Positions 1 to 64,000 of a stretch of 64,000 nucleotides of DNA are shown here, one piece after another. Each line of letters begins with the position of its first letter. Position 1 is the stretch's first letter. The stretch spans positions 1-64,000 of the forward strand of contig JAKITD010000004.1 in the NCBI GenBank assembly GCA_021648265.1, given 5' to 3'. The stretch comes from Flavobacteriaceae bacterium (GTDB lineage Bacteria; Bacteroidota; Bacteroidia; Flavobacteriales; Flavobacteriaceae). Position numbers and translations under genes: made by a program. The notes beneath the pieces are model-generated. The model was not told where the DNA came from and ran no database searches. It saw nothing but the letters and a program-made list of their open reading frames with translations.

Positions 1-796
1 GTTTAATAGCTATATTGGAGTTGTTATTTGCAATTTCGATATTTATAAAATCATTAGTAGGGTTGGGATAAATTTTCAATTGGCTTTTTAATGTATTTTC
101 GTTGGTGCTTAAAATAACTTGAGTAAGCGAAACGGAGTCTATATAATACTTCCCCCAATTAAGAAAGTCATACGGCCAAACAGTTACTCTTTCAGTATCT
201 TCGTCACTAAAGAAGTTGCCAATGGTTAGATATTCCTCTCCTCCCTCAGCAATAAAAGTTCCTGTTATTTGCATCCAGTTATCTTTATCAGTTAAGGGAC
301 TCTCAGCTTTTATCTGAGGGTTTGCTTCTATTAGATTTGCTCCTCCAGGACCATTCCCTTCAACAATATAATCTGTAATTAAAACGCCTAAATTATTTAT
401 AGCCGAACCAAATCTATCTGCTAAGGATACATACATAGAGAATTCATATTCTTGATTTTCTATAAGAGGAGTACTTAATTGAATTTCAATATACTCTCGC
501 CTCCCAGAATCATTTCCATAACATTGTATTCCTGCATATCCTTCTCCTTCATAGGGATATTGGGAGCCTGCGATATTTTCAGGTACATCTGAAGGAGTGT
601 CATCTGGAGAACAATCATTATAATAATCTGGAGATGAAATGCTATTTGGTGTTTCAAACCAAAAATCTACATAAAATTCACCTTGATAATATGGGCAATC
701 ATAATATTCTTCAAAACTAGGATTAGGCACCAAGTTTTGACTAACAACAGTATTAGTTGCTACTATAAAAAACAATAAAATGGTAAAAATTTTCAT
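1..796 (-). CDS. Secreted protein with Por/T9SS C-terminal sorting domain (partial, 3' end beyond window edge)
   Basis: Minus-strand reading from ATG at 794-796 gives MKIFTILLFFIVATNTVVSQNLVPNPSFEEYYDCPYYQGEFYVDFW..., with a signal peptide. Near the edge it contains ...LKIYPNPTNDFINIEIANNNS, the start of a T9SS tail. Absent from the ORF track because it runs off the window. Confidence 0.75.
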   Translation of the reverse strand, partial: MKIFTILLFFIVATNTVVSQNLVPNPSFEEYYDCPYYQGEFYVDFWFETPNSISSPDYYNDCSPDDTPSDVPENIAGSQYPYEGEGYAGIQCYGNDSGRREYIEIQLSTPLIENQEYEFSMYVSLADRFGSAINNLGVLITDYIVEGNGPGGANLIEANPQIKAESPLTDKDNWMQITGTFIAEGGEEYLTIGNFFSDEDTERVTVWPYDFLNWGKYYIDSVSLTQVILSTNENTLKSQLKIYPNPTNDFINIEIANNNSNIAIK

Positions 797-932
797 AGTT
801 ATTTATGTTTTAAAAGGAATCTCATTAAATTTAAATTTAAAAATTCCATTGTTATATAATTGGTCTCTGTAAATTAATTGAATGGTTTCGTTGGGGTTAA
901 TACCTCCAAAATAAAGTTTGGTAAAAATAAGT

Positions 933-2087
933 TTAATTCCTGCTTTTTCCAAAAGCTTGTTTTAAATCTAATACAATATCTTTCCATTCTTCAATTCCTA
1001 CAGACAATCGCAACAACCCTTCTGCAATTCCTTGTTTTTTTCGTTCTTCTTCTCCTAATAAAGCGTGGGAGGTTTTTGAAGGTGCCAAAATAGTGGACTC
1101 CACTCCTGCTAAGCTCATCGAGGGTTTTATGAGTTGTAATGCTTTTAAAAACTTTGCGGAATCTACTTTTTCAGACAATTCAAAAGACAACATTCCAGTA
1201 AATCCGTTCATCTGTTTTTTTGCTAATTTATAATTGGGATGAGATTTTAATCCTGGATAATAAACTATATCCACCAAGTCATTTTTATCTAACCATTTAG
1301 CAATTTTCTTTGCATTTCGGTTATGAAATTTCACTCTAATTGCCAAGGTTTTCATACTTCGTTCTAACAACCAAACGGTATATTCACTTAGACTTCCACC
1401 GAGATTTTTCCCCACATTCCATATCTTTTTAATATGTTCTTCGGAAGCTGCCACGGCACCAGCACAAATATCACTATGACCTCCCAAATATTTGGTAGCA
1501 CTGTGTATCATGATATCTATTCCGAAATCTATAGGCGTTTGATTGATAGGTGATGCAAAAGTATTGTCTATCATCGAAACCAAATTATTAGCCTTTGCAA
1601 TTCTTGAAATCATTTCTAAATCGGTGATTTTCATCAAAGGATTGGAAGGTGTTTCCACATAAATAACTTTGGTATTATCCTTAATTTTTGAAGTAAAATC
1701 TTCTTCGGAAAAACCCTCGGTAAAATCGAATTCAATTCCGAATTTAGGAAATTCTTCCACCATAAAATTATAAGCACCTCCGTAAATTGTTTTTTGAACC
1801 AATACGTGATCGCCTTTACTTAAAAACGCTAACAAGCTGGTACTTACTGCTGCCATTCCGCTTCCCAAAATCAAACCCGCTTCTGTTTTTTCTAAAGCGG
1901 CAATCTTTTTACACAAAGCTTCTTGGTTGGGCGTGTTCATATATCTTGGATATCGCAACACTACAACGTCTTCGTAGGCATACGAATTACTCATAAACAA
2001 AGGCGAAATCGCTCCTTTAAATTGCTTGTCTTCTACTTCGCCAATATGAACACATACAGTGTTTATCCCTAAATTTTTGTTTTTCAT
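933..2087 (-). CDS. Trans-sulfuration family PLP-dependent enzyme (cystathionine gamma-synthase/lyase or methionine gamma-lyase like)
   Basis: Cys/Met metabolism PLP motif SATKYLGGHSD and N-terminal NTVCVHIGEVED. The internal start MKNKNLGINT (2087) is more plausible than the ORF start at 2159. Confidence 0.9.
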   Translation of the reverse strand: MKNKNLGINTVCVHIGEVEDKQFKGAISPLFMSNSYAYEDVVVLRYPRYMNTPNQEALCKKIAALEKTEAGLILGSGMAAVSTSLLAFLSKGDHVLVQKTIYGGAYNFMVEEFPKFGIEFDFTEGFSEEDFTSKIKDNTKVIYVETPSNPLMKITDLEMISRIAKANNLVSMIDNTFASPINQTPIDFGIDIMIHSATKYLGGHSDICAGAVAASEEHIKKIWNVGKNLGGSLSEYTVWLLERSMKTLAIRVKFHNRNAKKIAKWLDKNDLVDIVYYPGLKSHPNYKLAKKQMNGFTGMLSFELSEKVDSAKFLKALQLIKPSMSLAGVESTILAPSKTSHALLGEEERKKQGIAEGLLRLSVGIEEWKDIVLDLKQAFGKSRN

Positions 2088-2149
2088 TTTAAAACATATT
2101 TTATAGAAACACAAGATACAATTTCCTTTCAATATTTTATCTTTACCAA

Positions 2150-3385
2150 ATGAAAACACTTCTCATCAACATAAAAGAACTGCTTCAAGTTCGTGAAACT
2201 GCTCCCAATAAAGTTAGTGGAGCTGAAATGAAAGAACTTCCAACCCTGAAAAATGCTTGGTTGTTACTTGAAAAGGATATTATTAAAGACTTCGGCACCA
2301 TGGATTCTTTACTTGCTACGGAAGCAGATAAAACCATCGATTGTACCGGAAAGATAGTGTTACCAACTTGGTGCGATTCACATACGCATATCGTCTATGC
2401 TGGCAACAGAGAACAGGAATTTGTGGATAGAATCAACGGATTGTCCTACCAAGAAATTGCTGATAATGGCGGTGGAATTTTAAACAGTGCCAAAAAACTT
2501 CAGCAGACTTCGGAAGAAGATTTATTTACACAATCGGCTGTTCGTTTAATTGAAGTTATGAAATTAGGAACTGGAGCCATTGAAATAAAATCGGGTTACG
2601 GACTCACCACCGAAGCGGAAATAAAAATGTTGCGAGTTGCTAAAAGATTAGGTGAAACATTTCCTGTAAAAGTAAAAACTACATTTTTGGGAGCACACGC
2701 TGTTCCTTCAGAATTTAAAGACAACAAACAGGGATATTTAGACCATATTTGTACCGAAATGCTTCCGAAAATTGTAGAAGAAAACTTAGCAGATTATGTA
2801 GATATTTTCTGTGAAAAAGGATATTTTTCAGTAGCAGACACGCATCAATTACTTTCCGAAGCCAAAAAATATGGACTAATTCCAAAAACACACGTCAATC
2901 AGTTTAACGCTATCGGTGGTGTAAAAGTAAGTGTAGATTATCAAGCTTTAAGTGTAGATCATTTAGAAGTAATTACCGATGAAGATATTTCAGTTTTAAA
3001 AAATTCTGAAACGATGCCCGTGGCACTTCCCTCCTGCTCTTATTTTTTAAGTATTCCATATACTCCTGGAAGAAAAATCATTGATGCTGGACTTCCATTA
3101 GCATTAGCAACCGACTATAATCCGGGTTCCACACCCAGCGGAAATATGAATTTTGTAGTAGCCACCGCCTGTATAAAAATGAAACTCACTCCCGAAGAAG
3201 CCATTAATGCCGCAACCATTAACGGTGCTTACGCAATGGGGATTTCAGAAACCCACGGAAGTATTACCAAAGGAAAATCTGCCAGTGTCATTATTACTAA
3301 AGAAATTCCTTCGTATGGTTATTTACCGTATTCTTTTGGTAGTAATTTGATTGATGTTGTTATTGTTTGTGGGGAGATGGTTTAG
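2150..3385 (+). CDS. hutI: Imidazolonepropionase
   Basis: Amidohydrolase motif CDSHTHIVYAGNREQEF, plus IEIKSGYGL, THVNQFNAIGG and LATDYNPGSTPSGNM, characteristic of HutI. Confidence 0.93.
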   Translation: MKTLLINIKELLQVRETAPNKVSGAEMKELPTLKNAWLLLEKDIIKDFGTMDSLLATEADKTIDCTGKIVLPTWCDSHTHIVYAGNREQEFVDRINGLSYQEIADNGGGILNSAKKLQQTSEEDLFTQSAVRLIEVMKLGTGAIEIKSGYGLTTEAEIKMLRVAKRLGETFPVKVKTTFLGAHAVPSEFKDNKQGYLDHICTEMLPKIVEENLADYVDIFCEKGYFSVADTHQLLSEAKKYGLIPKTHVNQFNAIGGVKVSVDYQALSVDHLEVITDEDISVLKNSETMPVALPSCSYFLSIPYTPGRKIIDAGLPLALATDYNPGSTPSGNMNFVVATACIKMKLTPEEAINAATINGAYAMGISETHGSITKGKSASVIITKEIPSYGYLPYSFGSNLIDVVIVCGEMV

Positions 3386-3389
3386 AGAC

Positions 3390-3546
3390 AACCCTTCGGC
3401 TACTTTTTATCACACACCCTTCGGCTCCGCTCAGGGTGCAAGTATAATTAAACATCTTAACCTGGTCACTGAGCGGAGCCGAAGTAATACTTAAACATAA
3501 CAAAAAGCTTAATCAGTACTCGGTCACTGAGCGGAGCCGAAGTGAC
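3390..3546. repeat. Cluster of palindromic intergenic repeats (CTTCGGCTCCGCTCA / TGAGCGGAGCCGAAG), left of the GIY-YIG gene
   Basis: Copies read directly: cacacccttcggctccgctcagggtg (~3413-3438), ggtcactgagcggagccgaagt (3464-3485), cggtcactgagcggagccgaagtgac (3521-3546), partial acccttcggct (~3391). Confidence 0.9.
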
Positions 3547-3600
3547 TGCTAATTATTTTACTATATTTACTTATCAAACTCCTCTTTTTAATCAATATTT

Positions 3601-3903
3601 ATGAAAGGATTCATGTATATCTTAAAATGCTTTAACGATTTGTACTATACAGGAAGTACAATTAATTTAGAAAAAAGAGTTGTGCAACACAATGCAGGTG
3701 AAGGATCTAATTTCACTAAAAAACACCTCCCAGTTAAGTTAGTCTATTTTGAAGAATTTCAAAGAATAGACGAAGCTTTTTACCGTGAAAAACAAATACA
3801 AGGTTGGAGTAGAAAAAAGAAAGAAGCATTAATAAATGGTGAATCAAATTTACTTCATACTCTTTCTGAATGTAAAAACGAAAGTCACTTTAAAAACAAA
3901 TAA
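3601..3903 (+). CDS. GIY-YIG nuclease superfamily small protein
   Basis: MYILKCFNDLYYTGSTINLEKRVVQHNAGEGSNFTKKHLPVKLVYFEEF...A..REKQIQGWSRKKKEALI matches the short solitary GIY-YIG (UPF0213/YhbQ-like) architecture. Confidence 0.92.
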   Translation: MKGFMYILKCFNDLYYTGSTINLEKRVVQHNAGEGSNFTKKHLPVKLVYFEEFQRIDEAFYREKQIQGWSRKKKEALINGESNLLHTLSECKNESHFKNK

Positions 3904-3940
3904 GCATTACATACTATTCTGCTCCAATTAACGACACATA

Positions 3941-4078
3941 CCCTTCGGCTCCGCTCAAGGTACAAGTAAAACTGAACGTCTTAACTCGGTCGTAGAGTAC
4001 ACAACCTTTCAAAAAAAGGTTATATTTTCTTCAAAGGTTAAATCTATATCTGGTCACTGAGCGAAGCCGAAGTGACCA
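3941..4078. repeat. Palindromic intergenic repeats of the same family, right of the GIY-YIG gene
   Basis: cccttcggctccgctcaagg (3941-3960) and tggtcactgagcgaagccgaagtgacc (4051-4077). Confidence 0.88.
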
Positions 4079-4155
4079 ATACAAAAATTAATTTTCCAAT
4101 TAAATTCCAAATTCTAATCTCTTTAACCTAATTTTGAAATTCAAAATAAAAAACA

Positions 4156-5847
4156 ATGAAAAAACAACTTATAGAATGCGTACCAAATATTAGTGAAGGT
4201 CGCGACTCAAAAATTATAGAGACTGTTTCTCAAATTGTCGAAACTGTTGACGGTGTAAAACTATTAGATGTCGATCCTGGAAAAGCAACCAATCGTACGG
4301 TTATTACCTTTGTTGGAGAACCAGAACCAGTGATTGAAGCTGCTTTTAGATTGATAAAAAAGGCTGCTGAACTTATCGATATGAGTAAACATACTGGAGA
4401 ACATCCTCGTTTTGGAGCTACAGATGTTTGTCCTTTGGTTCCTATTTCAGGAATTACTTTAGAAGAAACTGCCAAATACGCTCATAAATTAGGAGAGCGT
4501 GTTGGAAAAGAACTTGGTATTCCAGGATATTTCTATGAAACCGCAGCCAAAGAAGAAAAACGTAAAAACCTCGCCAACTGCCGAAGTGGAGAATATGAAG
4601 GATTGGCAAATAAGCTTTCAAATCCAGAATGGAAACCAGATTTTGGTCCTTCGGAATATAACGAAAATGTTGCCAAAACAGGAGTAACTGCAATTTCTGC
4701 TCGTGACTTTTTAATCGCATATAATGTAAATTTAAATACTACTTCAACCAGAAGAGCCAATGCTATCGCTTTTGATATTCGGGAAGCAGGAAGAGTAAAA
4801 CGGGAAGGAAATCCAATTACAGGTAAAAAAGTAATGGACGAAAATGGAGAGCCTGTTCGAATTCCTGGAAAACTAAAAGCCGTAAAAGGGATTGGTTGGT
4901 ATATTGATGAATACGGAATTGCACAAATCTCTTACAATCTTACCAACATCACCATCACTTCAATGCACGAAGCTTTTGACGAAAGTTGTAAAGCAGCTTT
5001 GGAACGTGGAATTCGAGTAACAGGATCTGAGATTATTGGATTGATTCCCTTACAAGCGATGTTAGATGCAGCAGATTTTTATCTGATTAAGCAAGAACGT
5101 TCTTTAGGAATTGCTGAAAGTGAAAAAATTAAAATTGCAGTAAAGTCATTAGGTCTAGATGATTTAAAACCTTTTCACCCTGAAGAAAAAATCGTCGAAT
5201 ATATGTTAGAAAACGATGAGAAGAAACTAGTCGATTTCAAACTAGATGACTTTGCCGATGAAACCGCAGGAGAATCTATGGCACCAGGAGGTGGATCGAT
5301 TTCTGCTTATGTGGGAGCTTTGGGCGTTTCTTTAGGAACGATGGTTGCCAATCTTTCTGCACATAAAGCCGGTTGGGATGATCGTTGGGAATTCTTTTCA
5401 GAATGGGCAGTAAAAGGACAAGCTTACAAAGAAAAATTATTGTTTTTGGTAGATGAAGACACCAATGCTTTTAATAAAATTATCGACGGATTTAGAATGC
5501 CAAAAGATTCTGATGAAGAAAAAGAAGTAAGAAAACAAGCCATTGAAGAAGCTACTATTTACGCTACCGAAATCCCTTTTCAGGTGATGGAAACCTCTTT
5601 CAATTCTATGGAAGTTATGCAAGCAATGATTAAAGACGGATTGCAAAATTCGCTGTCTGATGGTGGTGTTGGAATTCTTTGTGCAAAAGCAGCAGTTTTA
5701 GGTGCTTATTTTAATGTAAAAATTAATGCAAAGGATATAAAAGACCGAACTTTTACAGAAGGTATTTTAACTAGGGCTGAAAATATTTACCAACAAACGT
5801 TGAAAATTGAAACGGATACTATTGAATATATTAATAGTAAGATGTAG
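4156..5847 (+). CDS. ftcD: Bifunctional glutamate formimidoyltransferase / formimidotetrahydrofolate cyclodeaminase
   Basis: N-terminal MKKQLIECVPNISEGRD...LLDVDPGKATNRTV...HTGEHPRFGATDVCPLVPI; C-terminal cyclodeaminase domain DETAGESMAPGGGSISAYVGALG. Confidence 0.93.
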   Translation: MKKQLIECVPNISEGRDSKIIETVSQIVETVDGVKLLDVDPGKATNRTVITFVGEPEPVIEAAFRLIKKAAELIDMSKHTGEHPRFGATDVCPLVPISGITLEETAKYAHKLGERVGKELGIPGYFYETAAKEEKRKNLANCRSGEYEGLANKLSNPEWKPDFGPSEYNENVAKTGVTAISARDFLIAYNVNLNTTSTRRANAIAFDIREAGRVKREGNPITGKKVMDENGEPVRIPGKLKAVKGIGWYIDEYGIAQISYNLTNITITSMHEAFDESCKAALERGIRVTGSEIIGLIPLQAMLDAADFYLIKQERSLGIAESEKIKIAVKSLGLDDLKPFHPEEKIVEYMLENDEKKLVDFKLDDFADETAGESMAPGGGSISAYVGALGVSLGTMVANLSAHKAGWDDRWEFFSEWAVKGQAYKEKLLFLVDEDTNAFNKIIDGFRMPKDSDEEKEVRKQAIEEATIYATEIPFQVMETSFNSMEVMQAMIKDGLQNSLSDGGVGILCAKAAVLGAYFNVKINAKDIKDRTFTEGILTRAENIYQQTLKIETDTIEYINSKM

Positions 5848-5854
5848 GCTAATC

Positions 5855-5977
5855 CGTACCCTTCGGTATGATTTTCTATGGGAAATCACTCAGGGTACTT
5901 TACTCAAAGGCAAACAATAACCTTAATGTAAGGTCACTGAGTGCTTCGAGTGAGCAAGAAGTGTATCGAAGTGACCA
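5855..5977. repeat. Diverged palindromic repeats of the ACCCTTCGG.../...GGTCACTGAG...CGAAGTGACC family
   Basis: cgtacccttcggtatgattttctatgggaaatcactcagggtac and ggtcactgagtgcttcgagtgagcaagaagtgtatcgaagtgacc. Confidence 0.7.
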
Positions 5978-5987
5978 AAACTAAAAA

Positions 5988-6476
5988 ATGCCAATTAAAA
6001 TATCACCATACCAAGAAAAATACGCCCCAGCATTCTACGATCTCAATATAGAATGGTTGGAAGCTTTTTTCTATGTGGAGGATTTTGACAGGGAGGTTTT
6101 AGGAAATCCAAATAAGTACATTATCAAAACGGGCGGACATATTTTCTTTGCTTTAGATAATGGAGTCGTGGTTGGGACTGTAGCCTTAATGCCAATTTCA
6201 AAAACTTTTTTTGAACTTACTAAAATGGCAGTAGCTCCCAACCAAAGAGGAAAGAAAATAGGACAACAATTAATGCAACATTGTATTGATTTTTCAAAAG
6301 AAAACAACCTTGATAAACTTATTATTTATTCCAGTAGAAAACTTGAAAATGCCATCTATATCTATCGTAAATATGGATTTATAGAAATTCCTGTAGAAGT
6401 CGATTGTCATTATAAACGCTGTGATATTAAATTGGTATTACTCATTCCTACGAATCCCAATAATTATCGAAAATAA
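5988..6476 (+). CDS. GNAT family N-acetyltransferase
   Basis: FELTKMAVAPNQRGKKIGQQLMQHCIDFSKENN motif A and C-terminal SSRKLENAIYIYRKYGFIEIP. Confidence 0.88.
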   Translation: MPIKISPYQEKYAPAFYDLNIEWLEAFFYVEDFDREVLGNPNKYIIKTGGHIFFALDNGVVVGTVALMPISKTFFELTKMAVAPNQRGKKIGQQLMQHCIDFSKENNLDKLIIYSSRKLENAIYIYRKYGFIEIPVEVDCHYKRCDIKLVLLIPTNPNNYRK

Positions 6477-6502
6477 ATCTCATCAAACCAGTAATAATTA
6501 CA

Positions 6503-6824
6503 ATGAAAAAATTATTAATAGCTTCCATTTCAATCAATATCATTGTAGTCTGTGCAGTTATTTTTGTTGTAATAAAAGGAAACAGCTAAAAATGTTGTAA
6601 AAGACTATATTGCTAATCATTACTAGCAAAAATCAAATATGTTTGAAGAGATGGAAAATAACAATAACCTCATCGTATTTCTTGGAGATAGTATTATTGA
6701 AAGTGCTAATTGGGATGAATTATTCAACAATCCAAACATTGTTAATCGCTGTATTAGCGGAGACAAAACAGAAGGTGTTTTAACCCGCACTATTCATCGT
6801 GCGGATAAATCAAGAAAAGCATGA
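6503..6824 (+). pseudogene. Remnant of an SGNH/GDSL-type hydrolase (N-terminal part only, frameshift plus internal stop)
   Basis: MKKLLIASISINIIVVCAVIFVVIK from 6503, then in another frame KNVVKDYIANHY*QKSNMFEEMENNNNLIVFLGDSIIESANWDELFNNPNIVNRCISGDKTEGVL. The GDS block is recognisable; the C-terminal catalytic part is missing. Confidence 0.7.
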
Positions 6825-6959
6825 GTTCATTTTTTTCACTACTGACATAATAAAATAACAGGCACCTATTTTAGCCTTATTTTCTAAAATTCCGAATGAA
6901 TAATGTCCTTTTTCAAGTAAAAAACACGTTATTTTAATAACAAGACGTACCTATCCCAA

Positions 6960-6987
6960 GGTTGTTGGCTTTAGAAAATCAACAACC
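6960..6987. other. Perfect 8-bp inverted repeat just 3' of the transposase stop
   Basis: GGTTGTTG (6960-6967) ... CAACAACC (6980-6987). Confidence 0.6.
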
Positions 6988-6988
6988 G

Positions 6989-8280
6989 CTATTGTGTGAT
7001 AATCTCTCGGAATAAATCCTTATAAACAAAAGCCTTTGATAGCTGGTAGTAGATACATTTTTTTGTGATTTTTATTGTTGTTCCAAACTTTAATAAATAA
7101 GTTCTTATGGAGCTTATTTGCCATTTTTTAGCAGTTTCAAAAGAGGTTTTCTTAATCTTTTGTTTGATTAACAAAAACATCTCATAAGCAAGACTACTGA
7201 TAAAAAGACGAAAGAAGTTAGCCCAATATCCGTAATTGGAAAGCCTGTCTGAGAAGCACATATTTTTTACTTCTTTAATTCTGTTTTCACTTGCCTCACC
7301 TCTGAGTACATAAAACCCGAAATAGAGTTCTCTCGCTTCTTGTTGCTTTATGTTGCTGATAAAATGCCTCACATTCATTCCTAGTCCAGTACTTTCTACT
7401 TTCGAATAACACTGTTGTTCTTTGTGCCAACTTTTTGCTTTGTAGGTAAAATTAATAAAATGTTGATGCTTTTCCTTTTGTTTTAAGTATAGATGCTTTA
7501 CTGCTTTTTCTGCTCGTGAGACTTTCTTTTTCGACACAGCATTACTTGCTTGACCTATAATGAACAATAAATTATACTGATCTACCAACTCATAAAATGG
7601 AGCACAACTAAAACCACTATCTGTACGTATTCAATTTCCATCTCAGGATAAGTTGCTCTAATCTTAATGCGTCTTAAAATCGAGACATACCATTTATTAG
7701 AATGACTATTTCCTGGACGAAGAACAGGAAGAATTATTTGACCAGTCTCGCCATCATAAAAAAGCAATTCGTTCAACATAAACTGTCCAGAATAACCATT
7801 AAACATAGACATTTGTTGATTACCATGTGTAGGATCATCCGTTGCATCAACATCAATAACAATACTTTTTCTGCCAGCTAAGCTAGATACATAATGGGCA
7901 ACCCATGCATTACTAAGTTCGAAGATCGCTCGCTTGTCCAAACTATTTTCAAATCTCGATATGGTGGGCTGAGAAGCTAAATCTGTTTGAAGAACATCTT
8001 TAAATAATGGATCGTGTTTCAAATGTGTAACATCATTAGCATCTTGATAACCAAGTATCATCATAAAAACACGTTGCTTCAACTGTACTTCTCGGCTGAA
8101 TGTAATTAGTTTTTGATTCCGTAAATCGGGTAAAAGATTCCCAAATTTCTTTATCAACTTATGCTCTCGCTCTATTTTTTCTAAAAGTATCAGTAAGCCA
8201 TCAGAGCTGATTTCTGATGCAGAAAAATCAACAGAAACTTCTTTGTTTCCTTTATAAAATAAGATATCTTTATTGCTCAA
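6989..8280 (-). mobile_element. IS1380-type transposase, split by a frameshift (ORFs 7582-8280 and 6989-7588)
   Basis: IDVDATDDPTHGNQQMSMFNGY...FMLNELLFYDGETGQIILPVLRPGNSHSNKW is typical of IS1380 DDE transposases. After EIEY the continuation RTDSGFSCAPFYELVDQYNLLFIIGQ is in another frame. Element ends were not resolved. Confidence 0.85.
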
Positions 8281-8362
8281 AATTCGGTGGTTTTTTAAAG
8301 GGTTGCTTTTCTTTGTTTACACAATAAAGCTAACACTTTCCGCCCTTTTTACCTACCGTTAG

Positions 8363-8694
8363 TATGAATTTTTAGGGTTAATTCCTTTAACAGGAAAAAT
8401 GGCTGAAATATTTAACTTACCTCAAAAAACAGGATCCTTAGTTCAGAAAGTAGTAATGTCTTCACCTTTAGGAATTATTGGAGTTCGTGGTGGTACCATT
8501 GAAATGGAAATTGGCGGACAAAATATTTGGGCTGGAGGTGATATTATACTTCCTTTAACGGAATTAAGATCGAAGAATCTGACGAAATATTATTACAAAT
8601 TGCCAATAATATGGATAACAGATCTCCAAATGATCCTGTTTAAGTTACTGTTTTAAGAGCTGGAAAAATCAAAATCTTAGGAAGAACGAAATAA
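8363..8694 (+). pseudogene. C-terminal PDZ remnant of a trypsin-like/HtrA-type peptidase (frameshift and in-frame stop)
   Basis: YEFLGLIPLTGKMAEIFNLPQKTGSLVQKVVMSSPLGIIGVRGGTIEMEIGGQNIWAGGDIIL, then in another frame FNGIKIEESDEILLQIANNMDNRSPNDPV*VTVLRAGKIKILGRTK*. This is a PDZ domain with its end displaced. The protease domain is absent. Confidence 0.75.
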
Positions 8695-8724
8695 ATAGCA
8701 CACTTTATTATTAACTTAATAATT

Positions 8725-8769
8725 AAATAACTATTCAAGTTTTTTATAAAAATTATTGAATAGTTATTT
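8725..8769. promoter_or_regulatory. 14-bp perfect inverted repeat, AT-rich terminator-like hairpin or operator
   Basis: AAATAACTATTCAA (8725-8738) / TTGAATAGTTATTT (8756-8769), followed by a T-run. Confidence 0.6.
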
Positions 8770-8813
8770 TTTTATAGTACTTTTGTCAACCAAATGGTTA
8801 AACTATTTAGTTG
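8756..8813 (+). promoter_or_regulatory. Bacteroidota-type promoter (TTG-N19-TACTTTTG) followed by a 27-bp near-perfect palindromic operator of the TetR operon
   Basis: TTG 8756-8758; TACTTTTG 8778-8785 fits TAnnTTTG. Dyad CAACCAAATGGTTAAACTATTTAGTTG (8787-8813), with the regulator ATG at 8816. Confidence 0.65.
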
Positions 8814-8815
8814 AA

Positions 8816-9427
8816 ATGGCAAAAACAAAAGATTCAAATACAGAAGGTAACATACTAGCCTCTGCAGAAAACATATTCCAGTCAAAAGGAATGGATGGTG
8901 CACGTATGCAAGAGATAGCAGATAAAGCAGGAATTAATAAAGCAATGCTTCATTATTATTATCGCAGTAAGCAATTGCTTTTTGAAGCGGTATTTAATAA
9001 AGCTTTTTCCTTATTGGCTCCTCAATTAAATGTTATTTTAAATGATGATTCTACCATTGAAGATAAGATTAAAAACTTCACTTCAAGTTATATTTCATTT
9101 ATAATGAAGCATCCTTACTTACCAAGTTTTATTCTTCAGGAATTAAATAGAAATCCAAAATTTGCAAAAAAACTCCAAGAAAATCAAAACTTTCCGAATT
9201 TAGAAAAGTTTAAAAATCAGGTGAATTTAGAAATTGAAAAAGGAATTTTAAAACCCATTAAAGGGGAACAATTGTTTATTAATGTTTTGGCTTTAAGTAT
9301 TTTTCCTTTTGTTGCATCACCTTTAATAAAAATTTTCTTGAAATCTTCAGAGAAAGAATATAAACAATTAATGAAAGATCGAAAAACCGACGTTTCCGAT
9401 TTCATTATTAAATCCATAAAAGCATAG
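8816..9427 (+). CDS. TetR/AcrR family transcriptional regulator
   Basis: ILASAENIFQSKGMDGARMQEIADKAGINKAMLHYYYRSKQLLFEAVF is a classic TetR HTH. The start at 8816 is preferred over the ORF start at 8756. Confidence 0.93.
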   Translation: MAKTKDSNTEGNILASAENIFQSKGMDGARMQEIADKAGINKAMLHYYYRSKQLLFEAVFNKAFSLLAPQLNVILNDDSTIEDKIKNFTSSYISFIMKHPYLPSFILQELNRNPKFAKKLQENQNFPNLEKFKNQVNLEIEKGILKPIKGEQLFINVLALSIFPFVASPLIKIFLKSSEKEYKQLMKDRKTDVSDFIIKSIKA

Positions 9428-9429
9428 TT

Positions 9430-10680
9430 ATGAAAAAAGGAATTCTATACTTAATTTTTTTAACTACCTCCCTACTTTGGTCACAACAGCAAATTAGCTT
9501 AACTGATTGCTATAATTTGGTAGATATAAATTATCCATTAGCCAAACAATCTTCTTTATTAGAAGAGAGAAATACTTTAGAATTAGAGGTAATTGACAAA
9601 GAAAAACTTCCTCAACTAGACTTCAACGCACAGGCTACTTATCAATCGGATGTGATTAATATTCCCATTCCAAATTCAGGTATTGAACCTCCAAATAACG
9701 ACCAATATCGTGCGACTTTATCGGTGAATCAATTAATTTATGCAGGTGGAGCCATTAATGCTAATTACAAATTAAAGCAGGCTTCATTAAACACCCAGCA
9801 AAAACAGGTAGAGGTTAATTTGTACCAATTAAAAAAACAAGTGAATCAAATTTATTTCTCTATTCTTTTAGTTCAAGAAAAAAACGGGTTATTAAATAGT
9901 AAAAATGAAATGCTTCAAGCCAAGTTAAAGGAAGTAAAATCAGGTATTACAAACGGAATGGTCATTCCAACATCCGATAAAATTATTGAAGCAGAATTAT
10001 TAAAAATCGAACAGCAATTTTCTGAAATTAATCAAACTAAAAAATCACTCATCAATACTTTATCTTTATTAATTTCTGAAGATATTTCTGAATTAACTAC
10101 TTTTCAAAATCCCGAAATTTCAGTTCAGTTAAACTCAACGATCAACAGACCCGAATTGGAATTATTTCAGCTTAAAAAAGACGAAGTAACTTCTTCTGAA
10201 GAATTGATTTCTAAAAATAATTATCCTAAATTATTTGGCTTTGCTACGGGAGGTTATGGTAATCCAGGGTTGGACCCATTAGACAATTCATTTCAAGCAT
10301 TCTATACCGTGGGCGTAAAATTAAACTGGAGTGTTTTTGATTGGAATAGTACCAAAAAACAAAAACAAGCTATTTCAATTAACAAAGATATCATCGATAT
10401 AGAAGAGGAAACTTTTTCATTAAACACTCGAATTGAATTGAATCAATTAGAGAATGATATTCAGAAATATTCAGATTTTATTGAAACCGATTCTAAAATT
10501 ATTGCTTTAAGAAATGAAGTGCTGAAATCGGCAGCCTCGCAATTAAAAAATGGTGTCATCACTTCGTCTGCATACATTACCGAACTTACAAATTTGTATG
10601 AAGATAAAAACAACAAAACTACACACCAAATACAATTACAGCTTATAAAAGCTAATTATAACATTACAAAAGGAATTTAA
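9430..10680 (+). CDS. TolC family outer membrane efflux protein
   Basis: Signal peptide; QQISLTDCYNLVDINYPLAKQSSLLEERNTLELEVIDKEKLPQLDFNAQATYQ; coiled-coil helices; VGVKLNWSVFDWNSTKKQKQ. Confidence 0.9.
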   Translation: MKKGILYLIFLTTSLLWSQQQISLTDCYNLVDINYPLAKQSSLLEERNTLELEVIDKEKLPQLDFNAQATYQSDVINIPIPNSGIEPPNNDQYRATLSVNQLIYAGGAINANYKLKQASLNTQQKQVEVNLYQLKKQVNQIYFSILLVQEKNGLLNSKNEMLQAKLKEVKSGITNGMVIPTSDKIIEAELLKIEQQFSEINQTKKSLINTLSLLISEDISELTTFQNPEISVQLNSTINRPELELFQLKKDEVTSSEELISKNNYPKLFGFATGGYGNPGLDPLDNSFQAFYTVGVKLNWSVFDWNSTKKQKQAISINKDIIDIEEETFSLNTRIELNQLENDIQKYSDFIETDSKIIALRNEVLKSAASQLKNGVITSSAYITELTNLYEDKNNKTTHQIQLQLIKANYNITKGI

Positions 10681-10681
10681 T

Positions 10682-11572
10682 ATGAAAAATTATAAATTAA
10701 TAGCTGCAACCTTACTTTTATCAACCTTGTTTTCTTGTAAAAATGGCGATAAAAAAGCAGATGGTTACGGAAATTTTGAAGCTACCGAAATCACAGTTTC
10801 AGCAGAAAATAACGGGAAGATTGTGCAATTTAATATTTCTGAAGGGCAAGAACTTAAAAAAGAAGCTTTTATTGGTTATATCGATACCATTCCGTTGGCA
10901 TTAAACCGTGAGCAACTTTTGGTGTCTAAACAAGTAGTGGCTTCAAAATCTAAAGGTGTGTTATCTCAAATCACCGTATTAAAATCAAGGTTAAAAACAG
11001 CTAACGTCAATAAAGTTAGGGCTCAGAATCTGATTAAAGACAATGCAGGAACTCAAAAACAATTGGACGATGTTAACGGAGATATTGATGTGCTTAAACA
11101 ACAAATTAGAAGTATCGAAATTCAAAATGCACCAGTGGTAAATGAATTAAAAAGTATCGATGTTCAATTGCTTCAAATTGAAGATAAAATTACAAAAAGT
11201 AAAATTATCAACCCTGTAAACGGAACCGTTTTAGTAAAATATGCAGAGCCTGATGAAATTACAGTTTTTGGAAAACCTTTATATAAAATAGCCGATTTAT
11301 CTACGATGCAATTACGTGTGTATGTAAGCGAACCACAACTTCCAAATATTAGAATAGGACAAGAGGTTACCGTTAAAATTGATTCGGGTGACGATATGAA
11401 ATCCTATACCGGAAAAATAAGTTGGATCGCTTCGGAAGCGGAATTTACACCTAAAATCATTCAAACAAAAGAAGAACGGGTAGCTTTGGTATATGCAGTA
11501 AAAATAGATGTGAAAAACGACGGAAGCTTAAAAATTGGAATGCCTGCAGAGATGTGGATTAATGTTAAGTAG
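10682..11572 (+). CDS. HlyD/YbhG-like periplasmic adaptor (membrane fusion) protein
   Basis: Lipoprotein signal; YGNFEATEITVSAENNGKIVQFNISEGQELKKEAFIGYIDT biotinyl-lipoyl-like hairpin; KIINPVNGTVLVKYAEPDE. Confidence 0.9.
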   Translation: MKNYKLIAATLLLSTLFSCKNGDKKADGYGNFEATEITVSAENNGKIVQFNISEGQELKKEAFIGYIDTIPLALNREQLLVSKQVVASKSKGVLSQITVLKSRLKTANVNKVRAQNLIKDNAGTQKQLDDVNGDIDVLKQQIRSIEIQNAPVVNELKSIDVQLLQIEDKITKSKIINPVNGTVLVKYAEPDEITVFGKPLYKIADLSTMQLRVYVSEPQLPNIRIGQEVTVKIDSGDDMKSYTGKISWIASEAEFTPKIIQTKEERVALVYAVKIDVKNDGSLKIGMPAEMWINVK

Positions 11573-11598
11573 ATAGTAATTAAAAATAATAAAATATT

Positions 11599-11889
11599 AT
11601 GAAAATGAATTTAAAAAAAATACATCAGGAAGATAAGGATATTCAAACAAAGCTTCTTCGTACAGTTGAAGAAGGTAAAGTTGTTTCATTACAAATTAAA
11701 AAAGGTAAAGTTTTAGAAGAACACGTAAGTAAAACGCCAGCAATTCTTATCTGCATAAGTGGAAAAGCACTTTACGAAGAAGAATCAAGAGAAATTAAAT
11801 TAAAAAAAGGTTCTTACGTAATGATTGAGCCAAATATTAAACACAAAGTTACTGCAATAAAAAAAAGTAACTTTATTCTAATCAAATAA
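11599..11889 (+). CDS. Small cupin-like protein
   Basis: KVLEEHVSKTPAILICISGKALYEEESREIKLKKGSYVMIEPNIKHKVTAIKKSNFILIK is a cupin beta-barrel pattern. Confidence 0.75.
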   Translation: MKMNLKKIHQEDKDIQTKLLRTVEEGKVVSLQIKKGKVLEEHVSKTPAILICISGKALYEEESREIKLKKGSYVMIEPNIKHKVTAIKKSNFILIK

Positions 11890-11900
11890 ATAAAATTAAA

Positions 11901-12455
11901 ATGTACAAAAAATTATTAGTAAGCATTAGCATTCTTTCTTTACTTGCAAGTTGTAATCAGTCTAATAAAGAGAAGAAAACAGATGCATACCAAGATTCCG
12001 GAAAGGCGGTTATTGCTCAAACTGAAGCAATTCAAACAAAAGATGGATATGCATTAATGAAAGAGAATTGTTATGTATGTCATAATCCGGAAGCAGTTTC
12101 ACATGATACTATTATTGCACCTCCTTTTAAGGCTGTAAAAATGCATTATATGAATAGTTACGACGCTAAAGAAAGTTTTGTAACTGCTATGGTGAATTGG
12201 GTTCAAAACCCTTCCGAAGAAAAGGCATTAATGAAAGGTGCGGTAACTAAATTTAAAGTAATGCCTCCACTCCCATTGGAAACTTCAGAAATTGAAAAAA
12301 TTGCTACTTACATCTACGATAATGATGTAGAAGAACCTATTTGGATGAAAGAACATATGAAAGAAATGAAAGGAAAAGGAATGATGAATGGCAACGGAAT
12401 GGGAAAAGGCAAAGGAAACAATAAAGGAATGAAAAAAGTTAATCAATTAAAATAA
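11901..12455 (+). CDS. Lipoprotein monohaem c-type cytochrome with Met/Gly/Lys-rich C-terminal tail
   Basis: CxxCH haem site YALMKENCYVCHNPEA, distal MPPLPL...EIEKIATYIYDND, lipobox LLASC, tail KEHMKEMKGKGMMNGNGMGKGKGNNKGMKKVNQLK. Confidence 0.85.
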   Translation: MYKKLLVSISILSLLASCNQSNKEKKTDAYQDSGKAVIAQTEAIQTKDGYALMKENCYVCHNPEAVSHDTIIAPPFKAVKMHYMNSYDAKESFVTAMVNWVQNPSEEKALMKGAVTKFKVMPPLPLETSEIEKIATYIYDNDVEEPIWMKEHMKEMKGKGMMNGNGMGKGKGNNKGMKKVNQLK

Positions 12456-12459
12456 TAAC

Positions 12460-12942
12460 ATGAAAAAAATTAGTAAATTAATCACGATTGTAGCAATCAC
12501 ATTATCTATCACCTCTTGTGGAAATACTTCTGAAAAGAAAGAAAGTAAAAAGGAAACAATTGAAGAAACAAAAGTTGTTGATAAAACGGAAGCAGAACAA
12601 CATGATAGCGACGAAGAACTAACTCTAAACGATGGTAAACGTTGGGAAGCAAACCCAGAAACAACCCAAGGTGTTAAACAACTACAAATGCAATTACAAG
12701 GTTTTTCAGATAAAGAATCTGTAGAGGCTTATGCAACTTTAACAAAAGAACTGGAAGAAACTTTTGCCGAAATATTCGCAAAATGTACGATGAAAGGAGA
12801 AGCTCACAATCAGCTTCACAATTTTCTAAAACCTATGTTAGATCTTTTTGATGGTATGAAGTCGGGAGATCTAAACAACTGTAAAAAAAGTTATGATATT
12901 TTAAACAAACATTTAACTCTTTATAAAGAGTATTTTATTTAA
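12460..12942 (+). CDS. Hypothetical lipoprotein
   Basis: Lipobox SITSCG; acidic linker; helical C-terminal domain (GKRWEANPETTQGVKQLQMQLQGF...). Confidence 0.7.
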   Translation: MKKISKLITIVAITLSITSCGNTSEKKESKKETIEETKVVDKTEAEQHDSDEELTLNDGKRWEANPETTQGVKQLQMQLQGFSDKESVEAYATLTKELEETFAEIFAKCTMKGEAHNQLHNFLKPMLDLFDGMKSGDLNNCKKSYDILNKHLTLYKEYFI

Positions 12943-12943
12943 G

Positions 12944-13339
12944 ATGTCGAACACAAAAAAAATACATTATTTAACCACTATTGCCGCATTTATAGCATTA
13001 TTTATTGGTGCAATGTCAGTATTTGCAGGTACAAAAGTATTGCTGGGCATAGATACAAAAACCTACACTACTTTAATTTGGTTGCTTGCTTATAATGTGT
13101 TTTTTGGAGTTATTTCAATAGGTGTTGCTTTTCTAATTTTAAAGAATAAACTGCTAGCGAAACTTGCAACTTATTTTGTTTTAGCAAGCCATTTTGTAGT
13201 TTTTCTATATCTGAAATTTGTTAGTGAAATTGTTGCTTCAGAAAGTATCAAAGCAATGTTATTTAGAATTTCAATTTGGATCATCATTGTGGTTTTATCA
13301 ATTATAATTCCGAATTATTTAATTAAAAAAATAAACTGA
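12944..13339 (+). CDS. Small four-TM hypothetical membrane protein
   Basis: Hydrophobic segments across the whole ORF, tightly packed in the operon. Confidence 0.7.
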   Translation: MSNTKKIHYLTTIAAFIALFIGAMSVFAGTKVLLGIDTKTYTTLIWLLAYNVFFGVISIGVAFLILKNKLLAKLATYFVLASHFVVFLYLKFVSEIVASESIKAMLFRISIWIIIVVLSIIIPNYLIKKIN

Positions 13340-13340
13340 T

Positions 13341-14243
13341 TTGAGTATTTCCGTACAACATATAAGTAAATCGTTTAAAGATGTAGCTGCCTTAAAAGAC
13401 ATTTCTTTTGAAGTAAAGGAGGGAGAACTATTCGGACTTATTGGTCCAGATGGTGCAGGAAAAACTACCCTATTCAGAGTATTAACCACACTCCTATTTG
13501 CTGATAAAGGTGTTGCAACTGTTGCTAATTACGATGTGGTGGAAGATTATAAAGCTATTCGTCATTCAGTGGGCTATATGCCAGGGAAATTTTCTTTGTA
13601 TCAAGATTTAACAGTAGAAGAAAATCTTACTTTTTTCGCAACTATTTTTGGTACTACCATAGAAGAAAATTACGATTTAATTAAAGAAATTTATGTTCAG
13701 ATAGAACCTTTTAAAAACCGTAGAGCAGGAGATTTATCTGGAGGAATGAAACAGAAATTAGCTTTGAGTTGTGCCTTGATACATAAACCTAAAGTATTAT
13801 TTTTAGATGAACCAACCACGGGTGTAGATCCTGTTTCAAGAAAGGAATTTTGGGAAATGTTAAAACGACTTCAGAAAAAAGGAATTACCATTTTGGTTTC
13901 CACTCCTTATATGGACGAAGCTGCACTTTGCGACCGAATTGCATTGATACAAGATGGTGAAATTTTAGAAATAGACACTCCAAAATCCATTGTCAATAAA
14001 TTTCCGAAAGTTCTTTACAATGTAAAAGCAGCAAATATGTATCAATTAATCAGAAGTTTAAAAGAATACCAACATCAATACAGTGTGTATCCTTTTGGAG
14101 AATTTGTTCATTATACAGATCAACGAAACGATTTTAATCCTGAAGTATTAATTAATTATTTAAAAGAAAAGAATTTAAAAGAAATAACAATTACTGAAAC
14201 ATCTCCAACTATTGAAGATGTTTTTATGGAATTGGCGAGGTAA
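13341..14243 (+). CDS. ABC transporter ATP-binding protein (YbhF N-half-like), TTG start
   Basis: Walker A GPDGAGKTT, signature LSGGMKQK, Walker B VLFLDEPTTGVDP. Confidence 0.92.
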   Translation: MSISVQHISKSFKDVAALKDISFEVKEGELFGLIGPDGAGKTTLFRVLTTLLFADKGVATVANYDVVEDYKAIRHSVGYMPGKFSLYQDLTVEENLTFFATIFGTTIEENYDLIKEIYVQIEPFKNRRAGDLSGGMKQKLALSCALIHKPKVLFLDEPTTGVDPVSRKEFWEMLKRLQKKGITILVSTPYMDEAALCDRIALIQDGEILEIDTPKSIVNKFPKVLYNVKAANMYQLIRSLKEYQHQYSVYPFGEFVHYTDQRNDFNPEVLINYLKEKNLKEITITETSPTIEDVFMELAR

Positions 14244-14295
14244 TATTTAACTAACTCTTTTAGGATTCAAAACCTCAGAAGAGTTAAAAAAGAGA

Positions 14296-14313
14296 TTCCT
14301 GCCTTCGCAGGAA
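14296..14313 (+). repeat. TTCCTGC-CTTC-GCAGGAA hairpin 4 nt upstream of ATG 14318
   Basis: Read directly; 7-bp perfect stem with tetraloop. Confidence 0.75.
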
Positions 14314-14317
14314 ATTT

Positions 14318-15046
14318 ATGAAAAAAGAAAACGTAATAGAAGCAACCAACCTTACCAAAACATTTGGTGATTTTACCGCAGTGGATGCCATTACCTTTGA
14401 GGTGAAAAAAGGAGAGATTTTCGGATTTCTGGGTGCGAATGGAGCTGGAAAGACTACGGCAATGAAAATGCTGATTGGTATTTCAATTCCTTCAGATGGG
14501 AAAGCGACTGTTGCAGGTTTCGATGTTTCTTCACATCCTGAAGATATTAAGAAAAATATTGGCTACATGAGCCAGAAGTTTGCTTTATACGATGATTTAA
14601 CCGTAAGAGAAAACATTACTTTTTTTGGTGGAATTTATGGTTTGAAACGTTCACAGATTAAAATTAAATCGGAAGAATTAATAACAAATTTAGGTTTACA
14701 AGAAGTGGAAAACGACTTGGTGGGTTCACTCCCATTGGGCTGGAAACAAAAAATAGCTTTTTCGGTGGCTCTGTTACACAATCCAAAGATCATTTTTTTA
14801 GATGAACCTACAGGCGGAGTAGATCCAATAACTAGAAGACAATTCTGGGAAATGATTTATCAAACCGCCCACGAAGGAACTACCGTTTTTGTAACCACAC
14901 ATTATATGGATGAAGCAGAATATTGCGATCGGGTTTCTATAATGGTAAACGGGAAAATTGAAGCATTGGATACACCCAAAAAATTAAAAGAACAGTTTGA
15001 AGTAGATAACATGAACGATGTGTTTTTGAAATTGGCTAGAGGGTAA
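14318..15046 (+). CDS. ABC transporter ATP-binding protein (YbhF C-half-like, non-canonical signature motif)
   Basis: Walker A GANGAGKTT, Walker B IIFLDEPTGGVDP; signature position reads LPLGWKQK. Confidence 0.92.
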   Translation: MKKENVIEATNLTKTFGDFTAVDAITFEVKKGEIFGFLGANGAGKTTAMKMLIGISIPSDGKATVAGFDVSSHPEDIKKNIGYMSQKFALYDDLTVRENITFFGGIYGLKRSQIKIKSEELITNLGLQEVENDLVGSLPLGWKQKIAFSVALLHNPKIIFLDEPTGGVDPITRRQFWEMIYQTAHEGTTVFVTTHYMDEAEYCDRVSIMVNGKIEALDTPKKLKEQFEVDNMNDVFLKLARG

Positions 15047-15229
15047 AAAGATGGAAGACAGGAAGACCGAAGATAGCTAGAATTTGTGTTCTAATAAAGA
15101 AAAGGGAGTAAAGAAAAAAGAAGAGAGAATGATGGAAGATTGAATAATCTGTGATAAATCTGTATAATCAGTGTTATCTGTGTTCTATAAAATATAAAGA
15201 GATTAGTAAAAAATAGTGTTTAAAAAAGA

Positions 15230-15247
15230 TTCCTGCCTTCGCAAGAA
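15230..15247 (+). repeat. TTCCTGC-CTTC-GCAAGAA hairpin 5 nt upstream of ATG 15253
   Basis: Near-identical to the 14296-14313 element (one base different). Confidence 0.7.
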
Positions 15248-15252
15248 ATGAT

Positions 15253-16359
15253 ATGAAAAGATTTATAGGTTTTATAAGAAAAGAGTTTTACCACATCTTC
15301 CGAGATAAGCGTTCCTTGTTTATTTTGTTTGGGATGCCTATTGCTCAGATTATGCTTTTCGGATTTGCAATTACCAACGAAATTAATAATGTGGACATTG
15401 CTATTTTCGATAAGTCAAAGGATGCAACTACCCAAGAAATCATCAATAAAATTACAGCTTCCAAATACTTCAGTAATAAACAACTCATTCAAAATGAAAA
15501 AGAAATAGAAGCAGTTTTCAAAAAAGGGAAAGTAAAAGCAGTATTGGTTTTTGAAAAAGATTTTAGTAAAAAACTAGTAAAAGAAAACAAAGCCACCATT
15601 CAGATTATCACCGATGCTACCGATCCAAATACTGCAAATACGATTAGTAATTACACCAATTCAATTTTAAAAAAATACCAACAAGAGATTAATAAAGACA
15701 TCAAAATTGCCTATCAAATAATTCCTGAAACTCGAATGGTTTACAATCCGGAATTAAAAAGTGTTTTTATGTTTGTTCCTGGTGTGATGACGATAATTTT
15801 AATGTTGGTTTCGGCGATGATGACTTCCATTTCTATCACCAGAGAAAAGGAGTTAGGAACGATGGAAATCCTTTTGGTTTCGCCAATTAAACCCGCACAA
15901 GTGATTATAGGTAAGGTATTCCCGTATATATTCTTATCGGTTATAAACGCTATTGTAATTATACTATTAAGCATATTTGTTTTTAAAATGCCCGTACAAG
16001 GAAGTTTCTTTTTACTAGGGTTTGAAAGTGTTTTATTTATCGTAAACGCTCTTTCTTTAGGAATTTTAATTTCCACCATTTCAGAAACACAACAAACCGC
16101 CATGATGATTTCCTTAATGGGATTAATGCTTCCGGTGATTTTATTATCTGGATTTATATTCCCGATTTCGAGTATGCCTTTTCCGCTGCAAGTGATAAGT
16201 AATATCATTCCTGCAAAATGGTTTATTATTATTTTAAAAGGAATTATGTTGAAAGGAGTTGGTATTTCATTTATATGGAAAGAAACATTGATATTAATAG
16301 GAATGACCCTGTTTTTCATGGGATTAAGTATTAAAAAATATAAAATTAGGTTAGAGTAA
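15253..16359 (+). CDS. ABC-2 type transporter permease (YbhS/YbhR-like)
   Basis: MKRFIGFIRKEFYHIFRDKRSLFILFGMPIAQIMLFGFA...; REKELGTMEILLVSPIKPAQVIIGK. Confidence 0.92.
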   Translation: MKRFIGFIRKEFYHIFRDKRSLFILFGMPIAQIMLFGFAITNEINNVDIAIFDKSKDATTQEIINKITASKYFSNKQLIQNEKEIEAVFKKGKVKAVLVFEKDFSKKLVKENKATIQIITDATDPNTANTISNYTNSILKKYQQEINKDIKIAYQIIPETRMVYNPELKSVFMFVPGVMTIILMLVSAMMTSISITREKELGTMEILLVSPIKPAQVIIGKVFPYIFLSVINAIVIILLSIFVFKMPVQGSFFLLGFESVLFIVNALSLGILISTISETQQTAMMISLMGLMLPVILLSGFIFPISSMPFPLQVISNIIPAKWFIIILKGIMLKGVGISFIWKETLILIGMTLFFMGLSIKKYKIRLE

Positions 16360-16407
16360 ATGAATGATTTAATGTTTGAATGATATAATGAAATTGACAT
16401 AATCAAA

Positions 16408-16435
16408 TCATTCATTCATTCATTCATTCATTCAT
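16408..16435. repeat. Tetranucleotide microsatellite (TCAT)x7 between the two permease genes
   Basis: Seven consecutive TCAT units counted directly, 23 bp upstream of the TTG start at 16459. Confidence 0.95.
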
Positions 16436-16458
16436 TAAAAAATTAAATAATTAATAAA

Positions 16459-17580
16459 TTGAAAACAATAATATTCATCATACAAAAGGAATTCAAGCAA
16501 ATCTTTAGAAATAAAGGAATGCTTCCTATCATCTTTGTTTTGCCCTTACTACAATTGGTAATCCTCTCGAATGCAGCAACTTTTGAAGTTAAAAACATTA
16601 AATTCTCTTATTTGGATAATGACCGGACTTCCTTTTCAAGAGCTTTAATAGATAAATTTGATGCTTCCGAATACTTCAATGTTTTAGCTCATTTTACTTC
16701 AGAAAAAGAAGCCAGTTCAGCCATGTTAAAAGGTGAAGTTGATGTGATTTTAGAAATTCCACAGTATTTTGAAAGAGATTTATTAAAAGAAAAAAAAACC
16801 ACCCTTTCCGTTACAATAAACGCAATTGATGGTGCAGCAGCGGGAGTTGAAAATGTGTATATCAATCAGATTGTGCAGGGTTTTAATAAAAATGCTACTT
16901 CAGAATTGGCGATGATTAATGGAGTGGTTGCCATTCCGAAAACCATAGATAGCATCCCTTCGTTTTGGTATAATGAAACTTTAAATTACAAAACCTATAT
17001 GGTTCCTGGTATATTGGTTTTATTGGTGACGATGATTACTTTGTTCTTATCTGGAATGAACATTGTGCGGGAAAAAGAAATAGGAACCTTAGAGCAAATT
17101 AATGTAACTCCTATTAAAAAGTACCAGTTTATTATTGGAAAATTATTTCCTTTTTGGGTAATTGGTTTTGGGCTATTAACTATTGGTTTAATTTTAGGAA
17201 AAGTAATTTTTGATGTTCCTATGCTAGGAAGTATTCTACTAATTTACTTTTATACAGGAATTTTCCTGTTGGTTATTTTAGGAATGGGGTTCTTTATTTC
17301 CAACTTTACAGATACCCAACAACAGGCTATGTTTATCGCTTGGTTTTTTGTAGTGATTTTTATCTTGATGAGTGGACTTTTCACTCCTATTGAAAGTATG
17401 CCAATCTGGGCACAAAAATTAACTGAGTTGAATCCAATTAAATATTTTGTAGAAGTAATGCGAATGGTAATGCTTAAAGGATCTTCCTTACAAGACATTC
17501 TTCCTCAGTTATTAAAAACGACAGCTTATGCAATTGTTATGAATGGTTTGGCGGTTTGGAGCTATCGTAAGACTAGTTAA
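16459..17580 (+). CDS. ABC-2 type transporter permease, TTG start
   Basis: MKTIIFIIQKEFKQIFRNKGMLPIIFVLPLLQL...; REKEIGTLEQINVTPIKKYQFIIGK. Confidence 0.92.
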   Translation: MKTIIFIIQKEFKQIFRNKGMLPIIFVLPLLQLVILSNAATFEVKNIKFSYLDNDRTSFSRALIDKFDASEYFNVLAHFTSEKEASSAMLKGEVDVILEIPQYFERDLLKEKKTTLSVTINAIDGAAAGVENVYINQIVQGFNKNATSELAMINGVVAIPKTIDSIPSFWYNETLNYKTYMVPGILVLLVTMITLFLSGMNIVREKEIGTLEQINVTPIKKYQFIIGKLFPFWVIGFGLLTIGLILGKVIFDVPMLGSILLIYFYTGIFLLVILGMGFFISNFTDTQQQAMFIAWFFVVIFILMSGLFTPIESMPIWAQKLTELNPIKYFVEVMRMVMLKGSSLQDILPQLLKTTAYAIVMNGLAVWSYRKTS

Positions 17581-17601
17581 AAATTTTAAATAAAATTAAA
17601 A

Positions 17602-17626
17602 AAGCCCATTCAAAATGAATGGGCTT
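17602..17626. terminator. Hairpin terminator between convergent genes
   Basis: AAGCCCATTC-aaaat-GAATGGGCTT, 10-bp perfect stem. Confidence 0.8.
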
Positions 17627-17649
17627 AAATATTATAAAAATTTGTTAGA

Positions 17650-20565
17650 TTATTTTACAATTACTCTTCCAGTTTTAAAAGTAGTTGTGTTTTTACCTCC
17701 AACTCGAATTAAATACACTCCACTTTCAACATTAGAAAGGTCTATATTCATTCTATAACTTCCTCCGTTATTTTCAACTAATTTAACTCCTAATTGTTGT
17801 CCAAGCATATTGTAAATAGCCATATAAACAGTACCATCAAATTCACTATTAAAAATTACTTCAAAATTATTATTATCTATAGAAGTAATAATTAAATTGG
17901 AATTATTAATCACAAAATCATTAACTCCCAACACTCCTATATTAGCTGTATAATCTTCTGTTTCACCAAATGTTGTCTCTTCGCAAGCATCTGCTGGAAC
18001 AGGTGCGTTCCAGTTAGTTTTTGCTCGCATTATATGTTCCCCTATTGTTGCGTTTGCTGGTATTACCAAATCGAAAGTTTCAGTATAACTTCCAGCACCT
18101 TGACCAGATGCTATAATGTAATCATTTACTACTAGCTCATTAGTAGTAAAAGTAAAGTCATCATTAAAATCTATCCAAACATTTACGTGTTGGTTACCCC
18201 ACCCAGTAGTAACTGTTAAGCTATTTGTTGAACCTGGTGCTAAATTTGCAATTAAGTTGGAAAAATCACCATACCCTTCACAGCCTGAGGGATTATTAAT
18301 CTCTGCAATACTAAATAATTGAAATCCATCTCCAAGTGAGCAATCTCCAGACGGTTGGCATAGCATGTTTGTTACAACAACAATTACTTCATTATTACTA
18401 TTATCTTGGTCTCCGCTTAATGTTGTGGATACTGTTAGGTTATAATTTCCTAAAGTCGAAAAATCTGCTTGTTCTGTAAAACTAAATGAGACTTCTTCTT
18501 CGGAAGCAATTGGTCCTACAAAAGTTTCAACAACTGGAGATCCACCATCAATTACATATTGTAGGTCAAAATTAGACTGCGTAGAAGCACCGTAATTTTT
18601 AATTGTAACAGCTATTGTTTCCATACCTAATCCAGATCCTGAAGATGGAGCAGTAATTTCTAAAGCACCAACATCATTACTAAATAAATAAGTTACCTCT
18701 TTTATAAATGTATCGTTAGGAGAAAATTCATCACCGCTTAAATTAGTTTTAATTTCTATGGAATATGTTTGCCCTAAAGTTGATAAATCTACAGTTTGAG
18801 CAAACGTATAATTTTCAACTCCATTTGTGGCTACTGTTCCGTTAAACACTTCAGAGGCAACTAAACTACCATCAACTCTTAATTCAACTGGAATATTAGA
18901 TTGAGGATCTAAACCAAAATTACGAATACTCACTGTTACTGTTTCTGCATTGGTTAAAATTCCATTATTTGGACTTGAAATACCACTAATCCCAACATCA
19001 TTAGCAAATCCACCAGACAATGTAAATGAAGCTACTTGGGTTCTCCATTGGTTGGTTGCTGTAAAATATTCTGCCGTATGCCAAAAAGTAAAGTTATCTG
19101 GATCCATAGTTAAATGTGAGTAATCTCCAAACCTGTTTGAGAAAGTTTGCACTCCTACTCCATCTACAATGGTTGTTTCTACAACTGTCATCTGTCCTAA
19201 CGGATCTCCATCAAAACGTCCAGTATATCTAATACCTACAGGAAGTGTAGGACTTGCAATATTAAACCCTAAACCAATATTTCCTGCGGCATCCATTGCT
19301 GCACTTCCCATAAAACGAGATAAACCATCTGCTGGTGCATACGTTCCTTCTTGAAAAACGGTCCAAGGATTTACATCATCATTACGTAATTCAATCCAAC
19401 GAATTCCTGAAGTATCAGCTCCATCGATATCGTCATTAAAAGTAATTACCCAAGAATTATGAGTGCCAAAACTTCTATAATTAGCAGCAAATGAAACGAT
19501 ACCACCAATCATATCTATTTTTTGTCCAGTTCCAGGTTGCTCTACATCACCAGTTCCAAATGGTGCAAATACAGAATTAAAAGGATCGGTAGGGATTTCT
19601 AAGGGTGAAGATATGGTTGAGTTTCCTGGCACCACAAAATCAACATCAATTTCCCATACTTTTAAATGATCGAAAGTAACTCCTGCCCAACCATCATCTT
19701 GTAAATAAATAATGTAACCTGGTATATCTGCTGGAAAAGAAGTTCCTAATAAATTTGCAGGCTCTGGACTTAATACTGTATTTGGATTTTGCGTATTTCC
19801 TGGTAATGGAAATCCAATAATTTGAGGATTAGCACCACCTGCAATCATTACATTTTTATCGATAGCATATACCTTATTACTTCCGCCTTTATTGGCAGTT
19901 AAATAATAAGCATCTGGCCAAACCGCATAATGTGGGTAATCTGGAAAAGCGTCTAATGAAAATTGATATACATTATAAGCTCCTGTTGGATCATTAGTAA
20001 CTGAAATACCAATTGCAAGTCCATTACTTACCGAGCCAAATTGACTCACAAAATAGCGATCTGCTAATTGATCATACAAAACAATAGGATCTCCTGCATT
20101 TGTGCCCATACTCAAAAAACTACCTAAAGACACTGGTCCTGCTATTACATTTCCTGTTTTGTCAAATATTTTAATTTGTGAATTTACTGCATGAACATAA
20201 TGATTGGGTCCAACTGCTCCTGTAGGGTCTGGTGGTGTAGCACCTGTATTATCAAATCCTGTGAAATTTTGCTCTAGAGCATAGGTCTGAATTCCTCCAA
20301 TACTACTTTGAATCTTCGTATTAATATCATTAAAAGGAAGTGCATCCCCATTTACTTTTGCATTAAAACGTGATCTGTTAGGAAAAATAGTCATCGTTTT
20401 AACATCGTCCGTACTATACTCCGCTACAACTGGAAAATCCCTTAATGGGATAGTCGTTCCTACAAATGTTCCTTGAATTATTTCTACTGGAGAAAATGAT
20501 TCTTGTGCCATCATCCCACTACTAAAAAGAAGTGCAACGAATGCAAATAATATTTTTGTTTTCAT
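17650..20565 (-). CDS. Large secreted protein with CARDB-like and GEVED domains and T9SS sorting tail
   Basis: Signal peptide; repeated NDVGISGISSPNNGILTNAETVTVSIRNFG / NDVGALEITAPSSG (CARDB-like); VWIDFNDDFTFTTNE...GEHIMRAKTNW...GETEDYTANI (GEVED); C-terminal NVESGVYLIRVGGKNTTTFKTGRVIVK. Confidence 0.88.
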   Translation of the reverse strand: MKTKILFAFVALLFSSGMMAQESFSPVEIIQGTFVGTTIPLRDFPVVAEYSTDDVKTMTIFPNRSRFNAKVNGDALPFNDINTKIQSSIGGIQTYALEQNFTGFDNTGATPPDPTGAVGPNHYVHAVNSQIKIFDKTGNVIAGPVSLGSFLSMGTNAGDPIVLYDQLADRYFVSQFGSVSNGLAIGISVTNDPTGAYNVYQFSLDAFPDYPHYAVWPDAYYLTANKGGSNKVYAIDKNVMIAGGANPQIIGFPLPGNTQNPNTVLSPEPANLLGTSFPADIPGYIIYLQDDGWAGVTFDHLKVWEIDVDFVVPGNSTISSPLEIPTDPFNSVFAPFGTGDVEQPGTGQKIDMIGGIVSFAANYRSFGTHNSWVITFNDDIDGADTSGIRWIELRNDDVNPWTVFQEGTYAPADGLSRFMGSAAMDAAGNIGLGFNIASPTLPVGIRYTGRFDGDPLGQMTVVETTIVDGVGVQTFSNRFGDYSHLTMDPDNFTFWHTAEYFTATNQWRTQVASFTLSGGFANDVGISGISSPNNGILTNAETVTVSIRNFGLDPQSNIPVELRVDGSLVASEVFNGTVATNGVENYTFAQTVDLSTLGQTYSIEIKTNLSGDEFSPNDTFIKEVTYLFSNDVGALEITAPSSGSGLGMETIAVTIKNYGASTQSNFDLQYVIDGGSPVVETFVGPIASEEEVSFSFTEQADFSTLGNYNLTVSTTLSGDQDNSNNEVIVVVTNMLCQPSGDCSLGDGFQLFSIAEINNPSGCEGYGDFSNLIANLAPGSTNSLTVTTGWGNQHVNVWIDFNDDFTFTTNELVVNDYIIASGQGAGSYTETFDLVIPANATIGEHIMRAKTNWNAPVPADACEETTFGETEDYTANIGVLGVNDFVINNSNLIITSIDNNNFEVIFNSEFDGTVYMAIYNMLGQQLGVKLVENNGGSYRMNIDLSNVESGVYLIRVGGKNTTTFKTGRVIVK

Positions 20566-20684
20566 AATAATTTTATTTTTGTTTAAGTTGTGTAATATAC
20601 ACCATTATATAATGAAGTATAAAATCAAATTAAATATTTTAAAATACTACCTTTGTATTTTAAAAACCGTGATAAAATTAAACG

Positions 20685-23600
20685 ATGATTCACTTTTTCG
20701 GAGACCTTAAAAACACCCTTTTTACTGTCCAAACTTCCTCCCTACTTTCAGTAAATGAAATAGACAAACTACAATGGCTTTTTGGCGACCAACCTAAAAT
20801 AAATGAATCCGTAATCGCGGATTTTTTTATTGGACCTCGTGCCACAATGATTACGCCTTGGAGTACCAATGCTGTTGAAATTACCCAGAATATGGGAATT
20901 GAAGGAATTATTCGTATTGAAGAATTTTATTCGGTTGCTAAAGACTTTTCAGATTTTGATCCGATGCTTTCTCAAAAATATTCGGAATTAAATCAAGATA
21001 TTTTTACCATTGATATTCAGCCAGAAGCGATCATTGAAATTGAAGATATCAATGCGTATAATCAAGCAGAAGGGTTGGCATTAAACAATGAAGAAGTTGG
21101 TTATTTAGAAGATCTTTCAAAAAAGCTAAACAGAAAATTAACCGATAGTGAAGTATTTGGTTTCAGTCAAGTGAATAGCGAACATTGTCGTCATAAAATA
21201 TTTAACGGTACTTTTATTATTGATGGAGAAGAAATGCCTTCTTCCCTATTCAAATTGATTAAAAAAACTTCTAAAGAAAATCCAAATACAATTGTCTCTG
21301 CCTATAAAGACAATGTTGCTTTTGTAGAAGGTCCTAAAGTGGTTCAGTTTGCTCCTAAAAGTGCCGACAAGCCTGATTTTTATCAGAATACAGATTTTGA
21401 ATCTGTAATTTCTATAAAAGCCGAAACACACAATTTTCCTACTACCGTTGAACCTTTTAATGGTGCCGCTACAGGAAGTGGAGGAGAAATTAGAGACCGT
21501 TTGGCTGGCGGAAAAGGTTCACTTCCATTAGCAGGAACCGCTGTTTATATGACATCTTATTCTAGACTACCCTTCGATACTTCGACAAGCTCAGCATACC
21601 ACTCCGCTCAAGGAAAGCCCTGGGAAAAAACAATGGAAGCAAGAGATTGGCTATATCAAACTCCTTTAGATATTTTAATAAAAGCGAGTAATGGCGCTTC
21701 CGACTTCGGAAATAAATTCGGACAACCACTCATCACAGGATCTGTTTTAACTTTTGAAAACGAAACCGATAATAGAAAATTGGGGTACGATAAAGTAATC
21801 ATGCAAGCTGGAGGAATTGGCTACGGAAAAAGAGATCAAGCCATAAAAGGCATTCCTAAAGAAGGAGATAAAATTGTAATTCTAGGTGGTGAAAATTATA
21901 GAATCGGAATGGGTGGTGCTGCAGTTTCCTCTGCAGATACAGGAGAATTTTCAAGCGGAATTGAATTAAACGCCATTCAACGTTCCAATCCCGAAATGCA
22001 AAAACGTGCTGCCAATGCCATTCGTGGGATGGTAGAGTCTGAAGAAAACACGATTGTTTCTATTCACGATCACGGAGCTGGAGGACACTTAAATTGTTTA
22101 AGTGAATTGGTAGAAGAAACAGGTGGAAAAATAGATTTAGATCAACTTCCTGTAGGCGATCCTACCCTTTCGGCAAAAGAGATTATAGGAAACGAATCGC
22201 AAGAACGTATGGGCTTAGTGATTGGTAAAAAAGACATTGCCCAATTAGAACGAGTTGCTAAAAGAGAACGTTCGCCAATGTACGAAGTTGGTGAAGTAAC
22301 AGGCGATAATAAATTTACATTTGAGAGTAAAACTACTTGTGAAAAACCAATGGATTTCGAGCTAGAAGATATGTTTGGAAGCTCTCCAAAAACAGTGATG
22401 AATGATGTTACTGTAAAACGTGAATATTCAAATCCATCGTACGAATCTTCTAAAATAAAAGAATATTTAATAGATGTACTATCTCTTGAAGCAGTAGCGT
22501 CTAAAGATTGGCTAACCAACAAAGTAGATCGTTGTGTAACTGGCAAAGTTGCCAAACAACAATGTGTAGGTCCTTTGCAATTACCTTTAAATAATTGTGG
22601 TGTAATGGCGTTAGATTATAAGGGAAAAGAAGGAGTTGCAACCTCTATTGGGCACGCTCCTATTTCGGCTTTAATCGACCCTGTTGCAGGCTCCAGAAAC
22701 GCTATTGCAGAATCCTTATCCAATATTATTTGGGCACCTTTAGAAGAAGGATTAAAAAGTATTTCGCTTTCTGCCAATTGGATGTGGCCTTGTAATAATG
22801 AAGGTGAAGATGCACGTTTATATAAAGCAGTAGAAGGTGTTTCGGAATTTGCTATCGAATTAGGAATCAATGTTCCTACCGGAAAGGATTCTCTTTCAAT
22901 GAAACAGAAATACAAAGATGAAGAAGTAATTGCTCCAGGAACAGTGATTATTACTGCAGCTGGACATTGTAAGGATATTAAAAAGGTGGTAGAACCTGTA
23001 CTTCAGAAAAACAAAGGAAGTATTTATTATATCAACATCTCGAAAGATGATTATAAACTAGGAGGCTCTTCTTTTGCACAGACTTTAAGTGCTATTGGAA
23101 ATGAAGCTCCTACCATAAAAGATGCTAATTATGTTGCGACTGTTTTTAATACGATGCAACAATTAATTTCAGACAATCAAATAGTAGCTGGGCACGATGT
23201 CGCTTCAGGTGGATTAATCACAACACTTCTTGAAATGTGCTTTGCTGACACTAATTTAGGAGCGGTTTTAAATCTTTCTGAATTAAAAGAAAACGATTTA
23301 GTGAAAATTCTTTTTTCTGAAAACAACGGAATTGTATTCCAAGCTTCAGAAGATAGTTTAGTTGAAAAAGTACTTTCAGAAAGCAATATTAACTTTATAA
23401 AAATAGGTACTGTAACTGAAGCGGAAACCCTTCAGATAAAACATAACAATCAGAATTTATCTTTTAATATTCCTGAAATGCGGGATGCTTGGTATAAAAC
23501 TTCGTATTTATTAGACCAACAACAAAGTGGTGTAGCAAAAGCAACTGAGCGGTTTGAGAATTATAAAAATCAGCCTTTAAACTTTAAGTTTCCTGAGCAA

Positions 23601-24398
23601 TTTACGGGCGCTTCTCCCGAATTACTCGGGACGCTCAGCGACCAACACACAAGACCAAAAGCAGCTATCATTCGTGAAAAAGGATCCAACTCAGAACGTG
23701 AAATGGCAAATGCTATGTATTTGGCAGGTTTTGATGTAAAAGATGTTCATATGACCGATTTAATTGAAGGTCGAGAAACGCTGGAAGACATTAAGTTTAT
23801 TGCTGCGGTTGGAGGTTTTTCTAACTCAGATGTTCTTGGTTCAGCAAAAGGTTGGGCAGGTGCATTTTTATATAATGAAAAAGCAAATAAAGCCCTGAAA
23901 GATTTCTTTGCAAAAGAGGATACACTTTCATTGGGAGTTTGTAATGGCTGTCAGTTATTCATTGAACTAGGATTAATTAATCCTGAAGATGAAGAGAAGC
24001 CAAAAATGCTTCATAATGATAGTGGTAAGTTTGAATGTACCTTTACTTCGGTAGAAATTCAGGAAAATAATTCGGTGATGTTATCCTCTCTTAAAGGTAG
24101 TACTTTAGGGATTTGGGCGGCTCACGGAGAAGGAAAATTCAGTTTCCCAAAAAGTGAAGATCATTATAACATTGTTGGTAAATATGGTTACGAAGGTTTC
24201 CCTGCCAATCCTAACGGAAGTGATTTTAACACCGCGATGCTTACCGATACCACCGGAAGACATTTAGTAATGATGCCACATTTGGAGCGTTCTACTTTTC
24301 CTTGGAACTGGGCGCATTATCCAAGCGATAGAAACGATGAGGTTTCGCCTTGGTTAGAAGCTTTTGTAAATGCTCGCAAATGGTTGGAGAGCAAATAG
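20685..24398 (+). CDS. purL: Phosphoribosylformylglycinamidine synthase (large single-chain PurL)
   Basis: SEVFGFSQVNSEHCRHKIFNGTF, KAETHNFPTTVEPFNGAATGSGGEIRDR, C-terminal glutaminase VCNGCQLFIELGL...MMPHLERSTFPWNW. Confidence 0.96.
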   Translation: MIHFFGDLKNTLFTVQTSSLLSVNEIDKLQWLFGDQPKINESVIADFFIGPRATMITPWSTNAVEITQNMGIEGIIRIEEFYSVAKDFSDFDPMLSQKYSELNQDIFTIDIQPEAIIEIEDINAYNQAEGLALNNEEVGYLEDLSKKLNRKLTDSEVFGFSQVNSEHCRHKIFNGTFIIDGEEMPSSLFKLIKKTSKENPNTIVSAYKDNVAFVEGPKVVQFAPKSADKPDFYQNTDFESVISIKAETHNFPTTVEPFNGAATGSGGEIRDRLAGGKGSLPLAGTAVYMTSYSRLPFDTSTSSAYHSAQGKPWEKTMEARDWLYQTPLDILIKASNGASDFGNKFGQPLITGSVLTFENETDNRKLGYDKVIMQAGGIGYGKRDQAIKGIPKEGDKIVILGGENYRIGMGGAAVSSADTGEFSSGIELNAIQRSNPEMQKRAANAIRGMVESEENTIVSIHDHGAGGHLNCLSELVEETGGKIDLDQLPVGDPTLSAKEIIGNESQERMGLVIGKKDIAQLERVAKRERSPMYEVGEVTGDNKFTFESKTTCEKPMDFELEDMFGSSPKTVMNDVTVKREYSNPSYESSKIKEYLIDVLSLEAVASKDWLTNKVDRCVTGKVAKQQCVGPLQLPLNNCGVMALDYKGKEGVATSIGHAPISALIDPVAGSRNAIAESLSNIIWAPLEEGLKSISLSANWMWPCNNEGEDARLYKAVEGVSEFAIELGINVPTGKDSLSMKQKYKDEEVIAPGTVIITAAGHCKDIKKVVEPVLQKNKGSIYYINISKDDYKLGGSSFAQTLSAIGNEAPTIKDANYVATVFNTMQQLISDNQIVAGHDVASGGLITTLLEMCFADTNLGAVLNLSELKENDLVKILFSENNGIVFQASEDSLVEKVLSESNINFIKIGTVTEAETLQIKHNNQNLSFNIPEMRDAWYKTSYLLDQQQSGVAKATERFENYKNQPLNFKFPEQFTGASPELLGTLSDQHTRPKAAIIREKGSNSEREMANAMYLAGFDVKDVHMTDLIEGRETLEDIKFIAAVGGFSNSDVLGSAKGWAGAFLYNEKANKALKDFFAKEDTLSLGVCNGCQLFIELGLINPEDEEKPKMLHNDSGKFECTFTSVEIQENNSVMLSSLKGSTLGIWAAHGEGKFSFPKSEDHYNIVGKYGYEGFPANPNGSDFNTAMLTDTTGRHLVMMPHLERSTFPWNWAHYPSDRNDEVSPWLEAFVNARKWLESK
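21568..21611. repeat. Repeat-like insertion inside purL coding sequence
   Basis: tacccttcgatacttcgacaagctcagcataccactccgctcaa resembles the ACCCTTCG...CCGCTCA(A)GG repeats at 3.4-4.1 kb; encodes LPFDTSTSSAYHSAQ in frame. Confidence 0.65.
23606..23643. repeat. Second palindromic repeat-like insertion inside purL coding sequence
   Basis: gggcgcttcTCCCGAattacTCGGGAcgctcagcgacc; flanks match the CTTC...CGCTCAGTGACC repeat with a different central stem. Confidence 0.55.
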
Positions 24399-24463
24399 TA
24401 AAAATGAACTACCCCGAGGCAGAGCGTCGAGGAACTCTATAGATTAAATATTTTAAATAACGT

Positions 24464-24495
24464 AAAGACTATCAAGTTTTGGTAGTCTTTTTTTT
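24464..24495 (+). terminator. Rho-independent terminator downstream of purL
   Basis: AAAGACTA(t)C aagttttG(g)TAGTCTTT followed by a T-run. Confidence 0.8.
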
Positions 24496-24626
24496 GTTAA
24501 AAATTATTATTCAATACAATTTCAAATAAAATATAATGGCTTAATTTATTCTACTTCAATATTTCATAGTAACTTTACACTAAATTAACGTCTGCTACGT
24601 TAACGATATAAAATATATCAATTGCT

Positions 24627-27020
24627 ATGAAAAAATTACTACTCCTCATATTGTTTGTAACGATACAATTTACGTTTGCTCAAAATGTTCAAGAAAAATA
24701 TCAAAGAGCAAAAATAAATTACACACAACCTAATGATTTAAGTAAGTTAGAGTCTCTAGGAATACCTGTAGATCACGGAACTCATAAACGCGGTTATTTT
24801 GTTATTTCAGATTTTTCGATTTCAGAAATTAAAAAGGCTAGAAACGCAGGTTATCAAGTAGATATTTTAATTGAAGATTCCAAAGAGTATTTCCTTCAAC
24901 AAAACAGTTTAAACAAAGCACCAGAAAGAAACCTTACTTGTAGTGAAGAAGTTAATGATTACCAAACTCCTGCCAATTTCAACTTAGGAAGCATGGGAGG
25001 TTATTTAACCTACCAAGAAATGTTAGATGAGCTAGACCAAATGAAAGCATTGTATCCAAATTTAATAACCGCCAAAGAAAACATTAGTACCTTTTTAACC
25101 GAAGGGCAAGCCGATAACTCCACAACACCTTCTATTGGTGGCAACGGAATTAAATGGGTAAAAATTAGCGATAATCCCAATACTTCATCAGAAGGTGAGC
25201 CACAGATATTATATTCAGCCATTCATCATGCTCGTGAGCCTGCCTCCTTGTCGCAGTTAATATTTTATATGTGGTATTTGTTAGAAAACTATGATAGCAG
25301 TCCAGAAATACAAAGTATCGTAAACAACACCGAATTATATTTTGTTCCTGTTCTAAACCCTGACGGGTATTTATATAATGAAAAAACAGATCCTAATGGT
25401 GGTGGTTTTTGGAGAAAAAATCGTAAAAATGGCTACGGAGTAGATAATAACCGTAATTACGATTATTATATTAACGGAGATCCAAATGATAATGTTTGGG
25501 GAGGAGAAGGAACCTCAACAGACCCTTCCAGTGGAGTATATGCAGGAACAGGTCCTTTTTCAGAAATTGAAAATCAGGCAATGAAATGGTTTGTAGAGAA
25601 CCACGATTTTGTAATGGCTTTTAATAATCATTCTTATGGTGAATTATTATTATTACCGTATGGTTATACTAGTAATGTTCCCACTCCTGAACATGATTTA
25701 TTTGTTGGGGTTTCTGAAGAATTAGTATCTCAAAATGGATATAACAATATTTTATCCTCAGAATTATATCCAGCTGCTGGCGATAGTGATGATTTTATGT
25801 ATGGAACCACTGGTACTCATAATAAAATATATGCTTTTACTCCAGAAATTGGATCTTCATTTTGGCCACCATCAAACCAAATAGAAAATATTTGCAAGGA
25901 AATGATGTATCTTAATATAACCGCAGCAAAAATGGTTAATAATTACGCTGCTTTAACAGATACTTCAGAAAATTTTATAGGAATAGGAACTACAAACGAA
26001 TTTACTTTTAATTTAAAAAGATTAGGGGTTTCTGGAAATGGGAATTTTTCAGTAAGCATTAACCCTATCTCTTCAAATATTATTTCTGTGGGAAATCCTG
26101 TCAATTTTAATAATTTAGATCCATTAGAAGAGGTAAATAGCGAGATAACTTATACTCTAAATACAGGTATTAATTCTGGTGAATCTATTTTATTTGAAAT
26201 AACTGTTACTAATGGGAGTTATGATGAGATTACTCTAATTACTAAATTTTATGGTTCTTTAATTGCTATTTTTGAAGATAACGGAGATAGCGCAACAGCT
26301 AATTTTAATAATAATGGCTGGGACACTACCAACACTACTTATGTTTCGCCACCAAGCTCAATTACAGATTCTCCAAACGGCAATTATCAAAACAATGAAT
26401 ATAAAACAATTACTCTCTTAAATGAAGTAGATTTATCTTCTGCTATTGGTGCAAATATTACATTTCATGCTAAATGGGATATTGAAAATAATTGGGATTA
26501 TACACAGTTTGAAGTTTCTATAGACAATGGAAATACTTGGATTCCTCAATGTGGAAAATATACTAATGAAGGAAGTAGTAATAATGGACAACCTACAGGA
26601 GAACCCTTATACGACGGAACTCAAAACGATTGGGTATTGGAAGAAATTAATTTAAGTGATTATTTAGGAGAACAAATTTTGGTTCGTTTTCAATTTGAAT
26701 CGGATGGGTTTCAAAGAGCTGACGGATTCTATTTTGATGATTTAAAAATTAATATATTGGATGAAACTCTTGGTGCTTCCAGTTTCTCTGAAACGGTATT
26801 TACTGTATATCCAAATCCTGTTAAAAATTTACTAAATATCAATACCAGTTCCACTAATTATTCTGTTGAAATCTATACTATACAAGGGCAATTAATTACT
26901 AAAATTAAGAATGTTTCAACAACACAAACTATCGATTTTAGTGCATATACTACTGGCATTTATTTTATGAGAATCGTTTCAGGAAGTACTTCTAGAACTT
27001 TTAAGATTGTGAAGGAGTAG
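24627..27020 (+). CDS. M14 family zinc carboxypeptidase with T9SS sorting tail
   Basis: YSAIHHAREPASLSQ zinc site, FVPVLNPDGYLYNE, AFNNHSYGELLLLPYG, EIGSSFWPP; C-terminal YPNPVKNLLNINTSSTNYSVEIYTIQGQ...FKIVKE. Confidence 0.92.
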   Translation: MKKLLLLILFVTIQFTFAQNVQEKYQRAKINYTQPNDLSKLESLGIPVDHGTHKRGYFVISDFSISEIKKARNAGYQVDILIEDSKEYFLQQNSLNKAPERNLTCSEEVNDYQTPANFNLGSMGGYLTYQEMLDELDQMKALYPNLITAKENISTFLTEGQADNSTTPSIGGNGIKWVKISDNPNTSSEGEPQILYSAIHHAREPASLSQLIFYMWYLLENYDSSPEIQSIVNNTELYFVPVLNPDGYLYNEKTDPNGGGFWRKNRKNGYGVDNNRNYDYYINGDPNDNVWGGEGTSTDPSSGVYAGTGPFSEIENQAMKWFVENHDFVMAFNNHSYGELLLLPYGYTSNVPTPEHDLFVGVSEELVSQNGYNNILSSELYPAAGDSDDFMYGTTGTHNKIYAFTPEIGSSFWPPSNQIENICKEMMYLNITAAKMVNNYAALTDTSENFIGIGTTNEFTFNLKRLGVSGNGNFSVSINPISSNIISVGNPVNFNNLDPLEEVNSEITYTLNTGINSGESILFEITVTNGSYDEITLITKFYGSLIAIFEDNGDSATANFNNNGWDTTNTTYVSPPSSITDSPNGNYQNNEYKTITLLNEVDLSSAIGANITFHAKWDIENNWDYTQFEVSIDNGNTWIPQCGKYTNEGSSNNGQPTGEPLYDGTQNDWVLEEINLSDYLGEQILVRFQFESDGFQRADGFYFDDLKINILDETLGASSFSETVFTVYPNPVKNLLNINTSSTNYSVEIYTIQGQLITKIKNVSTTQTIDFSAYTTGIYFMRIVSGSTSRTFKIVKE

Positions 27021-27061
27021 TAGCAGTCTCTAATTGATAATTGTATTTAGATGAAAATTGA

Positions 27062-27222
27062 CTCTCGCTGATTGCGCAGATGTTCGCAGATTTTTTAGTT
27101 TGTGAGGTGATTGATGAAGCACCGATACCGCTATCGCCTACTCAATTACTTTTGTTGGTGATTAATATTGATTTTGGAAGGTTCATGAGTTTGCTTCGTC
27201 GTATCCTCCTCGTAAAGACATT
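27062..27222. repeat. Composite of degraded intergenic repeats
   Basis: ctctcgctgattgcgcagatgttcgcag (27062-27089), and on the minus strand gtctttacgaggaggatacgacgaagcaaactc (~27186-27220), resembling common Bacteroidota intergenic repeats. Confidence 0.5.
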
Positions 27223-27312
27223 TGATTTTTCAACTTATATTATGTGCACGTTTTTTATTTCAAAAATCGGAAGTTTTTTCCTATTTTGCAGTCTATACAA
27301 AAACACGCCTTT

Positions 27313-29088
27313 ATGACCGATGTAAAACGCCTCTTCGACTTTCCTTATTATCAATTAGAAAATTATGAATTAAAGGAATCGTTGGTTTCAAAAGTGGATG
27401 GAAAGTGGGAAGCTACTTCCACTAAAGAATATTTAGCCAAAGCAAATGCGATAAGTAGAGGGTTAATACGTCTTGGAGTTCAGCCCAACGATAAAGTAGC
27501 GATTATATCGTTGACCAACCGTACCGAATGGAATATTTGTGATATTGGTATTTTACAAACAGGTGCACAAGATGTACCTATTTATCCGACCATTTCTGAA
27601 GAAGATTATCTATACATTCTTAACCATAGCGAAAGTGTGTATTGTTTTGTTTCGTGTGAATTTGTATTGGAAAAAATAAATAAAATAAAAGAACAAGTAC
27701 CTACTCTAAAAGGAGTGTATTGTTTTGATGAACAAGAAGATTGTGATCATTGGACGGAAGTTTTAAAACTAGGTGCTGACGAAAGTAATCAAGATGAGGT
27801 AGAGAAACGGAAAGCAGCTATTGTTGAAACCGATTTGGCTACTATTATTTATACTTCAGGAACTACAGGTCGTCCAAAAGGTGTAATGCTTTCACATAAA
27901 AATATTGTGAGTAATGCTATAAGCAGTACGTACCGTTTACCCATGCAATTAGGAAATTCTAAAGCTTTGAGTTTTTTGCCTGTATGTCATGTTTTTGAAC
28001 GTATGCTCTTATATATGTACCAATATACGGGCGTTAGTATTTATTTTGCCGAATCTATTGAAACGATAAGTGCTAATTTGCAAGAAGTAAAACCGCAAAT
28101 AATGACAGTGGTTCCGCGTTTATTAGAAAAAATATACGATAAAATATATGCCAAAGGCACTGACTTAACAGGAATAAAAAAGAAATTATTTTTCTGGGCA
28201 ATCGATCTTGGGTTGCGTTACGAACCTTACGGTCAAAATGGTTGGTGGTATGAGAAGCAATTAGGTCTTGCTCGTAAGCTTATATTTAGCAAGTGGCAAG
28301 CAGCTTTGGGTGGTAATTTACAAGCTGTAGCTTCTGGAAGTGCTGCTTTACAACCACGTTTAGCAAGAGTTTTTAACGCTGCTGGCATCCCTGTAATGGA
28401 AGGTTATGGTTTAACTGAAACATCGCCAGTAGTTACGGTAAATGATATGCGTGATTTCCATTTTAGAATTGGAACCGTAGGGAAAGCAATTCATGATACC
28501 GAAATAAAAATTGCTGAAGACGGCGAGATATTAGTAAAAGGACCACAAGTAATGATTGGTTATTATAAAGAACCCGAACTTACCAGTGAAACTATAAAAG
28601 ACGATTATTTTCATACTGGAGATATTGGCGAAGTAGATAGTGATGGCTTCTTGAAAATTACCGATCGTAAAAAAGAAATGTTTAAAACCAGTGGTGGTAA
28701 ATATGTTGCTCCTCAGCTATTAGAAAATGTTATGAAGGAATCTTTCTTTATCGAACAGATTATGGTTGTTGGTGATGGCGAAAAAATGCCTGCTGCCTTT
28801 ATCCAACTTAACTTCGATTTTGTAAAGGAATGGGCACATAGAAAAGAGATTGATCTAGGAAATACACCTGAAGAAATGGTAACTAACGAGCGTTTGATAA
28901 AACGTATTCAGAAAGAAGTAGATATCCATAATGAGCAATTTGGAAATTGGGAAAAGATAAAACGTTTTGAATTAACTCCAGATACTTGGAGTATTGAAGC
29001 AGGACACCTTACTCCTACTATGAAATTAAAACGTAAAATTATAAAGCAAAAATATATTGTTCTTTATAATAAGATATACGGACATTAA
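27313..29088 (+). CDS. Long-chain fatty acid-CoA ligase (AMP-dependent synthetase)
   Basis: TIIYTSGTTGRPKGVMLSHKNIVSN, MEGYGLTETSPVVTVN, YFHTGDIGEVDSDGFLKITDRKKEMFKTSGGKYVAPQ. Start MTDVKRLFDFPYYQ at 27313. Confidence 0.94.
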   Translation: MTDVKRLFDFPYYQLENYELKESLVSKVDGKWEATSTKEYLAKANAISRGLIRLGVQPNDKVAIISLTNRTEWNICDIGILQTGAQDVPIYPTISEEDYLYILNHSESVYCFVSCEFVLEKINKIKEQVPTLKGVYCFDEQEDCDHWTEVLKLGADESNQDEVEKRKAAIVETDLATIIYTSGTTGRPKGVMLSHKNIVSNAISSTYRLPMQLGNSKALSFLPVCHVFERMLLYMYQYTGVSIYFAESIETISANLQEVKPQIMTVVPRLLEKIYDKIYAKGTDLTGIKKKLFFWAIDLGLRYEPYGQNGWWYEKQLGLARKLIFSKWQAALGGNLQAVASGSAALQPRLARVFNAAGIPVMEGYGLTETSPVVTVNDMRDFHFRIGTVGKAIHDTEIKIAEDGEILVKGPQVMIGYYKEPELTSETIKDDYFHTGDIGEVDSDGFLKITDRKKEMFKTSGGKYVAPQLLENVMKESFFIEQIMVVGDGEKMPAAFIQLNFDFVKEWAHRKEIDLGNTPEEMVTNERLIKRIQKEVDIHNEQFGNWEKIKRFELTPDTWSIEAGHLTPTMKLKRKIIKQKYIVLYNKIYGH

Positions 29089-29370
29089 TTTAAAAAGAAT
29101 CACTGTTGTCCAATAAAAGATTAAAGACCGCTTCGCTGAAAGACAAAAGATGAAAACCCCAATAACTATCGGGATGATTTTAACTAACTGACAATCATTT
29201 TAGTGATGATTTAATGTTTTTTTTTCTAATCTTAAAATCCTTTTTTAGGGGAAGCTTACAAACAATGTAGCACTTTAAACAGAGTTAAATTATTTTAGTT
29301 GGATAACAAAAAAGTTGCATTTGTGACTTGAATTCAATAAATAATCTTAGTTTGTTTTAAATTTAATCTG

Positions 29371-29532
29371 ATACCAAATTGAAAGCAAAGTGACCAATAT
29401 AAATAGCTTTACTTTCACTTATTCAGCTTCAAAAAATAGAACCATAACTACGGCTATGCTTATATTTTTATCATTGTCTAAGTAAAACTAAATTCTATTT
29501 ATTTCTCGGCAATTTTGCATCCAAATTGGTAT
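29371..29532. repeat. MITE-like element (~162 bp) with ~19-bp imperfect terminal inverted repeats
   Basis: Left ATACCAAATTGAAAGCAAA (29371-29389) vs right TTTGCATCCAAATTGGTAT (29514-29532), 16/19 complementary. Internal tagaaccataactacggctatgc palindrome; no ORF. Confidence 0.65.
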
Positions 29533-29548
29533 GACTAGATTATAAGCA

Positions 29549-29586
29549 TAAAAAAATCTCTGAACAATTAAGTTTAGAGATTTTTT
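29549..29586. terminator. Hairpin terminator
   Basis: AAAATCTCT gaacaattaagttT AGAGATTTT flanked by A-run/T-run. Confidence 0.7.
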
Positions 29587-29603
29587 CATTTAATTAATAC
29601 CTT

Positions 29604-32600
29604 TTATTTCTTGACAATCTTTTTGATAATACTAAAATCGTTTGATACTATTTTTACGAAGTATAAACCCGTTGCTTGATTTTCAATAGAGAAATTACTT
29701 TCTAAATTACTCCCATTAATTGAAATTTCGTTAATTACTCTTCCGTTAATATCGAATATAGTTACTGTCTTAATCAATATGTTAGAGTTATTCAACAAAG
29801 TAACATCACCATTTGTAGGATTAGGATATAAAACAATAGCGCTATTATAATCAACATCGGTTGTACTCAAGCTAAATTCTACCGTAATTATAAAAGTACA
29901 AATAGTTACATTACCAGCATCATCGGTAACCGTAATTGTGATGGTTGTATCGCCTTCACCAATTTCTGTTCCTACAATTGGCTCTTGAGTAATTAAAGGT
30001 GATGCAGTACAATTATCTGTTGCAGAAACTGTAATAGTAAAATCTGGAATGGTATATAAATCTCCTTCATTAATTGTTTCAACACTATCAGCTGGACAAG
30101 TTACTTCGGGGGCAACATCATCAACAACTGTAACTATTTGAGTACAAGTATTTGTATTTCCAGCAGAATCTGTTACTGTCCAAATAACATTTGTATCTCC
30201 TAATGGAAAACTAGCAGGAGCATCGTTTGTAAGTGATTGAACCGCACAATTATCTGTTACCGTCGGATCAATTAAACTAACACCTGTTGCTGTACAACTA
30301 TTTGTATCTGTGCTTATTTGTATATCTTGTTCGCAAGCAATTGTAGGTGCTAGTTGATCTGCTATAACTTCAGCTACCGTTCTGTCGCCAAGACAACCTA
30401 ACACTCCAAGATTAATATCACTATTAGCTACACCATAATCTGAAGTTTCGCAAATACCAGACCAATCTGAAGCAGAATTAGTGTCTCCATTTCTTCTAAA
30501 AGAGTTATTGCAATCTATTGTTAATGCAGCACCATCACCTGTCCAATCTAAATCTGCAGCTGTGATGTTAAAACCATTAATAATTACGTTTAAACCAGCA
30601 ATTTCAGCTGAAGTAAAGTTCCAAAAAACTGAATCTACCACGTTTCCGTTATCATCTATAATAATGATCCATCCTGTACCATCATTATCCCACCATATAT
30701 TATTTCCCCAATATCCTGCGCCACTATCATCATTATAGTCTACCACCGAGTTTGCACCCATATTTCCAAGGGGCTGTACAATACTATTAATTGCATTAAC
30801 ATCTGGGTAAGGTTCTTTACTTACGGCAACACTATAACCTGTATAATCAAAAGCTTCCCCTACATTCTGTATTTCAAGACGATCTGGAGTTTCTAAGGTA
30901 ATTTCTGAAATTACTAGTTGTGAAATTGGCCCTGGAGGAACTTCTTGTGCGTAAACATCTATAGAACCAGTAGGAGTAAATGTATATGATTCTCCTTCAA
31001 AAAGAAAATTACCACCTATTTGTGCATCATACCAACGAATTACATTTAGAGGATCGGCTAAAGTAGCAGTTACTGTTACTTCATCTCCAACACAAAAATC
31101 TGCAGCACCCGTTGTGGTAGGTCCAGGAGGTATTGCTAATACTTCAATAGTATCAGTTGCTGTTGAAGCTACAGAACAAGTTCCTGCTTGAACTTCATAA
31201 CTAATAATATGTATTCCAACTCCTGCAACAGCAGGATTAAAAGAATAAGTAGCACCATTACCATCATCAGTAACACCTGTTCCGCTATAAACACCTCCAG
31301 AAGGTGATCCTCCACCTAATCCTGTTAATTCGGGTTCATTTTCACACACATCTACAGGTGCGATAAAAGCCGCAAGACCAGAAGGAGTATCAAATGCTTC
31401 AGTTCCATCAGAAACACTATTGGATGAACCTTGATTTGCACTTACTCCAAGACCTCTTTTGGCAAAGGCATCCCAAATAATACATTCGTTTGCGCCTCCA
31501 TAAATAGCTTGATCTGCAGCTAATATTGCATCTCTTCCATCTACAAAACCTGGACTACAAGGTTGTAGTTTTAAAGCTTCGGTTACAAGTGCTAATGCTG
31601 CTATATTTCCTGCATCTAAGTTTGTGCTTCCAGAAAAATTATAAATATCACTATCAAAACCATGCTCATCGACTAATGCCCAAGTTAACTCCCAAAGCAT
31701 TGTTGCCCACACAGAGCCTACTCCGTGAGGTACTGTTGAAGTTTTAATATCATCATAAGTTTGTGGGTTCACTCCCAAATCTGTACTATAAGGAAATGGT
31801 CTAATACCATTGCCTCCTAATCCTTGGTTAAACAAATAGGTTCCTACTCCTCTTGCGTCAGTACCTGTATCACCAGACTCGTAAGTCATCATTACTCCAT
31901 ACCAATCACTCCAACCTTCTCCCATTTGCTCTGAATTTCCTAAACACCCTGTATTTCCAGGACCTCCTGTTAATCTATTTGATATGCCATGACCATATTC
32001 GTGAATAACTACCAAGTTATCAAAACATCCATCTTGAGCTCCGCATATAAACATATTCATACTTGGGCTTGATCCATCTGGTGGCGTTCCGAATGTAGCG
32101 TTACAAAATTGATCTATTTGAGAATTTGCTTCAACCGAGTCGTTACCCAAACCGCCATTACCATAGTTGTTTACTTGAAAGTTTCCTCCTGCTTCATCCA
32201 TACCATATATATATAACACATCGTGTATGATATTGTTCCAATAAAAAAGATTGGTGATTGAAGCGTCTTCATATTGATTGGCGTTGGTGTACATTTGATC
32301 AAAAGGGTATCCCGTAAAATCTAATGTTGCACCTCCATCTGGGCGATACCCGAAATTATCACCAGCATCAATTGCATCAACATTATTTCCTCTGGTATCA
32401 GTAAATTCTGCTCCTACTACACCATCGGTATCATGCCATCCAAAAGGGGAAGCTGTTGTGTTTGCAGGATTTACTGTTGCTGTTCTGCTTCCGTAATATG
32501 GGCTTTCAAGAGGCATTGCAAGTACTTCATAACAATCACTACAAACAGAAGCTTCTTCTAATATTTCATTATAATTAGGAATATCAAAAAGGTTTTTATT

Positions 32601-33278
32601 ATAGTCTAATACTTCGTGAATACTATGGTCGTGGTCGAAAGAACAGCTTACCATCCAATTATTTTTATTTAATATTTGACCAGAATTTGCATCTACCCGA
32701 ATGCTCCACCAATTCTGCTGGCTTTTTTCTTGAATTGAAATATCCCAAGCTAAAACCAATTGATTATCGTCACTAATATGATAAACTAATCTTGCAGGGA
32801 TTGGACTCAATGAAATTCCTCCGTCACTTAGGAGTGTTTTTCTATTTGTTCCTTTAGCATTCTCAATCACTGAAATATTTTCTGAAACCAAATAATTTAA
32901 TTGATTTGCTACAGAAGATACTGCTTGAGATGCAGAAATTGAAGGGCTAGAAATTCCAGCAGACTTTTCTACACTATTTTTCACAAACACTATACTTGAA
33001 GAAAGTGTTTTCCCATTTGATAAAACATGAATGCTTGACTCGGTACCATACACCTCTATACCATTAATGGTTTGTGTAAAGTAAGTATGGTGAATATTAC
33101 TCGTGCTACTTAGATGATCTGAAGTAACTCGATACTGAACATCACTTGTTTTTAATTGATTTTGTTCTAATTGTTGTTCAAGCTGATAGACAATATTAGA
33201 ATTAAAATTTTGAGCCTTTAGTTGAAATACAAAGGTACTGATTAGCCCAAAAGCCAAGCAAAAAGTTAGTTTTTTCAT
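29604..33278 (-). CDS. M36 (fungalysin) metallopeptidase with HYR-like domains and T9SS sorting tail
   Basis: VVIHEYGHGISNRLTGG zinc motif with EQMGEGWSDWYG; lamin-tail-like segment (LVISEITLETPDRLEIQNVGEAFDYTGYSV); C-terminal ATGLYFVKIVSNDFSIIKKIVKK. Start MKKLTFCLAF. Confidence 0.92.
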   Translation of the reverse strand: MKKLTFCLAFGLISTFVFQLKAQNFNSNIVYQLEQQLEQNQLKTSDVQYRVTSDHLSSTSNIHHTYFTQTINGIEVYGTESSIHVLSNGKTLSSSIVFVKNSVEKSAGISSPSISASQAVSSVANQLNYLVSENISVIENAKGTNRKTLLSDGGISLSPIPARLVYHISDDNQLVLAWDISIQEKSQQNWWSIRVDANSGQILNKNNWMVSCSFDHDHSIHEVLDYNKNLFDIPNYNEILEEASVCSDCYEVLAMPLESPYYGSRTATVNPANTTASPFGWHDTDGVVGAEFTDTRGNNVDAIDAGDNFGYRPDGGATLDFTGYPFDQMYTNANQYEDASITNLFYWNNIIHDVLYIYGMDEAGGNFQVNNYGNGGLGNDSVEANSQIDQFCNATFGTPPDGSSPSMNMFICGAQDGCFDNLVVIHEYGHGISNRLTGGPGNTGCLGNSEQMGEGWSDWYGVMMTYESGDTGTDARGVGTYLFNQGLGGNGIRPFPYSTDLGVNPQTYDDIKTSTVPHGVGSVWATMLWELTWALVDEHGFDSDIYNFSGSTNLDAGNIAALALVTEALKLQPCSPGFVDGRDAILAADQAIYGGANECIIWDAFAKRGLGVSANQGSSNSVSDGTEAFDTPSGLAAFIAPVDVCENEPELTGLGGGSPSGGVYSGTGVTDDGNGATYSFNPAVAGVGIHIISYEVQAGTCSVASTATDTIEVLAIPPGPTTTGAADFCVGDEVTVTATLADPLNVIRWYDAQIGGNFLFEGESYTFTPTGSIDVYAQEVPPGPISQLVISEITLETPDRLEIQNVGEAFDYTGYSVAVSKEPYPDVNAINSIVQPLGNMGANSVVDYNDDSGAGYWGNNIWWDNDGTGWIIIIDDNGNVVDSVFWNFTSAEIAGLNVIINGFNITAADLDWTGDGAALTIDCNNSFRRNGDTNSASDWSGICETSDYGVANSDINLGVLGCLGDRTVAEVIADQLAPTIACEQDIQISTDTNSCTATGVSLIDPTVTDNCAVQSLTNDAPASFPLGDTNVIWTVTDSAGNTNTCTQIVTVVDDVAPEVTCPADSVETINEGDLYTIPDFTITVSATDNCTASPLITQEPIVGTEIGEGDTTITITVTDDAGNVTICTFIITVEFSLSTTDVDYNSAIVLYPNPTNGDVTLLNNSNILIKTVTIFDINGRVINEISINGSNLESNFSIENQATGLYFVKIVSNDFSIIKKIVKK

Positions 33279-33402
33279 AGTAAAATTATTAATTGATTTA
33301 TAAATGCTATTTATGAAGAGGTTATGCAAAAATAGTTTATTTAATTATGCTAAATAACTGGGCTAAATATACAATTTTTATTAAATAGGTAAGAATTGTT
33401 AT

Positions 33403-34686
33403 TTAAAGGTTTTTTATAGAGTTATTCAACACATTACCCAATTCAATAGTTGAATTATTTAATGTTGCCTTTAAGTCATTAACTTTTTTAGTTTTATGTG
33501 TTGCTTTAAACACTATAGCTTGATAATACAAAGAACGTGGGTTGTTTGTTTTTCCTTCCACTTTTTCTTCTATTAATAAAAGTGCTTTTTCTTTATCCAT
33601 ATTTTTTAATAATGAATAGGCTAACAAAGCATAAGAATCTGGTGTGCTACAGTTTTTTATTTCTTCTTTTGCAAGTTGCAAGGCTTTTACAGGAGCTGTT
33701 TCTGAATAAATTTTAATCAAATTTTCACTATACATGCTTCCATATTTTTGAGCTGAAACGATTTCAATAAACCTGTTTTTAAGTTTGTTACTTTCAGATG
33801 TGTTTCCCTCAAATTCCTCAATTTCAGCTTTAAACAACAATAATTCTGGAAGCTTATTTGTGGTCAATAATGAATTTAATATTCGCTTTGCTTCCATCGA
33901 TTTTTTTTCATAAGAATATAAAATCCAAGCAAGTTGCTTTTTTGCATTTATATGATCTGGTTGCAGTTGAAGTGTTTTTAAAATTAGTTGATATGCTTCC
34001 TCTACCCTTCCAGAATTGGTATATAAATTTGCTAAATGTGTATATGTCCAAATTTGCAAAATCTTACTTTTTCGGGAATCTGCAATTTTCATTGCCTCCT
34101 CTAAATTACGAATGGATGCTTTCTTATTACCTTTATAGTCCATCCATTTTGATAAACGCAATAGGTAATTATAATCGTTTGTGTTTTTTAACAAACCCAA
34201 AAGTTGAAATGCTTTCGTGTAATTTCCTAATTCTATATTTACATCAAAAAGCAAAAATTGGGTGGCCCTTTTGTTAGATTTCCCATTAATACTTTCTTCT
34301 AAAATAAATTTAGCTTCCGTATATTGTCGTTGAATGATAAGGTTTTTAGCTAACTTTCGTACATACGTATCCTTATTTTGAGCTGAAATATTTATGGCTT
34401 TTCGGTATAGGTTTTTGGCTTCTATTAAATGCTGAATGTCACCCGAAGCATTATACATTGCAGTATATGATTTTGCTAAAGGGCCTAAATCTCCAATACC
34501 GCTTGAGTCTGGTCGTAAGCGTTTTGACCAAAATTCTTTTTCAGAATTAGCATTATTAAAAGCACTATTATTGGAGTCTAATATATATATGTCATACTCT
34601 TTTGGATTGGTAATTGAAATGACTTTTTCTTCCTTTTTACAAGATGAAAAAAGAGTTAAAATTAGTAGTATATAAAAATACTTCAT
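33403..34686 (-). CDS. TPR-repeat lipoprotein
   Basis: Lipobox ILTLFSSCKK; repeated TPR-like helices (GRVEEAYQLILKTLQLQPDHINAKKQLAWILY). Confidence 0.8.
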   Translation of the reverse strand: MKYFYILLILTLFSSCKKEEKVISITNPKEYDIYILDSNNSAFNNANSEKEFWSKRLRPDSSGIGDLGPLAKSYTAMYNASGDIQHLIEAKNLYRKAINISAQNKDTYVRKLAKNLIIQRQYTEAKFILEESINGKSNKRATQFLLFDVNIELGNYTKAFQLLGLLKNTNDYNYLLRLSKWMDYKGNKKASIRNLEEAMKIADSRKSKILQIWTYTHLANLYTNSGRVEEAYQLILKTLQLQPDHINAKKQLAWILYSYEKKSMEAKRILNSLLTTNKLPELLLFKAEIEEFEGNTSESNKLKNRFIEIVSAQKYGSMYSENLIKIYSETAPVKALQLAKEEIKNCSTPDSYALLAYSLLKNMDKEKALLLIEEKVEGKTNNPRSLYYQAIVFKATHKTKKVNDLKATLNNSTIELGNVLNNSIKNL

Positions 34687-34816
34687 TTATTAAAAAATTT
34701 AAGTTCGATAAAAATACTATTATTTACTTATCCTGATTAATTTTTATTAAAATTACACCTACTTTTATATGCATTAAAAAATTCAGTATATTTAACCATT
34801 AACAGTTAAATTATAT

Positions 34817-35278
34817 ATGATGAAAAATATTACACTCACACTCACAGCTTTATTATTTTCAGTTACTTTATTACAAGCTCAAGATAATGATAAAACAAAA
34901 AATGTACAAAAAGAAACTATTACCAAAACCACAACGGTTAAAGGAGTTACTGACAAAACAACCGTAACGAAAATAGTAAAAGAAAAAGAACAAATAATTA
35001 ATATAAGCGATACAGGTTCCGAAAACCAAGACATTAATTACGCAACAAAAAGAGACCAAACAATCAAACATACTTCATCAGAAATTAGAGTAAACAAAGA
35101 AAATCAAGCTGCAATTGAAGGTGAAAAGCTCAAACAAGAAGCAGAAATTAAAGCATCAAAAGAGGCGCAAAAAGCAAAATATGAAGCAGAAGGAATAGCA
35201 CTAAAGAAAAAAGAAGCTGCAGATGTAAAAAGAAAAAAAGATTCTATTCATAAAAAATATCAAAAAGAAAACAATTAA
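34817..35278 (+). CDS. Hypothetical secreted Lys/Glu-rich protein
   Basis: Signal peptide MMKNITLTLTALLFSVTLLQAQ followed by a charged helical region. Confidence 0.6.
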   Translation: MMKNITLTLTALLFSVTLLQAQDNDKTKNVQKETITKTTTVKGVTDKTTVTKIVKEKEQIINISDTGSENQDINYATKRDQTIKHTSSEIRVNKENQAAIEGEKLKQEAEIKASKEAQKAKYEAEGIALKKKEAADVKRKKDSIHKKYQKENN

Positions 35279-35279
35279 A

Positions 35280-35630
35280 CTATTCTCTGTGTAGAAATTG
35301 TTTTTTTACGAGTAGTTCTGTTTCTGACTCTACTACATCTAAATTAGGCACACAACAATCCACAGGGCAAACAGCAGCACATTGAGGTTCGTCATGAAAC
35401 CCTTTACATTCCGTACACTTATCAGGAACTATATAGTACACATCATCGTCTATAGGTTCCTGATTTTTTGATGCGCTTACTTTTTTTCCGTTAGGGAGAA
35501 TTACATCCCCTTTAAGTTCGGTACCTTCTTCAAAATTCCATTCTTCAGAGCATTCATAAATGGCATTATTAGGACATTCGGGTTCACAAGCACCACAATT
35601 TATACATTCGTCGGTGATAATAATTGCCAT
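35280..35630 (-). CDS. 4Fe-4S dicluster ferredoxin
   Basis: [26 protein letters not shown]...[26 protein letters not shown]. Confidence 0.94.
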
Positions 35631-35694
35631 CGTATTTTCTTTTTTTAACTTTGCTGCAAATTTAATTAGATAGAAAGCTAACACCAAACAAAAT

Positions 35695-36759
35695 ATGCAA
35701 TTAGAAAAAAGAATTCAAGCCTTTGTAATGCTGGGAAAATTTATGAGTCAGTTTACTACTGAAACTTATTTAAAAAAAGAAAACATTCCTAACAACGATA
35801 ATTATTTTGATGAAATGGTTTCTCTCATTCAATTATCTAAATCGTATAATGGATGGTTTTCGGAAGATAATATACAGTTTGCATTTAGTAGTTGGGCAGA
35901 AGCCTTAACGGAAGAAAATTTAGGTAAATGGCTTTCAAATTATTCTATTGAAAATACAGCAAACAAAACAATAGCTTTGATTTTGGCTGGAAATATACCA
36001 TTGGTAGGCTTTCACGATTTTCTTTCGGTATTAATTACTGGAAATAAAGTGTTGGCAAAACTATCTTCCAATGACAAGTTATTGCTTCCGTTTTTGTCAA
36101 AGTATTTAATTTCGGTAGCACCAGAATTTGAAAATAAAATAAAATTTACAGAAGAAAAACTAGAAAATTTCGATGCCGTAATCGCCACAGGAAGTAACAA
36201 TACCGCTCGTTATTTTGACTATTACTTCGGAAAATATCCTAATATCATTCGGAAGAACAGAAATTCCGTAGCCATTTTAACAGGAAAAGAAACTCAAGAA
36301 CAACTCGAAAAACTTTCTGACGATATTTTTCGATATTTTGGCTTGGGATGCCGAAATGTTTCCAAACTATACCTTCCAAAAGATTATAATTTTGATAATT
36401 TTTTCAATGGAATGTTCAAATGGAAAAAAGTAATAAACGATAACAAATACATTAATAATTACGACTATAATAAGGCAGTGTATTTAATGAGTCAATTAAA
36501 TCTTTTAGACAACGAGTTTTTATTGTTAAAAGAAGACCCGAATTTCTCATCACCTGTTTCGGTAATATTCCACGAAACCTATGAAAACATTGATGATTTA
36601 AAAGAAATAATTAAGTCTGAAACGAACAATATTCAATGTGTAGTTTCAATTATTGGAATAAAAAACGAAATTGCATTTGGAGAAACCCAAAACCCACAAC
36701 TCTGGGATTATGCCGATGATGTTGATACACTTGATTTTTTGTTAAAACTAACTGAATAA
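35695..36759 (+). CDS. LuxC-like acyl-CoA reductase
   Basis: [34 protein letters not shown]...[36 protein letters not shown]...[14 protein letters not shown]. Confidence 0.88.
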
Positions 36760-36825
36760 TTTATTGATAATTTAACTTTTAAAAACGATAGATTTTACAT
36801 CTTTGTATCGCGACATAAATGAATT

Positions 36826-37893
36826 ATGAAAAAACACAATTTTAGTGCAGGACCTTGTATTTTACCACAATCGGTACTACAAAAAGCTTCAGAAGCAATA
36901 CTTAATTTTAATAATTTAGATCTTTCATTAGTAGAGATTTCTCACCGATCGAAAGACTTTGTTGACGTAATGGAAAATGCGAGAAGTTTGAGTTTAGAAT
37001 TACTCGGGCTTCAAAATAAAGGATATAAAGCTTTGTTTTTGCAAGGTGGAGCTAGTTTAGAATTTTTAATGGTTGCCTATAATTTATTAGAAAAAAAGGC
37101 AGCGTATTTAAATACAGGAACTTGGGCAAACAAAGCAATTAAAGAAGCTAAACTATTTGGAGAATTAATTGAAGTAGCGTCATCTAAAGACTATAACTTC
37201 AACTATATACCAAAAAATTATTCTATCCCTTCAGATGTAGATTATTTTCACTGTACAAGTAATAATACTATTTTCGGAACACAAATAAATCACTTCCTAA
37301 AAACAGATGTAGTGAAGGTTTGTGATATGAGTAGTGACATTTTTTCGAGACAAATGGACTTCTCTCAATTCGATTTAATTTATGCTGGAGCTCAAAAAAA
37401 TATGGGTCCTGCAGGAACTACTTTAGTAATTGTAAAAGAAGAAATTTTAGGAAAAGTTTCTAGAACTATCCCTTCCATGTTAGATTATCGAGTACATATT
37501 GGCAAAGACAGTATGTTTAACACTCCTGCTGTTTTTCCAGTTTACGTTTCAATGTTGACACTGGAATGGCTAAAGGGTTTGGGAGGAATTTCAGCAATTG
37601 AAAAAATTAACAATCAAAAAGCAACTTTATTATATTCAGAAATTGACAGAAACCCATTATTTAAAGGTTTTGTAACAGATAAAGAAGATCGTTCAAAAAT
37701 GAATGCTACTTTTAATTTAACCAACGATTCATTCAGTGAAACATTTAATAATCTTTGGAAAGAAGCAGGAATTAATGGTTTAAAAGGTCATAGAAGCGTT
37801 GGAGGTTATCGAGCTTCTATGTATAACGCCTTACCTTTAGAAAGTGTTCAAGTATTGGTGGATGTAATGAAGGAATTAGAACGTAAAGCATAA
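36826..37893 (+). CDS. serC: Phosphoserine aminotransferase
   Basis: MKKHNFSAGPCILPQSVLQKASEAI, HRSKDF, CDMSSDIFSR, GLKGHRSVGGYRASMYNA. Confidence 0.95.
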   Translation: MKKHNFSAGPCILPQSVLQKASEAILNFNNLDLSLVEISHRSKDFVDVMENARSLSLELLGLQNKGYKALFLQGGASLEFLMVAYNLLEKKAAYLNTGTWANKAIKEAKLFGELIEVASSKDYNFNYIPKNYSIPSDVDYFHCTSNNTIFGTQINHFLKTDVVKVCDMSSDIFSRQMDFSQFDLIYAGAQKNMGPAGTTLVIVKEEILGKVSRTIPSMLDYRVHIGKDSMFNTPAVFPVYVSMLTLEWLKGLGGISAIEKINNQKATLLYSEIDRNPLFKGFVTDKEDRSKMNATFNLTNDSFSETFNNLWKEAGINGLKGHRSVGGYRASMYNALPLESVQVLVDVMKELERKA

Positions 37894-37903
37894 AATAAAA
37901 ACC

Positions 37904-37948
37904 TTAGCGAACTTTGTGTAAAACCTTTGTGAGCTTTGTGGTTAAAAA
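37904..37948. repeat. Intergenic GAACTTTGTG-type repeat
   Basis: ccttagcgaactttgtgtaaaacctttgtgagctttgtggttaaa contains imperfect tandem (C)TTTGTG units and resembles a widespread Flavobacteriaceae intergenic repeat. Confidence 0.5.
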
Positions 37949-37970
37949 TATAAAGTTTAATTAAAAGATA

Positions 37971-37984
37971 CCCGCTTTCGCGGG
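37971..37984 (+). repeat. CCCGC-TTTC-GCGGG hairpin 6 nt upstream of the serA-like start codon
   Basis: Read directly; 5-bp perfect GC stem with tetraloop. Confidence 0.75.
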
Positions 37985-37990
37985 CATATT

Positions 37991-38944
37991 ATGAAAGTAT
38001 TAGCAAACGACGGAATATCACAAACAGGAATAGACAAATTAGAAGCTGCTGGTTTTGAAGTATCTACAACAACCGTAGCACAAGAGCAATTAATAAATCA
38101 TATCAACGAAAACGACATTACCGTTCTCTTGGTACGAAGTGCTACCAAAGTCCGTAAGGATTTAATTGACGCTTGTCCTTCGATAAAAATCATAGGTCGT
38201 GGTGGCGTTGGAATGGATAATATAGACGTTGATTATGCAAGAAATAAAGGGTTAAGTGTAATCAACACACCTGCTGCTTCATCAGCTTCGGTAGCCGAAT
38301 TGGTATTTGCACATTTATTTGGCGGTGTTCGATTTTTATACGATTCTAACCGTAATATGCCATTGGATGGTGACTCTAGATTTAAAGAATTAAAGAAGAA
38401 TTATGGTGGTGGAAGAGAACTTCGTGGAAAAACATTGGGAATTATTGGTTTAGGGCGAATTGGTCAAGAAGTAGCAAAAATTGGTTTAGGCTGCGGAATG
38501 AAAGTTATTGCCAGTGATTTATTTATAGAAAAAGCTACTATTGAAGTGAAATTCTTTGATGGTCAATCTGTAAATTTCGAAATCGCATCACAACCTTTTG
38601 AAGATGTTTTAAAGGAAAGTGACTTTATAAGTGTTCACGTTCCTGCACAAAAAAATTATGTTTTTAGTAAGAAACAATTTAATTTAATGAAAGATGGTGC
38701 TGCCATTGTAAATGCTGCTCGTGGTGGCGTTATAGATGAAGTAGCTTTAATTGAAGCAATAGAAAGTAATAAATTATCCTTTGCTGCAATCGATACTTTT
38801 GAAAACGAACCGACACCTGCAATCAAGGTTTTGATGAATGGTAAACTATCATTAACTCCGCACATTGGAGCTGCAACTAATGAAGCACAAGATAGAATCG
38901 GTACTGAATTAGCAGAACAAATAAAAAGTATATTATTAAGTTAA
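37991..38944 (+). CDS. serA: D-3-phosphoglycerate dehydrogenase (short form, no ACT domain)
   Basis: MKVLANDGISQTGIDKLEAAGFEV..., GLGRIGQEVAKIGLGCGMKV, NAARGGVIDEVAL, TPHIGAATNEAQDRIG. Confidence 0.92.
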   Translation: MKVLANDGISQTGIDKLEAAGFEVSTTTVAQEQLINHINENDITVLLVRSATKVRKDLIDACPSIKIIGRGGVGMDNIDVDYARNKGLSVINTPAASSASVAELVFAHLFGGVRFLYDSNRNMPLDGDSRFKELKKNYGGGRELRGKTLGIIGLGRIGQEVAKIGLGCGMKVIASDLFIEKATIEVKFFDGQSVNFEIASQPFEDVLKESDFISVHVPAQKNYVFSKKQFNLMKDGAAIVNAARGGVIDEVALIEAIESNKLSFAAIDTFENEPTPAIKVLMNGKLSLTPHIGAATNEAQDRIGTELAEQIKSILLS

Positions 38945-38986
38945 TTTTAGTATATTTAGGCATTCAATAATTAAAAAAAACAAGAA

Positions 38987-39616
38987 ATGACAGGAATATT
39001 AGATTTATTAAATAGTGATTTAGGAAAACAAATAATTAGTGGTGTTAGTAGCGACAGCAATCAATCTGAAAGTAAAACTGCAGATATAATGTCAATGGCA
39101 TTGCCTTTATTAATGGGAGCAATGAAAAAAAATGCCACTACGCCAGAAGGTGCAGAAGGTTTAATGAACGCTTTAAACACAAAACACGACGGAAGTATTC
39201 TAGATAATTTAGGAAGTCTTTTTGAAGGCGGTGTAGATGCGAATGTAAAACAAGATGGCGCAGGAATATTAAAGAATATCTTAGGAAATTCAGAAAATAA
39301 TGTCACTAATGCAATTTCTCAAAAATCGGGAATAGATACTAGTACAGTAATGAATATTTTAAAAGTAGCTGCTCCTTTAGTATTGGGTTATTTAGGAAAG
39401 CAAAAAAAACAGCAACAAGTACAATCTTCTTCTGGAATTGAAGGACTACTAGGAGGAATTCTAGGAGGCGATAACAAGCAACAAAGTATGATCGAATCTT
39501 TATTAGACGGCAATAACGATGGTAGTGTTATCGATGATATAGCCGGAATGGTATTGGGAGGAAGTAAAGGAAAGAACGGCGGCTTAGGAAGTTTACTAGG
39601 CGGATTTTTAAAGTAA
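38987..39616 (+). CDS. DUF937 domain protein
   Basis: MTGILDLLNSDLGKQIISGVS...ALPLLMGAMKKNATTPEGAEGLMNAL; Gly-rich LLGGILGGDN tail. Confidence 0.85.
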   Translation: MTGILDLLNSDLGKQIISGVSSDSNQSESKTADIMSMALPLLMGAMKKNATTPEGAEGLMNALNTKHDGSILDNLGSLFEGGVDANVKQDGAGILKNILGNSENNVTNAISQKSGIDTSTVMNILKVAAPLVLGYLGKQKKQQQVQSSSGIEGLLGGILGGDNKQQSMIESLLDGNNDGSVIDDIAGMVLGGSKGKNGGLGSLLGGFLK

Positions 39617-39641
39617 AATAGATTTAATTAAATTTATATAC

Positions 39642-39672
39642 AAACCATCTATTCATTAGATGGTTTTTTTTT
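39642..39672 (+). terminator. Rho-independent terminator after the DUF937 gene
   Basis: AAACCATCTattcattAGATGGTTT followed by a T-run. Confidence 0.85.
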
Positions 39673-39737
39673 GTTAAAGAATGAAAAAATTGATTATAAC
39701 CATTCAATTATTTATTAATTTTGTGAAAAATATTTAT

Positions 39738-40145
39738 ATGAAATACTTTATTCTAGTATCATTAGTAACAACGTTTATTCTTAGCTGTAACACAAACAAA
39801 ATCAGCATAGAAAGAAATAATACTACTAAAATTAGTACCGTTAAAAACGATACTATTCGTATTGCAAATGATAAATTGGAATATGAAATTTTTATTTATG
39901 AACAAGGGTTTGAGGCTTGGCTTCCACAACAACCAACAATGGGATATTATAGTATTAATTTTTTAGAAAGAAAAAATAGATTGTTAGTGCAATCATATAA
40001 TAATAAGGTATTTAATGATACAACAAGGCAATTATACGAGCAGGAAATTAATTATGATCCTAACTTACATTATGGCTTAGAAGTAAATTATTTGCTTTTT
40101 AACTACTTTAAATATTTTCAACAAAAATATAAGCAGAAGTTATGA
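39738..40145 (+). CDS. DUF6146-like lipoprotein
   Basis: Lipobox FILSCN; LEYEIFIYEQGFEAWLPQQPTMGYYS...LEVNYLLFNYFKYFQQKY. Start MKYFILVSL preferred. Confidence 0.7.
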   Translation: MKYFILVSLVTTFILSCNTNKISIERNNTTKISTVKNDTIRIANDKLEYEIFIYEQGFEAWLPQQPTMGYYSINFLERKNRLLVQSYNNKVFNDTTRQLYEQEINYDPNLHYGLEVNYLLFNYFKYFQQKYKQKL

Positions 40146-40444
40146 TGGAAAGGCTTAAAAAACGCTGGGGCATTAACTCGAACTGGCAAGTTATCATCAT
40201 TTTAATTGTTTTTACTGTCACAGGTAGTACTTCCGTTTACATTGCAAAACCTGTTATTGAGTTTCTTGGAATCACCAAAGATCTTGGTGGTTTTATCTAT
40301 TGGTTATTACGAATTTTGGTTATTTTTCCTCTTTATCAAATCCTTTTAATAAGTTATGGTTGGCTGTTTGGGCAATTTAATTTCTTTTGGAAATTTGTTA
40401 AGAAATTTTTAAGCAGAATGGGATTGGGCTTTTTATATAAATAA
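40142..40444 (+). CDS. DUF6787-like small membrane protein
   Basis: MERLKKRWGINSNWQVIIILIVFTVTGSTSVYIAKP...RILVIFPLYQILLISYGWLFGQFNFFWKF. Confidence 0.75.
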   Translation: MMERLKKRWGINSNWQVIIILIVFTVTGSTSVYIAKPVIEFLGITKDLGGFIYWLLRILVIFPLYQILLISYGWLFGQFNFFWKFVKKFLSRMGLGFLYK

Positions 40445-40454
40445 TTTCAATCCA

Positions 40455-42662
40455 ATGAAAAAACAATTTATTTTGGTTTTCTTACTTTCAGTAAGTGTCT
40501 CTCTTTTTTCTCAAAATTCTTTAAAAGGAATTATAACAAATCATAACAATCCTATACAAGCAGATATTTATATTTCAAAGTTAGAAAAAGGTGCTATTAC
40601 AGATTTTGACGGGTATTATAAATTTTTAAATATTCCCGATGGTACTTTTACAATTGTCTATTCTTCATTAGGGTTTACATCGGTTTCAAAAACAATTACG
40701 TTTATAAATAACGAAAAAGTAGTAATTGATATTGAAATGAAGGAAACTGCTGTTGAAATGGAAGAAATCATTATCTCTACTCCTTTTCATAAATTACAAA
40801 GAGAAAATGTGATGAAAGTAGAGCGAATATCTGCCCAAGACATTACCAACTCTGGTGCATTAACTTTAGCTGAAGGAATTACAGAAATCCCTGGAGTTTC
40901 CACCATAAGTACAGGTGCAGGCATAGGAAAACCAGTAATTAGAGGTCTTAGTTCTAACAGAGTTTTAACCTATACACAAGGAGTTCGGTTAGAAAACCAA
41001 CAATTTGGAGGCGAACATGGATTGGGAATTAATGCAGAAGGTATTTCGAGTATTGAAGTCATTAAAGGTCCCGCGTCCCTCCTTTACGGAAGCGATGCCC
41101 TTGGTGGGGTTTTATACTTAAATCCAGAAAAATTTGCTCCCGAAAATAAAACTCAAGGTTCTATAAAAAGTAATTATACAACCAATACTCTAGGGTCTTC
41201 AACTTCTTTAGCGGTAAAAAATTCACAGGAGAAATTTAAATTTATTGTTAGAGGAACCTATGCAACTAACAGCGATTATAAAACGGGAAATAACGAACGA
41301 GTTACGCTAAGTAGGTTTAACGAAAGTGATTTTAAAACAGGTTTTCGTTTTCAAACTAAAAAATTTAAATCAACTGTACGTTATAATTACAATCAATCTA
41401 AAATTGGGATTCCAGAAGAAATCGGCACACAAACCACTTCAAAAAAAATGGAACTTCCTTATCAGAAAATTGATAATCATATTTTATCATTTAATAATAA
41501 AATATTCCTAACCAACTCTAGTTTAGATATTACTTTAAGTTATTTATTTAATGATAGAAATGAATTTGAAGACGATTTATTTACTCCAGCCTTGCGATTA
41601 CGGTTAAATACTTTTGGTTATAATGTAAAATACAATCTTCCAGAATTTAAAGATTTTGAAACTATTGTTGGTGTGCAGGGAATTTATCAAACCAATACAA
41701 ATTTAGGCGAAGAATTGTTGATCCCGAATGCAACTAAAAACGATTTTGGAGTTATGACAACTACCCATTATCATATTGGCGATGTTGGGCTACAAGGAGG
41801 TGTCCGATTTGATACCAGAACTATTACAACTGAAAAAGCAGGAACCTTTGGTGGGCAAGATTACATTGCTCCAATCGATAAGAATTTTTCAAGTTTTAAT
41901 GCTGCTATTGGAGCAAAATTTAATGTTTTAAAATATATTTTAACTCGTATAAATTTTGCATCAGGTTTTAGAGCTCCTAATTTAGCAGAACTTGCTTCAA
42001 ACGGTATTCATGAAGGAACCAATAGATATGAAATAGGAAATACAAACTTAAATAATGAACAAAATTTTCAAGCCGATGTAGCGTTGGAATTTAATAATGA
42101 CCATATTGAAATTTTCGCAAATGGTTTTTACAATCATATTAACGATTATATTTTTATTGAACCAACAAACGAAATTATTGAAAACAAACAAGTATATCGT
42201 TATTCACAAAACAATGCTTATTTATACGGTGGCGAATTTGGTTTTCACTTTCATCCACATCCTTTAGATTGGCTTCATGTTAATAGTAGTTTTGAAACGG
42301 TAACTGGAAAATTAACTAATCTAGATTACCTACCCTTGCAACCAGCAAATTCATTAAGTAATACAGTTAAAATAGATTTCAATGATTTCGGATTTCTGAA
42401 AAAATCATTCTTTTCAACAACTTATAAAAACACTTTTAATCAAAATAATATAAGCGAATTTGAAACATTAACTCAAGGTTACAACATTTTGAACATGGCT
42501 ATCGGAACACAAATAACTTTGGCAAATTTTAAAGCGATTATTGGTATTCAAGCTACCAACTTAACTGACGAGGTATATATTTCTCATCTTTCAAGATTAA
42601 AAGTAAATGGAATTGAAAATATTGGTAGATCTATTAATTTTAGTCTTTTACTTCAACTGTAA
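40455..42662 (+). CDS. TonB-dependent outer membrane receptor (carboxypeptidase-like regulatory domain + plug + barrel)
   Basis: N-terminal LKGIITNHNNPIQADIYISKLEKGAITDFDGYYKFLNIPDGTF; plug GKPVIRGLSSNRVLTYTQGVRLENQQFGGEHG...VIKGPASLLYGSDALGGV. Confidence 0.92.
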   Translation: MKKQFILVFLLSVSVSLFSQNSLKGIITNHNNPIQADIYISKLEKGAITDFDGYYKFLNIPDGTFTIVYSSLGFTSVSKTITFINNEKVVIDIEMKETAVEMEEIIISTPFHKLQRENVMKVERISAQDITNSGALTLAEGITEIPGVSTISTGAGIGKPVIRGLSSNRVLTYTQGVRLENQQFGGEHGLGINAEGISSIEVIKGPASLLYGSDALGGVLYLNPEKFAPENKTQGSIKSNYTTNTLGSSTSLAVKNSQEKFKFIVRGTYATNSDYKTGNNERVTLSRFNESDFKTGFRFQTKKFKSTVRYNYNQSKIGIPEEIGTQTTSKKMELPYQKIDNHILSFNNKIFLTNSSLDITLSYLFNDRNEFEDDLFTPALRLRLNTFGYNVKYNLPEFKDFETIVGVQGIYQTNTNLGEELLIPNATKNDFGVMTTTHYHIGDVGLQGGVRFDTRTITTEKAGTFGGQDYIAPIDKNFSSFNAAIGAKFNVLKYILTRINFASGFRAPNLAELASNGIHEGTNRYEIGNTNLNNEQNFQADVALEFNNDHIEIFANGFYNHINDYIFIEPTNEIIENKQVYRYSQNNAYLYGGEFGFHFHPHPLDWLHVNSSFETVTGKLTNLDYLPLQPANSLSNTVKIDFNDFGFLKKSFFSTTYKNTFNQNNISEFETLTQGYNILNMAIGTQITLANFKAIIGIQATNLTDEVYISHLSRLKVNGIENIGRSINFSLLLQL

Positions 42663-42942
42663 TAGGTTGCATTTTAGGCTGTTTTCCCCAAACAAAAGTA
42701 TATAACCACATTAATGTAAATGTTGGTATAAAATCTAAGCCTGGAATTAACTCTTCAAGAAACACAATCACCGAAGCAATTTTACCTTTTTTACCAGGGT
42801 ACATTTCGGTCATTTTTTTAGCAGCATAAGGAGCCCAAAGTAAATCGATAATAGTTCCAGCAACAGGAATTAACATCGTTGCCATGCCTATTGCATCTAA
42901 TAAAATTCCTTTTTTTAATAATTTATTTTTTTGTGTATTCAT
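42640..42942 (-). CDS. Hypothetical small membrane protein
   Basis: Hydrophobic helices; ends within the 3' end of the TonB receptor (23-bp convergent overlap). Confidence 0.75.
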   Translation of the reverse strand: MNTQKNKLLKKGILLDAIGMATMLIPVAGTIIDLLWAPYAAKKMTEMYPGKKGKIASVIVFLEELIPGLDFIPTFTLMWLYTFVWGKQPKMQPITVEVKD

Positions 42943-43031
42943 TTTATATCTTTGTCAATAATAACGCAAGAATCCTGCCATAAATTATGAAATATTATTA
43001 GTCCAATTTAATGTCGCTAGTTTGGAAATTA

Positions 43032-43559
43032 TTATTTTAATTTATCTGAAAACATTTTTTTCAATTTAGCAATTTTAGGCGTAATTGTAAAGTCACAATA
43101 TTGTTGCTCTGAATTTTGATTGTAATAATTATGATGGTCTTCACCCGCATCATAAAATACTTCAAAAGGAGTAATTTCTGTTACTATTGGGTTTTCAAAA
43201 AATTGCTGCTTTGTTAATGCTTTAATAAATACTTCTGCTTGTTGTTTTTGTTCTTCTGAAGTATAAAATATTCCGCTTCTGTATTGTGTACCAACATCTG
43301 CTCCTTGACGATTAAGTGTCGTTGGATCATGTGTTGCAAAAAACACTTCTAATAACGTTGTAAAAGAAACTTCAGCTTCATTATAAATAATTTCAATTCC
43401 CTCCGCATGTCCCGTTCCTCCAGTACAAACTTCTCTATAAGCAGGATTTTTTATTGTACCTCCAGTATAACCAGACTTGATAGACTCCACTCCTTTTAGG
43501 CGTTGAAATATTGCCTCAGAACACCAAAAACAACCACCTGCTAATATGGCTTTTTTCAT
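43032..43559 (-). CDS. msrA: Peptide-methionine (S)-S-oxide reductase
   Basis: MKKAILAGGCFWCSEAIFQRLKGVESIKSGYTGG...GTGHAEGIEIIYN, VGTQYRSGIFY, AGEDHHNYYNQN. Confidence 0.95.
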   Translation of the reverse strand: MKKAILAGGCFWCSEAIFQRLKGVESIKSGYTGGTIKNPAYREVCTGGTGHAEGIEIIYNEAEVSFTTLLEVFFATHDPTTLNRQGADVGTQYRSGIFYTSEEQKQQAEVFIKALTKQQFFENPIVTEITPFEVFYDAGEDHHNYYNQNSEQQYCDFTITPKIAKLKKMFSDKLK

Positions 43560-43703
43560 TAAATCATTTTTATTTTAAACAAATCTACAATTAATAAACG
43601 TAGTTAAAAATTGAACTTTCTTTTTAACTTTTTGTTAGTACAAGTAGTTGATTTAGTGTGGTAATTTTGTTATTCACCAATCATTTTTATCAAAAAAACA
43701 GTA

Positions 43704-46127
43704 ATGCTCAAACATATTGTATCTTTTTTTATTTTATTAAGTTGTTTTTCAGCTTTTTCTCAAGATAAAAAAACAATAGAAGCTACCAGAATAGAAATTC
43801 CACCAAAAATTGATGGTATTATAGACGATGAAATTTGGAAATCATTACCAGTAGCTAATAATTTTAATATGTGGCAACCTGGAAATGAAGGAACCATCCC
43901 TCCAGAGTATCAAACCGAAGTAAAAATTGCATACGATAATACGGCTGTGTATTTTGCAGTAGCTATGCTTGACCCTAATCCCGATGAAATTTTAAATCAA
44001 CTGAGTCAAAGAGACGAAGTTTTTGTACAAGCAGATTTATTTTACATTGCATTAAACACATACAACGACGGTATTAACGAAACTCGTTTTTATATTACAA
44101 GTGCTGGTGCAATAGGCGATTCTCGAACTTCTCAAAATGGAGAAGATTTTAATTACGATGTAGTTTTTAGTGCAAAAATGTCAAAAGATAATAAAGGTTG
44201 GTATGCCGAGTTTAAAATACCCTACAATGCCTTGCGTTTTCCTGAAGTAGAAACTCAAGATTGGAGCGTTAATTTTTACCGTCAATTAAAAACAAAAAAC
44301 GAAACTCATACTTGGAATTTTATTGATAATAAAGTGGGGAATTCTAAACTCTACAACGGATTAATTTCTGGAGTTAAAAATATCGAAGCTCCAATTAGAC
44401 TTACCTTCTACCCTTTTATTCAAGGGGTTGTTAGTACTTTTGATGGTAATACTGAATTTAATTTTACCGGCGGAATGGATTTAAAATATGGATTGACCGA
44501 CAGCTTTACTTTGGATGCTACATTAATTCCAGATTTTGGTCAAGCAGCCTTTGATAATGTGGTATTAAATCTAGGACCTTTTGAACAAACCTTCGATGAA
44601 AACAGAGCCTTTTTTACCGAAGGAGTTGAACTTTTTAACAAAGGACGAATTTTCTTTTCTAGACGAATTGGCGGTCCTCCATCGGGAAGTATTGGAGAGT
44701 TGGAAGATACTGAAGAAATCACAGAATATCCTTCAAGTGTAAATATTGTAAACGCCATTAAGGTTTCAGGAAGGACTAAAAAAGGATTGGGTGTGGGGAT
44801 TTTAAATGCGATTACCGAAAAAACCTATGCAAAAGTAACTGATATAGAAACGGGGGAACACCGAAAAGTTTTACTAGAATCTTTAACCAATTATAATGTT
44901 TTTGTTTTAGACCAACAGTTTAATGGAAACTCGTCTGTATCGCTTGTAAATACAAATGTTATAAGAAATGGAAGCGAGTTTAAAGACGCCAATGTTACCG
45001 CTGGAGTATTTGATATTTCCAACAAAAAAAATAGCTACAGAACTTCTGGTCGTGCAATTTTTAGCAATGTAAATTATGGAGACGGTTTTAAATCTGGTTT
45101 TCGTTCTGAAATAAATATTGCAAAAACTGAAGGGAATTTTCGTTACAGGATTGGACACGATTTTGCAAATACAACACTAGATATTAATGATTTAGGCTTA
45201 AATTTTAGAAATAATTTTAATAATTTTGGTGGAGGTGTATCTTATGAAATATTTGAGCCTACCAAAAAGTTTAATAAATATAGAATTAATTTATCTGCTA
45301 GACACAGAAGACTTTACAAACCCAGCATACAAACTGAAAACTCTATAAGTTTAAATATGTTTTTTTTTACAATTGAAAGGTTTGCATTTGGAGGAAGAAC
45401 AAATTTCAGGTCTAAAAAAGAAGATTATTTTGAACCACGAGTAGATGGTAGGTTTGTAACTTTTGCTCCAAACTATGGAATTAACGGATGGATTTCTTCC
45501 GATTTTCGAAAAAAGTTTGCTTTGGATGCTGGATTGGGTTATCGGACTTACATCGGTGATCCTCAGCAAAATTTTAATTTTAATTTTGAGCCACGTTATC
45601 GTTTTTCAGATAATTTTTTAATGGTTTGGCGAACTAACTATTTTGTTTCCAATCATAATAACGGTTTTATAGATTACGACGGTACCGACATCTTTTTCGG
45701 ACAGCGAAATATTGCCAATCTTGAGAATTCCTTGACAGCAAGTTATAATTTTGACCCCTATAAAGCCATCGATTTGCGTTTTAGAAATTTCTGGGGAACC
45801 GCAGATTATAGTAATAATTTATTTTACACCCTAAACGAAAATGGTTCGTTAACACCTGCCAATTATGACATATCGAAAAATAACCCAAATAGAAATTTTA
45901 ATATTTGGAACATCGATTTAAGTTTTAGATGGCGATTTGCACCCGGAAGTGAAGCTACCTTATTATATAGAAATCAGATTTTTAATCAAGATAATCTTTC
46001 CTCGATTAACTATGGTGAAAGTTTGCAAAATTTATTCGATCAACCTGAACAACATACGGTTTCGTTACGGGTAACTTATTTTATAGATTATAATAATATT
46101 ACAAATTTACTAAAAAAGAATTCGTGA
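43704..46127 (+). CDS. DUF5916 / CBM9-like domain outer membrane-associated protein
   Basis: ATRIEIPPKIDGIIDDEIWKSLPVANNFNMWQPGNEG...YQTEVKIAYDNTAVYFAVAMLDPNPDEILNQLSQRDEV..., followed by a long beta-barrel-like C-terminus. Confidence 0.88.
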   Translation: MLKHIVSFFILLSCFSAFSQDKKTIEATRIEIPPKIDGIIDDEIWKSLPVANNFNMWQPGNEGTIPPEYQTEVKIAYDNTAVYFAVAMLDPNPDEILNQLSQRDEVFVQADLFYIALNTYNDGINETRFYITSAGAIGDSRTSQNGEDFNYDVVFSAKMSKDNKGWYAEFKIPYNALRFPEVETQDWSVNFYRQLKTKNETHTWNFIDNKVGNSKLYNGLISGVKNIEAPIRLTFYPFIQGVVSTFDGNTEFNFTGGMDLKYGLTDSFTLDATLIPDFGQAAFDNVVLNLGPFEQTFDENRAFFTEGVELFNKGRIFFSRRIGGPPSGSIGELEDTEEITEYPSSVNIVNAIKVSGRTKKGLGVGILNAITEKTYAKVTDIETGEHRKVLLESLTNYNVFVLDQQFNGNSSVSLVNTNVIRNGSEFKDANVTAGVFDISNKKNSYRTSGRAIFSNVNYGDGFKSGFRSEINIAKTEGNFRYRIGHDFANTTLDINDLGLNFRNNFNNFGGGVSYEIFEPTKKFNKYRINLSARHRRLYKPSIQTENSISLNMFFFTIERFAFGGRTNFRSKKEDYFEPRVDGRFVTFAPNYGINGWISSDFRKKFALDAGLGYRTYIGDPQQNFNFNFEPRYRFSDNFLMVWRTNYFVSNHNNGFIDYDGTDIFFGQRNIANLENSLTASYNFDPYKAIDLRFRNFWGTADYSNNLFYTLNENGSLTPANYDISKNNPNRNFNIWNIDLSFRWRFAPGSEATLLYRNQIFNQDNLSSINYGESLQNLFDQPEQHTVSLRVTYFIDYNNITNLLKKNS

Positions 46128-46182
46128 TAATTAAATTGCCAAATCAATCCTAAAATACTACTTTCACGCTATAATTATATGT

Positions 46183-46848
46183 ATGATTGAAGCAAAAAAC
46201 ATTCACAAATATTTCGATACTCTTCACGTTTTAAAAGGAGTAGATTTGCAAATTGCTAAAAGTGAAATTGTATCGATAGTTGGTGCTTCCGGAACTGGAA
46301 AAACGACATTGCTTCAGATTTTAGGCACTTTAGATACTTTTTCAAATGAAGAACATAAAAGCTCCCTTCATATAAATGGAACCGACATTGCCTGCTTAAG
46401 TAGGAATCAGTTAGCAAAATTCAGAAATAAAAACTTAGGATTTATATTTCAGTTTCATCAATTACTTCCTGAATTTACAGCCTTAGAAAATATTTGTATT
46501 CCTGCTTTTATAAAAAAAACACCTAAAGGAGAAGCCGAAAAACGAGCCAAAGAGTTATTGGCATTTTTAGATCTTTCTCATCGTGAAAACCATAAACCCA
46601 ACGAATTATCTGGAGGTGAACAGCAAAGAGTAGCCGTTGCAAGGTCTTTAATAAACAATCCATCAATTATATTAGCAGACGAACCCAGTGGAAATTTAGA
46701 TACTGAAAGCGCCGAAAATCTTCATAATTTATTCTTTAAATTAAGAAATGAGTTTGGACAAACATTTATAATTGTTACTCATAATAACGATTTAGCAAAC
46801 ATGGCAGATCGAAAATTAGTGATGGTGGACGGAAAGATTGTTTCTTAA
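46183..46848 (+). CDS. ABC transporter ATP-binding protein, LolD-like
   Basis: [45 protein letters not shown]. Confidence 0.92.
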
Positions 46849-46849
46849 T

Positions 46850-47626
46850 ATGAATCAAATTGATTTAAAAGAATTTCTAGATTCTAAAGTCTTACTTTAT
46901 AACAATCCTACCTTTATTGAGAGTGATCCTATTCAAATTCCACATCAATTACAAAATCAAGGAGCAAAAAAAGAAGATGTTGAGATTATCGCATTTTTAG
47001 TTTCTATTATTGCTTGGGGAAACCGAAAAAGTATCATTAAAAACGGAAAAAAATTAGTTGAGATTATGGGAAATTCTCCATTAGATTTTGTTTCTAATTT
47101 TTCAGAAAAAGACGAAAAATACCTTTCTGGCTTTGTACATCGTACTTTTAACGAATTTGACCTCACTTATTTTATGTTTGCATTACAAGACATTTACAAC
47201 AGACAAGGCGGAATGGAATTGCTGTTTTCAAAAAACATACAAAACAACTCCATTCAACCTGCTATTAACGAGTTTAAAAAACAGTTTTTTAGCTTGCCAC
47301 ACTTACAACGAACCGAAAAGCATATTAGCGACCCTTTAAAAAATTCAGCCGCAAAACGGATCAACATGTTTTTACGTTGGATGGTACGAAACGATACTGC
47401 TGGCGTAGATTTCGGACTTTGGAAAAGTATTTCACCCGCTGTTCTCTCCTGCCCTTTGGATGTTCATACTGGAAATGTTTCTAGAAAACTTGGCTTATTA
47501 ACTCGAAAACAAAACGATGGAAAGGCTTTGGCAGAATTAGACATCGCTCTTAGAAGCCTCGACGCTGAAGATCCTGTAAAATATGACTTCGCTTTATTCG
47601 GTTTGGGAGTTTTTGAAAATTTTTAA
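46850..47626 (+). CDS. TIGR02757 family protein
   Basis: IAFLVSIIAWGNRKSIIKNGKKLVEIMGNSPLDFV...RINMFLRWMVRNDTAGVDFGLWKSISPAVLSCPLDVHTGNVSRKLGLL. Start MNQID at 46850 preferred. Confidence 0.85.
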   Translation: MNQIDLKEFLDSKVLLYNNPTFIESDPIQIPHQLQNQGAKKEDVEIIAFLVSIIAWGNRKSIIKNGKKLVEIMGNSPLDFVSNFSEKDEKYLSGFVHRTFNEFDLTYFMFALQDIYNRQGGMELLFSKNIQNNSIQPAINEFKKQFFSLPHLQRTEKHISDPLKNSAAKRINMFLRWMVRNDTAGVDFGLWKSISPAVLSCPLDVHTGNVSRKLGLLTRKQNDGKALAELDIALRSLDAEDPVKYDFALFGLGVFENF

Positions 47627-47683
47627 TATGATTAAGCACCACAAAACAATAGTTTATTTTATCTTTGAAAAATCTTAATTGGA

Positions 47684-49609
47684 ATGCAGTTTAAACACCC
47701 TGAACTTCTTTACGCGCTTTTCTTACTACTCATTCCTATTTTCATTCATCTTTTTCAACTTAGACGATTTCAGAAAGTAGCTTTTACCAATGTTGCATTT
47801 CTTAAAAAAGTGACTATTCAAACCCGAAAAAGCTCGCAATTAAAAAAATGGCTAACTTTATTAATAAGATTACTAGCATTGGCTTGTATTATTTTGGCTT
47901 TTGCACAACCCTTTTCGGCTTCCAAAACCGCATTAAATACAGAAAAAGAAACCGTCCTTTATATTGACAACTCTTTTAGTATGCAGCTTAAAGATGAAAA
48001 TGGCTCCCTACTGCAACAAACACTTCAGCAGTTATATTCACAATCTGTTTTGTCTGAAAATATTAGTTGGTTCACCAATGACATCACTAAAAAAAAGGCA
48101 TCCATTCAAGATTTTAAAAATGATATTCTTAGGGTTAATTATACTCAAAAGCAACTTCCTTTAAATGATGTTTTACTGAAAGCAAATAGACTGTTTTCTG
48201 AAAACAATTCGGCTTCAGAAAAAAGATTGATTCTAATTTCTGACTTCCAACAAAAAGGAAATTTCCCAAATATCGAGAATGATTTAAAAGTTGAAGCCAT
48301 ACAATTAATTCCGAAAAACCCTAAAAATAGTGGTATTGACACTGCATATATTATTAAAAAAAATGCAACGACAAAATTGAAGGTTAAGATGTCTTCTACA
48401 GGATATTATCCGGAACCCATTCCAGTTTCATTATATAATGATAAAGTGTTAGTAGCAAAAACAGCAATAGATTTTTCTGAAAATACTAGCCAGTTAATTT
48501 CGTTTGACATTGATAACAACAAAGGTTTTAGAGGGAGAATAGAAATAAACGATCCAAATTTAATTTTTGACAACAGTCTTTATTTTACTATTAATACTCC
48601 TGAAAAAATTAAAGTATTGGTTTTAAATAATGGGAAAACCGGTTATTTACAACGCATCTTTAATTCGGAAGAGTTTGTTTTTAGTCAGCAGAATTTTGAG
48701 AATTTGAATTATAGTGAGTTTTCAAATCAAAATTTTCTAGTTCTTAACGAACTAGATACTATACCTGAATCACTGAGTACTGCCCTTCAAGTTTTTTCAG
48801 AAAATGGTGGTTCTATTTTCATTATTCCTTCAGAAAGCATTGAGATTTCAACTTATAATTCTCTTTTAAACAAGCTACAATTGGGTGCTATTTCAGAAAA
48901 GGTAGATCAAGAAAAAAAGATTACTCAAATTGTTTTTAATCATCCATTATATGAAGGTGTTTTTGAAAAACAAGTAATCAATTTTCAGTATCCAAAAGTG
49001 AACTCTTTTTATACCATTTCGTCTTTAGGAACTTCAGTTTTAAAGTTCGAGGACAGCAAGCCTTTTATCATTCAAAAAGGAAATAATTATTTAAGTACGG
49101 CTGCTACCAATAAAGAAAACTCCAGTTTTCAAAATTCGCCATTAATTGTTCCGACCCTTTATAATATGGCAAAACAGAGTTTATCTTTGTCGAAATTATA
49201 TTTCGAAATAGGAAAACAGAATCGTTTTTCGGTTCCTATTCAATTAAATCAAGATGAAATTCTCACTATAAAAGATAGCACTTATAATTTTATACCCTTG
49301 CAGCAAACAAAGGCTACTCAGGTAATTATTACTACGGAAGAGGAACCTTCAAAAGCTGGTATTTATGCAATTGAAAAATCTTCAGAATTTATAGAAAATG
49401 TGAGTTATAATTTTAACAGAGATGAAAGTAAACTCATTTATTTAAATCCCAAAAACTGGGAGAATGTTACTGTTTATAGTACCATTAATGATTTACTGGA
49501 AACTATTTCAGAAGAGAATACAATTAATAGTTATTGGAAATGGTTTGTTATTTTTGCACTACTCTTTTTAATTACTGAAATGTTATTATTGAAATATTTA
49601 AAGAACTGA
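47684..49609 (+). CDS. BatA / N-terminal double-TM domain membrane protein (vWA-like region)
   Basis: MQFKHPELLYALFLLLIPIFIHLFQLRRFQKVAFTNVAFLKKV...LLALACIILAFAQPFSA...YIDNSFSM. Confidence 0.88.
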   Translation: MQFKHPELLYALFLLLIPIFIHLFQLRRFQKVAFTNVAFLKKVTIQTRKSSQLKKWLTLLIRLLALACIILAFAQPFSASKTALNTEKETVLYIDNSFSMQLKDENGSLLQQTLQQLYSQSVLSENISWFTNDITKKKASIQDFKNDILRVNYTQKQLPLNDVLLKANRLFSENNSASEKRLILISDFQQKGNFPNIENDLKVEAIQLIPKNPKNSGIDTAYIIKKNATTKLKVKMSSTGYYPEPIPVSLYNDKVLVAKTAIDFSENTSQLISFDIDNNKGFRGRIEINDPNLIFDNSLYFTINTPEKIKVLVLNNGKTGYLQRIFNSEEFVFSQQNFENLNYSEFSNQNFLVLNELDTIPESLSTALQVFSENGGSIFIIPSESIEISTYNSLLNKLQLGAISEKVDQEKKITQIVFNHPLYEGVFEKQVINFQYPKVNSFYTISSLGTSVLKFEDSKPFIIQKGNNYLSTAATNKENSSFQNSPLIVPTLYNMAKQSLSLSKLYFEIGKQNRFSVPIQLNQDEILTIKDSTYNFIPLQQTKATQVIITTEEEPSKAGIYAIEKSSEFIENVSYNFNRDESKLIYLNPKNWENVTVYSTINDLLETISEENTINSYWKWFVIFALLFLITEMLLLKYLKN

Positions 49610-49627
49610 TACAAAAAATAATTTATT

Positions 49628-50887
49628 ATGAATGTATTAATAAAATCGGTAACTATTATAGATGAAACTAGTAAACATCATCTTAAAAAAAGAGATGTTT
49701 TAATAGAAAATGGGGTTATTAAAAAAATAGCAGTTTCTATTAATAATCCTAAAAATATAAAGGAGATTTCATTAGCAAATCTTCATATTTCTCAAGGTTG
49801 GTTTGATAGTAGTGTTTCTTTTGGCGAACCAGGTTTTGAAGAAAGAGAAACTATAGCCAACGGTTTAAAAGTAGCTGCAAAAAGTGGCTTTACTCACGTT
49901 GCAGTTAACACCAACACCAATCCTGTAACCGATAATAAATCGACTATAAAATATTTAAAATCTGAAGCTTCCAAAAATCCGGTAAACCTCTATCCTATCG
50001 GTGCTTTAACCAGTAAATGTGATGGCGAAAATTTAGCCGAATTATACGATATGAAAAACGAAGGAGCCGTTTCCTTCTACGATTATAAATTACCTGTTAA
50101 AAATCCGAATTTACTAAAAATTGCACTTCAATACACACAAACATTTGATGGATTGGTGCAATCGTTTCCTTTTGAAAAAGCCATTGCACAAAATGGAATG
50201 GTCAACGAAGAAACCAATAGTACTTTACTTGGATTAAAAGGAATTCCCGCTCTTGCCGAAGAACTTCAAATTACTAGAGATTTATATATTTTGGAATATA
50301 CGGGAGGAAAACTTCATATCCCAACAATCTCCACCAAAAAATCGGTTTCGTTACTAAAAGAAGCCAAGAAAAAAGGACTGAATGTGACTTGTAGCGTTGC
50401 TATTAACAACCTTATTTTAACAGACGATGTATTGGAAACTTTCGATACCAATTATAAATTACTTCCTCCTTTACGAACCAAAAAAGACATTAAAGCACTT
50501 TTAAAAGGGCTTGAAGATGGAACGATTGACGGCGTTACTAGCGATCATAACCCTATAGACATTGAACATAAAAAAATAGAATTTGATCACGCTTTTTATG
50601 GAAGCATCGGATTAGAAAGTTGCTTTGGAGCATTAAATTCGGTTTTAAATACTGAGGAAACTATAAATAAACTAACAAGCTTGAAAGAAACCTTTAACAT
50701 TCCTCAACACCCTCTTAAAGAAGGAAATAAAGCAGATATTACTTTATTTAATCCAAGCCAAGAATGGAAGTTTTTAGAAGAAAATATTAGTTCAACTTCA
50801 AAAAACGCTGCTTTATTAAATTGTGAATTAAAAGGAAAAGTTTACGGAATCATAGCTAATAACAAACTGGTTGTACATAAAAATTAA
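49628..50887 (+). CDS. Dihydroorotase-like amidohydrolase, apparently lacking the HxH metal ligands
   Basis: WFDSSVSFGEPGFEERETIANGLKVAAKSGFTHVAVNTNTNPVTDN aligns with the DHOase DxHxHxREPG region without HxH; VTSDHNPIDIEHK retained. Confidence 0.85.
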   Translation: MNVLIKSVTIIDETSKHHLKKRDVLIENGVIKKIAVSINNPKNIKEISLANLHISQGWFDSSVSFGEPGFEERETIANGLKVAAKSGFTHVAVNTNTNPVTDNKSTIKYLKSEASKNPVNLYPIGALTSKCDGENLAELYDMKNEGAVSFYDYKLPVKNPNLLKIALQYTQTFDGLVQSFPFEKAIAQNGMVNEETNSTLLGLKGIPALAEELQITRDLYILEYTGGKLHIPTISTKKSVSLLKEAKKKGLNVTCSVAINNLILTDDVLETFDTNYKLLPPLRTKKDIKALLKGLEDGTIDGVTSDHNPIDIEHKKIEFDHAFYGSIGLESCFGALNSVLNTEETINKLTSLKETFNIPQHPLKEGNKADITLFNPSQEWKFLEENISSTSKNAALLNCELKGKVYGIIANNKLVVHKN

Positions 50888-50924
50888 TTTTTAAAATAAG
50901 ATTCCCTTTTAAAGGAAAATAATT

Positions 50925-51242
50925 ATGAAAAACAAAGGAAACTATAAAGCAATACTCGCTTACTTATTTTTTATTGGATTAATTATTGCCTATATTTTAA
51001 ATATGGATGAAAAAGATAAGTTTGTGACTTTTCATATTAAGAACATGTTTGGATTGGTGTTGATTTCAATTTTCCCCATAACATTTGTAAATGACCCAAC
51101 TTTTTATTCAACTGGAAAAGTAATTTTCACCCTTTTAATTATTTTATGGTCTTATTCTTTAGTAATGGCAATAACAGGAAAAATGAAAGGAATTCCCTAT
51201 TTAAGTGACTTCTTTCAGAAATGGTTTAGATTTTTGAATTAA
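50925..51242 (+). CDS. Small membrane protein (DUF4870-like)
   Basis: AILAYLFFIGLIIAYILNMDEKDKFVTFHIKNMFGLVLI parallels the next gene. Confidence 0.75.
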   Translation: MKNKGNYKAILAYLFFIGLIIAYILNMDEKDKFVTFHIKNMFGLVLISIFPITFVNDPTFYSTGKVIFTLLIILWSYSLVMAITGKMKGIPYLSDFFQKWFRFLN

Positions 51243-51289
51243 TTTCCCTACTTTTAACATATAAATTACCCAAACAAAAATAAATAATT

Positions 51290-51619
51290 ATGACAGAAAA
51301 CGCATCAAACAACGGGAAAACAGTAGGTCTTATCGCTTACTTCACTTTAATAGGCTGGATCATCGCATTAGTTATGCATAATAAAGATAAAACTGAATTT
51401 GGAGCATTCCATTTAAGACAAGTTTTAGGAATTATGGTTACTGGTATTGCTCTTTCAATAGTAGCAAGTTTTATTGGTATTTCAATTATTTCTATGGCGG
51501 TTAATATTGCTGTTTTTGTTTTGTGGATTATTGGCCTTATTGGTGCAGCGCAAGGTGAGCAAAAGCTAGTTCCCGTTTTAGGGGAAAAATACCAAGAATG
51601 GTTTAAAGGAATTGGATAA
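51290..51619 (+). CDS. Small membrane protein (DUF4870-like), tandem paralogue of the previous gene
   Basis: GLIAYFTLIGWIIALVMHNKDKTEFGAFHLRQVLGIMV...KYQEWFKGIG. Confidence 0.8.
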   Translation: MTENASNNGKTVGLIAYFTLIGWIIALVMHNKDKTEFGAFHLRQVLGIMVTGIALSIVASFIGISIISMAVNIAVFVLWIIGLIGAAQGEQKLVPVLGEKYQEWFKGIG

Positions 51620-51637
51620 AAACAAAATTTTACAAGT

Positions 51638-51667
51638 AAGGCATCGTTAATCTGATGCCTTTTTTTT
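51638..51667 (+). terminator. Rho-independent terminator whose T-run abuts the next start codon
   Basis: AAGGCATCgttaatctGATGCCTT + T-run, immediately followed by ATG at 51668. Confidence 0.8.
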
Positions 51668-52324
51668 ATGGAAAAACAACAACTAACATTAGAACATAAT
51701 TACAGATCTTCAAATTTAGTAACAGGTAAAAGCCCTGTTATCATAATGCTTCACGGATACGGAAGTGATGAAAACGACTTGTTTTCTTTTGCTACTGAAT
51801 TACCTTCAGAATACACCATCATCTCCTTAAAAGCACCTTATGCAATGCAACCCTACGGAAACGCTTGGTATGCCATTCATTTTGATAATGTAGATGGAAA
51901 ATGGAGTGATGATGCTCAAGCAATAGAATCTAGAGATTTAGTTGCCAAATGTATTGATGAAGTTATTGAAAAATACCAAGTAAACACAAACAATGTGACC
52001 CTTTTAGGTTTTAGTCAAGGAACCATATTAAGTTTTGCGGTAGCATTAAGTTATCCTGAAAAAGTAAAAAATGTAATTGGTTTAAGTGGTTATATTAATG
52101 AAGCCATCTTTAAAGAAAACTACGCTCAAAACGATTTTAATAACTTAAGCGTTTATACTTCCCACGGTAATGAAGACCAAGTGATTCCTGTGGATTGGGC
52201 TCGTAAAACACAACCTTTTTTACAAAACTTAGAGATAGATTGTGAATATTCGGAATTTCCTGTGGGTCACGGTGTAGCTCCTCAAAATTTTTATGCGTTG
52301 AAGAATTGGTTGGAAAAGCATTAG
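51668..52324 (+). CDS. Alpha/beta hydrolase (phospholipase/carboxylesterase family)
   Basis: PVIIMLHGYGSDENDLFSFA, nucleophile elbow LLGFSQGTILS, D and H near HGNEDQVIPV / EFPVGHGV. Confidence 0.93.
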   Translation: MEKQQLTLEHNYRSSNLVTGKSPVIIMLHGYGSDENDLFSFATELPSEYTIISLKAPYAMQPYGNAWYAIHFDNVDGKWSDDAQAIESRDLVAKCIDEVIEKYQVNTNNVTLLGFSQGTILSFAVALSYPEKVKNVIGLSGYINEAIFKENYAQNDFNNLSVYTSHGNEDQVIPVDWARKTQPFLQNLEIDCEYSEFPVGHGVAPQNFYALKNWLEKH

Positions 52325-52449
52325 ACGATAATGTTTTAGCTACTGAACATTGTTAGACTGTATTGGAAGTTACTTTATCAACGGTTTGTATAAGAATAGT
52401 AGCCGATTTCGGAAGTAGAATTTTTCAATTTATCACCAAATTTTATGCG

Positions 52450-52510
52450 TGCTACAATGTTTGTATCTACTATTATTTCGGCTATTATTTTTATACATTG
52501 TTGTGTTTTC
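52450..52510. repeat. Left boundary hairpin of the R-M cassette (contains TATACATTGTTGT at 52492-52504)
   Basis: gctACAATGTttgtat...tttatACATTGTTGTg; encodes the last MTase residues HNNV*. Confidence 0.6.
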
Positions 52511-54179
52511 GTACATTATTTTCCGTTCTATTGATAGCGTTGGCAAAGACATACTCTTTTGCAATTTTCGGCTTGTGCTGTTGGCTTTGAGCGAATTGCA
52601 AATGTGTATGGCTTTCAGGTTGGGAGTATTCAGTTTCAAAAATTTCGTTTATCTGGTCAATATAAGTTCGACTTTGCTCTTTTCTATATTCTTGGAACAA
52701 ATTTAAAATTCTATTTACAGTTTTACTATTAAGTAAAGAAAGGTTTAATACTTTTGCTTTATTTAAGTCGTTTGGTTCAAATTTCTTTAATCCATTTCCA
52801 TATTCCCGTCTGTTATCACTAAATATTTCTTTTGCTATATCTGTCAGTAAATATGCAAAAAGTAAATCGGGATTAATCGTAGAGAATAAATCTGATTGTT
52901 TTAAATATACACAATGAAATGTCGTTAAATTGGATATTTCGGCTTCATTTCGTATAAATTTCAATCCATTTCGGTTAAAAACTGAAACCCAAATGGGTGC
53001 AGGTGGACGGTTTTCCAATGAATACCATATTTTTCTACTTTTTGTTAAATATTTTTCATTTACACCTTCTTCAATTCCTTTTTTAATATATTCATCAACT
53101 GCATTGTTATTTGATTTTACTGCGTCAAATAAATATGTTAATTCATCATTTTTTTCAAGTTGCTTATAATCATTTGAAGTAAAAAACACATTCTTAACGT
53201 CTTTTGCTTTACAAATGCAAGGGAGTAAATTATCAGATTGAATTGAGAATTCTTTTGCTTTAGATGGTCTGAAAGTAAAATAATCATTTGCTCCTGTAGC
53301 AATTCCTCTAACCACTTTTGCATATTTTGAAAAAGGGACAAGGTTTTTGTATTTATCGGAGTTTTGAACTTGATAATATTTACGCCATTTTATATTTGGG
53401 TCTAAATCTGTAGGTTTATATGTGAACTCTCCTTTTAATTTTGGATAAAAATTAATGTAACTTACTATTTTTGTTAAATCTGATTTTGATTTTATTGTAG
53501 AAATGTTGATTTCTTTATCATTATTATCTTTGGCTAATAAAAGGATAGATGCGGTGGTTAAAGCGTCATCAAAAACATTTTCTTTAAAATCAATTATAAA
53601 CAAATGTCTTAACGTGTTTGTTTTAACAAGGTATTCCTTGACCAATTTCCCATAATCAGAATTTAGAAATTCAGAAGGAATAATGTAAGCCATCCTTCCA
53701 TTTGGTGCTAATTGGTAAATTGATTTTAAGAGAAAAAGAGTATATAAGTTTGTAAAACCATTAAACTTAAATTTTAATTTATTTTCGATTTCTTTTAGAA
53801 TATTTTTATTATCGTAATCGTGAAATTTAAAATAGGGAGGATTACATATAATTCCATCATATTCATTTGACCAATCATTAAACATATAATCTTCAAGGTT
53901 TAATGAAACATTGGAATTGACATTAAAGTATGATTGGGCTTCTTTAAAAATGGTTTCATCAATATCGAAACCTTTAATATTTAGTTTAGGTTTCTTTTTG
54001 AGAAGGTTTCTTGAAAAAATACCTAAACCAAAAGCAGGTTCTAAAACTGTTTTTAGTTTTTTGTTTCCAATTAACCAATCAGACATTAAATCAGCAATAG
54101 TTTCAGGTGTAAAAAATTGGGCGAATTTTTTACGGTGTAAAAGACTGATTTTTTTAGTATATATTTTTTCTAATACCAT
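52491..54179 (-). CDS. N6-adenine DNA methyltransferase, type II R-M (gamma-type, N-terminal catalytic)
   Basis: KKFAQFFTPETIADLMSDWL, VLEPAFGLGIFSRNLL (motif I), YDGIICNPPYFKFHD (motif IV NPPY), TRD-like C-terminal region. Confidence 0.92.
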   Translation of the reverse strand: MVLEKIYTKKISLLHRKKFAQFFTPETIADLMSDWLIGNKKLKTVLEPAFGLGIFSRNLLKKKPKLNIKGFDIDETIFKEAQSYFNVNSNVSLNLEDYMFNDWSNEYDGIICNPPYFKFHDYDNKNILKEIENKLKFKFNGFTNLYTLFLLKSIYQLAPNGRMAYIIPSEFLNSDYGKLVKEYLVKTNTLRHLFIIDFKENVFDDALTTASILLLAKDNNDKEINISTIKSKSDLTKIVSYINFYPKLKGEFTYKPTDLDPNIKWRKYYQVQNSDKYKNLVPFSKYAKVVRGIATGANDYFTFRPSKAKEFSIQSDNLLPCICKAKDVKNVFFTSNDYKQLEKNDELTYLFDAVKSNNNAVDEYIKKGIEEGVNEKYLTKSRKIWYSLENRPPAPIWVSVFNRNGLKFIRNEAEISNLTTFHCVYLKQSDLFSTINPDLLFAYLLTDIAKEIFSDNRREYGNGLKKFEPNDLNKAKVLNLSLLNSKTVNRILNLFQEYRKEQSRTYIDQINEIFETEYSQPESHTHLQFAQSQQHKPKIAKEYVFANAINRTENNVRKHNNV

Positions 54180-54181
54180 TA

Positions 54182-55276
54182 TTAAAAATCAGTTATGTTT
54201 AATAATGATGTTAGACTATCTATATCCAAATATGCTGTACCTTTCTCAAAACTAACATAAAACAATAATCTACCTCTTCCCATTTCTCGTCTAACACTTT
54301 TGTGTTCAGGTTCAATTATTTTATATGCGACTTGATTTGTGTTTCTGGTATTAATTTTAACCGTAGTTTTATTTTGATTTTTTATATCTTGACTTATTTC
54401 ATAATAATCCCCTTCTTTTTCAGGTTCTGTTAGTAAGGTTAGAATGTTCTTGAAAGAAATACCATAAGATTTATCGAAAAATACTTGAAAATAGTAATGT
54501 GGGACATCAAATGTTTCAGCCCATTTATAAACAACTTTTACATCCTCAATTTTGGGCGTTATACTTAAATAATCTCTTTTTTGAACAATAATAATATTGT
54601 CTTTTAACTCTTTGAAAAGAAGTGATAATTCTTGCAACCTTTCTGTTGCTTTCCAACTTGGTCTTCTAAAACTAATTGAGGTTATCGTTTCAGAATTGAT
54701 ACTATTTAAAATATCAATGAAATGTTTTTTATTTGGGTGTTCAAGTAAGTCTGTAAAATTTTCAAGAATTTTATCTTTTACTAATAATGCTTGTTCAAGA
54801 TGAGTTGCAGTTCTATCCTGCATTTCTTGTTCGTATTTATCTATCAGAAATGCACTTGACCTAATTTCTAAACCTGCAATCGCCTTTTTGACATAATCCG
54901 CTATTTCAGAATGTGGAATATTACTTATGTCATAATCAAGGTTTATATCAAAATCTTCTTTCTTGAAAATAAGGAGGTCTGGTCGTTTGCCAATTGTATC
55001 TAATTCATCCTGAAATTCATTATAGAATTGGTCAAAACCTTTTTCTCCCGCAACAATATCGTCTGATTTTCCATATCTAACAGCAACATAGTTTTTAGAA
55101 GTTTCATTAATTGCTCTAAAGATTAAATCTTCCGCCCAATCTCCTTGCTCTTTGTTACTAATGAACATTGAAGATGCTTGAGTAGGTGGTGAAGTCCTAT
55201 CTCTCGGTATTGAAAAATCAACTATTGTTTCTGGAATAAGTTTAGTTAATTCCCTTAATTCATTAAAGTATGTCAT
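54182..55276 (-). CDS. Putative type II restriction endonuclease (possibly AccI-like)
   Basis: Located between C-protein and MTase, overlapping the C gene by 4 bp. [15 protein letters not shown] and [13 protein letters not shown]...[10 protein letters not shown] are compatible with a PD-(D/E)xK-like core. Family assignment is from memory of AccI-type enzymes. Confidence 0.65.
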
Positions 55277-55566
55277 ATGTTTTTACCGTATTTTATTTCC
55301 TGTTCTGCAACTTTTAGTATTTGAATTGCTTGATTTTCATTTTTAATTAAGTCATATACTTTATTTGCCAACCACAGAGTTTCTAATTCATTGTAAGGGA
55401 AATTGAAGATTTTACTAATGGAAACTAAATGCTCTCTTTTAAGAACTTTTTGGTTTCGTTCAATCTTACTTAAAAAACCATCTCCAACATTTAGTTTAGA
55501 AGCAAGTTCTCGTTGTAACATTCCTTTACTTTCTCGTAATTCTTTTATTTTTTGTCCAATTGTCAT
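55273..55566 (-). CDS. XRE-family HTH controller protein (C protein) of the R-M system
   Basis: [52 protein letters not shown]. Confidence 0.92.
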
Positions 55567-55574
55567 CTTACCTT

Positions 55575-55625
55575 ATTTGACTTGACTTAATTTGGTCAAA
55601 TGTAAGAAAAATTTTCGAGTTTCAA
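55575..55625 (-). promoter_or_regulatory. C-gene promoter and putative C-box
   Basis: Dyad ATTTGAC (55575-55581)/GTCAAAT (55595-55601). On the minus strand TACATTTG (55604-55597) fits TAnnTTTG, with TTG 18 bp further upstream (55625-55623). Confidence 0.6.
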
Positions 55626-55733
55626 TCTGTGAGTTGGAAAGATTTTACTCTTTTATTTTTTAGTGTTGGAATTGAGCATTGGCAAAAAAATAAACGTGTA
55701 AAATGTGTGGATGGCTTTTTTCGGGTATGAAAC

Positions 55734-55789
55734 ACAACGCAAGTATATCATCAGTTTCGCTTATCGATATTGATGATATACACTGTTGT
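55734..55789. repeat. Right boundary hairpin of the R-M cassette (contains TATACACTGTTGT at 55777-55789)
   Basis: ACAAC gcaa GTATATCATCA gtttcgcttatcgatat TGATGATATAC act GTTGT; 11-bp perfect inner stem plus 5-bp outer stem. Confidence 0.75.
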
Positions 55790-55904
55790 AAAGTTAGATT
55801 AAAAAAATAAGAAAGTCAAGTGGTTTTAATAAGTATTAATAAGTAATTTCCTTAATTTAAGAATGCTATTGATCATTCTTCAGAAAAAATTGGAGACCTT
55901 ATTT

Positions 55905-55985
55905 AAACTACATTGAAGGATACATTAATGAAGAAACTTGATGAACTCTATTTTTCGATTTTTGGTTAAAATATAATCTAAGGTT
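55905..55985 (-). pseudogene. Relic of the 3' end of a paralogue of the gene at 57666-58184
   Basis: Minus-strand reading DYILTKNRKIE|(frameshift)HQVSSLMYPSM* matches EYYVTKDRKIEFHQVSSLMYPSL* of the 57666-58184 product. Confidence 0.75.
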
Positions 55986-55987
55986 TT

Positions 55988-56150
55988 AATTGGCTTTAAG
56001 TTATATTTTAAAGAAAACTATGCCAAAAACGATCTTAGTGTTTTAAACATATATACTTCCTACGAAACTAAAAATCAAGTAATTCCTGTGGGTTGGACTC
56101 GTAAAACGTAGCCTTTTTTTTTTACAGAACTTAGGGATTGATTGTTACCT
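55988..56150 (+). pseudogene. Relic of the 3' part of a paralogue of the alpha/beta hydrolase at 51668-52324
   Basis: Reads FKENYAKNDLSVLNIYTSYETKNQVIPVGWTRKT*PF vs FKENYAQNDFNNLSVYTSHGNEDQVIPVDWARKTQPF in the intact gene. Confidence 0.85.
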
Positions 56151-56165
56151 CATTTGAAAGCAATA

Positions 56166-57590
56166 TTATATAATTTCCATTGCTTTATTAGTTATTAACT
56201 TCCAAGCTTCTTTAATATGATTTTGATTTACATTCGTTTGTCCAATTGACATTCTTAACGTATAGGTTCCTTTAACTTTTGTATGTGTCAAATATATTTT
56301 ACCCGTATCATTTAACTTTTGTAAAAGAACTTCGTTTATTTTATTGAGCTCTTCAATATCGCTGAATCCTTGAGGCTTAAAATGAAAACACACTAAATTA
56401 ATATTACGTGGTACTACAAGTTTAAAATTAGTTGATTTCACTATTTCATTTTCTAACCACTTCGCTAATTCAATATGATATCTAAGTTTGTTCTGTAATT
56501 CTTCTAAACCATAATAACGCATTACAAACCAAAGCTTTAAAGATCGAAACCGCCTACCAAGAGGAATACCCCAATCACAATGATTACTAACCATACCATC
56601 TGTATTTGTTTTGAGATATTCAGGTAGAACCTCAAAAGTATTGACTAAAGCATTTTTATCTTTTACAAAATAAATTGAACAATCAAAATTTGTAAACAAC
56701 CATTTGTGTGGGTTAAAAACGAAACTATCTGCTTTTTCTATTCCTTTAATTAAATTCTGGTATTCAGGTAATAACAAAACAGAACCTGCATAAGCTGCAT
56801 CTACGTGAAGCCATATATTAAATTTTTCAGCAATTTCAGCAATTTCATTTAACGGATCTATCGCTGTAGTTCCAGTAGTTCCAATAGCAGCAATAATACA
56901 GAGCGGTTGATAACCATTTTCGATATCTTGTTTAATAGATTGGAGCAATAAATCGGGTCGCATTCTTAACACATTATCTGTCTTAATTTTTATTACATTC
57001 TCTTTTCCGATTCCTGCTATTTTAGTTCCTTTTTCAATGGATGAATGAGTTTCTTCAGAGCAATAGACACGAAAGTTTGTAAACCCTTTAAAACCCTCCT
57101 GATTTATTTTGTAATGAGATTTTTGCTCCCTTGCAGTTAAAATAGAAGCTAAAGTTGCTGATGAAGCTGAATCCTGAATTACTCCAGTCCAGTTTTTTGG
57201 AATTCCTAGTGCATTTTTAAACCATTCAGTCATTCTTTCTTCCAGTTCAGTAGATGCTGGTGAGGTATCCCATTTCATTCCTTGTACACCAAGTGTAGCT
57301 GTTAGCATTTCGGCTAATATAGATGGAGGGCTTGTGTTGGCTGGAAAATATGCGAAAAAATTTGGACTTTGCCAATGCGTAATTCCTGGCATAATAATTT
57401 TTTTAAAATCATCGAAAATAGTTTCAATATCTTCGCCTTGAGAAGGAATATTATCTTCTATTTGATTGTATATTTCCTTAGGCAATACTTGAGATTTTAC
57501 TGGGTAATCTTCCACATTATCCATATAATCTGCCATCCAATCAACAAACTGGTGGGCTTGTTTTCGAAACTCTTTTGATTTTATATCCAT
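56166..57590 (-). CDS. Pyridoxal-dependent (group II, aromatic-L-amino-acid-like) decarboxylase
   Basis: GITHWQSPNFFAYFPANTSPPSILAEML, SASSATLASILTARE, HVDAAYAGSVLLLPEY, FNPHKWLFTNFDCS PLP site. Confidence 0.93.
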   Translation of the reverse strand: MDIKSKEFRKQAHQFVDWMADYMDNVEDYPVKSQVLPKEIYNQIEDNIPSQGEDIETIFDDFKKIIMPGITHWQSPNFFAYFPANTSPPSILAEMLTATLGVQGMKWDTSPASTELEERMTEWFKNALGIPKNWTGVIQDSASSATLASILTAREQKSHYKINQEGFKGFTNFRVYCSEETHSSIEKGTKIAGIGKENVIKIKTDNVLRMRPDLLLQSIKQDIENGYQPLCIIAAIGTTGTTAIDPLNEIAEIAEKFNIWLHVDAAYAGSVLLLPEYQNLIKGIEKADSFVFNPHKWLFTNFDCSIYFVKDKNALVNTFEVLPEYLKTNTDGMVSNHCDWGIPLGRRFRSLKLWFVMRYYGLEELQNKLRYHIELAKWLENEIVKSTNFKLVVPRNINLVCFHFKPQGFSDIEELNKINEVLLQKLNDTGKIYLTHTKVKGTYTLRMSIGQTNVNQNHIKEAWKLITNKAMEII

Positions 57591-57665
57591 GTTGTGAAAT
57601 TAACTATAAAAAAGGATAACCTTATAGTTAAAAAATAAAATAGATAACGTAGAATTTATTTAGCA

Positions 57666-58184
57666 TTACAATGATGGGTACATCAATGAAGAAACTTGAT
57701 GAAATTCAATTTTTCGATCTTTAGTAACATAATACTCTAAAATCATTTCTCCCCAATAACGACCATCGGTAAAGTCGACCTGGATCCATTTGTGGTTTAG
57801 AAACTTTAGCTTGTTTATTTTCATATCCCCTTTCATTCCTTCATAAGGTATTAAAGTATTGTTTCCTTTTTTAAGATTTTGATCGTAGATATATTCTGAA
57901 ACAAAATTTTCTATATCTTTTGCTTCATAACCTAAACTTTCAATATAAGACATGGCATTTTCATTACCTTGTAATGTGAAATAATTGATATCTGAAATTT
58001 CATTAGACAGTTTTTCAATAGAGTCGTTTAAAACTTTAAAATCTTTCTTATATTTTTTAATCTTACTTCGTTGGGATTCAATTTTATTTTCTTGCTTTTC
58101 AAATATTTTCTTTTCATTCATATACTGAAATATCACAAACAGTAAAGCAAAAAAGAATAGGTACATAAAAAAGGAACGTTTCAT
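57666..58184 (-). CDS. Hypothetical membrane-anchored protein with coiled coil
   Basis: N-terminal TM, coiled coil KKIFEKQENKIESQRSKIKKYKKDFKVL, C-terminal domain ending EYYVTKDRKIEFHQVSSLMYPSL. Confidence 0.75.
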   Translation of the reverse strand: MKRSFFMYLFFFALLFVIFQYMNEKKIFEKQENKIESQRSKIKKYKKDFKVLNDSIEKLSNEISDINYFTLQGNENAMSYIESLGYEAKDIENFVSEYIYDQNLKKGNNTLIPYEGMKGDMKINKLKFLNHKWIQVDFTDGRYWGEMILEYYVTKDRKIEFHQVSSLMYPSL

Positions 58185-58185
58185 A

Positions 58186-58962
58186 TTATATAAAGATTTT
58201 TAAAGTATCATAAGCTAAGAATACATTTTCGGGAAGTGTTTTTTCTACTTCCTCATGAAATCCTAAAATATGACTTATGTGAGTTAAATAGGCTTTTTCT
58301 GGTTTAATTTTATTAATGATTTCAAGTGCTTCAGATAGATTTAAATGAGAATGATGTGATTCGTGTCTCAAGGCATTTATCACTAAAACTTTGCTTCCTT
58401 TAATTTTTATAAGCTCTTCTTTAGTAATCGTTTTCACATCGGTTAAATAGGTGAAATCATCAATTCTGAAGCCTAAAATAGGCAATTTAGCATGGAACGC
58501 TTCAATTGGAATTATATTCTTATTGCCAATGGTAAATATTTCTGATTTAGAAATTTCAATTTCATCAATAGTCGGTGCTCCAGGATATTTGTTTTCGGTT
58601 TCAAAAATATAGGCGAAGCGTTGATGAAGGCTTTCAAAAACTCTTTTATGTGCGTAAAAAGGAAAATAACCTTGTTTAAAATAATAAGGTCGAATATCAT
58701 CAATTCCAGCGGTATGATCACTATGTTCATGAGTAAATAAGATTCCGTCTAATTTGCAAATATTTTCTCGCAACATTTGCTGCCGAAAGTCGGGACCGCA
58801 ATCAATTACAAAATTAAAATCATCCCAAGAAAGTAAAACTGAAACTCTTAATCGCTTATCTTTGGAGTTTTTACTTTTACAAACGCAGTGATTACTAGCA
58901 ATAACGGGGATTCCCTGTGAAGTACCCGTTCCTAAAAAAGTAATATTAATTTGCGATTTCAT
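58186..58962 (-). CDS. MBL-fold metallohydrolase (PhnP-like)
   Basis: ITFLGTGTSQGIPVI, DCGPDFRQQML, ILFTHEHSDHTAGIDDIRPYYF, THISHILG. Confidence 0.93.
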   Translation of the reverse strand: MKSQINITFLGTGTSQGIPVIASNHCVCKSKNSKDKRLRVSVLLSWDDFNFVIDCGPDFRQQMLRENICKLDGILFTHEHSDHTAGIDDIRPYYFKQGYFPFYAHKRVFESLHQRFAYIFETENKYPGAPTIDEIEISKSEIFTIGNKNIIPIEAFHAKLPILGFRIDDFTYLTDVKTITKEELIKIKGSKVLVINALRHESHHSHLNLSEALEIINKIKPEKAYLTHISHILGFHEEVEKTLPENVFLAYDTLKIFI

Positions 58963-58987
58963 TCACACAAAAATAACAGTATTTATT

Positions 58988-59016
58988 TTGTTTCCCTATG
59001 GTATTTCTTAACTTTG
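58988..59016 (+). promoter_or_regulatory. Bacteroidota-type promoter (TTG-N18-TAACTTTG)
   Basis: TTG 58988-58990, TAACTTTG 59009-59016, 26 bp upstream of ATG 59042. Confidence 0.5.
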
Positions 59017-59041
59017 TTTTTTTAAATTTTTAAAAACTACT

Positions 59042-60472
59042 ATGGCTGTAACTATCTTAGGAGATAAGGAAATTGAGAGTATTCCTTCTATAAAAAGTAA
59101 AGCGCTTCGAATTAATTTAAACGAAAATATTTACGGTTCTTTTTCAGAAATTGGTGCTGGGCAAGAAACTGTTCGTAATTTCTTTAGAGCTGGCGGAGCT
59201 TCTGGAACAATTGCTAAAACCATGTCTGCTTACGACAAGGATTTTAGTGATGCCATTTATGGTATTGAAAAAGATGGCCGCTATGTAACAGAATCTCGTT
59301 TAAAAACAATGCTTTCCTACGAAATTGGTTTGATTGAACAACGAATTCCTAGAGAAAAACATCCCAACAAACTGTTTTTTTCCTATGCAAATACAGTGAC
59401 AACTATCGATTTTGCTAAAAAATATAAAGGTCATGGTTGGGTTGGAATTCGTTACCAAGTAGAACCAAATGGTGATTACAACGAAATTTTACTTCATATT
59501 CGCTTTCATGAAAATGAAGCAACCTTACAACAAAACACTTTAGGAATTTTAGGTGTTAATTTAATTTATGGTGCTTACTATAAATTTGATGAACCTAAAA
59601 AATTACTTCGTTATTTATACGATCATATTGATAAAGAAAAAATAGAAATTGATACTATAAATTTTTCAGGACCTCAATTTGAAAAAGTGGATAATCGATT
59701 AATGAGTCTGCAATTGGTAAAAAACGGAATGACTGAAGCAATTATGTTTGGTCCTGATGGAAATAACATTCTTCCTGCTTCTATTCTATATAAGAAAAAT
59801 ATTCTTGCATTACGTGGGAGTTTTAGACCTGTAACAAAGGTAAATATCGATATGTACGAGAAATCGTTAGAAATGTTTAAAAAAGAAAAGCGTGTAGATG
59901 AAGATCGTACTTTGGTTATTTTTGAAATTACACTTTCTAATCTAAGAGCAGAAGGCGAAATTAATGAAGAAGATTTTATGTCGAGAGCTAGATTGTTGTG
60001 TTCATTAGGTCATACTGTAATGATTTCTAATTTTCAAGAATATTACAAATTGGTAGAATATTTTTCAGCTTACACCAAAAAAAGAATGGGATTGGCACTT
60101 GGTGTTAATAACTTGATCGATATTTTTGATGAAAAATACTACCGTCATTTAAGTGGTGGGATTTTAGAAGCCTTCGGAAAGCTATTCTTTAAAGATCTAA
60201 AAGTGTATTTATATCCTATGCTAAACCCTAAAACAGGAGAATACACTAATAGTGAAAACTTAAAAGTGCATCCAAGAATGAAAGAGCTTTATAAATTCTT
60301 TAAATATAACGGAAAAGTGGTAGATATTGAAGATTTTAACAAAGATCATTTGAATATTTTCTCCAGAACGGTACTTAAAATGATTCAGAATAAAGAAGCA
60401 GGTTGGGAAGAATTATTACCAGAAGGAGTTGCCCGTATTGTTAAGCAACAAAAACTTTTTGGTTGGAAGTAA
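59042..60472 (+). CDS. Conserved hypothetical protein
   Basis: Full-length 476-aa ORF with promoter; MAVTILGDKEIESIPSIKSKALRINLNENIYGSFSEIGAGQETVRNFFRAGGASGTIAKTMSAYDKDFSDAIYG. No function recognised confidently. Confidence 0.85.
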   Translation: MAVTILGDKEIESIPSIKSKALRINLNENIYGSFSEIGAGQETVRNFFRAGGASGTIAKTMSAYDKDFSDAIYGIEKDGRYVTESRLKTMLSYEIGLIEQRIPREKHPNKLFFSYANTVTTIDFAKKYKGHGWVGIRYQVEPNGDYNEILLHIRFHENEATLQQNTLGILGVNLIYGAYYKFDEPKKLLRYLYDHIDKEKIEIDTINFSGPQFEKVDNRLMSLQLVKNGMTEAIMFGPDGNNILPASILYKKNILALRGSFRPVTKVNIDMYEKSLEMFKKEKRVDEDRTLVIFEITLSNLRAEGEINEEDFMSRARLLCSLGHTVMISNFQEYYKLVEYFSAYTKKRMGLALGVNNLIDIFDEKYYRHLSGGILEAFGKLFFKDLKVYLYPMLNPKTGEYTNSENLKVHPRMKELYKFFKYNGKVVDIEDFNKDHLNIFSRTVLKMIQNKEAGWEELLPEGVARIVKQQKLFGWK

Positions 60473-60583
60473 AATTTCTAAATTTATAAAACTCTTAAAT
60501 ATTTATAGCGTATATTTATCGTTCTGAACTAAAGAAGTAAACAATATTCTTCAAAAAACAAATTATTAACTAAACTACTACAA

Positions 60584-62875
60584 ATGAAAAAACTATTATT
60601 ATTACTAACTGTTTTATTTACAGTTAATTCATTCTCTCAAGTTACAAACGAAGGGAAGCCCCATAGTTGGAAACAGTTAAACGATACTCAAAACATACAA
60701 CCTAATCTATTACCAAGTTTTGATTTAAAAGCGATCCAAGATGAAGACAAAGTAAATGACGGTCTTTTTGATAGACCATGGCGATTTGGATTTATGCATA
60801 GTGTGGACTATGGTTTTGAACAAGGACAATGGGATGTTTTAGACAATGGAGACCGAATTTGGAGAATTCTAATCACTTCGCCAGGTGCACTTTCTTTAAA
60901 CGTTATTTTTGATGACTTTTTTGTACCTGAAGGAAGTACAGTTTACTTATATAACAACGACAAAACAGACCTTTTAGGAGCTTATACTTCAATACAAAAT
61001 CAAGAAAGCGGAATATTAGGCACTTGGCTTGTACAAGGTGACTCTCTATGGATTGAGTACTACGAACCTGCCAATGTTTCTGGCCAAGGAAGACTACACA
61101 TTGCAAAAGCAACTCATGGTTACCGAAATGCAGAAACATTTAATTTAGCTAAAGGATTAAATGACTCTGGAGATTGCAATCTTGATGTTGATTGCCCAAT
61201 AGGTTCTGACTGGGAAGTATTAAAAGACCTTAATAAAAGGTCCGCAGGAATTTTATTATCAGGCGGTAGTGGATTCTGCTCTGGTGCCTTAGTAAACAAT
61301 ACCGCAAACGATGGGAAACCTTATTTTTTAACTGCCAATCATTGTTTTAGCAATCCAGGTGCTTGGGCGTTTAGATTTGGATGGATTAGTCCAGACCCAG
61401 TTTGTGCCGCTACTACTAACAGTACCAATGGACCAACTAATTTAACTATTAGTGGGGCAACCTTAAAAGCTAGAAGCGCAAATGCCGATTTTTGTTTAGT
61501 AGAAATTAACAGTCCTATTCCTGTAGCTTGGGATAGAGTTTGGGCTGGTTGGGACAAGAGCGATAATTTTCCAGATTTTCAAGTAAGTATTCATCATCCA
61601 AGAGGCGATATTATGAAAGTTTGCCGTGATGATGATCCAGCAACCAAAGAAGTAAATGCCGGAGCACAAACCTGGGAAATTCTTGGAGGAGCTAGTGGAG
61701 GCTGGGAACTTGGTGTTACAGAGCCTGGATCTTCTGGATCGCCTCTTTTTGACCAAGACGGAAGAGTTATTGGTCAATTATTTGGTGGTGCTGCTGCCTG
61801 TTCTGGAACAAACGACAATGGAGCTTTTGATTATTACGGACGCTTTGGAGTATCTTGGGATACTGGAGCAACTGCTGCGACTCGTTTAAAGGAATGGTTA
61901 GATCCTGCTGGATTAAACCCAGATTTTATAGATAGTTTCCCCCCTTTAATAGCTTATGCTCTAGATGGTGCTGTTGGTATTTCTATTCCAAATATAGTTT
62001 GTGGCGATACAGAAGTAAACCCTACTATTACATTAACTAATTTTGGTACAGGAGACATTACAAGTGCTACAATTGAGTGGAATATTGACGGAGGTGCTAA
62101 TACAACTATAAACTTTAATGGAAATTTAGCTCAAAACGAATCAGAAATTTATAATATTGGTCCCATAACAATTTCTGCAGGAACACTTGAAATCAATGCT
62201 ACTTTAACAGATGTAAATGGGATTACCGATGAGAATACAGCAAACGATAATGCTACCAATACTGCCAACATAGATGATAGCTATTTAACTACACAAGTTA
62301 ATTTAGAATTAACTACAGATGATTATGCTGAAGAAACTAGTTGGGAGTTTAGAGATTCTAACGGAACCGTTTTATACAGTTTTGGTCCATATCAAGAAAC
62401 CACAGATGATAATACAACCTTTAATTATTCTTTTGATGTTTCTGAAAATGAATGCTATACTTTCGAAATTTTTGATGAATTCGGAGATGGAATTTGTTGT
62501 GGTTTCGGAAATGGATCTTATTCATTAACAACAGACAATTCAACTATTATATTTAGTGGAGGAGAATTTAGTGGAGATAGTGAAATAACAGAAATTGGTA
62601 TTGGCGATGACCTTGGTGTTTCTGATAATCTAGCTCAAAATATTATTATGTATCCAAATCCAGCAAGTGAATTGTTAAATATAAATATTACAATTAATAA
62701 TCAAGATTACACTTACTCTATAATTAATATCCTTGGGCAAGTAATTAGAGAAGGCTCACTTAATAATGGAGTAAATTCTGTTTCAATAAATAATATTGAT
62801 ACTGGTCTTTATTTTGTAAAAGTTGAAGATAATACAACAAATAAATCGGTTGTAAATAAGTTAATTATTAAATAA
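60584..62875 (+). CDS. Trypsin-fold (lysyl-endopeptidase-like) secreted serine protease with T9SS sorting tail
   Basis: GFCSGALVNNTANDGKPYFLTANHCF, GSSGSPLFDQDGRVIGQLFGG; C-terminal MYPNPASELLNINITINNQDYTYSIINILGQ...NTTNKSVVNKLIIK. Confidence 0.9.
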   Translation: MKKLLLLLTVLFTVNSFSQVTNEGKPHSWKQLNDTQNIQPNLLPSFDLKAIQDEDKVNDGLFDRPWRFGFMHSVDYGFEQGQWDVLDNGDRIWRILITSPGALSLNVIFDDFFVPEGSTVYLYNNDKTDLLGAYTSIQNQESGILGTWLVQGDSLWIEYYEPANVSGQGRLHIAKATHGYRNAETFNLAKGLNDSGDCNLDVDCPIGSDWEVLKDLNKRSAGILLSGGSGFCSGALVNNTANDGKPYFLTANHCFSNPGAWAFRFGWISPDPVCAATTNSTNGPTNLTISGATLKARSANADFCLVEINSPIPVAWDRVWAGWDKSDNFPDFQVSIHHPRGDIMKVCRDDDPATKEVNAGAQTWEILGGASGGWELGVTEPGSSGSPLFDQDGRVIGQLFGGAAACSGTNDNGAFDYYGRFGVSWDTGATAATRLKEWLDPAGLNPDFIDSFPPLIAYALDGAVGISIPNIVCGDTEVNPTITLTNFGTGDITSATIEWNIDGGANTTINFNGNLAQNESEIYNIGPITISAGTLEINATLTDVNGITDENTANDNATNTANIDDSYLTTQVNLELTTDDYAEETSWEFRDSNGTVLYSFGPYQETTDDNTTFNYSFDVSENECYTFEIFDEFGDGICCGFGNGSYSLTTDNSTIIFSGGEFSGDSEITEIGIGDDLGVSDNLAQNIIMYPNPASELLNINITINNQDYTYSIINILGQVIREGSLNNGVNSVSINNIDTGLYFVKVEDNTTNKSVVNKLIIK

Positions 62876-62910
62876 ACAACTTACTAGATAATATATAATC
62901 TTTGATTTAA

Positions 62911-62950
62911 AAAAAAGCTGTCTAAAAATTTATTTAGGCAGCTTTTTTTA
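62911..62950. terminator. Bidirectional hairpin terminator between convergent genes
   Basis: AAAAAAGCTGtCTaaaaatttatttAGgCAGCTTTTTT. Confidence 0.8.
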
Positions 62951-62961
62951 AATAATAATCT

Positions 62962-63414
62962 TTATTCTAATATCTGAGCAGCGTGAGACTTAGTTTTAAC
63001 TTTGTCTATCACTCGTTCTACAACTCCAGCTGTATTAATAATAAACGTTTTACGATGAATACCATCATATTCCCTTCCCATAAACTTTTTAGGACCCCAA
63101 ACTCCAAATAAATTAATAACTTCCTTTTCTTCGTCAGCTAAAAGCGGAAATGGAAATTTATATTTATTTCTGAAATTTGTTTGTTTCTTTTCACTATCGG
63201 CACTAACACCTAATAATTCATAGCCTTGTTCTTGCAAAATTGTATAGTTATCACGTAAATTACAAGCTTCCATAATACAACCAGGTGTACTTGCTTTTGG
63301 ATAAAAAAATACGATTACTCGTTTGCCTTTATAATCTGAAAAAGATATTTCAGTACCACCTTGATCTTTCGATGTGAAATTTGGCACCTTATCTCCTGCT
63401 TTTAATGTGTCCAT
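62962..63414 (-). CDS. bcp: Thioredoxin-dependent thiol peroxidase (BCP-type peroxiredoxin)
   Basis: VIVFFYPKASTPGCIMEACNLRDNYTILQEQGYELLGVSADSEKKQTNFRNKYKFPFPLLADE. Confidence 0.93.
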   Translation of the reverse strand: MDTLKAGDKVPNFTSKDQGGTEISFSDYKGKRVIVFFYPKASTPGCIMEACNLRDNYTILQEQGYELLGVSADSEKKQTNFRNKYKFPFPLLADEEKEVINLFGVWGPKKFMGREYDGIHRKTFIINTAGVVERVIDKVKTKSHAAQILE

Positions 63415-63443
63415 TTCTTTACTTTTGTGTAAAAGTACATAAA

Positions 63444-64000
63444 ATGACGAAACAAGAAAAGGTAGATTTTATAATAAACACTTTAAATAATTTATTTCCC
63501 GAAACTCCTATACCTTTAGATCATAAAGATCCTTATACTTTATTGATTGCAGTATTGCTTTCCGCTCAAAGTACCGATAAAGGTGTTAATAAAATTACTC
63601 CTATTTTATTCGAAATTGCAGATAACCCTTATGATATGGTCAAACTTTCTGTTGAAGAAATTAGAGATATTATTAGACCCGCTGGACTTTCACCAATGAA
63701 ATCGAAAGGAATTCACGGACTATCTGAAATATTAATTAAAAAGTACAACGGACAAGTGCCAAAGACCTACGAAGCTCTAGAAGCATTACCTGCTGTGGGT
63801 CATAAAACTGCTAGTGTTGTCATGTCACAAGCCTTTAATATTCCTGCTTTCCCTGTAGATACACATATCCATAGATTAATGTATCGTTGGGGATTAACCA
63901 ATGGAAAAAACGTAAAGGTTACTGAAAAAGATGCTAAAAGATTATTTCCTGAAGATTTATGGAACAAATTACATCTTCAAATCATCTTCTACGGAAGACA
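63444..64000 (+). CDS. nth: Endonuclease III (partial, runs off window)
   Basis: Translated from 63444: MTKQEKVDFIINTLNNLFPETPIPLDHKDPYTLLIAVLLSAQSTDKGVNKITP...EALPAVGHKTASVVMSQAFNIPAFPVDTHIHRLMYRWGL. HhH and catalytic D present. Confidence 0.95.
   Translation, partial: MTKQEKVDFIINTLNNLFPETPIPLDHKDPYTLLIAVLLSAQSTDKGVNKITPILFEIADNPYDMVKLSVEEIRDIIRPAGLSPMKSKGIHGLSEILIKKYNGQVPKTYEALEALPAVGHKTASVVMSQAFNIPAFPVDTHIHRLMYRWGLTNGKNVKVTEKDAKRLFPEDLWNKLHLQIIFYGR

Follow-up and report, generated by a model that had tools for sequence, protein, structure and literature searches.

Chromosomal (super)integrons, as in Vibrio cholerae, and class 1 integrons combine an IntI-related integrase and an adjacent docking site with one-directional arrays, in which each gene is followed by a folded 3′ site of the 120-bp class, with crossover at G|TT and complementary cassette boundaries. 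The flavobacterial system described here shares these traits and differs in an integrase that lacks the I2 insertion, carries an extra N-terminal domain and points into the array, in cores that do not read RYYYAAC/GTTRRRY, and in many dispersed promoter-bearing docking sites. In Treponema integrons (PMC3607928), intI is likewise transcribed toward attI in the cassette direction; this likeness is one of orientation, and the remaining differences from (super)integrons set the two apart as well. Like CALINs, the locus studied here and an array in the sister genome G001 (contig G001:C11) contain attC-like sites but lack a linked integrase; unlike them, each is headed by a conserved promoter and docking hairpin, and an integrase lies elsewhere in the genome. 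The "integron-like" subgroup of tyrosine recombinases (PMC8138268) comprises simple Xer-like enzymes close to IntI, as do those found here, whereas that source is not known to link its insertion-less members to cassette arrays. By anatomy and recombination footprint the present system behaves as an integron; the absence of the IntI-specific domain and of canonical cores places it outside the strict definition, and it would best be termed an integron variant.

Integrons are held to owe single-strand recombination to an innovation, the I2 helix, and the I2 insertion is reported to be essential in IntI1; as its deletion kills IntI1, direct proof is missing (PMC7790495). IntegronFinder 2.0 reported one complete integron in Bacteroidetes, that of Salinibacter ruber (PMC9024848). 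A literature search for integrons of Bacteroidota and Flavobacteriaceae, with preprints and most subscription journals outside its coverage, returned no description of arrays of the kind reported below.

The window, a stretch of 64,000 nucleotides from a Flavobacteriaceae bacterium, contains a type II restriction-modification (R-M) operon that the first-pass annotation had proposed as a cassette between two related hairpins. Site recurrence, boundary complementarity, platform alleles and integrase-array adjacency support this proposal, and the operon is very probably one cassette of an integron-like system with a promoter-bearing platform and an IntI-like integrase acting in trans. The features of the locus are as follows.

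51668-52324 (+): carboxylesterase, chromosomal flank (Abhydrolase_2; genus synteny)
52352-52379 (-): platform tail (GATAAAGTAACTTCCAATACAGTCTAAC), the right junction of array and chromosome; recurs at other arrays
52380-52502 (-): attC-like folded site of 123 bp, core AAC...GTT (nhmmer E 1e-25; CM R1 122.8 bits)
52382-55737 (-): whole cassette, 3356 bp, with C protein, AccI-type endonuclease, methyltransferase and its own attC-like site
52491-54179 (-): type II N6-adenine-type methyltransferase (Pfam Eco57I 1e-15)
54182-55276 (-): AccI-family restriction endonuclease, full length (PF09545 E 2.9e-173, 1-362/366)
55273-55566 (-): small HTH regulator, C protein-like (HTH_19/HTH_3; PADLOC Control_protein 3e-6)
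55597-55604 (-): perfect TAnnTTTG -7 box (TACATTTG) in the cassette leader, read from the sequence
55734-55789 (-): platform docking hairpin, attI-like or short attC-like, with 40 homologous copies
55788-55823 (-): predicted platform promoter, TTGAC (55815-55819) plus TAACTTTAC (55788-55796), directed into the cassette
55979-56145 (+): degenerate second esterase 3′ end (~79% over 113 bp)

Three genes occupy the interval, as first read, and form a complete AccI-type R-M set: a C-type HTH protein, an AccI-family endonuclease and an Eco57I-type methyltransferase. The last of these also matches PADLOC MTase_II (3e-238) in an alignment reaching residue 522 of 562, its final ~40 residues being encoded by the cassette end. 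A second conserved stretch of ~110 bp lies 5′ of the attC-like site in several unrelated cassettes (L035 9714-9770, L036 8762-8627, L037 6941-7034, L045 7900-8026, and G001:C11 at 15161, 24232 and 57639); in the window (52510-52640) it coincides with those ~40 residues. The -7 box in the leader follows the Bacteroidota promoter consensus TAnnTTTG and is probably the R-M cassette's own promoter. An AccI homologue (61% identity) in a different genus (G153) had no detectable flanking sites within the 4 kb examined.

The cassette's site is an imperfect hairpin that overlaps the final methyltransferase codons. The left dyad ACAATGT...ACATTGT described earlier is present (52454-52501) but constitutes merely an inner piece of this 123-bp hairpin, whose bottom strand has a DNA fold z of -3.7. 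Across 46 aligned sites, compensatory changes affected 12 of the 15 inner pairs, and 94.2% of stem cells were paired against 27-40% in slid controls; 109 changes were two-sided and two one-sided. G-U pairs were nearly absent from these 111 changed cells, a pattern that fits a DNA hairpin rather than RNA. A.C mismatches conserved in the top strand correspond to T.G in the bottom one, and at 6/6 sites tried it was the bottom strand that folded better, by a small margin at some. Sites diverge down to ~60% identity with compensatory changes; their core ends are AAC in 57/57 and GTT in 53/57, and the canonical attC consensus is absent (GTTRRRY in 8/57, RYYYAAC in 4/57), so that the hairpins were correctly described as unlike canonical attC cores.

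The right hairpin of 56 bp was found exactly as annotated, and its folding beats all 200 shuffles (z -4.5). The 13-mer shared by the two hairpins occurs as TATACATTGTTGT at 52492-52504 and as TATACACTGTTGT at 55777-55789, and within one mismatch it is confined to these two places on both strands of the 64 kb. The two hairpins are related, as had been claimed, but unequal: the left one is a long attC-like site, and the right one is a short hairpin associated with a promoter in a platform unit spanning 55734-55823. Matches to this platform number 22 in this genome, including one weak opposite-strand echo of the window hairpin, and 15 in G001. Nearly all of the 40 aligned copies run through CGTT or a variant of it into differing cassette starts, with the putative docking-hairpin crossover G|TT falling between 55738 and 55737 in the window. 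In 20/20 platform loci with a detectable folded site, that site is downstream of the platform and oriented alike. The attC model recognises the platform hairpin weakly (in sister copies), and the hairpin can therefore be read as short attC-like or attI-like. The conserved boxes, TAnCTT in 38/41 platform copies and a TTGAC-like box in 31/41, with a TTG-to-TA spacing of 23 in 22 of the 24 copies measured, are promoter-like and predict promoter activity. At the opposite end, the same tail terminates other arrays (L011, L112, L115 and L142), and the tail at the window locus is common to G001. Locus L137 is a degenerate empty platform, in which the hairpin is followed by the tail and the cassette is absent.

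With 52420-52640 as a DNA query against 19 genomes of the genus, matches were found at 12 places in this genome, and the many matches in G001 were packed onto a single strand of one contig. An iterative profile search of that contig, G001:C11, located 27 sites from 10.3 to 60.4 kb, all on the plus strand. The intervening genes of this ~50-kb array are unrelated, mostly on the same strand and often concerned with defence, among them SwaI-like, MvaI/BcnI-type and NgoFVII-type R-M systems, a GmrSD/HEC-05 protein, UzuA and a NACHT protein. In the G001 array, an IS3-type element (L031 8184-9430) separates the platform from the first cassettes. By covariance model, this genome has 44 sites and G001 has 65, which together with the platforms bracket unrelated genes in one direction; the recurrence that the first-pass annotation had asked for is thereby confirmed. 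Tandem unrelated genes that all point one way, each followed by an attC-type site, are the arrangement that characterises integrons.

In an integron cassette, the bases after G|TT are complementary to those before AAC of its own site, because both halves were joined in the circular cassette. In 25 cassettes of G001:C11, start and own end matched at 6.16 of 8 positions, compared with 2.34/8 for mismatched cassettes and 2.27/8 within the site; 0/20000 permutations reached 6.16, and the complementarity was seen in 23 of the 25. A repeat with 40 cassettes from named Bacteroidota gave 5.93 versus 2.48 (0/20000 permutations). This within-cassette R″/R′ complementarity, together with a fold that pairs in the single strand, is the signature of attC sites. 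The R-M unit of the window obeys the same boundary rule (start GTTGTGTTTC, end GAAAACACAAC), and this match sets the cassette limits at 52382-55737: the cassette starts with TTGTGTTTCATACC, its R″ ends in ...GAAAACACAAC, and GTTGTGTTT pairs with rc(AAACACAAC).

Comparison with relatives revealed cassette replacement at shared platforms. The carboxylesterase and the gene at 57666 (g57666) are conserved neighbours across the genus, and in at least 13 relatives they are adjacent, platform and cassette both being absent. At the same locus, platform and right junction recur in G001 with a different cassette, a regulator plus a membrane protein, whose ends also match. The empty allele is consequently either "no platform" or "platform, other cassette"; alleles without the R-M genes exist, as anticipated, but they do not carry exactly one bare copy of the hairpin. 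At all 7/7 platform loci shared by this genome and G001 the cassettes differ. For the six beyond the window locus, the upstream flanks are 91-94% identical and the downstream cassettes differ in all six, with a contig or locus end leaving ~120 bp of downstream sequence for comparison in two. One MarR/pirin unit occupies different platforms in the two genomes; this is a weak, single case, because assemblies may misjoin at repeats. Draft assemblies, probably from metagenomes, represent this genome (G000) and most of its relatives. Only in this genome is the interval from the platform to g57666 occupied by the esterase copy at 55979-56145 and a PLP decarboxylase gene (56166-57590), both absent from G001 and possibly a product of recombination between two alleles.

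A trans-acting recombinase had been suggested for the hairpins, and an IntI-like candidate was identified at G000:C37:1969-3075 (L048). It is one of four tyrosine recombinases in this genome, the others being XerD, XerC and a transposon type. L048 scores higher with the integron-integrase model (integrase_gron, 174.6 bits, below the model cut-off) than with XerD (160.8 bits) or XerC, and its predicted structure folds like a tyrosine recombinase and matches XerA and IntI4 best. The I2 insertion is absent throughout the Bacteroidota group, in which the Box I-Box II spacing is 90-96 (91 in most, L048 included), compared with 133 in 7/7 measurable IntI and 96-98 in Xer; in the alignment, L048 has a gap opposite residues 207-245 of IntI4 (2A3V). 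In the tree, the IntI references form a separate clade (100/99). The Bacteroidota sequences fall outside it and outside Xer and do not resolve as a single clade; XerC and XerD are separate genes in this genome. A natural I2-less integrase family tied to folded sites makes the I2 question directly testable. Relative to IntI, these enzymes bear an extra N-terminal domain, which they perhaps use for folded sites. A HARP identity considered for this domain found no support: HARP was the only Pfam match for the protein itself but was sub-threshold (E 0.13), and by structure Foldseek placed SMARCAL1 HARP (4O66) at rank 23 with E 1.1. A PDB profile search returned no credible match.

The contig of L048 stops at a docking site ~39 bp past the stop codon, and the integrase-linked array of this genome is therefore not visible. 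In relatives, an attI-like layout of stop codon, 20-60 bp, G|TT and then cassette was found (L052-L057, L153, L162, L166, L167 and L172). At ~24 named Bacteroidota loci, relatives of L048 lie directly upstream of arrays in shared orientation: each of the 66 site matches shares the strand of the integrase, and 64 of them lie downstream of it. These matches come from Flavobacteriaceae, Cytophagales and others, and loci from outside Bacteroidota gave zero site matches in this search. G012 and Flavobacterium sp. MAG CSMAG_225 have identical integrases; by such named relatives the family is Flavobacteriaceae and the genus probably Flavobacterium.

Among 151 sampled Flavobacteriaceae genera, sites were detected in 134 (E <= 1e-6) and the integrase in 104 (E <= 1e-60); just 3 of the 17 site-less genomes had an integrase match. 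Some genera have sites and no detected integrase, and a few integrase-less genomes have 1-4 sites. Three closed genomes carry 93-112 sites each. Their arrays of ~65, 75 and 76 kb follow immediately on the integrase, and a large second array, unlinked to any integrase, is present in two of them (G032:C1 2211806-2261064 and G132:C1 1875050-1903931). Compared with the one complete integron reported from Bacteroidetes, arrays here reach ~100 sites per genome, and sites are present in most Flavobacteriaceae genera sampled.

In the following scheme, we infer from sequence the reaction chemistry, which strand is chosen, the action in trans and the activity of the promoters. A platform consists of a predicted promoter, a docking site in the form of a short hairpin, and a tail of ~30 bp; a cassette is a gene or operon ending 3′ in a 123-bp site able to fold as a single strand. 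The recombinase encoded on G000:C37 would act in trans and, at G|TT, join the docking site with the folded bottom strand of the cassette site, so that the cassette ends up one-directional behind the platform promoter and remains exchangeable. The same integrase would serve both the long array and the ~20 dispersed platforms. The system is probably an integron of a second kind, widespread across Flavobacteriaceae and other Bacteroidota, with an I2-less integrase, folded single-stranded sites and a superintegron-scale array plus ~20 platforms served in trans. Dispersed platforms would provide a new way of placing captured genes, many of them for defence, under promoters at many chromosomal positions.

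Other explanations have to be weighed against the integron-like reading. Points that count against that reading are the loss of I2 from the integrase, the slim strand-folding differences at some sites, the draft state of most assemblies, the end of the L048 contig at its docking site, and the sites present in genomes or genera with no detected integrase. Cassettes might be moved by XerC/XerD or another recombinase, the IntI-like gene being a passenger; both Xer proteins are present in this genome, and the dispersed platforms have no linked integrase. However, site counts in the genus are 0-4 where Xer-type enzymes occur without the IntI-like gene and 6-65 where that gene is present (Mann-Whitney p 1.6e-4 or 2.5e-4 according to how G011, an exception with 13 sites and an integrase fragment only, is treated), and in many genomes the IntI-like gene directly neighbours a docking site and array, which makes this explanation very unlikely. 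Somewhat less likely again is that the repeats are inert and that ordinary homologous recombination in the flanks or repeated hairpins exchanges accessory genes. The 91-94% identical flanks at shared platforms would permit such exchange, and an esterase fragment is duplicated at the window locus, but this process does not predict a base-exact complementarity of start and own end, sites that diverge so far with compensatory changes, or the rarity of sites where the integrase is absent.

A transposon or MITE family, whose flanking mobile repeats carried the R-M operon, deserves still lower credence. The dispersal of the platform in 15-22 copies indicates that something spread it, whereas the flanking elements here are of two different kinds, cassettes of any length have both boundaries precisely at G|TT and no visible target duplication, and up to 27 sites stand head to tail in arrays. 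Almost no weight can be given to the hairpins as transcription terminators or RNA elements: the 123-bp sites are foldable and lie 3′ of genes, but changed stem cells contain nearly no G-U pairs, an Rfam search of the window gave zero matches, the platform hairpin follows a promoter and not a gene, and the boundary complementarity speaks against this role.

Several further observations concern the integrases. A small cysteine-rich protein (CKICSNLIVGR..FCS..C) is encoded beside the integrase, in divergent orientation, in at least four genomes (L080 1487-1861, minus; L051 1020-1394, minus; L052 2000-2380, plus; L053 697-1074, minus) and may be part of the system. Four alphaproteobacterial recombinases (L192, L194, L195 and L197) have an equally short Box I-II spacing (91-92), and three of them end in an SPxD-type C-terminus; model R1 found zero sites at these loci, and the enzymes may belong to a related system that uses different sites. 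The closed family genome G119 has ten integrase-group matches, eight of them with near-identical scores (304-aa frames), which looks like a multiplying recombinase family.
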